From Actinomycetota bacterium (GTDB lineage: Bacteria > Actinomycetota > Acidimicrobiia > Acidimicrobiales > MedAcidi-G1): a DNA stretch of 64,000 bases. Below, one piece after another: positions 1 through 64,000 of the stretch; position 1 is the first letter of the stretch; each line of letters opens with the position of its first letter. Made by a program: the position numbers and the translations under genes. The notes under the pieces were generated by a model. That model had not been told where the DNA came from. It worked only from the letters and a program-made list of their open reading frames with translations, and did not search any database. The stretch lies in assembly GCA_002721755.1 (NCBI GenBank), contig PBLL01000015.1:46147-110146 (forward strand), given 5' to 3'.

Positions 1-2
1 CT

Positions 3-152
3 CAACGTACTTTTGCATGCATGTTAGGCGGGAATGACGGGAAAACACTTTTCATATTGACTGCAAGCAGTGACCCAGAGTCAGGAATCGAACCGGGTGC
101 CGGTGCTATCTACACAGTGCAGGTGGAATTTTCTCGCTCTGGAAAACCCTAA
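3..152 (+). CDS. C-terminal fragment of SMP-30/gluconolactonase-like protein (truncated by left window edge)
   Basis: Frame 3 is open from the edge to TAA at 150-152: QRTFACMLGGNDGKTLFILTASSDPESGIEPGAGAIYTVQVEFSRSGKP*. This matches the C-terminal pattern of the SMP-30/gluconolactonase family. Not in the ORF track. Confidence 0.7.
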   Translation, partial: QRTFACMLGGNDGKTLFILTASSDPESGIEPGAGAIYTVQVEFSRSGKP

Positions 153-154
153 CT

Positions 155-625
155 TTATTCAGGGAACCTAATCAGAGGAATCACTCTTTGTGTTCGTGAC
201 TGATAATCGTTGTACCATGCGCGATCCTCGCAAAGTTGCTCCCAAAGTGAATCACGCTCTTCGCCTTCTAAGATTTCAGGAGTACAAATATACTCGCCTG
301 TTTGAGTCTGGATTTTGACTTCAGGATTAGAATCTGTATCTCTTAGATTGGCAAGCCAATCTGGTTCTTTGTCAGCTCCCGCGAAAGATCCGACTACCAC
401 TCGATGCCCGTTTGCGTCACGCCAAATAGGGAGTGCAACTTTGTGTTCTTTCCCAGAACGCCTGCCTACTGTAGCGAGAACTATATGTTGCATTCCAACT
501 TGTTGCCAAACAGCGTCCTCTTTACCGTTTTCTAGCGCCTGTACGTGAGCGTGAGATATTTGAATTATCTCTTCATGAGTAGGGGTTTCCCAAAATTGTT
601 CAATTTTTTGATTTTCAGTGGTCAT
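155..625 (-). CDS. Nitroreductase/deazaflavin (F420)-dependent oxidoreductase family protein (Ddn-like)
   Basis: ORF 156 aa; GRRSGKEHKVALP...WLANLRDTDSNPEVKIQ pattern of the Ddn family. Confidence 0.75.
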   Translation of the reverse strand: MTTENQKIEQFWETPTHEEIIQISHAHVQALENGKEDAVWQQVGMQHIVLATVGRRSGKEHKVALPIWRDANGHRVVVGSFAGADKEPDWLANLRDTDSNPEVKIQTQTGEYICTPEILEGEERDSLWEQLCEDRAWYNDYQSRTQRVIPLIRFPE

Positions 626-2187
626 TAAATTCGCCTATCTTCTTCTTTCCAATATGGTTCACGTAAAGGCTGTTTTTGAATTTTTCCTGTTCCAGTTCTC
701 GGTAATTCGTCAAGAAAATCTATTGACTTCGGAGCTTTATAACCCGCTAAATTATCTCGACAGTAGGATACAAGTTCCTTTGCTAAAGAATCTAAATCAT
801 CATAAGAGTCACCAGGAACAACTACAGCTTTTACTTGTTCACCGAACTCCTCATCTGGTACACCAATAATCGCAACATCCTTCACCGCGGGATGCCCTCC
901 GAGAACTCCTTCAATTTCAGCAGGGTAAATATTTACTCCACCAGAAATTATCATGTCTATTTTTCGATCGCTTAACCACAAATAGCCGTCCTCGTCTAAG
1001 TATCCAATATCCCCAAACGTAAAAACACCTGGCTCTAGATGAGCAGCCTCGGTTTTTTCAGGAGCGTTATGATATTCAAAATCTGTCCCCATCAAATTTC
1101 TGAAATACAAAGTTCCTTCAACTCCGTTTGCGCATCTATTGCCGGAATCGTCTACTACGATGACTTCAATTGTTTCAAGAGGCTTACCCAAGCTCCCTCC
1201 ACGCTCTAACCATTCTTCTGAGCTTATGAGTGAAATAATTCCACCTTCTGTAGCGCCGTAGTATTCAGTAATTTTCTTTCCGAACCAATCAATCATTTGT
1301 GATTTGATTTTCGGTGGGCATGGGGCGGCGCCGTGCAAAACAGTTTGAATGGAATCTCCTTTAAAATTGCTTCTTTCAGTTTCGGGTAAATCTAAAAGCC
1401 GCTTGAACTGCGTGGGAACCAGATGCACATTTGTTGCATCATGCTCTTCGATTAACGCCAACAAACCTGCAGGGTCAAATTTATGTTGCATCACAACCGA
1501 AGATCCTGCAATCATTGGAAGCCAGGAAAAAGCCCATTGTGCCGAATGGTAAACAGGCCCACACAGGGCAGTTACACCTGGAACGGGTAACATCGCTGCG
1601 AAGCCAGCTGCCACTAGTTGCATTATGTCGGGAGTTACCCCGGGTCCAGATTCTGTAAGTCCGCTCCTTACTCCTTTTGGTCTACCAGTTGTTCCAGACG
1701 TGTAGAACATCGGGCCACCAAGTAATTGATCTTCTGGTTCCTCATCAGATTGACTCGTCAAAAAATCTTCGTAGGAAACAAAGTTATCTATGGGATCTCC
1801 ACCAGCTTGCAGAACTAATGAAATGTTTTTTGATCTGGGATCCGCGAGACTTTTTTTCACTTCCTCCTGGAATCTTTCACCGACCATAATCGCTTTACAT
1901 CCAGAGTCTTCATAAACATATGCAAGCTCGTCGGCTACCCAATGCCAGTTAACTGGCACGTAGATAAGACCTGCGTGAGCACACGCGAAAGAAGTTTCAA
2001 ACCATTCCATTCTGTTTCCAGCGATAATGGCAACTGAATCACCTTGTTGAAGACCAGCTTGCCTGAAGCCATGAACTAAACAGTTGATTCGTCTATCTAG
2101 GTCTTTCCAGTTTATTGATCCGTTATCATCTACTAGGGCTAAATCTTCACCCTTATTTTCTGCGAAATCTTTCATTAAGACTGACAT
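625..2187 (-). CDS. AMP-dependent acyl-CoA synthetase/ligase
   Basis: 520 aa; YTSGTTGRPKGV, YGATEGG, SGGVNIYPAEIE and PRTGTGKIQK motifs. Confidence 0.9.
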   Translation of the reverse strand: MSVLMKDFAENKGEDLALVDDNGSINWKDLDRRINCLVHGFRQAGLQQGDSVAIIAGNRMEWFETSFACAHAGLIYVPVNWHWVADELAYVYEDSGCKAIMVGERFQEEVKKSLADPRSKNISLVLQAGGDPIDNFVSYEDFLTSQSDEEPEDQLLGGPMFYTSGTTGRPKGVRSGLTESGPGVTPDIMQLVAAGFAAMLPVPGVTALCGPVYHSAQWAFSWLPMIAGSSVVMQHKFDPAGLLALIEEHDATNVHLVPTQFKRLLDLPETERSNFKGDSIQTVLHGAAPCPPKIKSQMIDWFGKKITEYYGATEGGIISLISSEEWLERGGSLGKPLETIEVIVVDDSGNRCANGVEGTLYFRNLMGTDFEYHNAPEKTEAAHLEPGVFTFGDIGYLDEDGYLWLSDRKIDMIISGGVNIYPAEIEGVLGGHPAVKDVAIIGVPDEEFGEQVKAVVVPGDSYDDLDSLAKELVSYCRDNLAGYKAPKSIDFLDELPRTGTGKIQKQPLREPYWKEEDRRI

Positions 2188-2285
2188 AAAATCACCTTCC
2201 GTACATAAAAGAAACTATCCTCAATTCAACTAGTTATTATGTATCGGAGTTTTACCGAAATATTTTTTTATTACAGGCGAGCAAA

Positions 2286-2609
2286 ATGAACACTGACACT
2301 TCTGAAAATACTGATATTCAATCCGCGAGTAAAACATTTTCAACTTCAATGGTGATTTCTGGCATCAGGTGCACTTTGAGCTACGTAGTGTTTCCTTGGC
2401 TATTGCCGCTGGCGGGTGTAGCTGGCGGTGTTACAGCGGGACTGGGACTTCCAATCGGTTTAATTGCAATTTTTTTCAATGTGTTAAGTATTCGCAGGTT
2501 CTGGACCAGTGATCATAATTTGAAGTGGATTATTGCCACGATAAATGCAGGCGTAATAATCCTTCTTTTGATTCTCGTCGTTATGGACCTTGCAGACCTT
2601 TTGTCTTAA
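2286..2609 (+). CDS. Small integral membrane protein, unknown function
   Basis: 107 aa ORF with hydrophobic segments, compact with downstream gene. Confidence 0.6.
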   Translation: MNTDTSENTDIQSASKTFSTSMVISGIRCTLSYVVFPWLLPLAGVAGGVTAGLGLPIGLIAIFFNVLSIRRFWTSDHNLKWIIATINAGVIILLLILVVMDLADLLS

Positions 2610-2616
2610 AAATCAC

Positions 2617-3027
2617 ATGGCGAATACAAAAAAAGCTTTAAGCAAAGTTAAAAAGTTTATTTTAACTTTTCTAGGTTTTATCTGCGTTGCTTTAGGGCTC
2701 ATTGGAATTGTCGTTCCGGGACTCCCAACTACTGTTTTCATGATAATTGCTGCTTGGCTTTTCTCGATTTCAAGCCCGCGCTTTGAAAAATGGCTTCTTG
2801 GTCTTCCTAGAATTGGTCCCGCTATTTCGAACTATCGGGAAGGCCTCGGAATGCCCAAAAAGGCAAAATATTTTGCAGTTTGCTCAATAGTGGTCTTTTG
2901 TTCTCTAGCAACAATTTTTTTGCTGTCAAATACAATCATTAAATTTGTTGTAGCAGCTGTCGGAGTATTAGGAATCTGGTATATAACAACTAAAGTCCCA
3001 ACCCGTGAAAGAATCAACTATGGCTGA
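2617..3027 (+). CDS. DUF454 (YbaN-like) membrane protein
   Basis: GLIGIVVPGLPTTVFMIIAAWLFSISSPRFEKWLL is typical of DUF454; ATG at 2617 preferred over TTG at 2590. Confidence 0.8.
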   Translation: MANTKKALSKVKKFILTFLGFICVALGLIGIVVPGLPTTVFMIIAAWLFSISSPRFEKWLLGLPRIGPAISNYREGLGMPKKAKYFAVCSIVVFCSLATIFLLSNTIIKFVVAAVGVLGIWYITTKVPTRERINYG

Positions 3028-3038
3028 CAAAAAATTTC

Positions 3039-3842
3039 TTAAGTGCTAAAAAATTCAGAATAGTCAGGACCAGCTCTTAGAGAATGTCCACCATCTACGG
3101 TAAATGTTTGCCCGGTGATCCATCTCGAGTCCGGTCCTAATAGGAAACACACCATTGCTGCCACATCTTCAGGTATTCCAACCTCACCCAAAGGTATGTT
3201 CTTAAGGTAACTCTTGTAAATTTCACTTTCGCGCGGTATTACTTCCATCATTTCGGTAGCTATAAAACCTGGTCTGACGGAGTTGAATCGTATTTGGAGT
3301 TCTCCATACTCATTGGCTGCATTTTGCATCATTGTTTCGATTCCAGCTTTCGAAACTGTATAGGCAGCAAAAAAAGGATGCGTTAGTTGCGATGCAATTG
3401 AAGACATTCCGATAAATGATCCCTTTCCATTATTTTTGAAATAAGGAATTGAGTGTTTTACACAGTGCATGGTTCCGAGAATGTTTAGCCTCAGGGTGTC
3501 TAAATACTGTTCTGCGTCAAGATTTTCGTAAGGACCCAACCCTATTGCTCCTCCGGCGTTAGCAACAAGACCTTCTAGTTCGCCTGAAGGACCGGCAGCT
3601 CTTGAAATGCAATCACGGACAGATTCTTCGTCGGTAACATCACAAACCACATAGGCGACTTCAACTCCATGAAGCTTGTGAATTTTTTCAGCAGTTTGTT
3701 TTAATGTTTCCAGTGTCCGACCACATATTGTTACAGTTGCTCCCCGTTCCGCTAGGGATTCTGCACAAGCTCGACCAATGCCTGTACCACCTCCAGTTAT
3801 CAGAACTCTCATTTCATCAAAAGACATTTTTCTCCTATTCAA
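3039..3842 (-). CDS. SDR-family oxidoreductase
   Basis: TGGGTGIG nucleotide-binding motif, YTVSK active site, GGxSL C-terminus. Confidence 0.9.
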   Translation of the reverse strand: MNRRKMSFDEMRVLITGGGTGIGRACAESLAERGATVTICGRTLETLKQTAEKIHKLHGVEVAYVVCDVTDEESVRDCISRAAGPSGELEGLVANAGGAIGLGPYENLDAEQYLDTLRLNILGTMHCVKHSIPYFKNNGKGSFIGMSSIASQLTHPFFAAYTVSKAGIETMMQNAANEYGELQIRFNSVRPGFIATEMMEVIPRESEIYKSYLKNIPLGEVGIPEDVAAMVCFLLGPDSRWITGQTFTVDGGHSLRAGPDYSEFFST

Positions 3843-3891
3843 GAAAAGACTTAACTAACCCTTGTAAAAGCGATACTATATGAATTGACAT

Positions 3892-3986
3892 ACGGGGAGC
3901 TCGGACCATCCGAGCTGAGAGGACTGAGTCCGGTATCGGAGGGCAGTTGACCCGAGAACCTGATCTGGGTAATGCCAGCGGAGGAA
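3892..3986 (+). promoter_or_regulatory. TPP (THI-box) riboswitch
   Basis: ACGGGGAGC...GCTGAGAGG...GACCCGAGAACCTGATCTGGGTAATGCCAGCGGAGGA contains the conserved THI-box elements; directly upstream of thiamine transporter genes. Confidence 0.95.
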
Positions 3987-5032
3987 TGATGAAAAAATAT
4001 TTTAAGCTCACAACACTAACACTGGTTCTAACGTTGCTTTCTTGTGCGAGTTCTGAAACCGCTTCAAATAATAATCAAACTGGGTCTTCTGTTACTCTGC
4101 TAACTCATGATTCATTTACTGTTTCGGATGGAATCTTTGATTCTTTTACCTCCGAAACTGGTATTTCAGTTGAGCAATTAGCTTTAGGTGATACTGGGCA
4201 ACTCATCTCTGCAGCTATTTTGACTAAAGAAGACCCCCTAGGTGATGTCATCTTTGGTATTGACAATACATTTCTTGGTAGAGCGGTTAACGCCGAGATA
4301 CTGGAAACCTACGAATCGCCAAATAAGAATCAAATACGAGATCACTTTGATCATGACCAATCTCCCTATTTAACCCCAATTGATTTCGGTCATGTGTGTG
4401 TCAACTATTGGAAGGATTACTTCACTGAGTCCCTACCACCCCCAAATAATTTTCACGATCTAATTGACCCCGCTTACTCGAACTTACTTGTCGTGCAAAA
4501 TCCCGAAACATCTTCGCCCGGTTTGGCTTTCTTGATTGCTACTATTTCGCATTTCGGAGAAAATTGGTTGAATTTCTGGGAGAAATTAGACGAAAACAAC
4601 GTTTCTGTTACAAGCGATTGGGAGAGTTCTTACTACGGTGAATTTATTGCTGGTGATGGTCAGAAACCACTAGTTGTTTCATATGCATCAAGTCCCATAG
4701 CGGAGTTAATTTTTTCGGATCCAGAAAGCGGGATTCCTCCAACTGGAATAATTGAAGACACCTGTTTCAAACAAGTTGAGTATGCGGGAATTCTAAGAGG
4801 TACTAAGAAAAGAACTGAGGCTGAAGCGCTTATTGATTTTTTGCTATCAAATACCTTTCAAGAAGACATACCTTTCAACATGTTCATGATGCCAGTTTCC
4901 TCCGAGGCCGAATTGCCGGATGAATTTACTGACTATCCGGAGATACAAACAGGATTTTCGTTATCAGCATTTGAAATAGATGAAAGACGAAATATTTGGA
5001 CTGATTTGTGGACAGAAAAAATACTCCGCTGA
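3986..5032 (+). CDS. thiB: Thiamine ABC transporter substrate-binding lipoprotein
   Basis: MMKKYFKLTTLTLVLTLLSCASS lipobox; ThiB-like VTLLTHDSF...; start at 3986 or 3989 after GGAGGA (the 3947 start lies inside the riboswitch). Confidence 0.88.
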   Translation: MMKKYFKLTTLTLVLTLLSCASSETASNNNQTGSSVTLLTHDSFTVSDGIFDSFTSETGISVEQLALGDTGQLISAAILTKEDPLGDVIFGIDNTFLGRAVNAEILETYESPNKNQIRDHFDHDQSPYLTPIDFGHVCVNYWKDYFTESLPPPNNFHDLIDPAYSNLLVVQNPETSSPGLAFLIATISHFGENWLNFWEKLDENNVSVTSDWESSYYGEFIAGDGQKPLVVSYASSPIAELIFSDPESGIPPTGIIEDTCFKQVEYAGILRGTKKRTEAEALIDFLLSNTFQEDIPFNMFMMPVSSEAELPDEFTDYPEIQTGFSLSAFEIDERRNIWTDLWTEKILR

Positions 5033-6618
5033 ATCAACCAATAGGTAAAAAACAGTGGTTGCTGGTTCTTTTACCTTTTTCCTATTTCTCTTTCTTCTTT
5101 TTTCTCCCAGTTCTAAAAATTTTTGGAACTACCTCAAATGCTTTTTTTCATCCAATTCGTAAAATACTTTTTGAATCATCTTTTTGGGAAATAGTTTGGT
5201 TTACTTTCTGGCAGGCAGCGGTTTCAACTGTTCTATCTATCCTCTTTGCTTTTCCTGCAATTTTTCTTTTCTCGAAGTATGACTTTAAAGCTTTGCGCGT
5301 CATCCGATCTCTTGTCACGATTCCTTTTGTTTTACCTACCGTTGTAGTAGCTAGTGCATTTACAGCTGTTTTTTCGAAATTCAATCTGGATCAGGGAATG
5401 CTGAATTTAAAGCATACTGTTTTCGCTATTTTGCTTGCTCACATTTTTTTCAACTCTTCAATAGCGATCCGCGTGATCTCTTCGTTTTGGGAAGGACTCG
5501 ACGATAGTCCTGAAAATCAAGCAAGAATTTTAGGTGCGAATATTTATAAAACTTTCTTTCAAATCACTATCCCGCGCATTTTGCCTGCAATAATCTCCGC
5601 GGCAACTACTATTTTTCTTTTTTGCGTGACTTCTTTCGGGGTCATTCTTATTCTTGGAGGCCCTAAAACTGCAACAATCGAAACTGAAATATGGCGGCAC
5701 GCTATCTGGAGAGGAGATATAACGCAGGCAAGCGTATTCGCAGTAATTCAATTTACTTTCGTGACCGTACTTTCTGTATTTCTGGTAAGGAATGAGAAAA
5801 AAGTAACCAAAACAGAGAGTCTTTCCCTGAAAAGAAAAACGAAACCTAGAAAATTGGTTTTAACTGCCCACTTAATTTATCTTTTTTGTTTGTTTTGTTT
5901 GCCCTTGATTATCCTCTTAGATCGCTCGTTAAAAAACTATTCATCTGATCCTTTTGCATTTTTTTCAGGGTTAACTGAACGCAGCAACGTAATTCCAATT
6001 TCTCCACTCGCTTCTTTATGGAATTCACTTATCTTCGCGGGAGTTGCCACTTTAATAGCAGTTTTTTTGGGAACTCTTACTTCTACTCTCATCGTTCACG
6101 GCAACAGAATGGTCTCTAATTTTATGAATATTTCCACCTCTATTCCTTTGGGGGTTTCTGCTGTAACAATAGGTTTTGGTGTTTTTGTTTTTTTCACTGG
6201 GTCCCTAGCTGGCTTGCGAAACTCTTTTTGGCTAATTCCAATACTTCATGCACTTATAGGAATTCCATTTGTTGTAAGGGGTCTTGTCCCAGCAATGCGT
6301 CGAATTCCATCACGTTTTTACGAAAGCTCTAGCCTCCTCGGAGTAACTCCTCTTAGAACTTGGTTTGATTTAGATTTAAGACTTTCAATGCGTCCCCTTC
6401 TTGTTGGGGCTGGATTCTCATTTGCCATATCCCTTGGAGAATTCGGTGCTACTTCTTTTCTTCCTAGAAATCCCGACAATCTCACAGCGCCGTTGGTGAT
6501 TTACCGGCTATTAGGTACACCTGGGCAAGAGTTGCGTGGTCAAGCTATGGCACTTGCGATCGTCTTAGCGGCAATCACTTCTTTCAGCATCTTCAGTATT
6601 GAGCAAATACGGAAATAA
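5008..6618 (+). CDS. thiP: Thiamine ABC transporter permease (fused two-half permease)
   Basis: 536 aa multi-TM with two EAA-type loops (e.g. SLLGVTPLRTWFDLDLR..., SLGEFGAT); overlaps thiB. Confidence 0.85.
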   Translation: MDRKNTPLNQPIGKKQWLLVLLPFSYFSFFFFLPVLKIFGTTSNAFFHPIRKILFESSFWEIVWFTFWQAAVSTVLSILFAFPAIFLFSKYDFKALRVIRSLVTIPFVLPTVVVASAFTAVFSKFNLDQGMLNLKHTVFAILLAHIFFNSSIAIRVISSFWEGLDDSPENQARILGANIYKTFFQITIPRILPAIISAATTIFLFCVTSFGVILILGGPKTATIETEIWRHAIWRGDITQASVFAVIQFTFVTVLSVFLVRNEKKVTKTESLSLKRKTKPRKLVLTAHLIYLFCLFCLPLIILLDRSLKNYSSDPFAFFSGLTERSNVIPISPLASLWNSLIFAGVATLIAVFLGTLTSTLIVHGNRMVSNFMNISTSIPLGVSAVTIGFGVFVFFTGSLAGLRNSFWLIPILHALIGIPFVVRGLVPAMRRIPSRFYESSSLLGVTPLRTWFDLDLRLSMRPLLVGAGFSFAISLGEFGATSFLPRNPDNLTAPLVIYRLLGTPGQELRGQAMALAIVLAAITSFSIFSIEQIRK

Positions 6619-6621
6619 AAT

Positions 6622-7425
6622 CTATTCTCTTGTGGCCTTATTTTTCACCAAAGCTAATTGTCGACTTTGTGCTACCAGTGAACCAGTACTATCCCAAAGA
6701 CGTCCAGTTTCGATCGTAGAACCATTCTGAAAATCATCTGTGTAGAAATGTCCTGCCAACCAACCTTCTGTTGGAAATTTACGTATTTGAACACTTAGTT
6801 GAACTGTGGGGACCCACCCAAGCCTTCCCAATCTTGAAAATATCGAAGGAGGGAAGGCGTCCGAAAAAAGCGCCAAAGCCAAAGAATCTGGCTCGGTCGA
6901 GTCACAAAATCTTATCCAGCCATATACTTCAGCCTTTTGAGAATCACTTTCCATTTCAGCTATACGAACCTCTACTCTTCTCCGAATCGGCAATTCAATA
7001 CCTTGACTTGCTGAAGACCTCTCGCTGCATTTTTCTGGAGGTGGCAAGATCGGAGGTTGTATTTCAAAATTACGTGAATCATTATTCTTAATTTCCAAAT
7101 TTCCGAACTCTGCTACTACTTTCAATGCAAGTTTTTGTTCTTGTATCATTGAACCTTCACAAGTTGAAATACTGTTACCTTCTTTTAGTAACACCGCCTC
7201 CACTTCTGACTCAGCTTTAATATTTCCTGGACGCAAGAAATGCGCACTAGCGGAAAGTAAATCGCTGAATGTAGTCTGCTGTTTCATGGCACGCAGAACG
7301 ACAGCTAGTAAATAGCCACCATTGGGAACATTTCCTATGTTCCAGTTTTCATTTAGATGACCATACCAATGGTTTTCTTCTCTTTTTTCAAAAGTTGTTT
7401 CATCAATAAACTGTGACACCATCAA
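6622..7425 (-). CDS. Acyl-CoA thioesterase (hotdog, TesB-like) family protein
   Basis: NEHWYGHLNENWNIGNVPNGGYLLAVVLRAM... and C-terminal hotdog motif. Confidence 0.7.
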   Translation of the reverse strand: MMVSQFIDETTFEKREENHWYGHLNENWNIGNVPNGGYLLAVVLRAMKQQTTFSDLLSASAHFLRPGNIKAESEVEAVLLKEGNSISTCEGSMIQEQKLALKVVAEFGNLEIKNNDSRNFEIQPPILPPPEKCSERSSASQGIELPIRRRVEVRIAEMESDSQKAEVYGWIRFCDSTEPDSLALALFSDAFPPSIFSRLGRLGWVPTVQLSVQIRKFPTEGWLAGHFYTDDFQNGSTIETGRLWDSTGSLVAQSRQLALVKNKATRE

Positions 7426-7440
7426 TCATCTTTCTATGCA

Positions 7441-8049
7441 CTAAACAATTACTTTTAAAGCTTGCTCTTCAATTCTGAATGAAACATTTGAAAAGTTGCC
7501 GACCTTTTGACCATCAATTCGAACACAGCTATTTTTTGGGAGATCAAACTGTTCTGCTTTAACTCTTTCATATCTAATTCCCGGATGAGGCACATGTGTT
7601 CCAGAAGCAGCACGTCGTAAAGCTTTTAATTTCTGTCCGAAATTTAAATCAATTTTCAATACATCTAGTCTTCCATCTCCCGGGTGAGCTTTCGGCGCCA
7701 CATTCATTTTCCCGTAGTAGGCGACATTAGAAATTAAAATCATTTCGCCAAAAAATTTTTTCCCTATTAAGACATGAGAAGAAAACCAGAAAATCTTTCC
7801 ATCCAACAAGATGCACCCCAAATCGACATTGACACCTGCAGCTCCTTCTTTATGTAGACGGCTTCTATCAGAACGTCCGCCCAAAGTTCTCCATAAGTCT
7901 CCACCTAAAAGTCCAAACACTGGGAGAGTTTTCTCATTTCGTTTGTAAGCGTTTATCTGCTTAAAAAGATCTTCGTTGCTCTGCACAACTAATCCATCAG
8001 CAGGTAACGAAGTGGCCGAACCCCAACTATCACCCTTGTTCAAATTCAT
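7441..8049 (-). CDS. Diacylglycerol/lipid kinase C-terminal-domain-like protein
   Basis: LPADGLVVQSNEDL..., GLLGGDLWRTLGG, APKAHPGDGRLDVL; lacks an obvious N-terminal kinase nucleotide-binding motif. Confidence 0.6.
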   Translation of the reverse strand: MNLNKGDSWGSATSLPADGLVVQSNEDLFKQINAYKRNEKTLPVFGLLGGDLWRTLGGRSDRSRLHKEGAAGVNVDLGCILLDGKIFWFSSHVLIGKKFFGEMILISNVAYYGKMNVAPKAHPGDGRLDVLKIDLNFGQKLKALRRAASGTHVPHPGIRYERVKAEQFDLPKNSCVRIDGQKVGNFSNVSFRIEEQALKVIV

Positions 8050-10070
8050 ATCATTCGACTCTCGGCCTCTTTTGAGAGGATTGAATCAAATTCCGTATTT
8101 ACCACTACTACTCCCCTTTCTATTAAATCGATCGCACTAAGAGCTGTTTTTCTGCTCTCAGAAGGCAAAACATTTGATATCTGTTTCAATAGATCCATTG
8201 AGAGTCGTAAATTTCTAACAAATTCACCCCCAGAAAATTCTTCTGTTAAAACATCGCTCAACTCTGAACCTAAAACCCAGTCATGTATGACTTGCGCAAA
8301 TCCTGGATCTGGATTAACGATACTTTCAATTTTGTAACTGTCTTCGATTTCTGAAATTTCTCTATTCAATAGCAGGAGTTTTTCAATTCGTTCACTTGCA
8401 AAACTCCAATGAGTTTGCTGTTTCCTTATTTTACGGTCATGTCTTCTGTTGTTGTAAACAAAACATGACACTAAAGCTGCTAATTCTTCCTCTCTAAGAT
8501 CTTCAAAAATTCCTTCTGAAATAGACTTTGTGATCAACAGGTCGTGCTCATTAAATATCCTTGTTAAAGGCTCACCTATCTCAGTTAATTTCCAACCGTG
8601 CGCCATTCCACTTTTTTCCAAGACATTTCTTCGAGCAGAAACTTCTTCAAGAAGGTTACGGTTTGAAGTTTTGGGATTCCTCTCGTTTTGAAATTGTGCG
8701 AAAGAAGAAGCGAGAAGTCTTGTCGCTTCTTCTTCAGTTCTGGTGGCCAATAAGTTCGCAATCATGTTGTAAGTGGGTGTAAATGCGGAAGAGAGCCTGA
8801 AGTCTTTACTTGTAGTTAAATCAACTACTTCACCAAATGTAATGAAGGGCGACCAGCATGTAAGAGTATGGCCTTCCTCATCTATTCCTCGTCGACCCGC
8901 CCTTCCAGTTAACTGAGTGAATTGACTGGGTTTCAATATGTCATGAGTTTCACCATTAAATTTGGTTACTTTTTCGATGACTACAGACCGCGCGGGCATG
9001 TTTATTCCTACTGCTAAAGTTTCAGTAGCAAAAACGACCTTCAGCAAGCCTTCAGAAAACAGTTCTTCTATTGTTTGTTTAAAAAGTGGTAAAAGACCAG
9101 CATGGTGTGATGCAAAACCTTTTTTGAAACCTTCTAAAAGTGTGTCAACTTTTAAGAGTTCTTTTTCTTCTGCTGAGAGTACTGCAATTCTGTTTTCTGC
9201 ATAGGCAACTGCTCGGTCCGATTCATTTTTTGTATTTAAAGAATATGAATACCTCACCATCGCATCTCGAGCATCATCACAACCCTTCCGGCTGAATATG
9301 AAGAAGATCGCCGGCAGCATTTGATTTTTTTGAAGCTCCAATACAACTTCGCTACGACGGGGTGTTGTCCAACGATAGGAAAATTTTCGACCTTTGCCTC
9401 GATTTACAGTTTTAAAGATTGCACCTTTGCTGTTTGGTTTACCATTTTTTAATACGGGTATTCTCACTAACCTATGACTCTTATTCTTCTCAGTGGCTAA
9501 ATAATGTCCCTTCAATGGAACCGGTCGTGTGTTACGGGTTATCTGGGAATTATTTCCGCGTACCGAGATGATCCAGTCATTAAGTTCATCGGAATTTGAA
9601 ACAGTTGCGGACAGAGCGACAAGTAAAATTTCTTTCGGCAATGTTAGAATAATTTCTTCCCATACCGCTCCTCTGTATGGGTCTTCCAGAAAATGGATCT
9701 CGTCTAAAACAACACAATAAAGATCTTCAGGTACGCCTTTTGAGCTGTAGAGCATATTCCTCAGAACTTCGGTTGTCATCACAAGAATTCTGGAATCATT
9801 TCTGATTGAATGGTCTCCTGTAACAAGACCAACATTATTAAATCCAAATTCTTCAGAAAAATCTCTAAACTTTTGATTACACAAAGCCTTTATGGGAGCT
9901 GTGTAATAAACCCGTTTCGAACTCTTCAAAGCTTTTGCTATTGCATACTCTGCTATCAAGGTTTTTCCGCTTGACGTAGGTGCTGTCACTAAAACTGAAT
10001 TTTCCCCTTCCAAAGCTTCAATAGCTTCTTTCTGGAAGTCATCAAGTTGAAAATTCTGGTCGATCTTCAA
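8046..10070 (-). CDS. helY: Ski2-like superfamily II DEAD/DExH helicase (HelY family)
   Basis: TAPTSSGKTLIAE, VVLDEIHFL, ALSATVSN, QLTGRAGRRGID motifs; next to tatC as in other actinobacteria. Confidence 0.85.
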   Translation of the reverse strand: MKIDQNFQLDDFQKEAIEALEGENSVLVTAPTSSGKTLIAEYAIAKALKSSKRVYYTAPIKALCNQKFRDFSEEFGFNNVGLVTGDHSIRNDSRILVMTTEVLRNMLYSSKGVPEDLYCVVLDEIHFLEDPYRGAVWEEIILTLPKEILLVALSATVSNSDELNDWIISVRGNNSQITRNTRPVPLKGHYLATEKNKSHRLVRIPVLKNGKPNSKGAIFKTVNRGKGRKFSYRWTTPRRSEVVLELQKNQMLPAIFFIFSRKGCDDARDAMVRYSYSLNTKNESDRAVAYAENRIAVLSAEEKELLKVDTLLEGFKKGFASHHAGLLPLFKQTIEELFSEGLLKVVFATETLAVGINMPARSVVIEKVTKFNGETHDILKPSQFTQLTGRAGRRGIDEEGHTLTCWSPFITFGEVVDLTTSKDFRLSSAFTPTYNMIANLLATRTEEEATRLLASSFAQFQNERNPKTSNRNLLEEVSARRNVLEKSGMAHGWKLTEIGEPLTRIFNEHDLLITKSISEGIFEDLREEELAALVSCFVYNNRRHDRKIRKQQTHWSFASERIEKLLLLNREISEIEDSYKIESIVNPDPGFAQVIHDWVLGSELSDVLTEEFSGGEFVRNLRLSMDLLKQISNVLPSESRKTALSAIDLIERGVVVVNTEFDSILSKEAESRMI

Positions 10071-10834
10071 GCCTCAGTCCGCATCTTACGATTTCTCAAC
10101 GAACCAACAAGTATTGCGATTTCATAGAAGAAAACCATTGGAACAGAGAGAATTACTAACGTAAAGGGGTCTCCACTCGGAGTTAAGACAGCGACTAAAG
10201 CTACAACTCCGACTATTGCATACCTTCGACTTCGGCGTAAGGCACTTGGAGTTAGAACTCCTAGTAGTTGTAGAAATATTAAGAGTAATGGGAACTCGAA
10301 ACCTATTCCAAAGGCCACAATCATCTTAATAACAAAACCTATGTATTTAGATGGAGAGAAAACGCTTACTAAATCAGGCCCTCCAATGTCGACTAAAAAA
10401 TCGAGTGCGCGCGGGATGCTCCAATACGCTAGGACTGCCCCTGCTATGAATAAGAGTAGCCCTGATAAGACAAAAGGTATTGCCCACTTTTTTTCTTTAG
10501 CCAGCAATCCTGGTGCAATGAAACGCCAAGCCTGCCATAGAAGCATTGGCACTGAGAGTATAAGTCCCCCATAACCTGCAATAGTTAATCTGACGCTGAA
10601 AGGTTCTAGAGGGTCAGTCACGAGAAGATCACAACCAAGACCAAAAATTGAATCACTACCTGAAGCACCTCTAATTTGGCAATATGGTTCCAATAAAAGT
10701 TCTAGAATCCAGTCGTACAAGAACCAACAGGCTATTCCTCCAACGCAAATCGAAATAATGGAAATAAGTAACCGTTTCCTCAACTCTTGTAGATGTCCAA
10801 GAAGAGGCATCCGGTCCTTTTCGTTTGCAACCAC
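10067..10834 (-). CDS. tatC: Sec-independent protein translocase TatC
   Basis: PLLGHLQELRKRLL, multi-TM, FEFPLLL. Confidence 0.95.
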   Translation of the reverse strand: MVANEKDRMPLLGHLQELRKRLLISIISICVGGIACWFLYDWILELLLEPYCQIRGASGSDSIFGLGCDLLVTDPLEPFSVRLTIAGYGGLILSVPMLLWQAWRFIAPGLLAKEKKWAIPFVLSGLLLFIAGAVLAYWSIPRALDFLVDIGGPDLVSVFSPSKYIGFVIKMIVAFGIGFEFPLLLIFLQLLGVLTPSALRRSRRYAIVGVVALVAVLTPSGDPFTLVILSVPMVFFYEIAILVGSLRNRKMRTEA

Positions 10835-11110
10835 TTAACTGCTCTGATCTTTCAGATCATTAATATTTGCTTGCTCTTCTTGCTCTTGTTCTTCTTGCTT
10901 TAATAGTGCTCCTTGTGCTCTCGCTTTACTTTCAATTTCAGGATCTTCAACCGCGCTCCGAAGTTCTTCTTGAAAACTTCTACTCATTCGTTTCACATCG
11001 GTCAAAAATTTCCCAATTTTTCTAGCAAACTCTGGAAGTCGTTCTGGACCGAGAAGGAGTAGTCCAAGAAGCAAAATTACTAAAACCTCACCACCACCAA
11101 TATTTCCCAT
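10835..11110 (-). CDS. tatB: Twin-arginine translocase subunit TatA/TatB
   Basis: LLLLGPERLPEFARKIGKFL after a single TM helix; A versus B assignment uncertain. Confidence 0.85.
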   Translation of the reverse strand: MGNIGGGEVLVILLLGLLLLGPERLPEFARKIGKFLTDVKRMSRSFQEELRSAVEDPEIESKARAQGALLKQEEQEQEEQANINDLKDQSS

Positions 11111-11176
11111 CCTGTGAGCCTACATAATTAGTTTCAAATGAATGCCATAAGCACGACGTTACGGCATGCTTAATGC

Positions 11177-11908
11177 ATGGAGGCAGAAAGCAGAATCGAA
11201 AGACCGCCAATTCTATTTGCCCATCGTGGGGGAAAAGCAGACGCTCCTGAAAATACTATCGAAGCTTTCTCTCTAGCCCTTTCAAATCATGCAACTGGAC
11301 TGGAAAGCGATGCGAGACTCACCAAGTGTGGAAACGTCGTCTTGCATCATGACCGTCACTATGGTCGCTTATTTTGGCGTCGACAAGTTAAAAATAATGT
11401 ATTAGACGCTCTTCCATCAACGATTCCTACCTTGGAAAAATTTTTTTCAACAATTAACGGAAATTTCGACTTATCTCTTGACGTTAAAGACTCTGAAAGT
11501 ACATATAATATTCTTGCAATTGCCGAACGGTTTTCATTTCCACTGAAGAGACTCTGGCTTTGTCATCCTGATATTGAGAAAATTACGGCATGGCGTGCCT
11601 GCAATGCTGATGTAAGGCTAATAAATTCAACAGCCATTGATCGGATAAAAGAAGGTCCAGAAAGAAGACTTGCGACTCTGAAAGAAATCGGTGTCGATGC
11701 TTTTAATCTGCATTTTTCTGAATGGAACGAAGGGCTTGTTTCTCTATGTCACCGTTTTGAAGTCAGAAGTTTTGCTTGGGATGCTCAAGAGGAAAGACAG
11801 ATAAAATATCTTTTAAAGATTGGTGTCGACGGGATTTATAGCGATCACGTAAGGAAAATGTCTGAGATGTGGTCTGAGTACCAAAATAAGAACTCTAAAG
11901 TCTCTTGA
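11177..11908 (+). CDS. Glycerophosphodiester phosphodiesterase family protein
   Basis: FAHRGGKADAPENTIEAF... HHD; GVDGIYSDH. Confidence 0.88.
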   Translation: MEAESRIERPPILFAHRGGKADAPENTIEAFSLALSNHATGLESDARLTKCGNVVLHHDRHYGRLFWRRQVKNNVLDALPSTIPTLEKFFSTINGNFDLSLDVKDSESTYNILAIAERFSFPLKRLWLCHPDIEKITAWRACNADVRLINSTAIDRIKEGPERRLATLKEIGVDAFNLHFSEWNEGLVSLCHRFEVRSFAWDAQEERQIKYLLKIGVDGIYSDHVRKMSEMWSEYQNKNSKVS

Positions 11909-12749
11909 TTTTGCTAGCAGGCCAGACACGGATAAAAGCCCTACCCTCTACATCCTCTACTGGAACCGGTCCGAAAAATCTACTATCTCTCGAGTTGCTT
12001 CTATTATCTCCCATTACGAAAACGTGCTCGTCAGGAATCCTGCAACCTGAGTTCTCATTTGGTCGATTTACACAATTAGCCGGAGTGGAGAATGAATTAA
12101 TATCAGTGTTTAACGGTAGATAAGGTTCAAGCAGGAGACCGCCGTCAATTTCGATCCGGCCGTCTTCAACAACCACAAATTCACCCGGCAAGCCTATTAC
12201 GCGTTTTATCAAATCATCATTTCCTCCAGCTTCTGGCGTGTCAAAGACAATCAAATCTCCTCGATTAACAGAGTGAAGTTTGTAACTCAACTTGTTAACT
12301 AATATACGATCACCTTCATAAAGTGTGGGAGTCATAGAAGGTGATGGAATGTAATAAGCCTGAAAAAGGAAAGTCTTTATAAGTAGTGCCAATCCGATGG
12401 CACCTACTATGACAATTACCCATTCGACCAGTGATTTTCTCGTTCTCTTCAAAGATGAAGGAAAAAATTCTTTTTCTTGAAGAGATTCTAAAGCAGGATT
12501 CGAAATTGGCGAAGCGACCGATTCATCTCCCTCTATATCTTCGCGTGTCACAATTGATCCTCGAGGAAATTCGCTATTGCTCTCGGGTTCGTCAATTAAC
12601 TCCGTGTGAGCCTCTTGAAGGAAGGATTCATTTTCTATTTCAGTCGTTCTGTCTGACCGATTTCGAGCACGTTCCAATACATCTTGCGCCCACCTTTCAG
12701 TTTCAGAAAAAGTTTCATCTCTTTCCACGTCGGCCTTCTCATCATCCAC
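11895..12749 (-). CDS. lepB: Signal peptidase I with acidic N-terminal extension
   Basis: IPSPSMTPTLYEGDRILVNKLSY, DDLIKRVIGLPGE, VMGDNRSNSRDSR. Confidence 0.93.
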   Translation of the reverse strand: MDDEKADVERDETFSETERWAQDVLERARNRSDRTTEIENESFLQEAHTELIDEPESNSEFPRGSIVTREDIEGDESVASPISNPALESLQEKEFFPSSLKRTRKSLVEWVIVIVGAIGLALLIKTFLFQAYYIPSPSMTPTLYEGDRILVNKLSYKLHSVNRGDLIVFDTPEAGGNDDLIKRVIGLPGEFVVVEDGRIEIDGGLLLEPYLPLNTDINSFSTPANCVNRPNENSGCRIPDEHVFVMGDNRSNSRDSRFFGPVPVEDVEGRAFIRVWPASKIKRL

Positions 12750-12788
12750 AGGAATAACATAGTCGAGTTCCTATGGAATGTGGGACCG

Positions 12789-13754
12789 TTAAGAGGTATA
12801 TCTTTTTAGTATCTCCTTCGCTGTCATTGACCGAATATTTTCTTCAAATTCACGGGGTATTTTGACGACTTCGGCTTTACCCCCTAGTGAGATTAGTACC
12901 TGTTTCAGCCATCCTTCTGACGCAACATGACACTGCACCCTAATTTTCTCTTTTGAAATTGTCTCTATTTCTACACCTGGGAAACTATCGACTAAATGTT
13001 TGTCGCTGGCTGGAAGTTCTATTAACACAATCGGAAAATGTTCCAAATCAGAAAAATCATCTTGCAGTTGATTGTTGTCTGTTTTTGTTTTACTCACCTC
13101 GTCTAAAATTTTGATTTTCTTAATTCTGTCAAGACGAAATGTTCTGTTTTCACTTGCTTTTTGACAGTAGGCGTGTAGATACCATTTACCTGAACTAGCA
13201 AAAATCTTCTCTGGTTCAATTTTTCTAACAGTAACTTCATTTCGGGAAGTTGAAAGATACTCAATTTCAAGAACCGTGCTGTGTTTTACCGCTCTCTGGA
13301 TCTCGCTAAGCCATTTTGTCGGTGTGGCTAGCTTAATTTCTAGAAAGTTTTCTGAGTCTTCCTGAACGGTAGATAACTTAGCCAATGCTCTGTCGAGCGG
13401 AGTCAGCTCATCTTGTGAGTCTTCATGCAAGATCTCATTGAATTCTGCAACAGCTTTTCCGGCAGCACTCAGTAAAGCTACTTCCCTGCTGTCTAATTTC
13501 ATAGGTTGTCGGAACCAATCTGCGTAACGAACCCACACTCTTTCATCTGAAACGGAAACTTCTATAAGACAATCTGGTGTAAAAGGATAAACACCAACAA
13601 AAAAAACAACATTCTCCAAGTCCTCTATTAGCTCTTGCTTCGGATAATCAAACCTTGCAACTACTTCGTCTATATAGGGTCCGTTCTGACTTTCGATCCA
13701 GGGAAGTACCGACAGTAAGCGTTTAATTCTTTCTAAGGAAGTCATCTTGCTCAT
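12789..13754 (-). CDS. pafC: WYL-domain regulator PafC
   Basis: HTH plus WYL-like (KWYLHAYCQKASENRTFRLDRIK); second of a tandem pair beside pafA. Confidence 0.82.
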   Translation of the reverse strand: MSKMTSLERIKRLLSVLPWIESQNGPYIDEVVARFDYPKQELIEDLENVVFFVGVYPFTPDCLIEVSVSDERVWVRYADWFRQPMKLDSREVALLSAAGKAVAEFNEILHEDSQDELTPLDRALAKLSTVQEDSENFLEIKLATPTKWLSEIQRAVKHSTVLEIEYLSTSRNEVTVRKIEPEKIFASSGKWYLHAYCQKASENRTFRLDRIKKIKILDEVSKTKTDNNQLQDDFSDLEHFPIVLIELPASDKHLVDSFPGVEIETISKEKIRVQCHVASEGWLKQVLISLGGKAEVVKIPREFEENIRSMTAKEILKRYTS

Positions 13755-14656
13755 ACCAGTGCCTCCAACCAGTCAATTATCGCTGCACGGGCTTCAGGAG
13801 GTTCTAACACTTCAGCTGCATCGAGAAAGGAGAAGACAAAAATCATAAATTTCCCCCAATCCCGAACCAGTTCCGTAAAAATTATTGATCCGTCAGATAA
13901 TTCTTCGATTTCGTTTTTATCTCCTAGAATTTCCAATGCCCAGGTAGCGTGTGAGTTTTGAACTTTAAATTTGACAATCTTTTCTTCTTCACCAAAACGC
14001 CAAGCGGGCTCTTGAAGTATCTCGAAAAGGTCATCGGATAATTCGAATTTTTTCGAGGTGATTTCAATTTTCCCTTCAATGCGGTCAACTCTGAAATGCC
14101 TAATGTCTTCACGCCCTCGGTCGTACGCAATCAGATACCAGTTGCCTTGTGAAAAAACCAATCGGTAAGGGTCTACTTCCCGTTTCTCATTTTTGTACGC
14201 AAATAAGATGGTCGAATGTTCGGCGAGCGCTTCGATGATTGTTTGATGAGAGCTTTCGGTGGGTATTTCACTAATAGCCGATTTTTTTTCCTGCAAAACT
14301 CCACCCATTTTGTAAAAGGGTGAGTCGGTGTCTTCTTCAGAAAATTGAATGAGGTTTGAAGCCAAATGTAAGGCAGCTATCTCATCTTCTTCTAAAAATG
14401 GGTGGTTGGCCTCATAGTCACTTTTAAGTATTCGATAACCGTCCAAAGGTGGATCAGTTCCTGGGATGCGTTCCAAGGAAATGGGTATCCCCAAAGCTCT
14501 TAGTTCATCTTTGTCTCTCTCAAAAGAGCGTCTAAAGGACTCATCGCTTTCCGTATAGGCTCCCGGTATTCGTTCACGTATCTGGTGTCGGCTCAGAGGT
14601 TTTTCTGTCGCTAAAAGAGCTGAAATTAGGTTTAATAGCCTCTCAATTTTTCTCAC
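13751..14656 (-). CDS. pafB: WYL-domain regulator PafB
   Basis: HTH plus GNWYLIAYDRGREDIRHFRVDRI; overlaps pafC. Confidence 0.85.
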   Translation of the reverse strand: MRKIERLLNLISALLATEKPLSRHQIRERIPGAYTESDESFRRSFERDKDELRALGIPISLERIPGTDPPLDGYRILKSDYEANHPFLEEDEIAALHLASNLIQFSEEDTDSPFYKMGGVLQEKKSAISEIPTESSHQTIIEALAEHSTILFAYKNEKREVDPYRLVFSQGNWYLIAYDRGREDIRHFRVDRIEGKIEITSKKFELSDDLFEILQEPAWRFGEEEKIVKFKVQNSHATWALEILGDKNEIEELSDGSIIFTELVRDWGKFMIFVFSFLDAAEVLEPPEARAAIIDWLEALV

Positions 14657-14681
14657 AAAAGCATGTTAGACCGTTATGTCA

Positions 14682-16040
14682 CTACAGGGAATCAATGAGC
14701 TTTTGAACTCTTTCGTCTTCAAAACGGAAAGGATCTTTACAGAGAACAGTCCTTTGTGCTTGATCATTTAGCTTCAAATGGACCCAATCGACCGTATAAT
14801 CTCGTTTTTTCTCTTTTGCACGACGAATGAACTCGCCTCGAAGCCTTGCGCGAGTAGTTTCAGGTGGATCTTCCACGGCGTCCCTAATTTCAGCTTCATT
14901 TAAAATACTTTTAATAAGACCTTTTCTGTTCATATGATAAAACAAACCTCGGTCCGTATTAACGTCGTGATACTGAAGGTCCAAAAGCGCTACTCGTGGA
15001 TCCGCTAATGAAAGATTGTTTCGCGATCTGTAACTCTCCACTAGATGATATTTAGAAACCCAGTCGCACTCCGCTGATAATTTCATAGGATCATTTTCTA
15101 ATTGGTTCAAGCAGTGTTCCCACATTTCTATGACTTCTTTTTCCTCTTCGTTTAATTCACGCATTTCAGCAAAAAGATGGGCCTTTTCCAAAAATTCTTT
15201 TTGCATTTCAAGGGCAGATAATTCACGCCCATTCGTCAAACGTACTTTTCTTTTACACGTTAAATCATGGCTGATTTCACGAATGGCTCTTATCGGGTTT
15301 TCTAATGTCATGTCTCTAAATATGACGTTAGGTTCCTCCAACATTCGTAGAAGCAGTCCACAGGCACCAACCTTTAAAAAAGAGGCATACTCACTCATGT
15401 TCGAATCACCCACTATGACATGCAGCCTTCGATATCTCTCCGCGTCTGCATGAGGTTCGTCACGCGAATTTATAATCGGTCGCGATCTTGTAGTCGCGCT
15501 CGAAACACCTTCCCATATGTGTTCTGCCCTCTGGCTAATCGAGTACATAGCACCATTACCACTTTGAAGGATCTTTCCTGCTCCAGCATAAATTTGTCGA
15601 CTTATGAGAAAAGGAATCAGAACTTCCGAATATTGAAGAGATTCATCACGCCTATTTGTCAGGTAGTTTTCATGGCATCCATAGGAATTTCCTACTGAGT
15701 CAGTATTGTTCTTAAAAAGATAGATCTTGCCTTCAATACCTTCTTCATTTAGACGTATTTCTGCATTTTTAGAAAGCTGTTCAAGGATCCTTTCGCCCGC
15801 TTTTTCATGAGCTATTACGGATCTAACCGAATCGCATTCAGGTGTCGCATACTCCGGATGCGAACCTACATCTAAATAGAGACGTGCTCCGTTTTGTAAA
15901 AACACATTCGAACTTCTCCCCCACGAAACAACTCGTCTAAACAAGTATCTTGCTACCTCATCTGGACTTAAACGACGCTGACCATTAACTGTGCAAGTAA
16001 CTCCGTATTCGCTTTCGATCCCATAGATTCGTCTCTGCAT
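14682..16040 (-). CDS. pafA: Pup--protein ligase PafA
   Basis: [14 protein letters not shown]..., [27 protein letters not shown]. Confidence 0.95.
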
Positions 16041-16061
16041 TTTCCGGTGAGACTTGAGAGT

Positions 16062-16739
16062 TCAGGCTAAAAGCCCGTTTAACTCTTCTCCTTCTATGCG
16101 ATTAAATGCCCTTCTGCCATTACCACGGGACAAGACCGCAATTTCCAATTCATCGGGTGAAAAACTTCTATCGGGACCTGACAGGGCTGATGTGGTCAAC
16201 TTGACAATCTCTTGAAGAGATAATCCTGACTTCCAGTCTTGCTCAATCTTCTCTCGAACAAGGTCAGCTTCACCTCCAATCACAACAAAAGAAGACGTAT
16301 CCATTACAGTTCCATCATAAAGCAGATGAAAAAGTTGGTCCTCTTGAGATGAATCGCCTATTTCCGCCACGATCATTTCTACTTCCAGAGGTTTCATCTC
16401 ATGAGTAAAGTACTGCCCCAAAATCTGCGCATATTGATTCGCAAGCCAACGTGCATCAACGTCATCACGACTGAATGAATAACCTTTTAAATCCGCGTGC
16501 CTAATCCCAGCAATCCTCAACTGATCAAATTCGCTATATTTTCCTACACCCATGAAACCAATTTTGTCGTATATTTCACCCGCTTTCCGCAAGGTGTTCG
16601 AAGGGTTTTCTGCACACAGCAAAACTCCTTCTGAATAGGTGCAAGCAGCTGCAGCCTTCCCTCTTGCTATTCCCTTACGCGCATAGTCTGCACGGTCTTT
16701 CATCAACTGTTCAGGAGAAACATACATTGGCATTGTCAT
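16062..16739 (-). CDS. prcA: 20S proteasome alpha subunit
   Basis: MYVSPEQLMKDRADYARKGIARGKAA...GVLLCAENPS; GFMGVGKYSEFDQLR. Confidence 0.95.
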   Translation of the reverse strand: MTMPMYVSPEQLMKDRADYARKGIARGKAAAACTYSEGVLLCAENPSNTLRKAGEIYDKIGFMGVGKYSEFDQLRIAGIRHADLKGYSFSRDDVDARWLANQYAQILGQYFTHEMKPLEVEMIVAEIGDSSQEDQLFHLLYDGTVMDTSSFVVIGGEADLVREKIEQDWKSGLSLQEIVKLTTSALSGPDRSFSPDELEIAVLSRGNGRRAFNRIEGEELNGLLA

Positions 16740-17533
16740 TATGAGCCACTCCTTTGCGACATGCTTTGGATTATAGATTCAGTACGATCAGCCAAATCAC
16801 CATCGGGAATACGCTCAAACCCGTCTGAATCAATTTTCGCAACAACTGGAAAAATGCCCCTCAATATGTCAGGGCCACCAGTAGCACTGTCCTCTTCTGA
16901 CGCTTCAAGTAATGCTTCAAGAGAGATACTGATTGCTTCACCAAGCTCTAGCGATACTGAATGTCGTAATTTAACCACGGTGGAAGCATGTAGACTACCT
17001 GATCCAGTAGCCACAAAATCCTTTTCCTCATATCGACCTCCAGTAATATCGAACTGGAATAGCCTTCCTTGACCAGTCTTTTCCTCATAACCCGCAAAAA
17101 TCGGTATAACACCTAAACCCTGCATCGCAGACGGAAGATTGCCTTTAAGCATCAAGCTCAACTGGTTTGCTTTCCCATCAAGACTTAGAGGTGAACCTTC
17201 AACTTTTTCGTAGTGTTCTAGTTGCAACTGAAATAATCTCACCATTTCCATGGCTGGTCCTGCCGCACCAGATATTCCAACACCGGAGAAAGCATCTGCA
17301 GGGAACACTTTTTCCATTGTTCGATGACTTATCAAATTGCCGCTTGTGGCTCTACGATCACCAGCCATAAGCACTCCACCCTCGTAGCGAATAGCGACGA
17401 TAGTTGTGCCGTGTGTAACTGAATTACCCTCTCCAATCCTTTCCAATGGTTTTTGATTGGGTGTAACTTTTTGCAACAACCCGAAAAAACTGGGACCCGG
17501 ATCTTCTGATGGTGTGAATATTGGAAGTGTCAC
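16739..17533 (-). CDS. prcB: 20S proteasome beta subunit (with propeptide)
   Basis: HG/TTIVAIRYEGGVLMAGDRRAT with predicted N-terminal nucleophile Thr. Confidence 0.95.
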   Translation of the reverse strand: MTLPIFTPSEDPGPSFFGLLQKVTPNQKPLERIGEGNSVTHGTTIVAIRYEGGVLMAGDRRATSGNLISHRTMEKVFPADAFSGVGISGAAGPAMEMVRLFQLQLEHYEKVEGSPLSLDGKANQLSLMLKGNLPSAMQGLGVIPIFAGYEEKTGQGRLFQFDITGGRYEEKDFVATGSGSLHASTVVKLRHSVSLELGEAISISLEALLEASEEDSATGGPDILRGIFPVVAKIDSDGFERIPDGDLADRTESIIQSMSQRSGS

Positions 17534-17563
17534 AATTAAATCCTACAAGCATAAGAAGCTTGT

Positions 17564-17758
17564 CTACTCCCCGCCTTTTTGAACATAATTCTTTACAAAT
17601 TCTTCAGCATTCGTTTCAAGCACTTCATCAATTTCGTCAAGTAACCCATCAAGCTCAGCGCTGAGTTCACTGCTCCGAGTCGAATCTATTTCGCTCGAAA
17701 CGGTCTCTTCCTGATTTTTTTCCAGTTTTTTCTGTTTTTTCTGCTCTTTTTCAGCCAT
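17564..17758 (-). CDS. pup: Prokaryotic ubiquitin-like protein Pup (C-terminal GGE)
   Basis: MAEKEQKKQKK...LDGLLDEIDEVLETNAEEFVKNYVQKGGE*; located between dop and prcB; ATG at 17758 preferred over the ORF-track start. Confidence 0.95.
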   Translation of the reverse strand: MAEKEQKKQKKLEKNQEETVSSEIDSTRSSELSAELDGLLDEIDEVLETNAEEFVKNYVQKGGE

Positions 17759-17776
17759 TTTATTTGACCTCAATTA

Positions 17777-19294
17777 TTAACTAGGTTCAGAAACTCTTTC
17801 AATTAATTCTATTACTGTTTCGCAGGTATTGATCAGCTCATCAACATGTTCAAAACTTCCTTTAAATGGATCGTTCATCGGCACTCTCTGAAGATTCTGA
17901 CTTCCTGTTTCAAAAACTATTGAATCCCAATTAGCTACTACTATCTTTTCGGGCCATTTCTCCAGGCATTTCCCGCGAAAATAGGCACGCGTACCCCTCG
18001 GAGGGTTTTCTACAGCTGAATTTACCTCTTCAGCAGAAAGAATTTTCTCTGCTTCTATTCTAGAAAAAAGTGACATATCTGGTCGTAGGTCGTGGTATTG
18101 CAAATCAAGAGCTGCCAATTTGTAATCACCTGAGTGGAGATTGTGACGACTCTTATAGGAATCGATCAATTTTTTCTTTGTGGCCCAGTCCAACAATCCA
18201 AATAATTTTTCTGGGTCGGACTCTAGAGCCGTCAGAACCCTCTCCCAATAATCCATAACCTTTTTTACGTTTTCTCCACCTACATTTTCAAAACCGAATT
18301 CGTTTAGATACTTCTGTCCACGTTCAAATATTTCCCACTGCAGTGATAAAGCCGATGCTGTTTTACCGCCTTCCAAAAGAATCGGTTCACTCATAGAAAG
18401 GTCACGCGATACTTGTCTCAGAGCAAAAACCGGATCTGCTATTTTTAATTTATTGTCCAAGAAATCATCTTCAATCATCGCCATTACAACTCCAGTTGTT
18501 CCTACCTTGAGGAAGGTAGCCACTTCACATAAGTTGGCATCTCCTACAATCACATGAAGACGTCTGTATTTGAGCGGGTCTGCATGTGGTTCATCTCGAG
18601 TATTAATGATTGGTCTTTTTAATGTCGTTTCAAGACCAACTTCTTCTTCAAAAAAATCAGCTCTCTGAGTTAACTGAAAAGGTATCGAACTTCTCTCTTC
18701 ACCTGGAACTTCACTACCCACTTTTCCAGCTCCTGTAAAAATCTGCCTACTTACAAAATGTGTCGTTGCATGTTGAACAATTCTCCCAAAAGGGGTTTCT
18801 CTGCTTAGAAGATAGTTCTCATGACACCCATAGCTATTTCCCTTACCATCTGAGTTGTTTTTATACACAATCAACTCTTCTCCCGGGGGAAGTGACTCAT
18901 TTGCGGCAACCATTGATCTAATCAATATTTCATCACCCGCTCTATCCCATTTGAGCAAGGAAAGGGGGTCTAAGCATTCTGGAGTACTCAATTCAGGGTG
19001 AGCGTGATCCACGTAGTATCTAGAACCATTGACGAGAACAGAATTAACTAAATTCGGCTCTATCTCAGGAGGTAAGGATCCTATTGGAGCAAAGCCTCTT
19101 ATATCCAGATCAGGTGTTTCATCTATAAAATCCCATCCAACTCTCGGAGCGCTTGGACCACGTCCAGGTTCGTGCGACTTGCTCAAGTAAGCATTTATCA
19201 GAAATGAAGAGGCACCTATCGGATTCGGGTTCTTTACTCCCCGATGAATTATTCCATACTCGGTTTCGGTTCCGTAGATTCTTTGGACTGCCAC
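17777..19294 (-). CDS. dop: Deamidase/depupylase Dop
   Basis: PafA paralogue: QRIYGTETEYGI..., [32 protein letters not shown]. Confidence 0.93.
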   Translation of the reverse strand: MAVQRIYGTETEYGIIHRGVKNPNPIGASSFLINAYLSKSHEPGRGPSAPRVGWDFIDETPDLDIRGFAPIGSLPPEIEPNLVNSVLVNGSRYYVDHAHPELSTPECLDPLSLLKWDRAGDEILIRSMVAANESLPPGEELIVYKNNSDGKGNSYGCHENYLLSRETPFGRIVQHATTHFVSRQIFTGAGKVGSEVPGEERSSIPFQLTQRADFFEEEVGLETTLKRPIINTRDEPHADPLKYRRLHVIVGDANLCEVATFLKVGTTGVVMAMIEDDFLDNKLKIADPVFALRQVSRDLSMSEPILLEGGKTASALSLQWEIFERGQKYLNEFGFENVGGENVKKVMDYWERVLTALESDPEKLFGLLDWATKKKLIDSYKSRHNLHSGDYKLAALDLQYHDLRPDMSLFSRIEAEKILSAEEVNSAVENPPRGTRAYFRGKCLEKWPEKIVVANWDSIVFETGSQNLQRVPMNDPFKGSFEHVDELINTCETVIELIERVSEPS

Positions 19295-19355
19295 ATTCGG
19301 ACTTTAACTCAATAAATGCGAAAATTCGCCATAGGTTAAAAAAGAAGCATAAAGA

Positions 19356-21125
19356 CTATAAGTACTGACCAGTTGTCACTGCTTCGATTGAACGCCCACC
19401 CTCGTCTTCAGGAGTCTCGGGTGCCAAAGTACGAACATAAACTATCCTCTCACCTTTTTTTCCGGAGATTTTGGCCCAATCATCCGGATTAGTTGTATTA
19501 GGAAGATCTTCATGTTCTCTGAATTCCTGACGTACTGCGGTCAAAAGATCTTCAACCTGCAGCCCTTTGACTCCTCCAGAAAGATCTCTTTTTATCGCAA
19601 GTTTTTTTGCTCGTCGAACGATATTCTCAATCATTGCCCCTGAAGCGAAGTCCTTGAAATACAAGACTTCTTTTTCGCCATTCTGATAAGTGACTTCGAG
19701 GAACTGATTAGCTTCTTCTTCGCTATACATTGCAGCGACGGCCTCGTCAGTCATGCCTTTCAAAGCCTTATCTTGATCTCCACCGCCTAGTGTCTCAATT
19801 AGATCAATATCCACTGGCAGGTCTGGAGTTAAATACCGACTAAATATCTGTGCTGCTGCAACTTCGTCAGGTCTTCTTATTTTGATCTTCACATCTAATC
19901 TCCCTGGCCTAAGGATCGCAGGGTCAATCAAATCTTCTCGGTTAGAAGCTCCAATCACAATCACATTTTGCAAAGTTTCAACTCCGTCAATTTCAGCCAA
20001 AAGTTGAGGAACGATAGTTGATTCCATATCGGAACTTATACCCGTTCCGCGCGTCCTGAATAACGATTCCATTTCGTCGAAAAAAACAATTACCGGCCAT
20101 CCTTGCTCAGACTTTTCTCGGGCTCTCTGAAAAACTAGTCGGATTTGTCTTTCTGTCTCTCCTACATATTTATTGAGTAATTCAGGTCCTTTAATGTTGA
20201 GAAAATAGCTTCGCGCAGTATTATCACCTGTCACTTCAGCAACCTTTAAAGCAAGTGAATTAGCAACAGCTTTGGCGATCAAAGTTTTCCCGCAACCTGG
20301 CGGTCCATACAAAAGAATTCCTTTAGGTGCCGGAAGATCATATTTTGAAAATAGTTCTTTGTGGATGAAAGGAAGTTCAACAGCATCAACAATCATTTCT
20401 ATTTCCCTGTCGAGACCTCCGACATCTTCATAGGTTTCGTCTGGTATCTGCTCAAGAACTAAATCTTCTACTTCAGGTCTGGGCAGTCGCTCAAGCAGAA
20501 TGCCGGATCGCTCATCCACTCTTACTGAATCCCCGCTCCTCAGACTGATGTCATCAAGGCTTTTTGCCATACCGACAACACGCTCTTCATCAGTTCTTCC
20601 TACGACTACCGCCCTGCGCCCGCCGTCGAGAATCTCTTTTATTTTCACTATTTCGCCACTAGAGTCCGGCTCACGCGAATCCACTACAACCATTGATTCA
20701 TTCAAGACCACTTCATCTCCGACCTTAAGATTTTCAAGCACGGAACCAAGCGCGTTAACCTTCAATTTCCTTCCAGAAGAAGTAACATCGATTGTTGCAT
20801 CTTTGTTTACTTTTACAACTGTTCCGTAGGCTGCAGGTGGTTTGGAAAGGTTCTCGATTTCGTCGCGTAAACTAATTACTTGCTCTCGAATTGACTCCAG
20901 ATTGACAGTCAATTTTCCGTTTCTATTTTTCTCTTGCTCTAATGCAGAAAGAATCTCACGATTTTGTTTTCTGAGGTCATTGATTTTTTGAGCATTTTCC
21001 AAGCGATTTTTTCGCAGTTCTTTTACTTCTGCAGTGAGATTTTCACTCGCCTTTACGAAATCAGGTGAAGCATCTGTATTTCCGCTTTGATGAGACTCAT
21101 CTAAACTGTCTTTCGAGTCTGTCAT
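19356..21125 (-). CDS. arc: Proteasome-activating AAA ATPase ARC/Mpa
   Basis: Coiled coil plus OB plus AAA ([31 protein letters not shown]); C-terminal GQYL proteasome-docking motif. Confidence 0.95.
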
Positions 21126-21267
21126 TTTGGCTCCTGAATAGATAATGTCGAAGTAGTTTCACGATAATACAACTTAAAAAATTTTCAGCTACATTCAGCA
21201 AAATTCGTAACTAATTGTTACTATTAACATAGGATAAATCGTCACTTCTTCAGGAGGAAAAATATAA

Positions 21268-21498
21268 ATGAAAGTTTGGATTGATCAAGATCTCTGCACA
21301 GGAGATGGTTTATGCGAAGAAATAGCACCGGATGTGTTTGTCCTGCTTGACGATGGTCTCGCGTACGTAAAAGAAGGTGACAAGGTTTTCGGACCTGGAC
21401 CTGAAGGATTGGCAAACGTTCCTGATGATCAGGTTGAGGCCTGCATCGAATCTGCAGAAGAATGTCCTGGAGAGTGCATCTTTTTAGAAGCTGATTGA
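21268..21498 (+). CDS. Small ferredoxin (3Fe-4S/4Fe-4S type)
   Basis: VWIDQDLCTGDGLCEEIAPDVF...CIESAEECPGECI; good SD AGGAGG. Confidence 0.88.
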   Translation: MKVWIDQDLCTGDGLCEEIAPDVFVLLDDGLAYVKEGDKVFGPGPEGLANVPDDQVEACIESAEECPGECIFLEAD

Positions 21499-21503
21499 TT
21501 CTG

Positions 21504-22253
21504 CTAAGGCATGCACTTAGTGGAACTGCCTAGTTCAGGTTCTTTTTCTATTATTCTCTTCACTTCAGATGACTGTACGGCATAAGCCGTTGAGCTGCCT
21601 CCCCTTGAGCGGGAAAAGATAACACCAATTACTGACGAGTCACTATTTAAAACTGGTGAGCCAGAAAATCCTGACTCTATTGAAGCTTCCAATGATAAAG
21701 CTTCCCGTGAATCTCCCTCTTCGCCGAAAATGTCTTTTCCGACTGCAAGTATTTTTTCTTTGACGTTGACATCACTGATAATTCTTTCTCCATCTTTCAC
21801 GAAGGCTACCACCGTTGCGGTTTCACCTTCTTTTGCATCATCGAGTTCTAGAGGTTCTTGAGTGAAGGAGCCTGTTTTCAAAATAGCCAAGTCACTGTTC
21901 GGGTCGAAGGAAACTAACTCTAAATCATATTCTTCACCTTCATGAAGAATAATCGGAGTGGCTACTCCCGCTACGACGTGTGCATTCGTTACTACAAGAT
22001 CCTTCTCAACAAAAAATCCTGTTCCATACTGCAAATAGTTACAACCTAAACCCCTTACCTGGAATACCGATTCCCCTGGAAGTATCGTTGTCCCTAATTC
22101 TTGAAGCTGGATAGTTCCGTCAGTAACGCAATTTTCTATACAGTCAGAATTTTCCGCAACTATTGAAATCGAAGCGCTTTCCTCATCTGAGCTTGAGCAG
22201 GCAATAACAAGTGAAATAAAAAGAGCGAATATCGACGTAAAAACTGCTTTCAC
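21504..22253 (-). CDS. Trypsin-like (S1C/DegP-like) serine protease, predicted lipoprotein
   Basis: VKAVFTSIFALFISLVIAC lipobox; TNAHVV, NSDLAILK, ESGFSGSPVL triad; start moved to GTG near 22253 to avoid overlap with trmI. Confidence 0.82.
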   Translation of the reverse strand: MKAVFTSIFALFISLVIACSSSDEESASISIVAENSDCIENCVTDGTIQLQELGTTILPGESVFQVRGLGCNYLQYGTGFFVEKDLVVTNAHVVAGVATPIILHEGEEYDLELVSFDPNSDLAILKTGSFTQEPLELDDAKEGETATVVAFVKDGERIISDVNVKEKILAVGKDIFGEEGDSREALSLEASIESGFSGSPVLNSDSSVIGVIFSRSRGGSSTAYAVQSSEVKRIIEKEPELGSSTKCMP

Positions 22254-23023
22254 TTGTACAGCAATCGGCCAGCGCTGATAAAAGCAGTATGTGCAACCAT
22301 GCGATGATCGGGTCTGACCGCTTCCCCATCTATATGCCAACCGCGATGCAGAACTTCTATGGTTTCACCTAAAGAAAACCCGTTTTTTGCAATAGCTTCA
22401 CGAAACTTTATCGCTTGCTTAATTGATGGTGTGTAGGCAACTGCAATAGCTCCGCTTGAAAGTACTTCTTTCAAATGTGGTACGACCAACCATGGTTCCG
22501 GCAAGTCTAAAATTGCACGATCAAAATCTTTTTCCTCTATCCCTTCATAAGAATCTCTAATTTCTATGTGATAATTCTCAAGTGCCTTTTCCCCAAGCAT
22601 TACTTTTACATTTTCCCTCGCCCTGTTAGCAAAATCTTCCCTAATCTCATATCCAAATACGTTTGCCCCACTTCTTAATAAAGCCATGGATAAAGCCCCT
22701 GAGCCAACACCCGTTTCAAAAACTTTGGCTTTTGGATAGATATCTGCAATCATCAAAATTGCTCCAATATCTTTTGGATAAATAACTTGCGCCCCTCGAG
22801 GCATTTTCTTTATGTATTCAGACATAGAAGGTCTAAATGACATGTAAATAGAGTTAGAAGTTGAGGAAACGGATGAACCATCGAAAGCACCTATAAGTTT
22901 GTCATGAAGAACCACCCCTGAATGGGTGTGGAATTCACCGCCCTTTTCAAGGGTCAACAAGTAATGTCTCTTTTTTGAATCAACGAGTAGAACTTGATCG
23001 CCCGCCTGATAAGTCTTACTCAT
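22250..23023 (-). CDS. trmI: tRNA (adenine-58-N1) methyltransferase TrmI
   Basis: IYPKDIGAILMIADIYPKAKVFETGVGSGALSMALLR...; conserved next to arc. Confidence 0.9.
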   Translation of the reverse strand: MSKTYQAGDQVLLVDSKKRHYLLTLEKGGEFHTHSGVVLHDKLIGAFDGSSVSSTSNSIYMSFRPSMSEYIKKMPRGAQVIYPKDIGAILMIADIYPKAKVFETGVGSGALSMALLRSGANVFGYEIREDFANRARENVKVMLGEKALENYHIEIRDSYEGIEEKDFDRAILDLPEPWLVVPHLKEVLSSGAIAVAYTPSIKQAIKFREAIAKNGFSLGETIEVLHRGWHIDGEAVRPDHRMVAHTAFISAGRLLYK

Positions 23024-23234
23024 TTTTTATACTCTCTTCTATATCAATGTTAGAAATTGAAACCGTTTCTCCTGCTTTCAAAGTTTGCACAGATGAGTTA
23101 GATCTTTTTTCTCTATTTATTAACCAACGTAAAAAAGATAAACCCCAGCCAAGAAAAACTATCGGGGTAAGAAATTTACTTCTTCTAATAAAGAAACGGA
23201 AAGTTGCTCGTAGAAGCAGTTTACGAAGAAGCAA
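23016..23234 (-). CDS. Hypothetical small membrane protein
   Basis: 72 aa, basic, one hydrophobic segment; tightly packed with neighbours. Confidence 0.5.
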   Translation of the reverse strand: MLLRKLLLRATFRFFIRRSKFLTPIVFLGWGLSFLRWLINREKRSNSSVQTLKAGETVSISNIDIEESIKNE

Positions 23235-23441
23235 CTAGGATCTCCTGACTTCAACAACAGTCGACCGCAACTTGCCAGACCGTTTTCCGGCAGAAAATAT
23301 TGCAAAAATAATAGCTCCAAAAAGTAATGCTGCAGCAAGAATAGCTACCGATTTGATCTTTGATTCTTCTCCACCATTATCCCCCATAAAAGAGTCGAAT
23401 GCTTCTTCAAGATCGGCTTTAGTAATTTGTTTTTTAGACAT
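23235..23441 (-). CDS. Hypothetical single-TM protein
   Basis: 68 aa, one TM; packed between neighbours. Confidence 0.55.
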   Translation of the reverse strand: MSKKQITKADLEEAFDSFMGDNGGEESKIKSVAILAAALLFGAIIFAIFSAGKRSGKLRSTVVEVRRS

Positions 23442-23442
23442 C

Positions 23443-23733
23443 TCAACTCTTTTTAATTATCAACAATTTGAAAGTAAAAAAAGTCATAAGAAAGAGAAAA
23501 AGAGAAGCTCCTAAATGGGGCACCCAGGCAAACCAATCATCTAATCGTTCAAATCTTTGCAGGAACCCGAGTACTCCAAATGAAATAAGGATAATACCGA
23601 GAGCTAAGAACAATGACCCCAGAAAATGAAAGATCATAGAGCTAAAAAGAGACTTAATAGGCTCGACTGTTTCTTGACGAATGTAATCACGGACAAGATT
23701 CAAAATATTGTCCAATTTACCTTTTGAACTCAT
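23443..23733 (-). CDS. Small two-TM membrane protein (holin-X/DUF1469-like)
   Basis: 96 aa, two TM segments after an amphipathic N-terminus. Confidence 0.5.
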   Translation of the reverse strand: MSSKGKLDNILNLVRDYIRQETVEPIKSLFSSMIFHFLGSLFLALGIILISFGVLGFLQRFERLDDWFAWVPHLGASLFLFLMTFFTFKLLIIKKS

Positions 23734-23768
23734 ACTCCAACGCTATCTTGCAAGATGGCATGGGACTC

Positions 23769-24389
23769 TCATTCAAAAAGTCTGGAATTGGCCTCTTCTT
23801 CAATATTTTTCAGAAATCTTTTTATTAAAGCGCACCTCTCAACAAGTGAATTACTTTCTAATAATTTCTGTAAATCAAATGAAGTTACTGGGATAACTGA
23901 GGCCATCTGGAAAGAGCCCAATATGGGATCGTCAGAAATTTCTATTGAGATTGGTGCAACCTCGTCCCCAAGCTCCGCTAAAACTGCAAGCATTCTCCTC
24001 ATGCGACTTACAATTTCTGGCCAATCATTTATTTTGTCACAATCCTCCAAGTCATCATTTAAAAATTCAACCTCAGCACGCGGATAAGGTGAATCATCCA
24101 ACCAGTTGATCGCTTTTATTCTTCTAACCCCGCGAGTTATTAAAATCCACCTTCCATCAATAGATTTTTTCGAATCAACTATTTCAGCAAGCGTTCCAAC
24201 CGTTTTACGCGTATCACCACCACCGACCTCATATCCACGTTCGATCAAAATCACACCAAAGCATCTATCTGTTTTCATAACCTCCTCAACCATGACTCGA
24301 TAGCGTTCCTCGAAAATATGCAACGGTAGGATTCCTTCCGGAAAAAGAACCAAATTGAGTGGAAACATGGGCAAAATTTTTGTTTTCAT
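23769..24389 (-). CDS. LON peptidase substrate-binding domain protein
   Basis: MFPLNLVLFPEGILPLHIFEERYRVMVEE. Confidence 0.88.
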   Translation of the reverse strand: MKTKILPMFPLNLVLFPEGILPLHIFEERYRVMVEEVMKTDRCFGVILIERGYEVGGGDTRKTVGTLAEIVDSKKSIDGRWILITRGVRRIKAINWLDDSPYPRAEVEFLNDDLEDCDKINDWPEIVSRMRRMLAVLAELGDEVAPISIEISDDPILGSFQMASVIPVTSFDLQKLLESNSLVERCALIKRFLKNIEEEANSRLFE

Positions 24390-25837
24390 TCTTCAACAAG
24401 TGGCTCTAAAAGTTCCAAAGGAGGTCCCTGAGGATATTGAATTAATTCCAGAAGGAGTTGATCGTGTAGATACTTGATTCTGCTTTTTTCGCTGTCGAAA
24501 TTCGTCACGAAAGCAAAGCTTAAATTTCGATCAAAAAGTGTGTCGACCGTGCCAGCGAGACTAATCACGCCATTTAGGGAACCAGTTTTACCTCGAACAC
24601 GACCTTCCGCTGGAGTATCTACAAGTCTCTTCCGTAAAGTTCCGTTTTTGCCGGTAATAGGCAAACTCTTTTTCAAATTGGGTGAGTATAAACCTTCATC
24701 TAACAATTCAGTTAAGAGCCTGCAAGTTACCCGATTTCCGTAATCCAAACCAGAAGCATCTGCAACTTCTACTCCCTCCATGTAATACCCTGAATCTTTC
24801 AGCGACTCGACAACAATAGCTGTACCAGCTTTAGAAGTTCCCGGCAACTCATTACGTGCTGAAAGCCCTTTAAGCAGAACCTCTGCAGTAGTGTTATCAC
24901 TACCTAGAAGCATTTTCGAAATCATCTCTGACAGTTCGGGTGAATCGATACGAGCGATTTCAAAATATGCATCATCTGGAGATACTCCTGATTTTGCAGT
25001 TTCGTTAATAGTTATACCATTATCTTTCAAAATTTCTTCTAAGACAGAAGCTGCATACTCAGCGGGGTCCTCAGCTGGTGTATTAAAACCATTTGACTCC
25101 TTAACTGGGTCCCATCTAACAAACCCCGCATTCAAAGAAAGTGCACTCAGTGGACCTGACTGCTTCTGATCTGTGTAACGAAATCTCTCCGGCCAAGTAT
25201 CAACGAACCGCATATCGTCGAACAGGCTTTCATCTCCGATCACAGCACCTGTGACCTGATTGATTCCTGAAGATACAATCTTTAATGCAAGGTCTTGAAT
25301 GTTTGTGTAAGGAAACGGATCCTTGTAACGCTCCGCATAATTAGCAGTCATCAACAGCGGATCTCCTCCACCAACAACCCACAAATCTCCTTCCAGGATT
25401 CCATTTACTGGTTGATTCTGGGAAATAACTCTGGTCGAAAACCTATGTTCAGGTCCAAAATTTTCCAACAAAGCAATTCCGGTCAAAAGTTTTTGGGTGC
25501 TCGCGGGTATCACAGGTTCATTTGAAAGTTGTTCAAAAATTACTCTCCCGTCTTCGAGTACATTTACACAGGAAAGTCCTGGTAACTGAGCGACGATTTT
25601 TTCAGCTGCAATCCTTAACTCCTGATCAGCAATAGGCGCCTGCAAGAAAACCGGCACTCTACGCGCTGAAAATAAAGAGGTCGAAAGGGTTGAATCATTT
25701 TGATCAGAAAAAACTTGTGCATTTTTTCCACTTTGATTATCCAAAGAAACAGCATTTACCCAAGCAAACACTGCGATTGTCAGAAGCACCACTGGGGCGA
25801 CAAACTTTTTAATCACGAAATTCATGGTATTTCCCAA
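24386..25837 (-). CDS. dacB: D-alanyl-D-alanine carboxypeptidase/endopeptidase (PBP4 family)
   Basis: PASTQKL (SxxK), SDNTTAE (SxN), GKTGSLNGV (KTG). Confidence 0.92.
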   Translation of the reverse strand: MGNTMNFVIKKFVAPVVLLTIAVFAWVNAVSLDNQSGKNAQVFSDQNDSTLSTSLFSARRVPVFLQAPIADQELRIAAEKIVAQLPGLSCVNVLEDGRVIFEQLSNEPVIPASTQKLLTGIALLENFGPEHRFSTRVISQNQPVNGILEGDLWVVGGGDPLLMTANYAERYKDPFPYTNIQDLALKIVSSGINQVTGAVIGDESLFDDMRFVDTWPERFRYTDQKQSGPLSALSLNAGFVRWDPVKESNGFNTPAEDPAEYAASVLEEILKDNGITINETAKSGVSPDDAYFEIARIDSPELSEMISKMLLGSDNTTAEVLLKGLSARNELPGTSKAGTAIVVESLKDSGYYMEGVEVADASGLDYGNRVTCRLLTELLDEGLYSPNLKKSLPITGKNGTLRKRLVDTPAEGRVRGKTGSLNGVISLAGTVDTLFDRNLSFAFVTNFDSEKSRIKYLHDQLLLELIQYPQGPPLELLEPLVEE

Positions 25838-25973
25838 AATTCACCGAGTGTGTTATTGATGAAAAATTTATCAAGCCCTTAATGGAGTCTGATAGTTTTC
25901 AGAAATGCACTTCTGAGTGCACCTTTGCGTATACGGTAAGTCTTGCATCAGTCGTCGAGCTCGAAATGAAAAA

Positions 25974-27935
25974 ATGTCTTTTAGCGAAATAGATCAACGA
26001 TCAATTGCTGTAATTAAGGGTTTGGCAATGGATGCACCGCATGCTGCAAAGTCGGGTCATCAAGGAACAGCTATGGCTCTTGCACCTTTAGCACATGTCC
26101 TTTGGACGCGGATAATGAAATATGACGCCAATGAACCTCTTTGGCCTGACAGGGATCGCTTTATCCTTTCAGCGGGACATGCCTCAATTTTGTTATATTC
26201 AATGCTTCATCTAACTGGCTACGAACTAACCCTTCAAGATCTTAAAGACTTCAGGCAATGGGATTCCCGAACCCCGGGACACCCAGAACATGGTCATACC
26301 GATGGAGTGGAAGTCACTACCGGACCACTAGGTCAAGGGTTAGCTAATGGGGTTGGAATGGCAATAGCTGAACGGAATCTAAGAACACGCTTAGGAAGCA
26401 GCTTCTGTGACCATAACATTTGGGTGGTGTGTGGAGATGGCGACCTTTCTGAAGGAATCTCTCATGAAGCTGCATCGCTTGCAGGTCACCTCAAATTAGA
26501 TCGGTTAACTGTAATTTATGATGACAATAGAATAACAATCGATGGCGCTACAGACTTGGCGCTTTCTGACAATGCTCCCTTGCGGTTCAACTCTTATGGA
26601 TGGAATGTAATAGAACTGGGCGACAAAAGTAGTGACTTGGACTCAATTGAATCAGCTCTTCTTGAAGCAAAGTCAGAACTTGGTAAGCCTTCTGTAATTA
26701 TTTTGAGGACCCATATTGGTGAACCCTCGCCCCATACCGATACTGCAGCAGTGCATGGTTACTCACTAAAAGATGAGGAGATCAAAGAAACAAAAATTGC
26801 TTTATGTATTCCGGAAAACGAAACCTTTTGGGTTCCAGAAGACGTATCGGCCCACTACCGCAAAGCAGGGACACGATCTAGAGAAATTCGTGAAGAGTGG
26901 GAGAACAACATTCAAACTGCTGAGGGAAAGAACGATCTTTGGTCAATTCTCTCAGGTTCTGGCCTTAGAGAAGGTTGGAAAGAATCTCTTCCTACTTGGA
27001 ATGCAGAAGAGAGTGTAGCGACTAGAAAAGCAAGCAATGAATGTATCCAGTCTTTGATGGAATTCATGCCCGGTCTTGTTGGAGGTGGAGCTGACCTGAC
27101 TGGCAATACCGGCACATCAATCTCTGATCATGGAATTCAGTCTGCTGAGGAACCTGAAGGAAGACAGATCTTTTTTGGTGTACGCGAGCATGCCATGGGA
27201 GCAATAAGTAATGGAATAGCCCTCCATGGCAAACTCTTCCCTGTAACAGGAACGTTTCTTGTTTTCAGTGATTACATGAGAGGCGCAGTTCGCTTAGCCG
27301 CATTAAGCAACGCTAAAAGTGTGTTCGTTTGGAGTCACGACTCAGTTGCAGTGGGTGAAGATGGACCAACACATCAACCTATCGAACACATAGCATCCCT
27401 TCGTGCAATCCCAAATCTTGATGTCTTCAGACCAGCGGATGCGAATGAGACATCCTCCGCTTGGGAAATTGCTGTCACACATGAAGGACCTACAGCAATG
27501 CTTCTTACCCGACAGGATACTCCTGTAATTACATCTAAAAAAAATACCGATGGGGTTTCAAAAGGCGCGTACATAATCAGAGAAGCTTCCTTAGATGCCG
27601 GCTTGACACTTATAGCCACAGGCAGCGAAGTCGCTGTTGCATGCCAAGCAGCTGAACGAATCGAAAGTGATCTCAACTCAGGTGTTCGGGTTGTATCGAT
27701 GCCCTGCATGGAAAGATTTGAGAGACAAAACACCGAATACCAGAAGAGTGTAATTGATCCAGATGTTCCATCAATTTCAATCGAGGCAGGTTCCACTTTC
27801 GGTTGGAACAAATGGGCAGACTTCCCTATAGGAATAAACTCTTTTGGTGCTTCCGCTCCAGGCGATATTGCAATGTCAAAATTTGGAATTACTGTTCAGG
27901 CTGCAATAGAGGCAGCTACTAACATTCTCTCTTAG
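25974..27935 (+). CDS. tkt: Transketolase
   Basis: GLAMDAPHAAKSGHQGTAMALAPLAHVLW, GDGDLSEGISHEAASLAGH, DHGIQ...; ATG 25974 preferred. Confidence 0.95.
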   Translation: MSFSEIDQRSIAVIKGLAMDAPHAAKSGHQGTAMALAPLAHVLWTRIMKYDANEPLWPDRDRFILSAGHASILLYSMLHLTGYELTLQDLKDFRQWDSRTPGHPEHGHTDGVEVTTGPLGQGLANGVGMAIAERNLRTRLGSSFCDHNIWVVCGDGDLSEGISHEAASLAGHLKLDRLTVIYDDNRITIDGATDLALSDNAPLRFNSYGWNVIELGDKSSDLDSIESALLEAKSELGKPSVIILRTHIGEPSPHTDTAAVHGYSLKDEEIKETKIALCIPENETFWVPEDVSAHYRKAGTRSREIREEWENNIQTAEGKNDLWSILSGSGLREGWKESLPTWNAEESVATRKASNECIQSLMEFMPGLVGGGADLTGNTGTSISDHGIQSAEEPEGRQIFFGVREHAMGAISNGIALHGKLFPVTGTFLVFSDYMRGAVRLAALSNAKSVFVWSHDSVAVGEDGPTHQPIEHIASLRAIPNLDVFRPADANETSSAWEIAVTHEGPTAMLLTRQDTPVITSKKNTDGVSKGAYIIREASLDAGLTLIATGSEVAVACQAAERIESDLNSGVRVVSMPCMERFERQNTEYQKSVIDPDVPSISIEAGSTFGWNKWADFPIGINSFGASAPGDIAMSKFGITVQAAIEAATNILS

Positions 27936-27945
27936 GAAAAGGGAT

Positions 27946-29037
27946 ATGACGAAACTACAAGAATTGTTTACCAAAGAAGGGCAAAGCCCATGGCTAGACA
28001 ACCTTCGCCGCTCCTGGTTGGAAACAGGGGAATTGAAAAATTGGATCGATGACGGAGTGCGTGGAATTACTTCTAATCCAACAATTTTTCAAAAAGCTAT
28101 GACCGATACCGATGATTACGACTCGCAACTTACGGAACTTATATCATCCGGCAGATCAATCGAAGAAAGTTACTGGGAACTTGTACTGGAAGACATTCGC
28201 AATGCTCTCGATCTAATGAGACCTCTTTATGACACTTCGAACGGACTTGATGGTTTTGTATCACTTGAAGTGGACCCGACTTTAGCCAATGACACATCTG
28301 CGACAATTCGTGCCGCTCAACACCTTCATACACTTGTCGATAGACCCAACTTGTACATCAAAATACCCGCAACTTCTCCCGGTATACCTGCTATACAAAA
28401 ACTTATCGCTGAGGGTAAGAGTGTTAACGTTACTCTAATTTTTTCCCTTGAAAGATATGAAGAAGTTATAGAAGCTTACCTATCAGGACTTGAAGCTCAT
28501 CAAGGCGACTTATCGAGCATTTCATCAGTTGCATCTTTTTTTATCAGTAGAACAGATACAGAAGTTGACAAAAGGCTTGCCCAAATCGGATCTGAAACAG
28601 CTATCGCCCTACAGGGAAAAGCTGCAATCTCTCAAGGTAGAGTGGCTTATCAAATCTTTAAAGAAAGATTTAGTGGCCCTAGGTGGGACGCCTTGTGCGA
28701 GAGAGGCGCTATGCCGCAACGGCCTCTTTGGGCTTCAACTTCAACTAAGAATCCTGAGTTTCCCGACACGTTATATATTGATGAGCTCATAGGACCTGAA
28801 ACTGTCAATACAATTCCAGACGCTACTTTGAAGGCATTTCTTGATCACGGAAACGTTAAAAGAACAATAGATATCGATGAAAATAGCTCTTCAATTCTTC
28901 AACAAATTGAAAAAGAGGGAATTGACCTCAATGAAGTCTCTGATCTGCTTGAAGAACAAGGTGTTTCAGCATTTGTGGACTCTTTTAATGAACTTTTGGA
29001 AACTCTAGAACAAAAAGTCAGTCAACTAAAAAATTAG
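27946..29037 (+). CDS. tal: Transaldolase
   Basis: GVRGITSNPTIFQKAM, YIKIPATSPG, RPLWASTSTKNP. Confidence 0.95.
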   Translation: MTKLQELFTKEGQSPWLDNLRRSWLETGELKNWIDDGVRGITSNPTIFQKAMTDTDDYDSQLTELISSGRSIEESYWELVLEDIRNALDLMRPLYDTSNGLDGFVSLEVDPTLANDTSATIRAAQHLHTLVDRPNLYIKIPATSPGIPAIQKLIAEGKSVNVTLIFSLERYEEVIEAYLSGLEAHQGDLSSISSVASFFISRTDTEVDKRLAQIGSETAIALQGKAAISQGRVAYQIFKERFSGPRWDALCERGAMPQRPLWASTSTKNPEFPDTLYIDELIGPETVNTIPDATLKAFLDHGNVKRTIDIDENSSSILQQIEKEGIDLNEVSDLLEEQGVSAFVDSFNELLETLEQKVSQLKN

Positions 29038-29055
29038 CTGCCTAGTCAGTTTATT

Positions 29056-29080
29056 TATGAAACTTAGTGGTAGTTTCATA
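29056..29080. promoter_or_regulatory. Perfect inverted repeat TATGAAACT-N7-AGTTTCATA, candidate HxlR operator
   Basis: 9-bp arms at 29056-29064 and 29072-29080, ending 2 bp before the HxlR-family ATG. Confidence 0.65.
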
Positions 29081-29082
29081 CG

Positions 29083-29547
29083 ATGCCCGAAGTTAATTGT
29101 TCAATTGAAGCCACAATAAGGACTGTCGGAGATCGTTGGACTCTTTTGATACTTAGAAATATTTTTCGTGGAATTAAGCGCTTCGAAAACATCCAAAAGG
29201 ATCTCGGAATAGCAAGAAACCTACTGAGTAAACGACTCCAGCATCTTGTGGAAAATGAAGTCATCGAACGCTTTCTATACCAAGAAAAGCCAAACCGATA
29301 CGAATACAGGCTGACATCTAAAGGGAGAGCGTTGTCACCTTCCCTAATAGCCCTTATGCAATGGGGTGACCAGTGGTGCTCTTCCGATGAACCCCCGATA
29401 ATGCTCGTACACGAAAATTGCGGTTCTCCACTCACACATTCTGTTCAGTGCGGCAACTGTGACAGGGACGTCAAACCAGGTGAAATTAAAAGCCTCCCAA
29501 AGTCTAATTTTTCAAAATCTGCTAAGGAGGGTCTGAATGTCAATTGA
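29083..29547 (+). CDS. HxlR-family transcriptional regulator
   Basis: CSIEATIRTVGDRWTLLILRNIFRGIKRFENIQKDLGIARNLLSKRLQHL. Confidence 0.92.
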   Translation: MPEVNCSIEATIRTVGDRWTLLILRNIFRGIKRFENIQKDLGIARNLLSKRLQHLVENEVIERFLYQEKPNRYEYRLTSKGRALSPSLIALMQWGDQWCSSDEPPIMLVHENCGSPLTHSVQCGNCDRDVKPGEIKSLPKSNFSKSAKEGLNVN

Positions 29548-31918
29548 TGAAATTGAAAATCTTCCACTCGAGGATCTTTTTGCACTGGCAAGTTCTATAA
29601 GGACTGAAAGTTTCAGAAATACGGTCACCTATAGTCCGAAAGTTTTCATCCCTTTAACCAAATTGTGTCAAGACCGTTGCGGATACTGCACTTTTGCAGA
29701 ACCTCCAGCTCGTCTTGAATCCCCCTTTATGGAACCTGAAGAAGTCTTGGAAGTGGCTCAAAATGGACTTCAAGCCGGCTGCAACGAAGCTCTCTTCACA
29801 CTAGGTGAACGCCCTGAACTCCGATACCCATATGCAAAAGAATGGCTCGCGAAAAGAGGTTACGACTCAACGGTCGAGTATTTGGTTGAAATGTCAAGAC
29901 TCGTGCTGGAGGAAACAGGTCTACTACCTCACAGCAATGCTGGAGCTCTCTACCATGACGAGCTTCTCGCTCTTAGAGACGTATCGGCCTCACAAGGGAT
30001 GATGCTAGAAAGTGTTGATCCCAATCTTAACTGCCACCGAAATTCACCTGACAAAACTCCAGACAGACGTATTTCAACTCTGAAAAAAGCAGGAGAACTT
30101 AGAATTCCATTTACAACCGGAATCCTTGTAGGTATAGGCGAAAATCGTGAATCACGTATCGAAAGCCTGAAACTAATAGCTGATATACAAAAGGAATTCG
30201 GTCACATCCAAGAAGTCATAATCCAGAACTTTCTTCCGAAACTTGGAACTGCCATGCATAAACATGAACCGTGTCCTGAAAACGACTTTCTGGAAGCAAT
30301 AGCTCTCGCTCGAATTATCCTTCCTAAAGAAGTACACATCCAAGCTCCACCGAACCTTTCTGATGATTTAAACAAATTGCTTAAAGTGGGTATTGATGAT
30401 TGGGGTGGAGTTTCACCAGTAACAAAAGACTACGTAAACCCAGAGCGCCCTTGGCCTGATCTAGAGAAGCTCCGTCAGATAACAGAGAATGAAGGATTTG
30501 AACTCGCTTCTCGGTTAACGATTTACCCAGAATTTGCTTCAAATTTGAAAGAATGGGTTAGTCCGGAACTTTTCTTTCCAGTGATGGAATTGAGTGACTC
30601 GTCTGGCTACGCCCGTTCAGATCCACTAAACAAATTGCAAAATTCTAATGAGATAAAGCTGGATGACTCTGAGGAATCTTCCCCAATCGACAGCGTCTGG
30701 TTCTCAGGGTCACCCGGCCATCTTCCACTTCTAATCCACTCTAGTAAAAAGCCTAAAGGGGAACTAAAAAATGCGATAGCAGCCGTAGAAGCTGGTGAAG
30801 AAGCCGACGCTGACATGCTTGAGCTTTTTCTTTCAGCACGAGGATCGGAAATATCTGCAGTTACAGAACTTGCAGACCAGCTACGCAAAATAGCGGTAGG
30901 CGACAAAATTACTTGGGTCGCAAATAGAAATATCAACTACACCAATGTATGTACATTCAAATGTCGCTTTTGTGGTTTTTCAAAAGGCCCCCTTTCTCTA
31001 AATCTCAGAGGGACACCCTACTTATTGGAGATGGATGAAATTGCAGCAAGGGCAGCTGAGGCTGCTAGAGCTGGAGCGACTGAAGTGTGTCTTCAAGGTG
31101 GAATCCACCCGGACTTTGATGGCAATTACTATATAGAAGTTACAAAAGCTGTTCGTGACGCTGTTCCCGATATTCATGTTCACGGTTTTACAGCTCTAGA
31201 AGTTTTTGAAGGAGCTCGACGTCTCAGCGAACCTCTTGATTCCTACCTTAAGCGTTTAATGGAAGCAGGACTTGCCTCACTACCTGGAACAGCAGCTGAA
31301 ATCCTAGATGACGAAATCCGTCAAGATCTATGCCCAGATAAAATCAATACAGAAGAATGGCTAGAAGTACATCGAACTGCCCATCAAGTAGGGCTCCGCT
31401 CTAACGTCACTATGATGTTTGGATCTATTGAACACCCACGACATTGGGTGAAACATTTGCTTTTGTGTCGTGACTTACAGAAAGAGACGGCGGGATTTAC
31501 CGAATTTGTAGGCTTACCATTTGTTCATATGGCTTCCCCAATTTACCTTCAGAAAAAATCACGAAGAGGTCCTACCTTCAGAGAAACACTTCTGTTACAT
31601 GCCGTTGCGCGAATCGCTTACCACGGACTAATTCCTAATATCCAAGCCTCATGGGTTAAAATCGGTTTTGAAGGGGTATCTCAGCTTTTACAAGCCGGCG
31701 TGAATGACCTGGGAGGTACTTTAATTGACGAAAACATCTCTCGAGCTGCAGGCGCTCAACATGGCCAAATGGTCAATAAATCTGACTTTGAAACACTTGT
31801 CAAACCTCTTGGGCGGCAGCTTGTTCAGCGTAACACTTTGTATGGAACTGTTGAACCGAATAAAAAGTTAAAAATAAATGGTAATGGTCGAACACTTTTG
31901 CCAGTGATAAACGCCTGA
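29537..31918 (+). CDS. fbiC: Bifunctional FO synthase (CofG-CofH fusion), coenzyme F420 biosynthesis
   Basis: Two radical SAM modules: CQDRCGYCTF (CofG-like) and CTFKCRFCGF (CofH-like); SD GGAGG; overlaps the HxlR gene. Confidence 0.95.
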   Translation: MSIDEIENLPLEDLFALASSIRTESFRNTVTYSPKVFIPLTKLCQDRCGYCTFAEPPARLESPFMEPEEVLEVAQNGLQAGCNEALFTLGERPELRYPYAKEWLAKRGYDSTVEYLVEMSRLVLEETGLLPHSNAGALYHDELLALRDVSASQGMMLESVDPNLNCHRNSPDKTPDRRISTLKKAGELRIPFTTGILVGIGENRESRIESLKLIADIQKEFGHIQEVIIQNFLPKLGTAMHKHEPCPENDFLEAIALARIILPKEVHIQAPPNLSDDLNKLLKVGIDDWGGVSPVTKDYVNPERPWPDLEKLRQITENEGFELASRLTIYPEFASNLKEWVSPELFFPVMELSDSSGYARSDPLNKLQNSNEIKLDDSEESSPIDSVWFSGSPGHLPLLIHSSKKPKGELKNAIAAVEAGEEADADMLELFLSARGSEISAVTELADQLRKIAVGDKITWVANRNINYTNVCTFKCRFCGFSKGPLSLNLRGTPYLLEMDEIAARAAEAARAGATEVCLQGGIHPDFDGNYYIEVTKAVRDAVPDIHVHGFTALEVFEGARRLSEPLDSYLKRLMEAGLASLPGTAAEILDDEIRQDLCPDKINTEEWLEVHRTAHQVGLRSNVTMMFGSIEHPRHWVKHLLLCRDLQKETAGFTEFVGLPFVHMASPIYLQKKSRRGPTFRETLLLHAVARIAYHGLIPNIQASWVKIGFEGVSQLLQAGVNDLGGTLIDENISRAAGAQHGQMVNKSDFETLVKPLGRQLVQRNTLYGTVEPNKKLKINGNGRTLLPVINA

Positions 31919-31923
31919 TCAGA

Positions 31924-32115
31924 TCAGTCCATATCAGAAAGAATATAAGCTGCTTTTTCCAATGAACGTCTAGCTCGAGTTAGTTGTTTCTCATTAGAAG
32001 ACGTCTTATCTTTACCTGCATCAATAGTATCTCGAAGGTCATTTAATGCTAGATCTGCGACTCTCTCGACAAGTACTTCAATTTGAGATCTAATTTCTTC
32101 TATTTCAATACTCAT
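31924..32115 (-). CDS. Hypothetical small helical protein
   Basis: 63 aa, helical/charged, just upstream in the gap next to glcF. Confidence 0.5.
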   Translation of the reverse strand: MSIEIEEIRSQIEVLVERVADLALNDLRDTIDAGKDKTSSNEKQLTRARRSLEKAAYILSDMD

Positions 32116-32125
32116 TTAATTCCTC

Positions 32126-33331
32126 CTAGCCTTGAGCATCAGCTTCACTTAAATGTTCAACTAAGACTTCAAGAGGATGCTTCATCTCAAATCCTTTAGC
32201 TTGTAAGTGCGTGACACAACCTGGATTTGCGCTAACTATTCGAGCTTCACCTATTTCTTCAAATACTGCGTTTAAAGAGTCTGTTTTAAGTTCACGAATT
32301 TCAGTTGCAAGTTTATTTTGCGCCAGAGAAAAAACTCCACCCGCACCGCAACACAATCCTTCATCAGACAATTCGACTATTTCCACAAAAGGATTCAAAA
32401 GGTCCCTTACGTAGTGATGTGAATTCTGCACATGCCGAAGGTGGCAAGGATCTTGAACTATTATTTTCTCTTTTATATTTCTTTTTTCCGGCATTTGACA
32501 ATTAATAACTAACCACTCATGAATATCAAATACACGCTCTGAAAACTGTTTTGCTTCATCTGTTCCCAATAAAGTTCCATAATCTTTCAAAATCGCTCCA
32601 CATCCTGCAGAATTTACCAACACAGGACCTGAATCGGGCATCATCTCAATTACCTTTTCTGCCATTTTTCTAAAGTCTCTTCTTAAACCTGAATGCTCAT
32701 GCAAAGCTCCACAACATCCAACCTTATTACCCGACACCCCTGAGGTAACTCCGAAAAATTTAAGAGTTTTTAAAGCAGCTTTATGCACCCATGGTGTCCA
32801 CGCATTCATGACGCAACCCGTGAAAAGAGTAGGTGAACCGGATGAAAAATGTGTTGAAAATTTATTCCCAAATACTGGAATGCCAGAAGGTATGTAGGTG
32901 GAATTTTTAAAAAGTCCCACCTTCTGGAGACTCGCGATAAAAAAAGTAACAACTTTCAACAGTGAAGGTCGAGCAATAACAAAAAGTCCTGATCTGACCA
33001 TGATCGGTAATTTTCTGACTTTTTCAAGATCTTTTTTGGTGTCTGATATTAAATCTCCGAATGGGACCGATGAGGGACACGCAGTCTCACAACCACGACA
33101 TTGGACGCAGGTATCCATCGAATTAATCCACTCTAAAGTAGGCGTGAAGTCGGTATGCTCCGACATGCGCATCAGGGAAATTCGCCCACGCGGAGACATT
33201 CGTTCGTCGCCAGTCACTCGATAAGTCGGACAATAAGGGAGGCAAAGTCCACAAGAAACGCAAGCATTAAGATCTTCGGGATTGAGGGAAAATAGTTTTT
33301 CTTCAGTCTTCATTTGATAACTCATTTTCAC
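32126..33331 (-). CDS. glcF: Glycolate oxidase iron-sulfur subunit
   Basis: CVSCGLCLPYCPTYR, CVQCRGCETACPSSVPFG, two CCG-type motifs. Confidence 0.92.
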   Translation of the reverse strand: MKMSYQMKTEEKLFSLNPEDLNACVSCGLCLPYCPTYRVTGDERMSPRGRISLMRMSEHTDFTPTLEWINSMDTCVQCRGCETACPSSVPFGDLISDTKKDLEKVRKLPIMVRSGLFVIARPSLLKVVTFFIASLQKVGLFKNSTYIPSGIPVFGNKFSTHFSSGSPTLFTGCVMNAWTPWVHKAALKTLKFFGVTSGVSGNKVGCCGALHEHSGLRRDFRKMAEKVIEMMPDSGPVLVNSAGCGAILKDYGTLLGTDEAKQFSERVFDIHEWLVINCQMPEKRNIKEKIIVQDPCHLRHVQNSHHYVRDLLNPFVEIVELSDEGLCCGAGGVFSLAQNKLATEIRELKTDSLNAVFEEIGEARIVSANPGCVTHLQAKGFEMKHPLEVLVEHLSEADAQG

Positions 33332-34212
33332 AGCAAGTATGGATCTCTACCAGGATTCAGTCGTCCAGTAGGATCAAAATTACTCTTAATCCTCTTGGAA
33401 AGTTCTTTTATGCTTTCTGGAACCTGCTTTTGTTGTGAGGGCTGAGTTGAATATTGGATACCGGTTTGCAGGTCCAATAATCCTCCTTTTGGAACTTCCT
33501 TTGAATTGCCTTTAACTGCAGGAGGAATATATGGAGCTGTATCCATCGGTAACATTCCCACCGATTTTAACGACTTTGACTCCTTTTCAATGTCTTCTGC
33601 ATACCCTTCTAAAAGCACGAAAGTTTTAGATCCATCCGTCAAAACACTAGCTGGACGATAACAACAGTTTGTGACTTCCTTGAGTGAAGCACCTCCAGTG
33701 AGCCAAGTTTCCCTTTCGGGTTTCGGGCGGGTTCTTAAAGTAACTACTCCAATTAAAGCCAAAGTCCCCAACGATGAAACCAAAAGTTTACAGATGTCGT
33801 AGCCTGTTACATTCTTTACAGTCGGGCCTCCCGCAACAAATTGCTTTCCATCTGCTCCGACACAAACAGCCTGCAAAAGAACATCAGCGGCAGTTCCTAT
33901 TCGCGCCCTCCTATAACTACTTGAACCAACTGCAAGACTTCCACCAACTGTTGAACCAGGTAAACCCGCAAGAGCAACTTCTTGGTTAAATTCACTCAAC
34001 TCTTGCTGTAAAACATCTAACTTTGTGCCTGCACCTACCTCAACAATCATTTCTTCTGGTTGTACATTTACAACTCCTATAGGTGCAGAAACTTCTTTAA
34101 CGCCAGCAAGTAAAGACCCACCTATTCCCCAGCGAGTCCCAGCGCCCCTCACAGTTACCAAAGAGTCAACACCCACTTCTTGAGCGAACTCCTCCATACT
34201 CTTCATATCCAA
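33328..34212 (-). CDS. glcE: Glycolate oxidase FAD-binding subunit
   Basis: FAD_binding_4-like GGSLAVGSSSYRRARIGT; FDPTGRLNPGR C-terminus. Confidence 0.88.
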   Translation of the reverse strand: MDMKSMEEFAQEVGVDSLVTVRGAGTRWGIGGSLLAGVKEVSAPIGVVNVQPEEMIVEVGAGTKLDVLQQELSEFNQEVALAGLPGSTVGGSLAVGSSSYRRARIGTAADVLLQAVCVGADGKQFVAGGPTVKNVTGYDICKLLVSSLGTLALIGVVTLRTRPKPERETWLTGGASLKEVTNCCYRPASVLTDGSKTFVLLEGYAEDIEKESKSLKSVGMLPMDTAPYIPPAVKGNSKEVPKGGLLDLQTGIQYSTQPSQQKQVPESIKELSKRIKSNFDPTGRLNPGRDPYLL

Positions 34213-35663
34213 ACACCTTCTGGAATTTCTTTCAAAGAATCAATTTCCCCACATGAAGCACCAGTTGGTAGTACTTTATGCGGATTTGATCGGTTGTCTG
34301 GGTCAAAGGCACGCCGAAGCGCATCTTGCGCTTCAAGGTCCCTTTTTGAAAATTGTTGCGTCATGAACCTTTGCTTCTCTAGACCGATCCCATGCTCACC
34401 TGAAAGAACACCCCCAGCTTCCAAGGAAGTAGCGACGATCTCCTCACCCGCTTTTCTAACTTTCTCCAAAGTTCCGGGAATACGGGCATCGAAAACTAAT
34501 AATGGATGTAGATTCCCATCTCCAGCATGAAAGACATTCATTACTAATAGTTCATATTTTTCAGCAATATCGTAAACCTTCTCGATAACTTCAGCCAGAC
34601 GCCGTCTAGGGATTACCGTGTCGTGCAAGTAATAATCAGGTTTAATTTTAGCGATAGCACCAAAAGCACTTTTTCTCCCTTTCCAAATTCGCTCTCTTTC
34701 TTCCTGATCAGTAGCGATGCGCACCTGCCTAGCACCATTAACCTTTGCCAGTTGAGTTATTTTTTCAATTTCTTTCGACACCCCATCAGGTAAACCATCA
34801 ACTTCAGCAATAAGAACTGCTTCGGCATCCAGCGGATAACCAGCTTTAGCAAAAGGTTCAACTGCGGCTACGACGTTTTTATCCATCAACTCCAATGCCG
34901 CTGGCAAAATGCCATTTGCAATAATTGCACTTACCGTTTCTGCCGCTTCAGTAATTTTCGAAAAATCAAGAAGTAAAGTGGCAACTGCCGGCGGATCCTC
35001 TGTCAACCGAACGGCTATTCTTGTTGCAATCCCGAGAGTTCCTTCACCACCCACAAAAACACCACGAAGATCATAACCGCACATCTCTCCCTCACTGGAT
35101 CCAAACTCCACCACTGAAGCATCAGGAAGAACCACTTCTATAGCAGCAACATGCGAATTCGTAACCCCGTAGGCCAAACAATGAGGACCCCCTGAATTAT
35201 TAGCAACATTCCCACCAATTGTGCAGGCCTGTTGACTCGATGGGTCAGGCGCAAAATGAAATCCGGTGCCCCTTAAAGATAAAGACAAATCCAGATTAAC
35301 TACTCCAGGTTGAACCCAGGCAACCCTCTTTTCAAGATCAACTTCTAGAATTTTGTTCATACGAGTGGTGACAATAACTATTGGATCATTACATGGAACT
35401 GAACCACCTGCCAGACCGGTGCCAGCTCCCCTTGTAACAAACTCACAGTCAAATTTCTTTGAAATCTCAACACACTTTGCAACTTCTTCAGTGGTCTCAG
35501 GAAAGCAAACAATACCAGCGCGACCACCCTCCATTACCGAACCATCCTTGCTATAGAGAAGTCGAGCTGAAGCACCATCAGTAACTCTCTCTTCATCCAA
35601 AGCTGATATAAGAGCTTCGAGAAGAGGATCTGTGATCTTCTGTCTTCTTTTGCGCATAAACAA
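34203..35663 (-). CDS. glcD: Glycolate oxidase subunit GlcD
   Basis: RGAGTGLAGGSVP, GGNVANNSGGPHCLAYGVT, FHAGDGNLHP, GEHGIGLEK. Confidence 0.93.
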   Translation of the reverse strand: MFMRKRRQKITDPLLEALISALDEERVTDGASARLLYSKDGSVMEGGRAGIVCFPETTEEVAKCVEISKKFDCEFVTRGAGTGLAGGSVPCNDPIVIVTTRMNKILEVDLEKRVAWVQPGVVNLDLSLSLRGTGFHFAPDPSSQQACTIGGNVANNSGGPHCLAYGVTNSHVAAIEVVLPDASVVEFGSSEGEMCGYDLRGVFVGGEGTLGIATRIAVRLTEDPPAVATLLLDFSKITEAAETVSAIIANGILPAALELMDKNVVAAVEPFAKAGYPLDAEAVLIAEVDGLPDGVSKEIEKITQLAKVNGARQVRIATDQEERERIWKGRKSAFGAIAKIKPDYYLHDTVIPRRRLAEVIEKVYDIAEKYELLVMNVFHAGDGNLHPLLVFDARIPGTLEKVRKAGEEIVATSLEAGGVLSGEHGIGLEKQRFMTQQFSKRDLEAQDALRRAFDPDNRSNPHKVLPTGASCGEIDSLKEIPEGVWI

Positions 35664-35732
35664 TTCTGCCCCTTATTTTTAAGAATTCAAGTCAATCTCC
35701 CCACATATGAGGATCAAGCCTTTGCTGCCGGT

Positions 35733-37493
35733 ATGAATGGAGTAATGGAGAAGCTGAAAAAACTACTACCAACTGGGAACAGTCCGGTTCTTCTTCTATC
35801 AATACTTACTGGTTTTCTCGTAGCTTTTATTATTGCAGGTTTTGAAATACTTACAGATGAAATTCTTTTAGATGAAATTTCTAGTCGTCCCTTATGGCAA
35901 ATTGCCATAGCTCCTGGTATAGGTTTAATTCTTGCAATTTCAATCATTAGATTTTTTGGAAAAAATTCTGGATCAGGCACCTCAGATGAATTCGTAAAAG
36001 CTTTTCACGAGAGGAAACCACGCCTACCCTTAAGAGACTTACCAGTGAAACTTTTAGCAGGTGTCGCAACAATTGGATTCGGTGGGTCGCTGGGACTAGA
36101 AGGACCCTCAATTTATGCAGGTGCTACAACTGGAATCACCCTTTCTGAACGTTTTAAAAACTGGATACGCAGGGAAGATGTTCAAGTTCTTCTAACTGCA
36201 GGTGCAGCAGCTGGTGTTGCTGCAGTATTTAAAGCACCCGCAACCGGTGTACTCTTTGCGCTTGAAGCTCCATACAGAGATGATGTCAATCGACGAGCTT
36301 TACTACCGTCGCTTTTCGCTGCAGCTACTAGTTACGTCACTTACATCAATCTTGTTGGTACTAAAGCGGTGGTTCCTTTCTTAAATGATCCGGAATACCG
36401 AATCGGTATTGACCTCAAAAGCGTTCAAGTCGGCGCCGAAGAGAGCATGGCATGGTTTGACGCATCAAAACTTGTCGATTTGTTTACAGGGGTAGAGACA
36501 GGTGACCTCTTTGGTGCTCTTCTTTTGGGAATACTTGCAGGGCTCGGTGGGCGTTCCATGGCTTGGCTGGTTAGGTGGTCCAAAAATCAATCTCGAAAAG
36601 CATCTTTCGTTCCAAGAGTTCTGTTTGCCGCTCTTCTTTTAGCTGCACTTGCTATTTCTGCCGATTCGGCTTTTGGATCCCCCTTAACTATCGGTCCGGG
36701 AATTGAAGCAATGGAATGGGTTGTATCCCCAGATAATGGCTTGGGCTTAATCGCATTGCTGTTTGGTCTTCGAATTTCTGCCACTCTCGTAACATTAGCT
36801 GCTGGTGGCGTTGGTGGTCTTTTCATACCATTGGCCGCACAAGGTGTTATCTTAGGTCAATTTACGGGTGAATTAATTGGATCAGACAGACCGGGATTGT
36901 ATCCAACTCTAGGGCTTGCAGCCTTCTTAGGTGCCGGGTACCGAGCGCCTATCTCCGCTGTAATGTTCGTTGCAGAATCAACAGCAGGAACTTTTGTTGT
37001 ACCAGCACTGATTGCTGCCGCCGTAAGTCAGCTAGTTGCCGGTAAATCGTCTGTTGCTGAACACCAACACAGCGTACGACTAGGTCACCTCGAGAGAAGA
37101 TTTACTCTTCCCGTGACTTCTGCGTTGACAACAGATGTTCTAACGGTTCCGCCAGATGCCACGGTCTCTGAATTCGTTTATTCCCACGTCCTAGGGCGAC
37201 GTGAACTTTCGGTTCCAGTAGTCGATAAAGAAAAATATTTAGGCATTATAAGTCTCAGTGATACTGCCGAAATCGATAGGAGTGAATGGGATCAAATAAG
37301 AGTAATCGACCTGATCCAAAGTGAACTTCCAACTGCTACTCCATCTTGGTCGTTGAGAGATGCAATCGCTGCTATGGAATATATACACACAGACATTCTT
37401 GCAGTTACAGATACCGAAGGGGCATTCATCGGTGTGCTACGCGCTGATGACATTTTAAAACTTGACGAAATCTTAGAAGAAACAGGCGGTTAG
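35733..37493 (+). CDS. ClC-family chloride channel/transporter with C-terminal CBS domains
   Basis: GGSLGLEGPSIYAGA, FKAPATGVLFALEAPYRDD, AGGVGGLFIPLAAQG, GAGYRAPISAVMFVAE; CBS pair. Confidence 0.92.
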   Translation: MNGVMEKLKKLLPTGNSPVLLLSILTGFLVAFIIAGFEILTDEILLDEISSRPLWQIAIAPGIGLILAISIIRFFGKNSGSGTSDEFVKAFHERKPRLPLRDLPVKLLAGVATIGFGGSLGLEGPSIYAGATTGITLSERFKNWIRREDVQVLLTAGAAAGVAAVFKAPATGVLFALEAPYRDDVNRRALLPSLFAAATSYVTYINLVGTKAVVPFLNDPEYRIGIDLKSVQVGAEESMAWFDASKLVDLFTGVETGDLFGALLLGILAGLGGRSMAWLVRWSKNQSRKASFVPRVLFAALLLAALAISADSAFGSPLTIGPGIEAMEWVVSPDNGLGLIALLFGLRISATLVTLAAGGVGGLFIPLAAQGVILGQFTGELIGSDRPGLYPTLGLAAFLGAGYRAPISAVMFVAESTAGTFVVPALIAAAVSQLVAGKSSVAEHQHSVRLGHLERRFTLPVTSALTTDVLTVPPDATVSEFVYSHVLGRRELSVPVVDKEKYLGIISLSDTAEIDRSEWDQIRVIDLIQSELPTATPSWSLRDAIAAMEYIHTDILAVTDTEGAFIGVLRADDILKLDEILEETGG

Positions 37494-37727
37494 TTAGGAT
37501 TCCTTGCCGTCGGAATCATTTTGTTCATCTTCAAAGTCTGATGCCCATGCTTCAAATGCTGGCGAGTGACCCTCATCTTTAGTTTCTGAGTCTTCTTCAT
37601 TATCGAGACTCTCTAAAATTGAGTCAAAATCCATCTCTTGGTTACGTTTTAGAGCCCTTGCTTCCTCAAAACGACGGTGCCGTCCCTTTTTCAACGTAAA
37701 ACCTCCACTAGTTTCAACAAGAAGCAA
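37494..37727 (-). CDS. Hypothetical small acidic protein
   Basis: 77 aa ORF with basic N-terminus and acidic C-terminus. Confidence 0.45.
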   Translation of the reverse strand: MLLVETSGGFTLKKGRHRRFEEARALKRNQEMDFDSILESLDNEEDSETKDEGHSPAFEAWASDFEDEQNDSDGKES

Positions 37728-37766
37728 TCATAGCGAATAGTAGAGATCAAATGTGGCACTTTGTTT

Positions 37767-38927
37767 CTAATTTCGAGGTTCTAGCAATATCCGATTTTCA
37801 CCGTCAAACGCGAATGAAACCTTACCTGTCAGTATTTCCTCACTGACTTTACCTACAAGCACTCCCCTCCACCCATGCAACAGTCTTGATTCTTTATCTC
37901 CACTTACCAACGCTTCTATATCACTTCGACTGCCCAGAAGAGAAGGGTCAATTTCCACGTCACGCGCCAATTGATATATGTAAGCAGTAATGAGTGCAAC
38001 AGCAGCTTTTAAATCTGAACTTTTTGAATCAGATTTTTTTTCTTTACTTTCTTGCGGTGCAATTGAAGGATTTGAAACCACATCGAGAATTGCTTCTTGA
38101 TGACTGTTTCTTATCTTTTGATTTTCAAAACCTCGAATTTTTTTTAGCTCTTCTAGTGTCTTGGGAATTTGTTGAGCAATTGAGACAATCACTAAGTCAG
38201 ATAAAACCCTCTTTACAGGTATGTCTAATTTGGCTGCTTCCAGTTCTCGCCATTTAGAAATTGAATAGCCAACATCTTTAGACTTTCCTTTCAAACGTCT
38301 CAACTCTTTTATCTTCCTCCAAGCTTCGTCAGGTGATCTACGAAGAGACTCGCGCTCCAAAAATGAATTGCACTCATCCTCAACCCAGGAAAGTCGCCCT
38401 AATTCAGTCAACCTGTTTTTTTGCAATTCATAGATTTCTAGTAGATGAGCAACATCAGATGCCGCATAAGATTTTTGCTTCTCCGTTAAAGGACGAAGCA
38501 ACCAATTCGTCATTCTGTCTTCTTTAGGAAGAGTTACACCAAGATATTGCTGATATAGAACAGCCAAAGAAGGACTCGATAAACCTAAAAAACCAGCAGC
38601 GATCTGTGTGTCGAATAGTTTCCTAGGTACCTGTCCGCAGACTCGAGAAAAAACTTCCAGATCTTGTGCAGCAGCATGCATTACAAACTGCGTATCAGTT
38701 TCAAATAGTTCAGAAAACGAATTAAGGTCACAGGAAAGAGGATCAAGCAGAGCAATGTTTCCTTCTCCCCATGCAACTTGAATCAAAGCAACTTTAGGGA
38801 AATAGGTCCCCTCTCGATGAAACTCAGTATCAATCGCCAAAATTTCGACATCTTTTATATCAGCAAAAAAAACCTCAAGGTCATCACTGGAATCAATAAA
38901 CCGATATTTCTCATTATTAGCTATCAG
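37767..38927 (-). CDS. rnd: Ribonuclease D (DEDD exonuclease plus HRDC)
   Basis: AIDTEFHREGTYFPKVALIQVA, ASDVAHLLEIY; reading frame homologous upstream of the TTG at 38840 to a candidate CTG at 38925-38927. Confidence 0.82.
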   Translation of the reverse strand: MIANNEKYRFIDSSDDLEVFFADIKDVEILAIDTEFHREGTYFPKVALIQVAWGEGNIALLDPLSCDLNSFSELFETDTQFVMHAAAQDLEVFSRVCGQVPRKLFDTQIAAGFLGLSSPSLAVLYQQYLGVTLPKEDRMTNWLLRPLTEKQKSYAASDVAHLLEIYELQKNRLTELGRLSWVEDECNSFLERESLRRSPDEAWRKIKELRRLKGKSKDVGYSISKWRELEAAKLDIPVKRVLSDLVIVSIAQQIPKTLEELKKIRGFENQKIRNSHQEAILDVVSNPSIAPQESKEKKSDSKSSDLKAAVALITAYIYQLARDVEIDPSLLGSRSDIEALVSGDKESRLLHGWRGVLVGKVSEEILTGKVSFAFDGENRILLEPRN

Positions 38928-38945
38928 GTTGATCTTCCTTTCAGC

Positions 38946-39542
38946 TCATATTTCATTTAAGAACTTTTCCAAATCTTCTGGACGATCAATATCAAGCAAA
39001 TGATCGGGATTTGCCGAATCAATTTTTATTAAGGGAACATCCTTAATTGCCCTCCAGGCAGCTCTCTCGCCATTTTTAAATGCTTCAATCAAAGTTTCAA
39101 GAATTGTCGTGGGCCACAAAGTATGCATCCATTGCAAATATCCGTTTGCCATTGCAACAATCACAGATTCTTTTTCTCTAAGCGATTCTTTACACATCTG
39201 GTTTATGAACGAAGCTGAGATATTCGGAAGGTCACAAGCGACTACAAAAACATGGCTTTTCTCTAGAGCTTTAAAATAATTAAGTGCTGTAATTATTCCT
39301 CCAAGCGGACCTTCACCGGGATATTCATCCTCCAAGCAGCTATATCCAAGCTTCCGGAACGACTCAATGTCACCACCTACAATTTGCGGAGCAACTAATC
39401 CTGCCTCCAGTAGTGAATCTGTGACTCTAGTAATAAGCGGTTTACCATCTAACTCCAAAAGTGCTTTATCAAAGCCCATTCTTTTGCTGAAACCGCCAGC
39501 TAAAACAGCACCTCCAAAATCGGAAATCTTTAAATTTTCCAC
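38946..39542 (-). CDS. mobA: Molybdenum cofactor guanylyltransferase
   Basis: GAVLAGGFSKRMGFDKALLELDGKPLI; DLPNIS. Confidence 0.88.
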   Translation of the reverse strand: MENLKISDFGGAVLAGGFSKRMGFDKALLELDGKPLITRVTDSLLEAGLVAPQIVGGDIESFRKLGYSCLEDEYPGEGPLGGIITALNYFKALEKSHVFVVACDLPNISASFINQMCKESLREKESVIVAMANGYLQWMHTLWPTTILETLIEAFKNGERAAWRAIKDVPLIKIDSANPDHLLDIDRPEDLEKFLNEI

Positions 39543-39640
39543 TGTTTCACTCTATTTTATTTTAAGAGAAGTAAATGTTTATTCAGCCCATTTTAAATGC
39601 CCTCCACTTCTATCCACGTCAGTATGACTAATCTTCCTAT

Positions 39641-39946
39641 GTGTCTAAATTCATCCCTGAAATAACCGGTACCGGCTCTTTACCCGACTGGATTTCACCA
39701 AAACTTGTCGAGAACCTAAGTATTCTTGTTTTAGTTTTTCTCGGAATAGCACTTTTATTTGTTCTTAGATTTATCAGCAAATTATTATTGAAATTGGCTT
39801 TTCTGATTGTTATAGCCGCTCTTGCTTTTGGTGTTTGGAGTGAACGTTCTCAGCTGTCTGGTTGTGTTAATGCTTGCAACTGTGAGATTTTGGGGCAGAA
39901 CATACAAATTCCTTACAGCAAAAATCCTTTTTGTCAAGAGTCTTAA
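39641..39946 (+). CDS. Hypothetical membrane protein with Cys-rich C-terminus
   Basis: 101 aa; two hydrophobic stretches then SGCVNACNCEILG...PFCQES. Confidence 0.55.
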   Translation: MSKFIPEITGTGSLPDWISPKLVENLSILVLVFLGIALLFVLRFISKLLLKLAFLIVIAALAFGVWSERSQLSGCVNACNCEILGQNIQIPYSKNPFCQES

Positions 39947-39948
39947 AT

Positions 39949-41385
39949 TCAGGAGAAAGGAACTTGTTCAACCCTTAAGACATTTGTCGCTCTGGCATTG
40001 GCATTCGTCCCTGCCAAAACCGCTACCAGTTCACCTTCTTCAAGTCCGACTTTGTCTCTAACCAGACGCAAAGCTGCGCCAATCCGAGATTCTATATCTC
40101 CACCTTCCGGCAAATGAATTGATTCTGTGCCCCAACTCAGTGATAACTGACCGACAGTTCTCGTATCTGATGTCAGGCCGATTATTCTCGCGGTTGGTCT
40201 AAATCTCGCCATAGAACGGACCGTGAAACCTGTACCCGATATACAAAGAATGGTTTTAACTCCCAATTCAGTCACTGCGCGATAAGTGGCTTGAGTCATT
40301 GCATCGGTGACGTAGGTATTGGGATCATCAGTGTCAGTAAGTCTCATTTCTGACAACTCTTCTCCCCAGGAGCGATGATCGAACACATCATCAGCCCGTT
40401 CAGCTATTTGGGACATAGTTTCAAGAGCATTAACCGGATCTGCACTAACTGCTGTTTCTCCGGAAAGCATTAAAGCACTAGTGCCGTCCCAAACAGCGTT
40501 TGCTACATCCGAGACTTCAGCACGAGTGGGATCTGGAGCGATAATCATCGATTCCAACATTTGTGTTGCAGTAATGGCAGGGCGTCCAAGAGCAATGCAT
40601 TTCCTTATTATTTCCTTCTGGAGTATCGGCAGCTCTTCTATAGGCCACTCATTCCCAAGATCACCACGTGCCACCATCACAGCTCCAGAGGCTTCAATTA
40701 TTTCTGAAAGATCCTCCACGGCATCTCTAGTTTCTATTTTCGCAACCACTAAAGGACCGTGAGGATGGGGATCCAACGAAAGTTTGGCTAAATCAGAAGC
40801 AGCGCGAACAAACGACAAAGCAACCATATCGACTTCTAGATCCAAAAATCTTTCTAAAGCCTGTAAATCCCATTCAGTAGGCGCTGAGACTGAAAGGCGA
40901 CTGGCTGGTATATAAAGACCTGGTCTCCCACTCATAACACCGCCATGTATAACACGTGCATCTAAATGATTTTCGTGACGTTCCTCAATCTGTATGACTC
41001 CGCGACCATCGCCAACGATAAGACGGTCACCCAAATGAACGTCGTTGAACAAATTTTCATAATCAACCTGGATAATTTGATCATTGCTAGAAGAATTACC
41101 TATTTGGACTTCAATTTTTGAATCTTCAGCTAAAAGAACAGGAGAATCGCCGAAGGATGCAAGTCTTATTTTAGGACCTGGCAGATCGACCAGAATGCCT
41201 ACTGTTCTATCCTCTTCTTTGGCAATACTTCGAATTAGTTTTAATCTACTTATTGCATCTTCTATGCTTCCGTGAGCTAAACCCAGCCGCGCTACATCCA
41301 TCCCTGCCGTAATCAAGCCGCGAAGAACTTTTTCAGATTCGGAAGCAGGTCCAATTGTTGCAATTATTTTGGTACGGCGAGCCAT
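39949..41385 (-). CDS. pyk: Pyruvate kinase
   Basis: RRTKIIATIGPAS, MVARGDLGNEWPIEELPILQKEII, ATQMLESM. Confidence 0.95.
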   Translation of the reverse strand: MARRTKIIATIGPASESEKVLRGLITAGMDVARLGLAHGSIEDAISRLKLIRSIAKEEDRTVGILVDLPGPKIRLASFGDSPVLLAEDSKIEVQIGNSSSNDQIIQVDYENLFNDVHLGDRLIVGDGRGVIQIEERHENHLDARVIHGGVMSGRPGLYIPASRLSVSAPTEWDLQALERFLDLEVDMVALSFVRAASDLAKLSLDPHPHGPLVVAKIETRDAVEDLSEIIEASGAVMVARGDLGNEWPIEELPILQKEIIRKCIALGRPAITATQMLESMIIAPDPTRAEVSDVANAVWDGTSALMLSGETAVSADPVNALETMSQIAERADDVFDHRSWGEELSEMRLTDTDDPNTYVTDAMTQATYRAVTELGVKTILCISGTGFTVRSMARFRPTARIIGLTSDTRTVGQLSLSWGTESIHLPEGGDIESRIGAALRLVRDKVGLEEGELVAVLAGTNANARATNVLRVEQVPFS

Positions 41386-41454
41386 ACATAAAGATTACTC
41401 TCGAGGAACCTTAGAAAAGGTTAATACTGCATGAAGATTGAGTAATCTTTTGTT

Positions 41455-42231
41455 ATGGGATCATTAATTAACCCTAAATCCTTGCCCTTCCTTGAGCATC
41501 CCGGACCAATTCCTTTTGCACATAGAGGAGGTGCTGGAGATTTTCCTGAGAATACTTTGCCTGCCTTCCGAAATGCTATAGAACTTGGTTACAAACATTT
41601 AGAAACAGACGTTCATTTGACCAAGGATGGAAAAGTGGTTGCCTTTCATGATGAGTCCTTGGATCGAGTAACAGATCATTCCGGAAAGATCTCTGATTTT
41701 ACATTAAATGAAATATCACAAATCCAAATTGGTGGCTCCGAAAAGATCCCTACTCTATTGGAACTTCTAGAGTCATTTCCTGAGGCGAAAATAAACATAG
41801 ATCCAAAATCAGATAACGTTGTTTTTCCTTTGATCGAACTACTTCAGACCACGAACTCAATATCTCGTGTATGTGTCGGTTCCTTTTCCGATAAGAGAAT
41901 AAAACAAATACGCTCTTCTTTAGGATCGCAGCTTTGTGTTTCCGCCGGTCCAAAATCTGTAATGAAATTTTTAGCCGAAAAATATACTTTTTCTTTTTCA
42001 AGGTTTAACTATCACTGTCTGCAGGTACCTCAGCGCTCCGGGCCTGTAAAAATCGTCACTAAAGACTTTGTAGAACGAGCGCACGCTAAAGGTCTTCAGG
42101 TTCATGTCTGGACGATAGATGACCCTAACGAAATGCACGAACTTCTCGACTTGGGAGTTGATGGTCTGATGACCGACGAAACTTCAACACTTAAAGATGT
42201 TCTGTTAGAAAGAAATGACTGGTGGAATTAG
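41455..42231 (+). CDS. Glycerophosphodiester phosphodiesterase (second copy)
   Basis: PFAHRGGAGDFPENTLPAF, LETDVHLTKDGKVVAFHDESLDR, WTIDDP. Confidence 0.93.
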   Translation: MGSLINPKSLPFLEHPGPIPFAHRGGAGDFPENTLPAFRNAIELGYKHLETDVHLTKDGKVVAFHDESLDRVTDHSGKISDFTLNEISQIQIGGSEKIPTLLELLESFPEAKINIDPKSDNVVFPLIELLQTTNSISRVCVGSFSDKRIKQIRSSLGSQLCVSAGPKSVMKFLAEKYTFSFSRFNYHCLQVPQRSGPVKIVTKDFVERAHAKGLQVHVWTIDDPNEMHELLDLGVDGLMTDETSTLKDVLLERNDWWN

Positions 42232-42516
42232 TCATTGCTGACGTGCCTGTGGATTTAACTGTGAATATTGACATTTTTCTTGTGGAAAAATTTTATTTTT
42301 ATGTGGATTTCCCTAACTTAACTTGCTTCTTCAATATGTGTGAGTATTGTTGCTTTCGTTGATTGCAAAATTGTTCGGAAGTACACAAACTTTTGAAATG
42401 AAGTCACCGCTTCAAATCGAAAATTTGTGACCCTGAAGAATTTAGCGATTAACAGTTTTAGTGGTTGGAAAATTTTCAACCAAATTTCTGAAAAGAAATA
42501 CCATCTAAAACAAAGG

Positions 42517-42575
42517 AATGGCTCCAAGGAGTTGACTGGGCAACCAGAAGGCTACTTGGAGCCATTTTCTTTTCT
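42517..42575. terminator. Strong hairpin with 12-bp perfect stem followed by a T-rich tract (+ strand)
   Basis: AATGGCTCCAAG (42517-42528) / CTTGGAGCCATT (42555-42566); inner CTGG-GCAA-CCAG (42536-42547); then TTTTCTTTT. Confidence 0.7.
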
Positions 42576-42579
42576 GTCC

Positions 42580-43608
42580 TCAAATCAGTGATTTAAGAAG
42601 CTTCATTACTAGTCCGTTATCAACTGACTCGACAACTTTTTTGATCCCTTCGTCGATGTCAAGAACAACTCCTGCTATAACTAGTGCAGCGGCGGCGTTA
42701 AGTAAAACCATTTCGCGTCTCGCACCCATCTCGATCCCTGTAAAAATATTTTGAGCTATTTCGGCATTTTCTTCCGCTGAACCACCTTTGATGCTCTCAG
42801 GAGAAAAGTATGAAATTCCCCAGTCCATTGGGTCTAATACCCATTCAGAGATTTCTCCGTCTTTCAACTCCACTATTCTGGAAGGGGCGGTTACTGATAT
42901 CTCATCCGCTCCATCTTCACCTGTAACGATCCACGCACGTTCGGAACTATTTGCAAGTAAAACTTCTGCCATCTGTCTGGCAACCTTTAAATTGGCAGTC
43001 CCAATTAGATGACGCTTTACTCGACCTGGATGCGATAGAGGACCAAGAATGTTAAACACTGTTGGAACTCCTATACCGGCTCTTACAGGTCCGGCGAAAC
43101 GCATTGCAGGATGAAAAGTTTTAGCAAATGCAAAACCTAAATTTTTTTTATTAACCTGCTCAGCCACCTCTTTGGGAGTTTGTTCTATAGGTAGACCCAG
43201 AGCGTCTAAGAGATCAAAAGCTCCAGATGTAGATGATGCTCGCCTATTGCCGTGCTTGCAAACTACTGCACCAGAAGCAGCTGCCACAAAAGATGCCATT
43301 GTAGAAACATTTAGAGCCGCTTCACGTCTCTGAGGGGAACCTCCGGTTCCGACTATGTCTATAGTCCCATCAGGCAAAGAAAGAGGTTCGGATGCATTGA
43401 GCATAGCCCTAACAAGACCGATGATTTCTTCGGTCGTTTCACCTTTAACTTTCAGTGCTACTAGAAAAGCAGCTATCTGAGATGGATCAGCTTCACCTGA
43501 GAGAATCTCACTTAAGACTGATTCTGTTTTATCGGCTGTCAAATTTTTACCGTCACAGAGTTCAGCAAGAAGTGCAGGCCAGCCGTTAAATTTTTCGAGC
43601 ATAACCAC
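42580..43608 (-). CDS. trpD: Anthranilate phosphoribosyltransferase family protein
   Basis: DIVGTGGSPQRREAALNVSTMASFVAAASGAVVCKHGNRRASSTSGAFDLLDALG. Confidence 0.93.
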   Translation of the reverse strand: MVMLEKFNGWPALLAELCDGKNLTADKTESVLSEILSGEADPSQIAAFLVALKVKGETTEEIIGLVRAMLNASEPLSLPDGTIDIVGTGGSPQRREAALNVSTMASFVAAASGAVVCKHGNRRASSTSGAFDLLDALGLPIEQTPKEVAEQVNKKNLGFAFAKTFHPAMRFAGPVRAGIGVPTVFNILGPLSHPGRVKRHLIGTANLKVARQMAEVLLANSSERAWIVTGEDGADEISVTAPSRIVELKDGEISEWVLDPMDWGISYFSPESIKGGSAEENAEIAQNIFTGIEMGARREMVLLNAAAALVIAGVVLDIDEGIKKVVESVDNGLVMKLLKSLI

Positions 43609-43750
43609 TCCCTATATTTCTAGTTGAAGAAAACAAAGTGACTATAAGGATTCTATTGCTTCCTTTTATGTATTTATAAACTGATTAGAACAAACTGCTA
43701 ATTAGAAGTAATTATGTTGCTTATCTACCTACGAAGAGCCACACTGGTAT

Positions 43751-44100
43751 TGGTGAGCCGACCGGGTGATCGCAGTGCATTTGCATTGAGGAAGGTCGGG
43801 GCTCCATAGAGCAGAATGCTGGCTAACGGCCAGTCAAGGTGACTTGAAGGAAAGTGCCACAGAAAATAGACCGCCGATGATTCGATTTCGAAAACAGGCA
43901 AGGGTGAAAAGGTGCGGTAAGAGCGCACCAGCGAACTAGGTGACTTGTTCGGCTAGGTAAACCCCATTCGGAGCAAGGTCAAGAAGGAAGAGGGTTGCTC
44001 GCCCGACGACACTTCCAGGTGGACCGCATAGATGGATGATCACACAACCAGATTCAAAAGGATTTGGTGGACAGAACCCCGCCTACAGGTCGGCTCACCA
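43751..44100 (+). ncRNA. rnpB: RNase P RNA (bacterial type A)
   Basis: GAGGAAGGTCGGGGCTCC, ACAGAAAATAGACCGCC, GGGTGAAAAGGTGCGGTAAGAGCGCACCAGCG, AGGTAAACCCC, ACAGAACCCCGCCTACAGGTCGGCTCACC; GGTGAGCCGACC at the 5' end pairs with GGTCGGCTCACC at the 3' end. Confidence 0.96.
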
Positions 44101-44144
44101 TCAAATTTGTTGTACTGCTTCACGAAATATGAGATAATTACTTT

Positions 44145-44240
44145 ATGGAAACAATGAATTCTGATTGCACATGCGGTCCTAATTGCGAATGCACAGAAGA
44201 AGTTAACTGTGGCTGCACATGCTGGAAAGAAGAAATTTAA
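44145..44240 (+). CDS. Cys-rich 31-aa metallothionein-like microprotein (not in ORF track)
   Basis: ATG GAA ACA ... TAA translates to METMNSDCTCGPNCECTEEVNCGCTCWKEEI; 7 Cys in CxC/CxCxC arrangement. Confidence 0.6.
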   Translation: METMNSDCTCGPNCECTEEVNCGCTCWKEEI

Positions 44241-44260
44241 AACGAAATCAGTTTGGACAA

Positions 44261-44476
44261 CTAGGCAGAAGTTGGGCAAGCCCCTGAGTTTGACATGCCG
44301 TTTTGAACCAGTCTTGTAACCATATTTTCAACTGACGGTGACCACCCAGTACTATCGCTTACTTCCGAGTTAACCGACGGCGCTGTTGTCACAGAATCAA
44401 CCCCTGAAACCAGTCCAGCCGCTGCTAAAGCGAGAGACACTGAGAAAATAACCGCTGCATATCTTTTCATAATCAT
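44261..44476 (-). CDS. Small secreted protein
   Basis: MKRYAAVIFSVSLALAAAGLVSGVDS signal-peptide-like N-terminus, 71 aa. Confidence 0.5.
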   Translation of the reverse strand: MIMKRYAAVIFSVSLALAAAGLVSGVDSVTTAPSVNSEVSDSTGWSPSVENMVTRLVQNGMSNSGACPTSA

Positions 44477-44548
44477 ATTTTAACTCGATCTCTTACCCAA
44501 GACTATTTCTAGTAGATAAAATTCGGTGATTATTGTCACTTAAAATGA

Positions 44549-45106
44549 CTAAAGCACATTGAAATTTCGTAAAACCGGACCATGATTTCCAAAATCTATT
44601 GACATAGAAGACCCAGGAGAAACGTAGCTTCTCCATGCAATTTCAGCGCCTCCACCCAAAACCCATGCTAAAGCTGCTTTTATTGGAGAAACATGAGTCA
44701 CAACCACAACGTCGCTTTCACTTGAAACACTCTTTAACTCTTCGCAAGCTTCCGCGACTCGTATATTTAACGCAGACAAGGATTCACCTTTTTCTGGCGC
44801 CCAGTCAACATCTGATCGCCATTTTTTCCAAATATCACCATCAATACTTTCAATTGAACGACCTTCTAGCACGCCGTAGTCCAGCTCCAACCAACGGGGG
44901 TCCGGGTTAACACTTTCACTTATATAACTAGCAGTTTCCATGGTTCTTCTGAGAGGGCTTGAAATAACAAGATCCACTTTCCCTAAACGGGCTGCTAAAT
45001 CATAGGCTTGCTGGCGACCAACCTCATCAAGATCTGGGTCACTTCTCCCTAATAATTTTCCATTTGCATTGAATTCTGTCCTTCCATGACGAACTATGAA
45101 CAACAT
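44549..45106 (-). CDS. Histidine phosphatase (phosphoglycerate mutase-like) family protein
   Basis: LFIVRHGRTEFNANGKLLGRSDPDLDEVG; VVVTHVSPIKAAL. Confidence 0.92.
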   Translation of the reverse strand: MLFIVRHGRTEFNANGKLLGRSDPDLDEVGRQQAYDLAARLGKVDLVISSPLRRTMETASYISESVNPDPRWLELDYGVLEGRSIESIDGDIWKKWRSDVDWAPEKGESLSALNIRVAEACEELKSVSSESDVVVVTHVSPIKAALAWVLGGGAEIAWRSYVSPGSSMSIDFGNHGPVLRNFNVL

Positions 45107-45591
45107 CAGTTCACTCGCAAGGAATACAAATGACCGTGTCTTTTAAATGCAGAAAGGTTTACAGAATTTTTCATCTCAAACTTTTTCCATCCCCAGACTG
45201 CAATAATAATTGCCAAGAATTCCAGAATCAGTCCTGTCGAGAAAGAGAATTCTAGACGGCTAACTTCATTTCCAAAATTTTCAGAACCTGTGAAAGGCCA
45301 CCAGAAAATCTCTTTTTCTGTCCAGGTGGTGTCTAATACTAAATGGGCTAAAAGACCAATAGGAACGGGTAAAAACTTTCTTTGTAGTCTGCGTTTACCT
45401 TTTCCTAAGAGCATGACCAAAATCAAAACACCTACTGAAAATATCAAAGTATGCAATAACCATTTAAATCCCAAAGTTGTTTCAAGCACAGGCAACAACG
45501 CCCCTATTGCCACCAACCTGTAATCCAGAAAAGGGCTTCTGAAAATCAAAGCTGTTCCTACTATTGATGTAACACCGAACCAAAGAAACAT
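45106..45591 (-). CDS. Membrane protein, YdjM/metal-dependent hydrolase-like
   Basis: 161 aa multi-TM with LLHTLIFSV and LLAHLVLDTTW. Confidence 0.5.
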   Translation of the reverse strand: MFLWFGVTSIVGTALIFRSPFLDYRLVAIGALLPVLETTLGFKWLLHTLIFSVGVLILVMLLGKGKRRLQRKFLPVPIGLLAHLVLDTTWTEKEIFWWPFTGSENFGNEVSRLEFSFSTGLILEFLAIIIAVWGWKKFEMKNSVNLSAFKRHGHLYSLRVN

Positions 45592-46332
45592 TTAGCGCAC
45601 CACTAGCCGCCCACATTCTGAACACTCGGTCAAAGCTCCTAGATCAAGCGCTTTGATACGATCCGCCTCCATTGCTGACATAGTCAAATGACACCCGTTG
45701 CAAGTAGGACCATCAAACCGGACAACAGCGTCAGATGGAAAATGCTCACGATACGTTTCATAATAAGTAAGGATTTCATCTGTGAGACTTTCGATCTTTC
45801 CTTCGCGCCTAATTTTTGCTTCTGCAATCTTTTTATCTAACTCGTTTTCCGCAGAGTTCAAAGTAGATTCTGCATTACCAAGTTCAATGCTTTGGGTCTC
45901 GAACAAAGTATTTAGTTTTTCAACATTCAAAGCTGTTTCTTCTATAACACTTAAGATTTCAAGTAATTCCGATTCCAATACGTCTTGTCTTTCCTTCAAA
46001 TGAACAATTTCATCTTGAAGACTTTTGGCCTCTTTCTCGGTCGTTATAACGCCGCTGTACAACTTCTCATCCACTTCACGCAATCTTGTTTCAATTGAGG
46101 CAAGTTCGAGATCGAGTCTTTTTTCTTTCTTTGTCAGGTCCAGATTTTCCACCTCACGAGAAGATATATTTCTTTCTGTTGCACTTCTCTCTTCTTTTAG
46201 CAAGTTCACTTTCTCTCGTTCAGGTAAGTTTTTAACTTGATGATCCAATTGAGCCAAAAGTGAATCTTCTGCCTGTAAATCAAAGAGAGGCTCAACTAGG
46301 TCTTCAGGAATGACAACATTTTCCACAAGCAC
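45592..46332 (-). CDS. Coiled-coil protein with C4-type zinc ribbon
   Basis: Long coiled coil then CNGCHLTMSAMEADRI...LTECSECGRLVVR. Confidence 0.88.
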   Translation of the reverse strand: MLVENVVIPEDLVEPLFDLQAEDSLLAQLDHQVKNLPEREKVNLLKEERSATERNISSREVENLDLTKKEKRLDLELASIETRLREVDEKLYSGVITTEKEAKSLQDEIVHLKERQDVLESELLEILSVIEETALNVEKLNTLFETQSIELGNAESTLNSAENELDKKIAEAKIRREGKIESLTDEILTYYETYREHFPSDAVVRFDGPTCNGCHLTMSAMEADRIKALDLGALTECSECGRLVVR

Positions 46333-46363
46333 ATGTTAGAAGAAGTTAAGGGTGCAGTAAATT

Positions 46364-46831
46364 TCAGTATGTGCCTCCGAGTTTTGTATGATCCCAGGAA
46401 ATAATTTCCTGAGGTTCAACAATCACCGCAGTGCGTTTCAAGGACATCTGTTTGGCAGCTTCTGAAAGAACTTCCTCCCCATACTCTGGTTGATTCCTGA
46501 GCATCACTGCCTTTGCGTATCTTTCAACGTTTTCTGGTATGCCATCAAGTAGAGCTTTCCCTTTGATCATTACACCTCTTAGTTTTTCATAGACAACTCC
46601 ATCCTCTAAAAGGACTGTTATATTTGGGTTTCGCTGCAGATTCAAAATTTTCTGAGAGCGTGTGTAAGTTTCAAAAACAATCTTTTCATCAACTACAGCA
46701 AACCAAAGAGTTGTTAAATGAGGCCAACCATCAGCACCTATGCAAGAAACTTGAAGACTTTTTTGTTCTTCTATGAAAGAAGCCAATTCATCTTCTGTCA
46801 TCTGAATTAATTCTCTACGATTAGCTGCCAT
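46364..46831 (-). CDS. PPOX-class (split beta-barrel FMN/F420-binding) protein
   Basis: LQVSCIGADGWPHLTTLWFAVVDEKIVFETYTRSQKILNLQRNPNITVLLEDG. Confidence 0.82.
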   Translation of the reverse strand: MAANRRELIQMTEDELASFIEEQKSLQVSCIGADGWPHLTTLWFAVVDEKIVFETYTRSQKILNLQRNPNITVLLEDGVVYEKLRGVMIKGKALLDGIPENVERYAKAVMLRNQPEYGEEVLSEAAKQMSLKRTAVIVEPQEIISWDHTKLGGTY

Positions 46832-46890
46832 AAATCTCCCCTTTGTGCTACTCCAATAACTCTAATAAGAAAAAAAATTGCCGTAAATAG

Positions 46891-46954
46891 CGTACGCCCC
46901 ACCAAGTGGGGCGTACGTTTCGCTCGGTAAGAGATTAGGGGGAAATCTACCGAG
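46891..46954. promoter_or_regulatory. Two tandem hairpins in divergent intergenic region
   Basis: CGTACGCCCCAC-caa-GTGGGGCGTACG (46891-46917) followed by CTCGGTA...TACCGAG (46923-46954). Confidence 0.6.
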
Positions 46955-47118
46955 TATTAAATTTCAACAACATGTTTAGATTACTGTTTCCTATTTCTGA
47001 TTTTTCAGTTTTTTGTCTATAGTTTCGTGACTTTCGACACGTCTTAATTGAGCGATGACCGGCAATGACAAATACAAGTCTTGCAGGTATTGTTCAGTTA
47101 TAAGAGGTATGGAGAATT

Positions 47119-48123
47119 ATGTCTAAACCCAACGATGAACAACTACAGATGATCTTCGAAGACATGGTCATAGCTCGAACGCAGGCTGGAAGGCTTTGGA
47201 ACATGCAACGTCAGGGGCAGGTTGGTACGATAGCCCCGATAGACGGTCATGAAGCTGCAATTGTTGGAGCTGTGCATGCACTTCAAACTGAGAGCGACTG
47301 GGTTCTTCCACAATACCGCGAACCCTTGGGGCTCAGAAAATACGGTCCGGAAGTGCTTGATGCTTTCATGCTCTACAACCTTGGGCATCCGCTAGGAGGA
47401 CATATTCCTGATCCTGTCAAAGTGGTCCCCTCTCAAATTTCTTTGGCTGCTTCAATCCCACACGCAGTTGGACTGGCCTGGGGGATGTCTCTAAAAAACG
47501 AGCCTGGAGTGGTTTTAGTCTTCTTCGGTGACGGAGCAAGTTCCGAAGGTGATTTTTATGAAGCGGGAAATCTTGCGGGAGTTCTTAAAGCGCCGGTTAT
47601 TTTTCTTTGCGTTAACAACCAGTGGGCGATTTCAACACCCACTAATCTTCAAACCGCTGCGAAAGACTTTTCTTCTAAAGCTGCAGCTTTTGGAATACCT
47701 GGGGTGACAGTTGATGGGAACAATCCTTCACTTGTGTATGAGGCAGTATCCGAAGCAAGAGAGCATGCGGTAAATGGTCAAGGGCCAACTCTGATCGAAG
47801 CTACTGTCTACCGACTAGGTGCACATACAACCGCCGATGATCCAACTAGGTATGTTCCGGCTGAAGACCTATCTGCCGCTCAGAAAAATGATCCTCTCTT
47901 GTCACTTCTGCAAGAGTTGAAAAACAAAAACTTGTGGAGTGATGACAAACAAGAAGAAGTTGAAAAGGCTGCTCTCGAAAGACTGGACGAAGCTTTTGAA
48001 AAAGCTAAAAATACTCCCCTGCTAACTGACTCGCTATTGGACCATTGTTTTGCTTCCGATACATCAAGACTCGCTAGACAAAGAGAGCAACTCAGTAGAT
48101 CAATGGAGAAAAGCCATGAGTGA
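47119..48123 (+). CDS. 2-oxoacid (pyruvate/branched-chain) dehydrogenase E1 alpha
   Basis: GDGASSEGDFYEAGNLAGVLKAPVIFLCVNNQWAIS; LGAHTTADDPTRY. Confidence 0.9.
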   Translation: MSKPNDEQLQMIFEDMVIARTQAGRLWNMQRQGQVGTIAPIDGHEAAIVGAVHALQTESDWVLPQYREPLGLRKYGPEVLDAFMLYNLGHPLGGHIPDPVKVVPSQISLAASIPHAVGLAWGMSLKNEPGVVLVFFGDGASSEGDFYEAGNLAGVLKAPVIFLCVNNQWAISTPTNLQTAAKDFSSKAAAFGIPGVTVDGNNPSLVYEAVSEAREHAVNGQGPTLIEATVYRLGAHTTADDPTRYVPAEDLSAAQKNDPLLSLLQELKNKNLWSDDKQEEVEKAALERLDEAFEKAKNTPLLTDSLLDHCFASDTSRLARQREQLSRSMEKSHE

Positions 48124-49108
48124 GAAAACCTCTGAGCTCTCAATGCTAGAAGCGATCAATGAAACACTCCACAGCGAAATGGCTCGGGACGACAGAATTG
48201 TGATTCTAGGAGAAGATGTTGGTAGAAACGGTGGAGTATTTAGAGCTACGGAAGGCTTAATCGAAAAATTCGGCGATACTCGTGTTGTTGATACCCCAAT
48301 TTCAGAAGCTGCTATTGCAGGTTCATCTGTAGGTTTAGCAATGGCCGGATTGGTCCCTGTTGCTGAAATTCAGTTTCTAGGCTTTTCATACCAAGCGATG
48401 CATCAAATAGCAGGACAGATTGCACGCCTACGCTACAGAACACAAAGTCGTTTTGAACCTCAGATAACTATCAGAGCGCCTTTCGGAGGCGGAGTTAGGA
48501 CACCTGAACTGCATTCAGATTCTTTAGAAGCCCAATTCGCTAACATTCCGGGTCTGAAAATCGTCTTACCGTCTACCGCTTCGGACGCAAAAGGGTTGTT
48601 AACTTCCGCTATACGGGATCCCGATCCTGTACTCTTTCTCGAACCTCTACGCGGCTATAGGGGTATTCGAGACATGGTTCCAGATGATGAGCATGTTGTA
48701 CCTTTAGGCAAAGCTAACTTGGTTAAAAAAGGTGACGACGTTGTAATTATTTCTTGGAGCTACCAGGTTGAACTTTCGAAGCGTGTAGCGGATTCCTTAG
48801 AAAAAGCCGGCATTTCAGTAGCGGTATTAGATTTGCGTAGCATTGTTCCACTCGACATTGAGGCTATAAGTCAAATCGTTACACACTGTGGACGAGTGGT
48901 AGTCGTTCAGGAAGCCCCTGAAACAGGAGGCTTTGCTTCCGAGGTGATCGCAACTATTAATGACGAATGTTTCTGGTCTTTAGAAGCTCCTGTTATTAGG
49001 GTCTCAGGTTTTGATGTTCCATATCCAGTTGGAATGCTTGAAAATTTATATGTTCCAGACGAAGAAAGAATACGTTTAGCCGTCTTGAAATCTCTTGAAG
49101 GAAGTTGA
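48116..49108 (+). CDS. 2-oxoacid dehydrogenase E1 beta
   Basis: ILGEDVGRNGGVFRATEGL; overlaps E1 alpha (ATG 48116). Confidence 0.92.
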   Translation: MSEKTSELSMLEAINETLHSEMARDDRIVILGEDVGRNGGVFRATEGLIEKFGDTRVVDTPISEAAIAGSSVGLAMAGLVPVAEIQFLGFSYQAMHQIAGQIARLRYRTQSRFEPQITIRAPFGGGVRTPELHSDSLEAQFANIPGLKIVLPSTASDAKGLLTSAIRDPDPVLFLEPLRGYRGIRDMVPDDEHVVPLGKANLVKKGDDVVIISWSYQVELSKRVADSLEKAGISVAVLDLRSIVPLDIEAISQIVTHCGRVVVVQEAPETGGFASEVIATINDECFWSLEAPVIRVSGFDVPYPVGMLENLYVPDEERIRLAVLKSLEGS

Positions 49109-49113
49109 GTTTT

Positions 49114-50382
49114 ATGGCTTTCGAGTTCCGTTTACCAGATATAGGGGAAGGTTTAGAAGACGCTGAAATCGTTTCATGGTTTGTATCACCCGGAGATACA
49201 GTCAAACGCGATCAGGCTCTACTTGAGGTGTTAACTGATAAAGCAAGCTCTGAATTGCCTTCTCCAGTAGCGGGAAAAGTCATCTCCACAAATGGAGAAG
49301 AGGGTGAGAGAATTAAAGTCGGGGAAATTCTAATTGAAATAGAAGAAGAGCAAATTAAAGATTCTTCTGACATTTCAGCAGAAAACAAAACAGAGGCACT
49401 CGAAAATTCAAAACCATCTGATACAAAAGCTTCCAACCATGAGACAGATTCCTTTATTCCGGGCCTCCCAAAAGTCAAAGCTTCTCCGGCAACCAGAAAA
49501 CTAGCCCGCGAGCTATCGGTAGAAATCTCAGAGATTGTCGGCACTGGGCCGTCTGGACGTATCACGAACGATGATGTAAAAGCGGCAGCAACTGGATCCG
49601 TAACTAAAGAAGCTTCTTCCAGTTCTCCTGCATACGAAGAGTCTTCGGCTGCTGTTTCAGATTTGAATCTCGGTTACATGGAACCAGGAGAACACAAGAT
49701 TAAAGGAGTCCGAGGAGTAGTAGCGAAAAATATGACTACCTCTTGGGCTGAGATCCCCCACATCCACACCTTGGATGAATTTGATGCCTCTCTTCTTCTC
49801 GATTTCAGAACCCGACTTCAAAAAGTGAATCGTAAGGGCGCTTCAAGTATTACTCCCCTTTCTATAATCTCTGCGGCAACCATAAGGGCACTAGAAAAAT
49901 ATCCAATGATGAATGGTCACATAGGTGGAGACTCAGCCGAAAAAATAGTTATACCTTCTTCAATAAATTTAGGCATTGCAGTCGCATCACCTTCTGGTCT
50001 TTTAGTGCCTGTAATAGATAAAGCAGACTCTTTAGATATTTTTGAACTGGCAGAAAAAATTTCTGAAATAGTGGAACTTGCCCGTGAACAAAAAATCGGA
50101 GCTGCTCAGATGCAAGGAGCGACTTTTACGATCACGAATTATGGATCACTTGGTGGCCGGTGGGCACTTCCAATAATCTCTTCCGGACAGGCCGGCATTC
50201 TCGGTATCGGAAAGATTGAAGAAAGGCCGATTGTTGTAGAAAGTAAAGTTGAAGCCAGATCCACAATCCCAATTGTTCTAGGTGCTGATCACCGACTTAT
50301 CGATGGCGATGTTGCTGAGGCTTTCAAGAGTTCAATCATCTCTGACCTCTTGGAACCTCTTAACCTCTTAGTCGCAGAGTGA
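49114..50382 (+). CDS. Dihydrolipoamide acyltransferase (E2)
   Basis: Lipoyl domain (LTDKASSELPSPVAG), E3-binding domain, catalytic LGADHRLIDG. Confidence 0.93.
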   Translation: MAFEFRLPDIGEGLEDAEIVSWFVSPGDTVKRDQALLEVLTDKASSELPSPVAGKVISTNGEEGERIKVGEILIEIEEEQIKDSSDISAENKTEALENSKPSDTKASNHETDSFIPGLPKVKASPATRKLARELSVEISEIVGTGPSGRITNDDVKAAATGSVTKEASSSSPAYEESSAAVSDLNLGYMEPGEHKIKGVRGVVAKNMTTSWAEIPHIHTLDEFDASLLLDFRTRLQKVNRKGASSITPLSIISAATIRALEKYPMMNGHIGGDSAEKIVIPSSINLGIAVASPSGLLVPVIDKADSLDIFELAEKISEIVELAREQKIGAAQMQGATFTITNYGSLGGRWALPIISSGQAGILGIGKIEERPIVVESKVEARSTIPIVLGADHRLIDGDVAEAFKSSIISDLLEPLNLLVAE

Positions 50383-50389
50383 GTTTTCC

Positions 50390-51787
50390 TTGGTTGTAGG
50401 TGAAGTAGCTTCTTCAGTCGACCTTCTAGTCATAGGTGGTGGTCCGGGTGGTTACGCTGCTGCTTTAAATGCCAGTCGTTTGGGTCGAAAAGTTACTTTG
50501 ATTGAAAACAAATCAATCGGAGGTACTTGTCTGAATGTCGGATGTATCCCATCTAAAGCACTCATTGAAATTGCAGACCTCGCCTATCTAGACAACACTA
50601 CAAATGATTTAGGTGTAGAAATTTCCACAAAAGTTGATATGGCGAAAATTTACGGATATCTCAAAAACCTGGTTAGCGAACTCAATAATGGAGTGTCTTT
50701 CCTGCTTGACAGCGCTGAGGTGGATCTTATTACCGGCACGGCGAGATTTACGCGCCCTAACAGGGTTGCTGTGGAAAATCCAGACGGAGGTGTTGAACAC
50801 TTTGAATTTCGTGACGCGATAGTAGCAACTGGTTCTTCACCTGTAACTCTTCCAAATTTTCCAGTTGATGGTGAAAGCATTGTTGACTCGGAGAGCCTAC
50901 TTTTTAGGAATTCATTACCGGAGCAACTCACTCTCATAGGTGGCGGATATATCGGAGTTGAGTTGGCAACTGTTTTCGCAAAATTAGGTTCACGAGTTGT
51001 TGTAGTCGAAACAGAGGAACAGCTTTTGCCCGGCTTCAGCAAAAATCTAAGTAAAAAATTGGAAAAAGGACTTCGTTCTTTAGGGGTGGGAATTTGTCTT
51101 GGTTATGAAGCTATTTCATTCGATAAAAACGAACTTTTGATAGAAAATTCCAGTGGTTCTTCCTCAATACCCACTGAAATATTGGGAGTTGTAGCTGGAA
51201 GACGACCGAATAGCGAGATTGTTAATATCACCGAAACGGGTGCATCATTAACTCCCTCTGGTCACGTGATAGTTGATCCACAACGTCGCGCTACAGAACA
51301 TATCTTCGCTATTGGCGATCTTACACCGGGACCCGCTTTGGCTCACAAAGCTACCTCGGAAGCCAGAGTTGCGGCTGATGCAGCTTGTGGAATTCCTAAT
51401 GCTTTTGAACCAAATTGCATACCAATGGTCGTTTTTAGCGATCCTCAGATCGTGACTGTCGGAATAGATCCAGACTTAATCTCAAGCAATGAAAAGGACT
51501 TTATCTCCTTCCGTTTCCCTTTTTCCGCTTCCTCGAGAGCTAAAACTCTGCGAGATGATTCTGGTTTTGTGAATATCGTGGCTGACAATGAGGGAACTGT
51601 CGTAGGTTTTCAAGCTCTAGGTAAGCACGTTGCAGAGCTGGCAGGTGAGGCAGCATTAGCAATCGAAACAGCTGCGACTTTAGAAGATCTTGCTGTTACC
51701 ATCCACGCACATCCAACAATGGGTGAAACTATTGCTGAAGCTTCTTTGGGGCTATCAGGTGCTCCGCTTCATTTTTCAGACAAATAA
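50390..51787 (+). CDS. lpdA: Dihydrolipoamide dehydrogenase (E3)
   Basis: GGGPGGYAAALNASRLG, GGTCLNVGCIPSK, HAHPTMGE. Confidence 0.95.
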   Translation: MVVGEVASSVDLLVIGGGPGGYAAALNASRLGRKVTLIENKSIGGTCLNVGCIPSKALIEIADLAYLDNTTNDLGVEISTKVDMAKIYGYLKNLVSELNNGVSFLLDSAEVDLITGTARFTRPNRVAVENPDGGVEHFEFRDAIVATGSSPVTLPNFPVDGESIVDSESLLFRNSLPEQLTLIGGGYIGVELATVFAKLGSRVVVVETEEQLLPGFSKNLSKKLEKGLRSLGVGICLGYEAISFDKNELLIENSSGSSSIPTEILGVVAGRRPNSEIVNITETGASLTPSGHVIVDPQRRATEHIFAIGDLTPGPALAHKATSEARVAADAACGIPNAFEPNCIPMVVFSDPQIVTVGIDPDLISSNEKDFISFRFPFSASSRAKTLRDDSGFVNIVADNEGTVVGFQALGKHVAELAGEAALAIETAATLEDLAVTIHAHPTMGETIAEASLGLSGAPLHFSDK

Positions 51788-51852
51788 TCTAAAAAAAAAC
51801 TTTTTTCTCCGGCATTCAACTTTGCTTTCAAAGAAAGCCTACGATCACTCAG

Positions 51853-52998
51853 ATGGATCTAAATTTTGATTTAAAGCAGCGATATGAATTGGGTCTGCGC
51901 AAATGGGATAAATACGGTCCTGAGTTCATACCAGCTTGGATAGCTGAGCATGATTTCGGTTCCCCACCAGCCGTAAAAGAGAGACTCCACGCATTGGTTT
52001 CTTCAGAAGCATTCGGTTACCACGATCAAGATAGGAGACTTGCAAATGCTTTTTCCTCATGGTCTCAACTGCAAAACTCTTGGAAATTGGATCCAGAGAT
52101 GGTTATATCAACAGTAACTGTACTTCAAGGTGTAGCAGCTTGCGTTGAAGCCTTCAGTTCTGAGGGAGATGGAGTTTTGTACAACACTCCCTCCTATCCA
52201 CCTTTTCTTGACTTACCTTCACTTTCGAACAGGCGATCCGTTGAGTGGCCTTTGACTAGATCCGAAAATGGTTGGCGATACGACTTGGAATTACTGGAGG
52301 AAATCCTCAAAAAGGATTCTGGAATACGCATACTCCTTCTATGTAATCCGCATAATCCCACAGGTGTTGTTCTCAAAGAAGAGGAACTAAATCAAATTGT
52401 TAGCATTTCAAGAAAATATGACCTGATCCTAATTTCTGACGAAATTCACTCAGATTTTATTTACGCGGAGTCAAGACATATTCCGACCCTAACTATTGAG
52501 GGAGCTGACGAGATAACAATCTCTGTTACATCTGGTGCGAAAAGTTTTGCTTTAGCCGGTTTGCGCTGTGCTGTTGCTATACCTGGTAATCAGCTTTTGA
52601 AAGAGAAACTTTTAAGTGTTCCAAAATTTCTCTTGGGAGGATCTAACCGTATGGGCTGTGAAGCAACGATTGCATCATGGGAAACCGGCTCAAGCTGGAT
52701 GGCAGACATCATTAAAATTCTTGAAAACCGGCGAAAGTATCTGAAATCAAAACTAGAAAATGAAATTAGTGAGGCAAAAATGTTTCTACCTGAATCAACT
52801 TTCTTGGCTTGGATAGACCTTTCAGAATTTGATTTAGGTGAAAATCCTGCTAAGAGCTTGAGAGAAAAGACGGGTGTCGCTTGCGGAAATGGGCCTGATT
52901 TTGGTACTGGTGGACAAGGTCATATCCGTCTTACTTTTGGTACTTCTGAAAGTCTTCTAGATGAAATTATTGAAAGAATTATAGAAGGTCTAACTTGA
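51853..52998 (+). CDS. PatB/MalY-type PLP-dependent C-S lyase/aminotransferase
   Basis: WIAEHDFGSPPAVKERL, CNPHNPTG, SDEIHSDF, SGAKSFALAGLRCA. Confidence 0.9.
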   Translation: MDLNFDLKQRYELGLRKWDKYGPEFIPAWIAEHDFGSPPAVKERLHALVSSEAFGYHDQDRRLANAFSSWSQLQNSWKLDPEMVISTVTVLQGVAACVEAFSSEGDGVLYNTPSYPPFLDLPSLSNRRSVEWPLTRSENGWRYDLELLEEILKKDSGIRILLLCNPHNPTGVVLKEEELNQIVSISRKYDLILISDEIHSDFIYAESRHIPTLTIEGADEITISVTSGAKSFALAGLRCAVAIPGNQLLKEKLLSVPKFLLGGSNRMGCEATIASWETGSSWMADIIKILENRRKYLKSKLENEISEAKMFLPESTFLAWIDLSEFDLGENPAKSLREKTGVACGNGPDFGTGGQGHIRLTFGTSESLLDEIIERIIEGLT

Positions 52999-54627
52999 AT
53001 GATTGATGGATTGAACAATAAGACCTTCTTATTTTCGCGCCCATTCTTAGCTGGGATGGTGAGCGCCGCTGTAGCGCTGTCTGTTGGTGAGCTATTCTCA
53101 TCTGTTACTAATCGAACCACATCTCTGGTTTACGCTGTCGGTGAATTCATAATCGATATCACTCCAGGTGATGTCGTTAGAGGGAGCATTGAAACACTGG
53201 GCAACTACCAAAAAGTTGTACTGCTCTGCTCCATAGCGATACTTTCAATTATTTTTGGTGGAATTCTAGGTGTTTTGTCTCGTAAACATTCTGAAAAGAG
53301 TTACCTGCTCTTTATAGGTTTTGGCATTTTTGGTGCTTGGGCATTAAACCGAGATCCCTTGACTACGACATCTGCAGCTCTTTCTCTTTCCGTTTCAGCA
53401 ACACTCATAGGAATTTCATCACTTCTTTTCCTTAACAGTCTTTTGAATGAGAAAGAAGAAGAACACGTTGAAGATCCTAGAAACACTTACGCAAATAGGC
53501 GTCAATTCATTAATTGGGCTACTGGAATGACAGTTGCTGCAGGGACCTTAACTGGAGTCGGTCGAGTTCTTCTGCGAGATGACACAGTTAGAAATATTCG
53601 TGAAAATATTGTCTTACCAGACGTTAAAGAAGGCAACGATTTACTAACAAATGAAAGTATTCCTAAGGAAACACCTCTTGCCAGCACGACTACGACTCCT
53701 TCTGGCGGAGGTGACTTACTTTCCTTTTCTGAGATGAATGAGATTGAAGGAATTTCCCCTTATATAACTTCCAATGAAGATTTTTATAGGATAGATACAG
53801 CCCTTCGTGTACCCACAATTGAACCATCGAATTGGACTCTCCGAGTAGATGGTCTTGTTGGGAATCCTTATGAAATTTCATATGACGAAATTCTGAAAAT
53901 GGACCTGGTCAAAAAAAATGTGACTTTGACTTGTGTGTCAAATGAAATTGGCGGACCTCTTGTGGGTAACGCTGTTTGGACAGGTGTGCCATTGGATCAA
54001 ATTGTTTCAAAAGCTGAACCCTTAGCCACTTCTGAACAGATTATGTGCCACTCTGTTGATGGATTCACAGCTGGTTTCCCTCTTGAAAACATTTTTGATG
54101 GTCGTACAGCTCTGCTGACAGTAGGTATGAACGGTGCCCCTTTACCGATTATCCACGGTTTTCCAGCTCGTCTGGTAGTAGCAGGCCTATACGGTTATGT
54201 GTCGGCTGTTAAATGGATAAAACGGATCGAACTTTGCACCTGGGATGACAACGATGGGTATTGGATACCTCGCGGATGGTCTAAACGGGCTCCAATCAAA
54301 ATATCATCAAGAATTGATGTTCCCCAGAAAAGGAAAATTGAATCAGGAATGCATGTCGTTGCTGGAGTCGCTTGGGCTCCTCTTTCTGGAATTAAGAAAG
54401 TGGAAGTTTCGTTTAATTCTGGGCCGTGGAAAGAATGTGATTTAGGTCTTTCCTTAAGTGGTGAATCCTGGACTCAGTGGGTTTACAAGTGGGAAGCTGA
54501 ACCGGGAAAATACGAAATAAAGGTAAGAGCAACAGATAAAAATGGTGTTGTTCAGTCATCAAACATTGTCAGTCCTGCACCAAATGGCGCAGAGGGTCTG
54601 GACAAAATTTCAATCAGAGTTGTTTAA
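52999..54627 (+). CDS. Membrane-anchored molybdopterin-dependent (sulfite oxidase-like) oxidoreductase
   Basis: Multiple N-terminal TM segments, NRRQFINWATG twin-arginine-like motif, VTLTCVSNEIGGPLVGNAVWTGVPL and Mo-dimerisation-type C-terminus. Confidence 0.88.
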   Translation: MIDGLNNKTFLFSRPFLAGMVSAAVALSVGELFSSVTNRTTSLVYAVGEFIIDITPGDVVRGSIETLGNYQKVVLLCSIAILSIIFGGILGVLSRKHSEKSYLLFIGFGIFGAWALNRDPLTTTSAALSLSVSATLIGISSLLFLNSLLNEKEEEHVEDPRNTYANRRQFINWATGMTVAAGTLTGVGRVLLRDDTVRNIRENIVLPDVKEGNDLLTNESIPKETPLASTTTTPSGGGDLLSFSEMNEIEGISPYITSNEDFYRIDTALRVPTIEPSNWTLRVDGLVGNPYEISYDEILKMDLVKKNVTLTCVSNEIGGPLVGNAVWTGVPLDQIVSKAEPLATSEQIMCHSVDGFTAGFPLENIFDGRTALLTVGMNGAPLPIIHGFPARLVVAGLYGYVSAVKWIKRIELCTWDDNDGYWIPRGWSKRAPIKISSRIDVPQKRKIESGMHVVAGVAWAPLSGIKKVEVSFNSGPWKECDLGLSLSGESWTQWVYKWEAEPGKYEIKVRATDKNGVVQSSNIVSPAPNGAEGLDKISIRVV

Positions 54628-54634
54628 CTAGTCG

Positions 54635-55261
54635 CTAACCTGCTGCAGTCGTAGTTGTGGTTTCAGCAACTGTTGTTGTCGTTTCTGCAACTGTTTCTGC
54701 TTCGTCAACTGTTGCTGTTTCGTCTGTAGTGGCTGAATCGGTTTCAGTTGACTCTTCTTCAGGAGGTTCTGTTGTTGTTGTCGGAACACTAGGAACTCCG
54801 TCAGTTGACAAACCTCGTTGCTCGAGAGCTGCAATATGTGCTGCTCGTGTCCCATTTCCATACCACCCATCTGCCTCAATCCCGAGAACCGTTTGCAAAG
54901 CTTCGGCAACTGAACTTGGTCCCCATTGATAGGAAGCCGTCAAGATTGCTTCAACTTCACTGTCATTAACTACTGTGTCGATGATCGAAGGAAGGGTCGG
55001 GAGCTGTGTAGTTGTGGTTGGAACTTCAATTTCTTCTGTCTCAAGCATTGTTGTAGTGGTTGCAATCAGAGGTTCTGGCTGTGGGGGTGCAACTGCTAAA
55101 AGCTCAATTTCGGTTTCTAAATCCAATACGTCTTCGCGTAATTGCACAAGCTCGGCTCGAAGAGTCTGGATTTCGTCATCATTGCTCTCAAATAATCCAC
55201 ATCCAGTGGAAATAAGCGAAAAAGTGACGATTAAGGCGATTGAGATTTGAGATTTCTTCAT
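54635..55261 (-). CDS. Lipoprotein with coiled coil, peptidoglycan-binding-like domain and Thr/Glu-rich tail
   Basis: LISTGC lipobox; LQTVLGIEADGWYGNGTRAAHIAALEQRGL; low-complexity TTTT/E-rich C-terminus. Confidence 0.7.
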   Translation of the reverse strand: MKKSQISIALIVTFSLISTGCGLFESNDDEIQTLRAELVQLREDVLDLETEIELLAVAPPQPEPLIATTTTMLETEEIEVPTTTTQLPTLPSIIDTVVNDSEVEAILTASYQWGPSSVAEALQTVLGIEADGWYGNGTRAAHIAALEQRGLSTDGVPSVPTTTTEPPEEESTETDSATTDETATVDEAETVAETTTTVAETTTTTAAG

Positions 55262-55314
55262 TCCGACAGTATTCCAGAGAAAGAAGCCAATAACGAGTCA
55301 GAGGTGTATTTTTC

Positions 55315-58300
55315 TTAATCTTTGACAGTTATCCTCACGGAAACAGATTCAGATCTTCTACCTATCTGATCATTCGCAGTAAGAAAAAAAGTGTAATCTT
55401 GACCGATTTTTAGTTTCTTTATGGAGTGTGAAAACCAGGTTATACCTTCTGCTTTCTTCCATGGAGTGCCTACTATTTGCGATATCCAATCGTCATAGGT
55501 GGTCAGTCTTGCCGCAACGTTAGGAAGTTTCGTATTGGCACAATCGCCTTGCGGTCCCCAAGCTATGACTCCCACTAATACTGGCAGTCCACTTCCGGTC
55601 GTTACGGGACCTCCTCCGTCTCCCAGACATGAACCGACTCCTTGCTCTCCTCCGACGCAAAGCCATTGCGAGGAATCAAAGGTGGACCATTCTCCGCAAC
55701 GGTTTGTAGATGGGTTGTTTTGAACTTCACCAGTTGCTTCTCTCAGATTTATCTCTTTTATATTTTCACCTGCGACTGTCGATCCCCATCCAGCTACTTT
55801 TACTTCTGTCCCGTCTAAAGGCAATTTTCTATCTGTTTCCCAGGGGATCCACATCGAGTTTGATGATTCAACCGGACTTGAAAGTTCTAAGAGTGCGATG
55901 TCGTGAGTTAAAGGAGAGTCCCTATATCCCTCATGTAAGCGTATGCTTTTTATTTTTAAACGGTCTGACTGCTGCACTTTTGAAAGATCCGAGAATCCTG
56001 AAGAAACTTCGATACTTGCAGGCGTTGCTCCCCCATCAACACAGTGGGCGGCTGTCATTACCCATGTCGGTGTTATGAGGGTTCCTGCGCAAACCTTTGC
56101 TTGAACCGGGTCAGATACCGCAGGATCAAGCAGAGCAACTATATGAGAATTGTTCTCGATGCTGGCTTTTTCTCCGCCGATAATCATTCTCTCTTGAGTT
56201 GGTTTTATAGGAATTTTTTGCTTATCTGAAACCAAATTTTTGTCTGAGTTCAAGGTTGTGTTTGTTTCCTCGTCTGCTTCGAAGTGTTGTATTGAAAAAG
56301 TTACTCCGTTCAGTTCCTGCGGGTAATCCCAGCTCAACAGCACTTCGCCTGATTGACTTTCAGCTTCTAAGCCAATGGGTGCTAATGGTTTATCTAGAAG
56401 AGTTGTTCGTGGGGTATCAATTCTGACTGCAACAGGCTCAGAGTAGGGAGTTTTTGCTGAATTATTCTGAGCTAGAACTTGGAACTCATAAGTCAGACCA
56501 CTTTCAAGGTTTTCTATCTCATATTCTGTTGTATCTATTTCGGATATCCATGTCCATTGCCAACCAAGGTGAGATCGTAGCCACTCATCGTAGTGGCTGA
56601 CCCTTGTCAGCACATCAACATCATCGGCGCATCTGTTTGAGTCGTCCGTCATTCCATAGGAGGTAACACCGGCCAGAAACCAATGTCCATCAATTTCTAC
56701 TACATTTGATCCGCCGCTATCACCTGTGCAAGCTCCTTTTCGTGCTGGCGAATCAGAACAGATCCTGGTTGTTGCAACAAAATCGGTGTCAGAGCCGCAG
56801 AAATTATAATCGTGATCACCAATAACATTTACCACGGTTGATTTTAGATCATCTGGATATGGGCCTTTATTTACGATATCTGTGCTACCCCAACCTGTTT
56901 TAAGAATTGGTGTTCCGTCATGCGGCAGTGTTGGGTCCTCTAGCCATGGGATAGGTGTCGCAATGCCAGATGGGATTGGACGGGAAAGACGCACAAGAGC
57001 TATGTCGTTGTTGACATCTCGATCGTAGGCTGGGTGAGGATAAATACCAGCTGCTTGAAAGAGGTCTTCCTGTCCAATAGTCGACAGTTGCTGCCTGCCG
57101 GCTCCAATAATAATTTTTGAAGCCTGTGTATACCCGCTGTCTTCCAGGAAACAATGAGCGGCTGTTAGTACCCATTGAGGATCTATTAAGGTTCCTCCAC
57201 AGTATTGATCATTCATTGGATTGGGTCCGTCCATTATTGCTACTTGAAATGAAAGATCTCCGGGTGTTTCCTCTTCAGCTCCGACGATGTGAAGCCGTCT
57301 AGTTGATGTAGTTGGATCAACTATTTGGTGATTTCGACTTGATGCCCTGGTGATTGTCGTGGAAGGTGAGGGTTTCCAATTAGCCTGCTCCCCGACTGTT
57401 ATGGGACCAAACGTTTCTGAACCGTCAGCTGTGACTAGAAATATTTCATTTTGACTTCGCCCTAGACTGTTCACACCGTCTGTCTGGGCTGTGAACGCAA
57501 TGTACTTGCCGTCTCTTGACCATGCTGGTTCGGCTTCATTTAACTCGTTTTGTGTGATCTGCTTAATATCGCTCCCATCAGGATTCATTGTGAATATCTC
57601 TACATCTCCGTCTGTGTTGCTGAGAAAAGCGATCCTTTTCCCATCAGGAGACCAAGTCGGCCATGCATCCCCAAAACCGTCATTATTGGTAATTTGCTTA
57701 ATTGAATCATCATCAACATTGAGAATGTAGATTTCAGTATCGCCATCCATCCAGCCTGAAAAAGCAATCTCATTACCAATTGGAGACCACGCCGGGATTG
57801 ACCAATTACCTGTATTAACCTCGTTCAATAGGCGAACTTGACTTCCGTCAGCGTTCATGATGTGGAGTCTGTAGGTGTCGTTGATTTTTCTTTCAAAAAC
57901 TATTTGCTTCCCGTCTGGAGACCATGTGGCAAATGCGTCTTCAGCGAAACTGCTTGTAAGATTTTTTAGATTAGTTCCGTCACTGTTTACAATGAAAATA
58001 TCCCCTTCGGCACTACCATGTTTCGCATCAAATGCTATTCGTGTTCCATCCGGTGAATAAACGCCTGACCAGTCATCGACTTCGTTATTTGTGATCTGTT
58101 TGAGATCAGTGCCATCAGCTTTAACCGTGTAAAGCTCCCAATCGCCATCACGATCACTCATAAAAAGTATCTCTCCGGAAATAGAAGGTTCGGCGATCAG
58201 TTCGTAAGGAGCGGGGTAAACCTGTCTGTATCGGACTGTAAATTCTGTTTCTTCTTTTTGGAATTCTTCAGTTGTGTCCCAACTTAAAAGTGCTGAGTCA

Positions 58301-58860
58301 CTACTTGTTCTAACGCTTAGCTGTATTGGTCCTGAATTTGTCGATTTGCTTTCTGCGGAATCTAAATCGCTGCTCTCGGTGTTTTCAGTCGGGATGTTGG
58401 CAGTGTCTGTATTTAAGTTTTCTTCATTAACGGAAGCGTCAAGTCCCGCCAAAAAAGTAAGCACACTCGCACCTAACATTTGGGTTTGGGAGTCACTCAG
58501 ACAGTAGTAGTCTGCGACCCAGTTAAGAGCATCAATTTCTTCTTCATTCCAGACTGTTTTATAACGATTTGGACCTGTCGGGTCTAGGTCGTTGCTTAAA
58601 TTGCTTTCACAGTCGTTTCCCGAAGCTTGGGCTATAGCGACTAGCAAGAAACGTAAAACTTCTACTCCAGCTTTTTGCAATTCTCCTGGATTTTCATATC
58701 CGAGGTAATCAGCAGCCCAAATAAGATCTTCTAATCCTTCGGTCGGGTATCCAGTTTCAACAGTTTCTTGATCGGCTTTTACGACTCCTGATTGAGTGAA
58801 AAAAAGAGCGACGACAAGTGTGATTGCTGACGCTACTCTAAAAAATCTAACTTTCTTCAC
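55315..58860 (-). CDS. Secreted multidomain protein: FN3 halves, TolB-like propeller and two trypsin-like domains
   Basis: 1181 aa; signal peptide; six PD40 repeats (aa ~226-500); S1 trypsin with TAAHC/DIAL/GDSGG (aa ~522-766); second S1 domain with TAAHC/DIAL/GDGGG (aa ~892-1131). Confidence 0.88.
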   Translation of the reverse strand: MKKVRFFRVASAITLVVALFFTQSGVVKADQETVETGYPTEGLEDLIWAADYLGYENPGELQKAGVEVLRFLLVAIAQASGNDCESNLSNDLDPTGPNRYKTVWNEEEIDALNWVADYYCLSDSQTQMLGASVLTFLAGLDASVNEENLNTDTANIPTENTESSDLDSAESKSTNSGPIQLSVRTSSDSALLSWDTTEEFQKEETEFTVRYRQVYPAPYELIAEPSISGEILFMSDRDGDWELYTVKADGTDLKQITNNEVDDWSGVYSPDGTRIAFDAKHGSAEGDIFIVNSDGTNLKNLTSSFAEDAFATWSPDGKQIVFERKINDTYRLHIMNADGSQVRLLNEVNTGNWSIPAWSPIGNEIAFSGWMDGDTEIYILNVDDDSIKQITNNDGFGDAWPTWSPDGKRIAFLSNTDGDVEIFTMNPDGSDIKQITQNELNEAEPAWSRDGKYIAFTAQTDGVNSLGRSQNEIFLVTADGSETFGPITVGEQANWKPSPSTTITRASSRNHQIVDPTTSTRRLHIVGAEEETPGDLSFQVAIMDGPNPMNDQYCGGTLIDPQWVLTAAHCFLEDSGYTQASKIIIGAGRQQLSTIGQEDLFQAAGIYPHPAYDRDVNNDIALVRLSRPIPSGIATPIPWLEDPTLPHDGTPILKTGWGSTDIVNKGPYPDDLKSTVVNVIGDHDYNFCGSDTDFVATTRICSDSPARKGACTGDSGGSNVVEIDGHWFLAGVTSYGMTDDSNRCADDVDVLTRVSHYDEWLRSHLGWQWTWISEIDTTEYEIENLESGLTYEFQVLAQNNSAKTPYSEPVAVRIDTPRTTLLDKPLAPIGLEAESQSGEVLLSWDYPQELNGVTFSIQHFEADEETNTTLNSDKNLVSDKQKIPIKPTQERMIIGGEKASIENNSHIVALLDPAVSDPVQAKVCAGTLITPTWVMTAAHCVDGGATPASIEVSSGFSDLSKVQQSDRLKIKSIRLHEGYRDSPLTHDIALLELSSPVESSNSMWIPWETDRKLPLDGTEVKVAGWGSTVAGENIKEINLREATGEVQNNPSTNRCGEWSTFDSSQWLCVGGEQGVGSCLGDGGGPVTTGSGLPVLVGVIAWGPQGDCANTKLPNVAARLTTYDDWISQIVGTPWKKAEGITWFSHSIKKLKIGQDYTFFLTANDQIGRRSESVSVRITVKD

Positions 58861-58945
58861 ACTTGAAGGCTAGGTGAATATAGTCTGTTTGCCTTTTTAA
58901 ATCCCCGCTTTTCATTTTTCTTGCAGGCATGCTCTACTTGGATTT

Positions 58946-59836
58946 CTGTCTTATCAACTCGCTTCTCTACTTGCTGCCACCTCTTGGGCTGTTAGCAGCT
59001 TGATCGCCGCTGAACCTTCGCGTCGACTCGGAGGTGCACGTTTTTGTCGAATCAGAATGATCTATGTAAGCGCAATGCTTGTAATCGCAGCGAGTCTCCA
59101 CGATGGTTGGGCTTCTATTGACTTTAGTGATACTGCACTTATAGCCGTTTCAGGACTTGTCGGTATTTTCGTTGGTGATGTCGCTCTGTTTACAGCAATG
59201 TCGAGAATTGGACCGCGCAGAACCGGGATGCTTTTCACATTAAACGCTCCAATGGCTGCTTTGGGCGGAGCTATATTTTTTAATGAACGTCTTTCTCTAT
59301 CTTCATTAATTGGGTCGGCTCTTATTATTTCTGGGATCATTTTGGCGGTGATATACGGAAACCCTTCTCAGAGAACTGGTGTCTTTGAAAGGATAGAAGG
59401 TTCGCTTGCTGTGGGAATTTTTTGGGCAACTGTCGGAGCTTTGGGTCAAGCCGTTGGTGCTTTAGCAGCAAAACCTGTTCTAGAAGATGGAGGTGACACT
59501 CTTGCAGTTGCCGCACTCAGGGCAGTGATAGCAACAGTTGTAATGTGGAGTGTTCCTGGGCGAACTGATAAATGGACACGGTCATTTGCTAAATCGCCTC
59601 TTGTTAAATATGACCAAATCAAATTGGCTTCAAGTGCCTTTATAGCAATGGTTTGTGGAATGACGCTTCTTCTTTATGCCCTAGCTAATGGCAACACAGG
59701 AATCGTTGTCGTTCTTTCAGCGACAACACCTGTTTTACTTTTACCGCTTCAGGCCGTGGTAACTAAAAAGATGCCTGTTCCCTTTGCATGGTTAGGCGCA
59801 GTTCTCACGGTTATCGGAACTTCTCTACTCATCTAA
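58946..59836 (+). CDS. EamA/DMT-family transporter
   Basis: 10-TM EamA pattern; ORF-track start at TTG 59000 appears truncated, in-frame LSYQLASLLAATSWAVSSLIAAEPSRRLGG begins upstream (candidate CTG 58946). Confidence 0.75.
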   Translation: MSYQLASLLAATSWAVSSLIAAEPSRRLGGARFCRIRMIYVSAMLVIAASLHDGWASIDFSDTALIAVSGLVGIFVGDVALFTAMSRIGPRRTGMLFTLNAPMAALGGAIFFNERLSLSSLIGSALIISGIILAVIYGNPSQRTGVFERIEGSLAVGIFWATVGALGQAVGALAAKPVLEDGGDTLAVAALRAVIATVVMWSVPGRTDKWTRSFAKSPLVKYDQIKLASSAFIAMVCGMTLLLYALANGNTGIVVVLSATTPVLLLPLQAVVTKKMPVPFAWLGAVLTVIGTSLLI

Positions 59837-59860
59837 CCTATTTAGTTAAGTTCGGTTTAG

Positions 59861-61117
59861 TTATCGAAATTTTTCCGCCAGTGAGAATAAGACGACAATG
59901 ATCACCGGATACAAACCCAATATTCCGCTGTAGTGACTTAACGTTTGATAATCAGTGAGTGTCACCACCAAACCAGATCCGATTCCAGCTATTCCGCCTG
60001 AGGCTGTCATGGCTAGGTCTGCCAAACCTTGGATTCTGACCTTTTCAGAGCCTTTAAATTCGCTTGCTATGAGTGTTGAGCTAGCCACTAGTCCAAAACT
60101 CCAACCTAGACCGATAAGGAAAAGTCCAACAAAAACACCTACTGAATCCTCGGGATCTGCGTGTGATGCCAATTCAGCTCCGACCACAAGGAGTAGCCCG
60201 CCGAGAGCGATAACAGATTTTGCACCTATTTTTTGAGTTAATACACCTACGAGTGGTGAGAAGGCATACATACCTATTATGTGAAGTGATATTACAAATC
60301 CAACTATTTCAAGTTGGTGACCACCATCTTTGAGATGCAGAGGAGTCATTGTCATGACTCCGACCATTACTACGTGGCCGACGACCATAGACCCGACCGA
60401 AAGTCGCCCCACTCGTGAAGAAAAAAGTTTTCTGAAAGCCTCTTTGAATGAAGTCTTCTGCTCACCTTCTTCCCCGATGCCACCGACTACCACTAAAGGG
60501 TCGGGTCTTAACCATTTTCGAATAGTTAAAGCGGCTAGAAGAAAAAGCAACCCTGAAATAATATAAGGTCCAGCTAGCTCCGGAGCCCCGAGAAAATCTC
60601 CTACCTTTTTGGCTGGACCCAGACCTAGTGAAGGTCCAAGGACTGAACCTATGGTGGAAGCCCAAACCAAATTACCTATAGCTGATGCTTTACTTTCTTC
60701 AGGAGCTAAATCGGCAGCTGCATAACGTGCCGCTAAATTTGCGCCGTTTCCTACTCCGACTCCAAGAATGCCGATTGGGAGAAATATGTAGACTTCTGTA
60801 ATAGCTGCGATCATCGCCAGCAGGGCTCCAAATACTGCAACTACGTAACCTGTAACTATTCCAGGCCGTCTGCCTCTCGCCGCCATTATTTTCGCTAGTG
60901 GAAGTGTCGAAAGTGCGGCTCCCGTCGTAAGGCATGCTGCTGCTAGAGCTCCAAACGTTTCGTTTCCGGTGATTTCTTCTCCTAGAACTGCTGCGGCAGA
61001 ATATGCGCTTGTGATCGCTGCTCCTGCCGGCACCAAACCTGCCATAAGGGTTCGAAGGGTTCTCTTTTGTAGATCGGCATTTTTGTCTAAGTCTTTCAGT
61101 TCAGATTCTTTGAACAT
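59861..61117 (-). CDS. MFS transporter
   Basis: 12-TM pattern, ARGRRPGIVTGYVV loop. Confidence 0.88.
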   Translation of the reverse strand: MFKESELKDLDKNADLQKRTLRTLMAGLVPAGAAITSAYSAAAVLGEEITGNETFGALAAACLTTGAALSTLPLAKIMAARGRRPGIVTGYVVAVFGALLAMIAAITEVYIFLPIGILGVGVGNGANLAARYAAADLAPEESKASAIGNLVWASTIGSVLGPSLGLGPAKKVGDFLGAPELAGPYIISGLLFLLAALTIRKWLRPDPLVVVGGIGEEGEQKTSFKEAFRKLFSSRVGRLSVGSMVVGHVVMVGVMTMTPLHLKDGGHQLEIVGFVISLHIIGMYAFSPLVGVLTQKIGAKSVIALGGLLLVVGAELASHADPEDSVGVFVGLFLIGLGWSFGLVASSTLIASEFKGSEKVRIQGLADLAMTASGGIAGIGSGLVVTLTDYQTLSHYSGILGLYPVIIVVLFSLAEKFR

Positions 61118-61173
61118 TCCCGAAGCGTACGGCAGATATTTCTATTTGGTCGTTTTTTCGGAGATCTGATTAA

Positions 61174-62397
61174 ATGTTTGGAGATTTTATGAGCAGACAA
61201 ACCCATTTAGAAATAGATCTTGCTTCCGCTAAACGTTTAGCAATTGCTGCACAAGGTTTAAATCGAAAAAAAGTAAAAAATGTTACTCGACAGCATTTTG
61301 ATCGTGTAATCAATGACACAGGTCTGGTGCAACTCGATTCGGTTCAAGCATTGTGTAGGTCTCATTATTTGGTTTTTTTTAGTCGGTTAGGAAAATATGA
61401 CAAGTTGAAACTTGATGAATGGATTTGGCACTCGGGAAAAGTTTTTGAATCCTGGGCCCATGAAGCGTCGGTTCTACCTGTTGAAACAGAACCTTTTATA
61501 CGTTGGAAAAAAGCTCGTGCACGTAATGGTGAAACATGGCAAGGTCTTTTTGAGTTAGCGACTTCTCAGAAGAAGTATGTAAGTCAAGTTTTAGGTGAAG
61601 TCCGCTCATCTCACTCAATTGCCGCTAGTGAATTAAAAGAACCGAGAAATCGTTCTGGTTCTTGGTGGAGTGGAAGGTCAGATGGTCAAAAAGCACTTGA
61701 CTGGCTTTTCAGGATTGGTGAAATAGGCGTAAGACGTGACAAAAATTTCTCTAGGAGTTATTCCCTCTTTGAATCGATTCTCCCAAATGAAATTCTTTCC
61801 TCCCCAACACTTTCTGAAAAAAACGCTATAGAGGAACTGATATTGATAGCTGCGCGTTGCAACGGGATTGGGACTGTCAGAGATATAGCTGATTACTTTC
61901 GGATAAAACCCTCCTATATAAAAGAGGCTGTTCTTCCTCTTCTCGAAAAAAAGAAACTCCTCTCAGTGAACGTTGAGGGGTGGACTGAAGAAGCCTACGT
62001 CGCCTCTTCTTTTTCAATTCCAGAAAAAATAGAAGCAAGGGCACTTTTGTCGCCTTTTGATTCACTTATATGGTGCAGACCGAAAGTTGAACGGCTTTTT
62101 AACTATGAATATCGTTTGGAAATATACGTCCCGGCAGAAAAGCGAAAATACGGGTACTACGTTTTGCCTTTTTTATTGAACGAGGATTTGGTAGCTCGGG
62201 TTGACTTAAAAAGTCTTAGAACCGACAGAGTGCTACTTGTTAATGGGTTTTTCCCTGAGAAAAATACTGATCATGAACTAGTTGCTTCAGAGTTGGTTAA
62301 AGAACTAGGTGCTCTTGCAGATTTTCTAAATCTTTCGGAAATCAAAGTCGCAGGCAATAGCAAGTCGGCAAATCTGCTCAGATCCTTTGTTGATTAG
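61174..62397 (+). CDS. YcaQ/AlkZ-like winged-helix DNA glycosylase family protein
   Basis: LVQLDSVQALCRSHYLVFFSRLGKYDK (QLD motif), WAHEASVLP, LLSPFDSLIWCR. Confidence 0.85.
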   Translation: MFGDFMSRQTHLEIDLASAKRLAIAAQGLNRKKVKNVTRQHFDRVINDTGLVQLDSVQALCRSHYLVFFSRLGKYDKLKLDEWIWHSGKVFESWAHEASVLPVETEPFIRWKKARARNGETWQGLFELATSQKKYVSQVLGEVRSSHSIAASELKEPRNRSGSWWSGRSDGQKALDWLFRIGEIGVRRDKNFSRSYSLFESILPNEILSSPTLSEKNAIEELILIAARCNGIGTVRDIADYFRIKPSYIKEAVLPLLEKKKLLSVNVEGWTEEAYVASSFSIPEKIEARALLSPFDSLIWCRPKVERLFNYEYRLEIYVPAEKRKYGYYVLPFLLNEDLVARVDLKSLRTDRVLLVNGFFPEKNTDHELVASELVKELGALADFLNLSEIKVAGNSKSANLLRSFVD

Positions 62398-63224
62398 CTA
62401 ACTGCTAAAAGTGCTATTGAAGTTAAACCCATTGCCAAACCCAGTAGTTGGCTTCTAACCATTGTTTCTTTCAGTAATAGACGTGCTAACAGGACTGTAA
62501 CCGCTGGGTAAAAGGAAGCTAGAACGGACACCAAACTCAAGAATCCCTTGTTTAATGCTGCCAACAAAACAACGTTTGCAAATGTGTCGAAAAACCCTGC
62601 CCCTATTATGAAAGACATAGAATTTGCCTCTGGTTTAATTTTTTTCTTGGCGATTAGCACATATGAAAATATTGCTAACACTGAGAAGACTCGCGATCCT
62701 ACAACTGGCCAGGGTGCAGTTGTTTGAGACGTCCCGTCGATCACTATGAAAAAAGCACCAAAGGCTAACCCGGCGACTACTGCTTCTAGCAGCAGTGAAC
62801 TTTTAACAGGTGTACGTTCGCCTGGTATCCAGGAAACTAGAAATATTGATATGAGCCCGACGATGATCCCTGCAAACTGTGTCGAAGAAAGTTTTTCTCC
62901 GGAAACAAGTCCCCAGATTACAGGTAAAGTCGCGCATGCGACTGCGGTAATTGGAGCTACTATCGCCATTGGTCCTCTGGCTAAACCTCTGTATAGAAGA
63001 GCTAAACCACATAAGCCGAAACCTGATGCAATAACACCTAGGAAAAAGTCACCACTTTTGAACTCTTCTGCCATCAAAGGGGCAACTATTAAAATTATGC
63101 ACAGACCTAAAAGATGGGAAATCGCCAGAACCGAAACAACATTTGTTTTCTTTGTTGCTTTGCCTCCGAAAAAATCTCCTGTTCCTGCTAGGACAGCAGC
63201 TGTTAGCGCCAGAAAAGTAACCAT
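62394..63224 (-). CDS. EamA/DMT-family transporter
   Basis: 276 aa, 10 hydrophobic segments with EamA duplication. Confidence 0.85.
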   Translation of the reverse strand: MVTFLALTAAVLAGTGDFFGGKATKKTNVVSVLAISHLLGLCIILIVAPLMAEEFKSGDFFLGVIASGFGLCGLALLYRGLARGPMAIVAPITAVACATLPVIWGLVSGEKLSSTQFAGIIVGLISIFLVSWIPGERTPVKSSLLLEAVVAGLAFGAFFIVIDGTSQTTAPWPVVGSRVFSVLAIFSYVLIAKKKIKPEANSMSFIIGAGFFDTFANVVLLAALNKGFLSLVSVLASFYPAVTVLLARLLLKETMVRSQLLGLAMGLTSIALLAVS

Positions 63225-63244
63225 TTACATTTTTCAGTCAATTG

Positions 63245-64000
63245 TTAGGGTAAAAATTCGTCAGCATCAAGGTCTTCGATTGCTGTCGTTACACGTTTGA
63301 ACATTTCTGTAACCAACTGGACTGCGCGTTCATTTACTAGCGCTGCTGCTGATGCCTGCACTGGATAAGCCAAACAGAACAATATGGACCGCCTGTAGTC
63401 TTCCATTAATCGATCTTGAGGGTAATCAAAACCGAGTCCACTCAAAGTGTTTCGATATCTTTCAAGTAGCTCTGTTTCATGGTTTCGTCGATCTTCTATT
63501 GTGAGACTCTGGCTCAAAAAATAACCAACGTCGTAGCCACCGACAGTTTTTATGCAAATTTGCCAGTCGATTACTTTGAGTTCAGCATTGTCAAAAAATA
63601 GATTGTCGAGTCGGAAATCTCCGTGTGCCATGGTTATAGGACTGTCTGCCAATTCCATCATTTCGCCAGTTACCGTTGGGAATTTTTCTCCGACTTTTAT
63701 TATCCTTTCGGACACATCGCCTGTGAACATGTCCATACAACTAGGCCAAGCTTCGGCGAAACCCTGAGCTATAGCTTGGGGAAAGGGTGCATCCCATCCG
63801 TATGGGAGCCAGTCGAGGTCTCCTTCGAAACGATCGCTTTCCCAGAATTCCGCGTGATGCTTTGCCAGTTCTTCTATTGCGAATTGAGCTTTGTCTATTG
63901 GGCAGCCATCCAATTGACTTAGAACTTCAGCTCCTTCGAGATCCTCGAGGACTAGAACGAAATCATCGGATTCCGGGTCATGGTAGGCGGCGTAGCAGTT
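63245..64000 (-). CDS. Phosphotransferase (APH/choline kinase-like), N-terminus beyond window
   Basis: MAHGDFRLDNLFFD, VIDWQICIKTVGGYDVGYFLSQS; frame stays open to the right edge (NCYAAYHDPESDDFVLVLEDLEGAEVLSQLDGC...). Confidence 0.85.
   Translation of the reverse strand, partial: NCYAAYHDPESDDFVLVLEDLEGAEVLSQLDGCPIDKAQFAIEELAKHHAEFWESDRFEGDLDWLPYGWDAPFPQAIAQGFAEAWPSCMDMFTGDVSERIIKVGEKFPTVTGEMMELADSPITMAHGDFRLDNLFFDNAELKVIDWQICIKTVGGYDVGYFLSQSLTIEDRRNHETELLERYRNTLSGLGFDYPQDRLMEDYRRSILFCLAYPVQASAAALVNERAVQLVTEMFKRVTTAIEDLDADEFLP

Follow-up and report, generated by a model that had tools for sequence, protein, structure and literature searches.

The 31-aa peptide encoded 3′ of the RNase P RNA gene, rnpB, is probably a cytosolic miniature metallothionein. 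It would be translated from a leaderless mRNA of its own promoter and bind Cu(I) or Zn(II), and phages carry the same module; to this reading, which draws on sequence comparison, a probability of about two in three is given. The features that matter here, in the 64-kb stretch of DNA analysed (the window), are as follows.

43754..44101, plus strand: rnpB, class A RNase P RNA (RF00010, 269.3 bits), the upstream neighbour, whose presence is judged incidental
44110..44115, plus strand: −35-like box TTGTAC, separated from the −10 box by 17 bp, TTGNNN in 8/8 genus copies
44133..44138, plus strand: −10-like box GATAAT, preceded by TGA and ending 6 nt before the ATG, conserved in 8/8 genus copies
44145..44240, plus strand: putative mini-metallothionein ORF, 31 aa, ATG to TAA, conserved in the genus with pN/pS 0.155 and all Cys kept

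The peptide and its conservation in the genus

Translation from the ATG at 44145 to the TAA at 44240 gives METMNSDCTCGPNCECTEEVNCGCTCWKEEI, which has 7 Cys and no His, with the spacing CxC-x3-CxC-x5-CxCxC. The ORF, sequence, Cys count and spacing reported in the first-pass annotation are reproduced exactly. Cys accounts for 23% of residues, and the low mass together with the high content of Cys in CxC or CC motifs is that of a metallothionein. The peptide is strongly acidic. Its AF2 model has no secondary structure (pLDDT 62) and is by itself uninformative. No other ATG-initiated ORF of 20–60 aa within the window has three CxC motifs, and when the window was shuffled 60 times by a first-order Markov model, 3 shuffles contained an ORF with three CxC motifs. 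Taken by sequence alone, the ORF is unusual without being decisive. It is judged real because of its retention throughout the genus and the purifying selection on it, which sequence alone could not settle.

In a search of the 49 genomes of the window's family, 6 further genus members turned out to have the ORF, at 81–93% identity, one of them being marine actinobacterium MedAcidi-G1 (contig JUEM01000024.1). Seven congeneric genomes, counting that of the window, yielded rnpB, and in all 7 the ORF is directly 3′ of it (three other congeneric genomes have assemblies without rnpB and are outside this count). For the analysis of selection eight congeneric copies were used, one of which is on a contig labelled Gammaproteobacteria that is evidently mis-binned. 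Their alignment is gap-free in the ORF and not in its flanks. Summed pS is 0.52 and pN 0.081; for residues 7–29 the values are 0.546 and 0.046. Variable sites at codon positions 1, 2 and 3 number 7, 6 and 21 of 29, and TGC and TGT alternate at five of the seven Cys codons, with no Cys residue being changed. From the pN/pS ratio, the codon-position bias and the synonymous switching of Cys codons, 44145..44240 is a coding sequence under purifying selection. The checks proposed earlier, on whether relatives keep the ORF and its Cys spacing and on whether codon-level substitution is neutral, thus have clear answers: both are kept across the genus, and the substitutions are strongly non-neutral. 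The claim of a genuine and conserved microprotein of metallothionein type gains support from retention, Cys pattern and selection alike.

Distribution and genomic context

Beyond the genus the ORF is present in 2 of 8 genomes of the sister genus, where it is between nitroreductase-like and SRPBCC-like genes. A profile made from the first nine sequences was used to search the wider order, and this led to copies in one genus of a second Acidimicrobiales family (8 of 19 genomes, most of them incomplete MAGs), with an acyl-CoA dehydrogenase-like gene on one side of it and a convergent thioredoxin-like gene on the other. All these neighbours were named by eye from sequence. The patchiness in both groups is due in part to MAG incompleteness. 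Within the window's family three more genera are well sampled, and none of them gave a convincing match; nor did a class-wide search or 397 other genomes of the phylum yield any convincing further homologue. Of the genera in the family MedAcidi-G1, two are epipelagic and three are deep (PMC10205998), and we infer that it is the epipelagic (surface-ocean) genera that bear the gene.

Since the gene has other locations in relatives outside the genus, and sister-genus rnpB loci are without it, it is solitary and its adjacency to rnpB is incidental. In none of the three contexts does a metal-handling or recognisable metal-repressor gene adjoin it, neighbours again being judged by eye. The position of the ORF, given in the first-pass annotation as about 45 bp past the rnpB 3′ end, is right (the gap from the Rfam-defined end at 44101 to the ATG at 44145 is 43 bp); what those other contexts and the sister-genus loci do not sustain is a functional relevance of being next to rnpB.

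Two other features of the window may be recorded here. On the minus strand, a convergent 71-aa ORF at 44261-44476 has a signal-peptide-like start and relatives at the same place in contigs L118 and L119, with no Pfam or NCBIfam match of note. A TPP riboswitch is at 3883-4004 on the plus strand (RF00059, 63 bits).

The 19 cellular sequences share the signature C-x-C-x(2-3)-C-x-C-T-x-E-x-N-C-G-C-x-C-W. Residues C8, C10, C14, C16, T17, N21, C22, G23, C24 and W27 are invariant, so that six Cys never vary, and the seventh (C26) is replaced once, by His, on its sequence a conservative exchange for a metal ligand. Ligand positions are accordingly conserved under selection as in a metallothionein, with Cys invariant in the genus and a single Cys-to-His exchange in the wider set. 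Two contigs labelled Gammaproteobacteria and Flavobacteriaceae (L119, PBFS01000001.1, and L124, PAYI01000002.1) have Acidimicrobiales gene versions and synteny and are probably mis-binned.

A promoter-like element and a probable leaderless start

Between rnpB and the ATG, 8/8 genus copies have the arrangement TTGNNN, 17 bp, [GA]A[TG]AAT, 5–6 nt, ATG. A Shine-Dalgarno sequence is absent from the same 8/8 copies, in keeping with the earlier caveat that no strong one is visible. Most copies outside the genus have TANNNT 6–7 nt 5′ of the ATG; in one subgroup there (L057/L122) GGAG takes its place. The window as a whole offers a parallel: in 8 of 54 long ORFs TANNNT precedes the first ATG by exactly 6 nt, and any other spacing has 0–3 such ORFs. 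A sharp −10 peak just before the ATG is a mark of leaderless transcription in other actinobacteria, and the peak at exactly this distance suggests that this lineage commonly makes leaderless mRNAs. With a conserved promoter-like element whose −10 box is 5–6 nt before the ATG, and no Shine-Dalgarno sequence, the mini-metallothionein is probably translated from a leaderless mRNA of its own promoter. The case for the element is made by conservation and position, as a scan of 43600-44560 for generic sigma-70 promoters and terminators called nothing and so misses it. As no terminator was detected in the gap, additional transcription by read-through from rnpB may occur. Of the two routes to expression first suggested, an own promoter is favoured by the conserved element in the 43-bp gap, and read-through as the sole route is not.

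Viral copies and Clostridia fusions

Searching with a degenerate DNA pattern that encodes C-x-C-x4-N-C-G-C-x-C-W brought up 16 viral stretches with the module, and a single 36-kb contig accounts for two of these. In almost all of the 16 the second Cys is followed by Thr and, two positions on, by an acidic residue, neither being required by the pattern. Three further viral matches lack the Thr and the acidic residue and look like chance; the pattern matches L112, L114, L115, L125, L128, L140, L145 and L149 were set aside as apparent chance or non-homologous Cys-rich frames. The free-standing viral proteins, from marine contigs, have 21–29 aa and 8–9 Cys and, unlike the genus copies, mostly good ribosome sites. 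In one viral set the module gene and the 3′ end of a Fer4_15 ferredoxin gene overlap, and in another type it is just 5′ of a WCGPC thioredoxin gene. The 36-kb marine contig (IMGVR_UViG_3300031774_000064; L135, L138) has one free-standing copy beside the ferredoxin, and another that forms the tail of a protein of ~50 aa encoded before a DNA cytosine methylase. With genes for two WhiB-like proteins, a terminase and a portal protein as well, it probably belongs to an actinophage. When 249 Acidimicrobiales genomes were searched, the ferredoxins closest to the viral one proved to be in G159 and G124 (E about 1e-34, versus 1e-28 for the next), which belong to the mini-metallothionein-bearing genus of the second family. 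The similarity fits host–virus sharing, in a search that covered the order Acidimicrobiales only.

Two DUF1858 proteins of gut Clostridia, with a weak match to ScdA_N as well, end in the module as CDCTEDDNCGCxCW (L121:2498-2797 and L126:6605-6976), as if a metallothionein-like tail had been fused to a redox-type domain; the Acidimicrobiales copies are solitary genes. The viral and Clostridia modules otherwise carry the same signature as the cellular ones, down to the Thr and acidic residue outside the DNA pattern. They may have a common descent with the cellular modules, though the sequences are too short for proof. Related modules without the final C-W are present on two further viral contigs, L161 (minus strand) and L162:6003-6291; one follows a signal-peptide-like start (DTAVCSCGKDCKCTAESNCGC) and the other reads MSDCDCPCGPNCECTEEENCGCK.

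Relation to known metallothioneins

No Pfam, NCBIfam or PHROGs model matches the peptide family. PF02069, to which the bacterial SmtA, BmtA and PmtA belong, does not match the query at E up to 10 or the sister-genus and viral copies at E up to 1, and its best place in the whole genome, below cut-off, is elsewhere than the ORF. The peptide is not a PF02069 member. The likeness to those small Cys-rich proteins is in their N-terminal CxC..CxC, to which the CxCDPCxC of the sister-genus copies comes closest. SmtA, BmtA and PmtA have about 9 Cys plus His and a zinc-finger part (PMC7387436). Cyanobacterial members typically have a divergent smtB-type repressor with its operator, whereas no such neighbour was seen, by eye, in any of the three contexts of the present gene.

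The copper metallothionein of Neurospora crassa (25 aa; PDB 1T2Y), which binds Cu(I), is nearer in size, in its 7 Cys and in its CxC-based spacing, which is C-x-C-x5-C-x-C-x3-C-x-C-x2-C as against C-x-C-x3-C-x-C-x5-C-x-C-x-C in the query. Neither peptide has an aromatic core or His, and metal-driven folding is expected of both. The query differs in being strongly acidic and in its invariant T, N and W; a PDB search with it gave no sequence match to 1T2Y, and the likeness is convergent at best. MymT, the mycobacterial copper metallothionein, is longer than the 31-aa peptide and differs in the arrangement of its motifs. No Pfam or NCBIfam model matched the query, in libraries that may lack one for MymT. 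What MymT shares with the query is that it is small, Cys-rich and actinobacterial (PMC7387436). The phmmer matches in the PDB to jerdostatin (E 0.5) are a coincidence of Cys, and named phages and plasmids gave no match to the peptides in tblastn, where such short queries have little power. The Neurospora protein is taken as the closest analogue in function, and the peptide probably works like it, with no defined metallothionein family assigned.

Function and its alternatives

In composition and motif the peptide resembles a metallothionein, and it probably acts as one. Transcription would start at the promoter squeezed between rnpB and the ATG, probably giving a leaderless mRNA, and the product, without a stable fold of its own, would wrap soft metal ions with its seven thiolates (CxC, CxC, CxCxC). 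The metal would most likely be held as a Cu(I) thiolate cluster, or as one or two Zn(II). The absence of His and the density of CxC lead us to lean to Cu(I), with Zn(II) nearly as likely. The role would be metal buffering or detoxification, and in marine phages the module would probably manage metal and thiol chemistry during infection. Several points count against this: the invariant Trp and the T-x-E-x-N-C-G-C segment exceed the needs of a pure metal sponge, no metal-related gene adjoins the ORF, neither PF02069 nor any other library model matches it, its distribution is patchy, and the promoter escapes the generic sigma-70 scan. Conservation of T-x-E-x-N-C-G-C-x-C-W, together with the viral redox neighbours, may point to a specific metal or Fe-S partner role.

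Such a role would be filled by a small thiolate redox or Fe-S-linked metal carrier that serves a ferredoxin, thioredoxin, DUF1858 or ScdA_N-like partner, for instance by keeping Fe-S or Zn ready to be delivered or used in repair, and not by buffering free metal. The overlap with the Fer4_15 gene, the place just 5′ of the WCGPC thioredoxin, the tails of DUF1858 proteins with their weak ScdA_N matches and the conserved non-Cys T, N, G and W would all suit a carrier. However, adjacency of phage genes may be accidental, the cellular copies are solitary in three unrelated contexts with no common partner, and CxC-dense peptides with 7–9 Cys are typical of metallothioneins and not of Fe-S proteins; a carrier is unlikely. 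Less likely still is a regulatory or adaptor microprotein in which one or two Zn fold the peptide for target binding and the T-x-E-x-N-C-G-C-x-C-W surface, with its invariant Trp, contacts protein or nucleic acid. Invariance of W27, T17, N21 and G23 would accord with such a surface and the Cys-to-His swap at C26 with a Zn site, but up to 9 Cys in 21–24 aa, as in viral forms, is far beyond what a small Zn finger needs, and a strongly acidic peptide has no positive patch for nucleic acid. That the ORF arose by chance in the 3′ trailer of rnpB, or is an RNA feature linked to that gene, would explain the position directly after rnpB throughout the genus and has a precedent in the three shuffled windows, but it is left with almost no probability, chance being ruled out by codon-level selection (pN/pS and the bias of substitution among codon positions) and a link to rnpB by the other contexts in which the dispersed homologues are found.

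Significance

A limited literature search found no published description of this peptide family. The metallothionein reading extends, tentatively and with a little less than an even chance, to a new family of 21–32 aa (C-x-C-T-x-[ED]-x-N-C-G-C-x-C-W), common to surface-ocean Acidimicrobiales and their phages, mobile between hosts and viruses, with a coupling to ferredoxin or thioredoxin in the phages. As of 2020, biological function had been investigated for only two bacterial metallothioneins, SmtA and MymT (PMC7387436). The short invariant motif is a direct handle for searches, and the peptide is quick to synthesise and test. If the proposal is true, the module is an auxiliary metal/thiol gene moving between host and virus, and a class of 21–32 aa, under the usual cut-offs of gene callers, would be systematically missed in ocean actinobacteria and in the viruses of the same waters.
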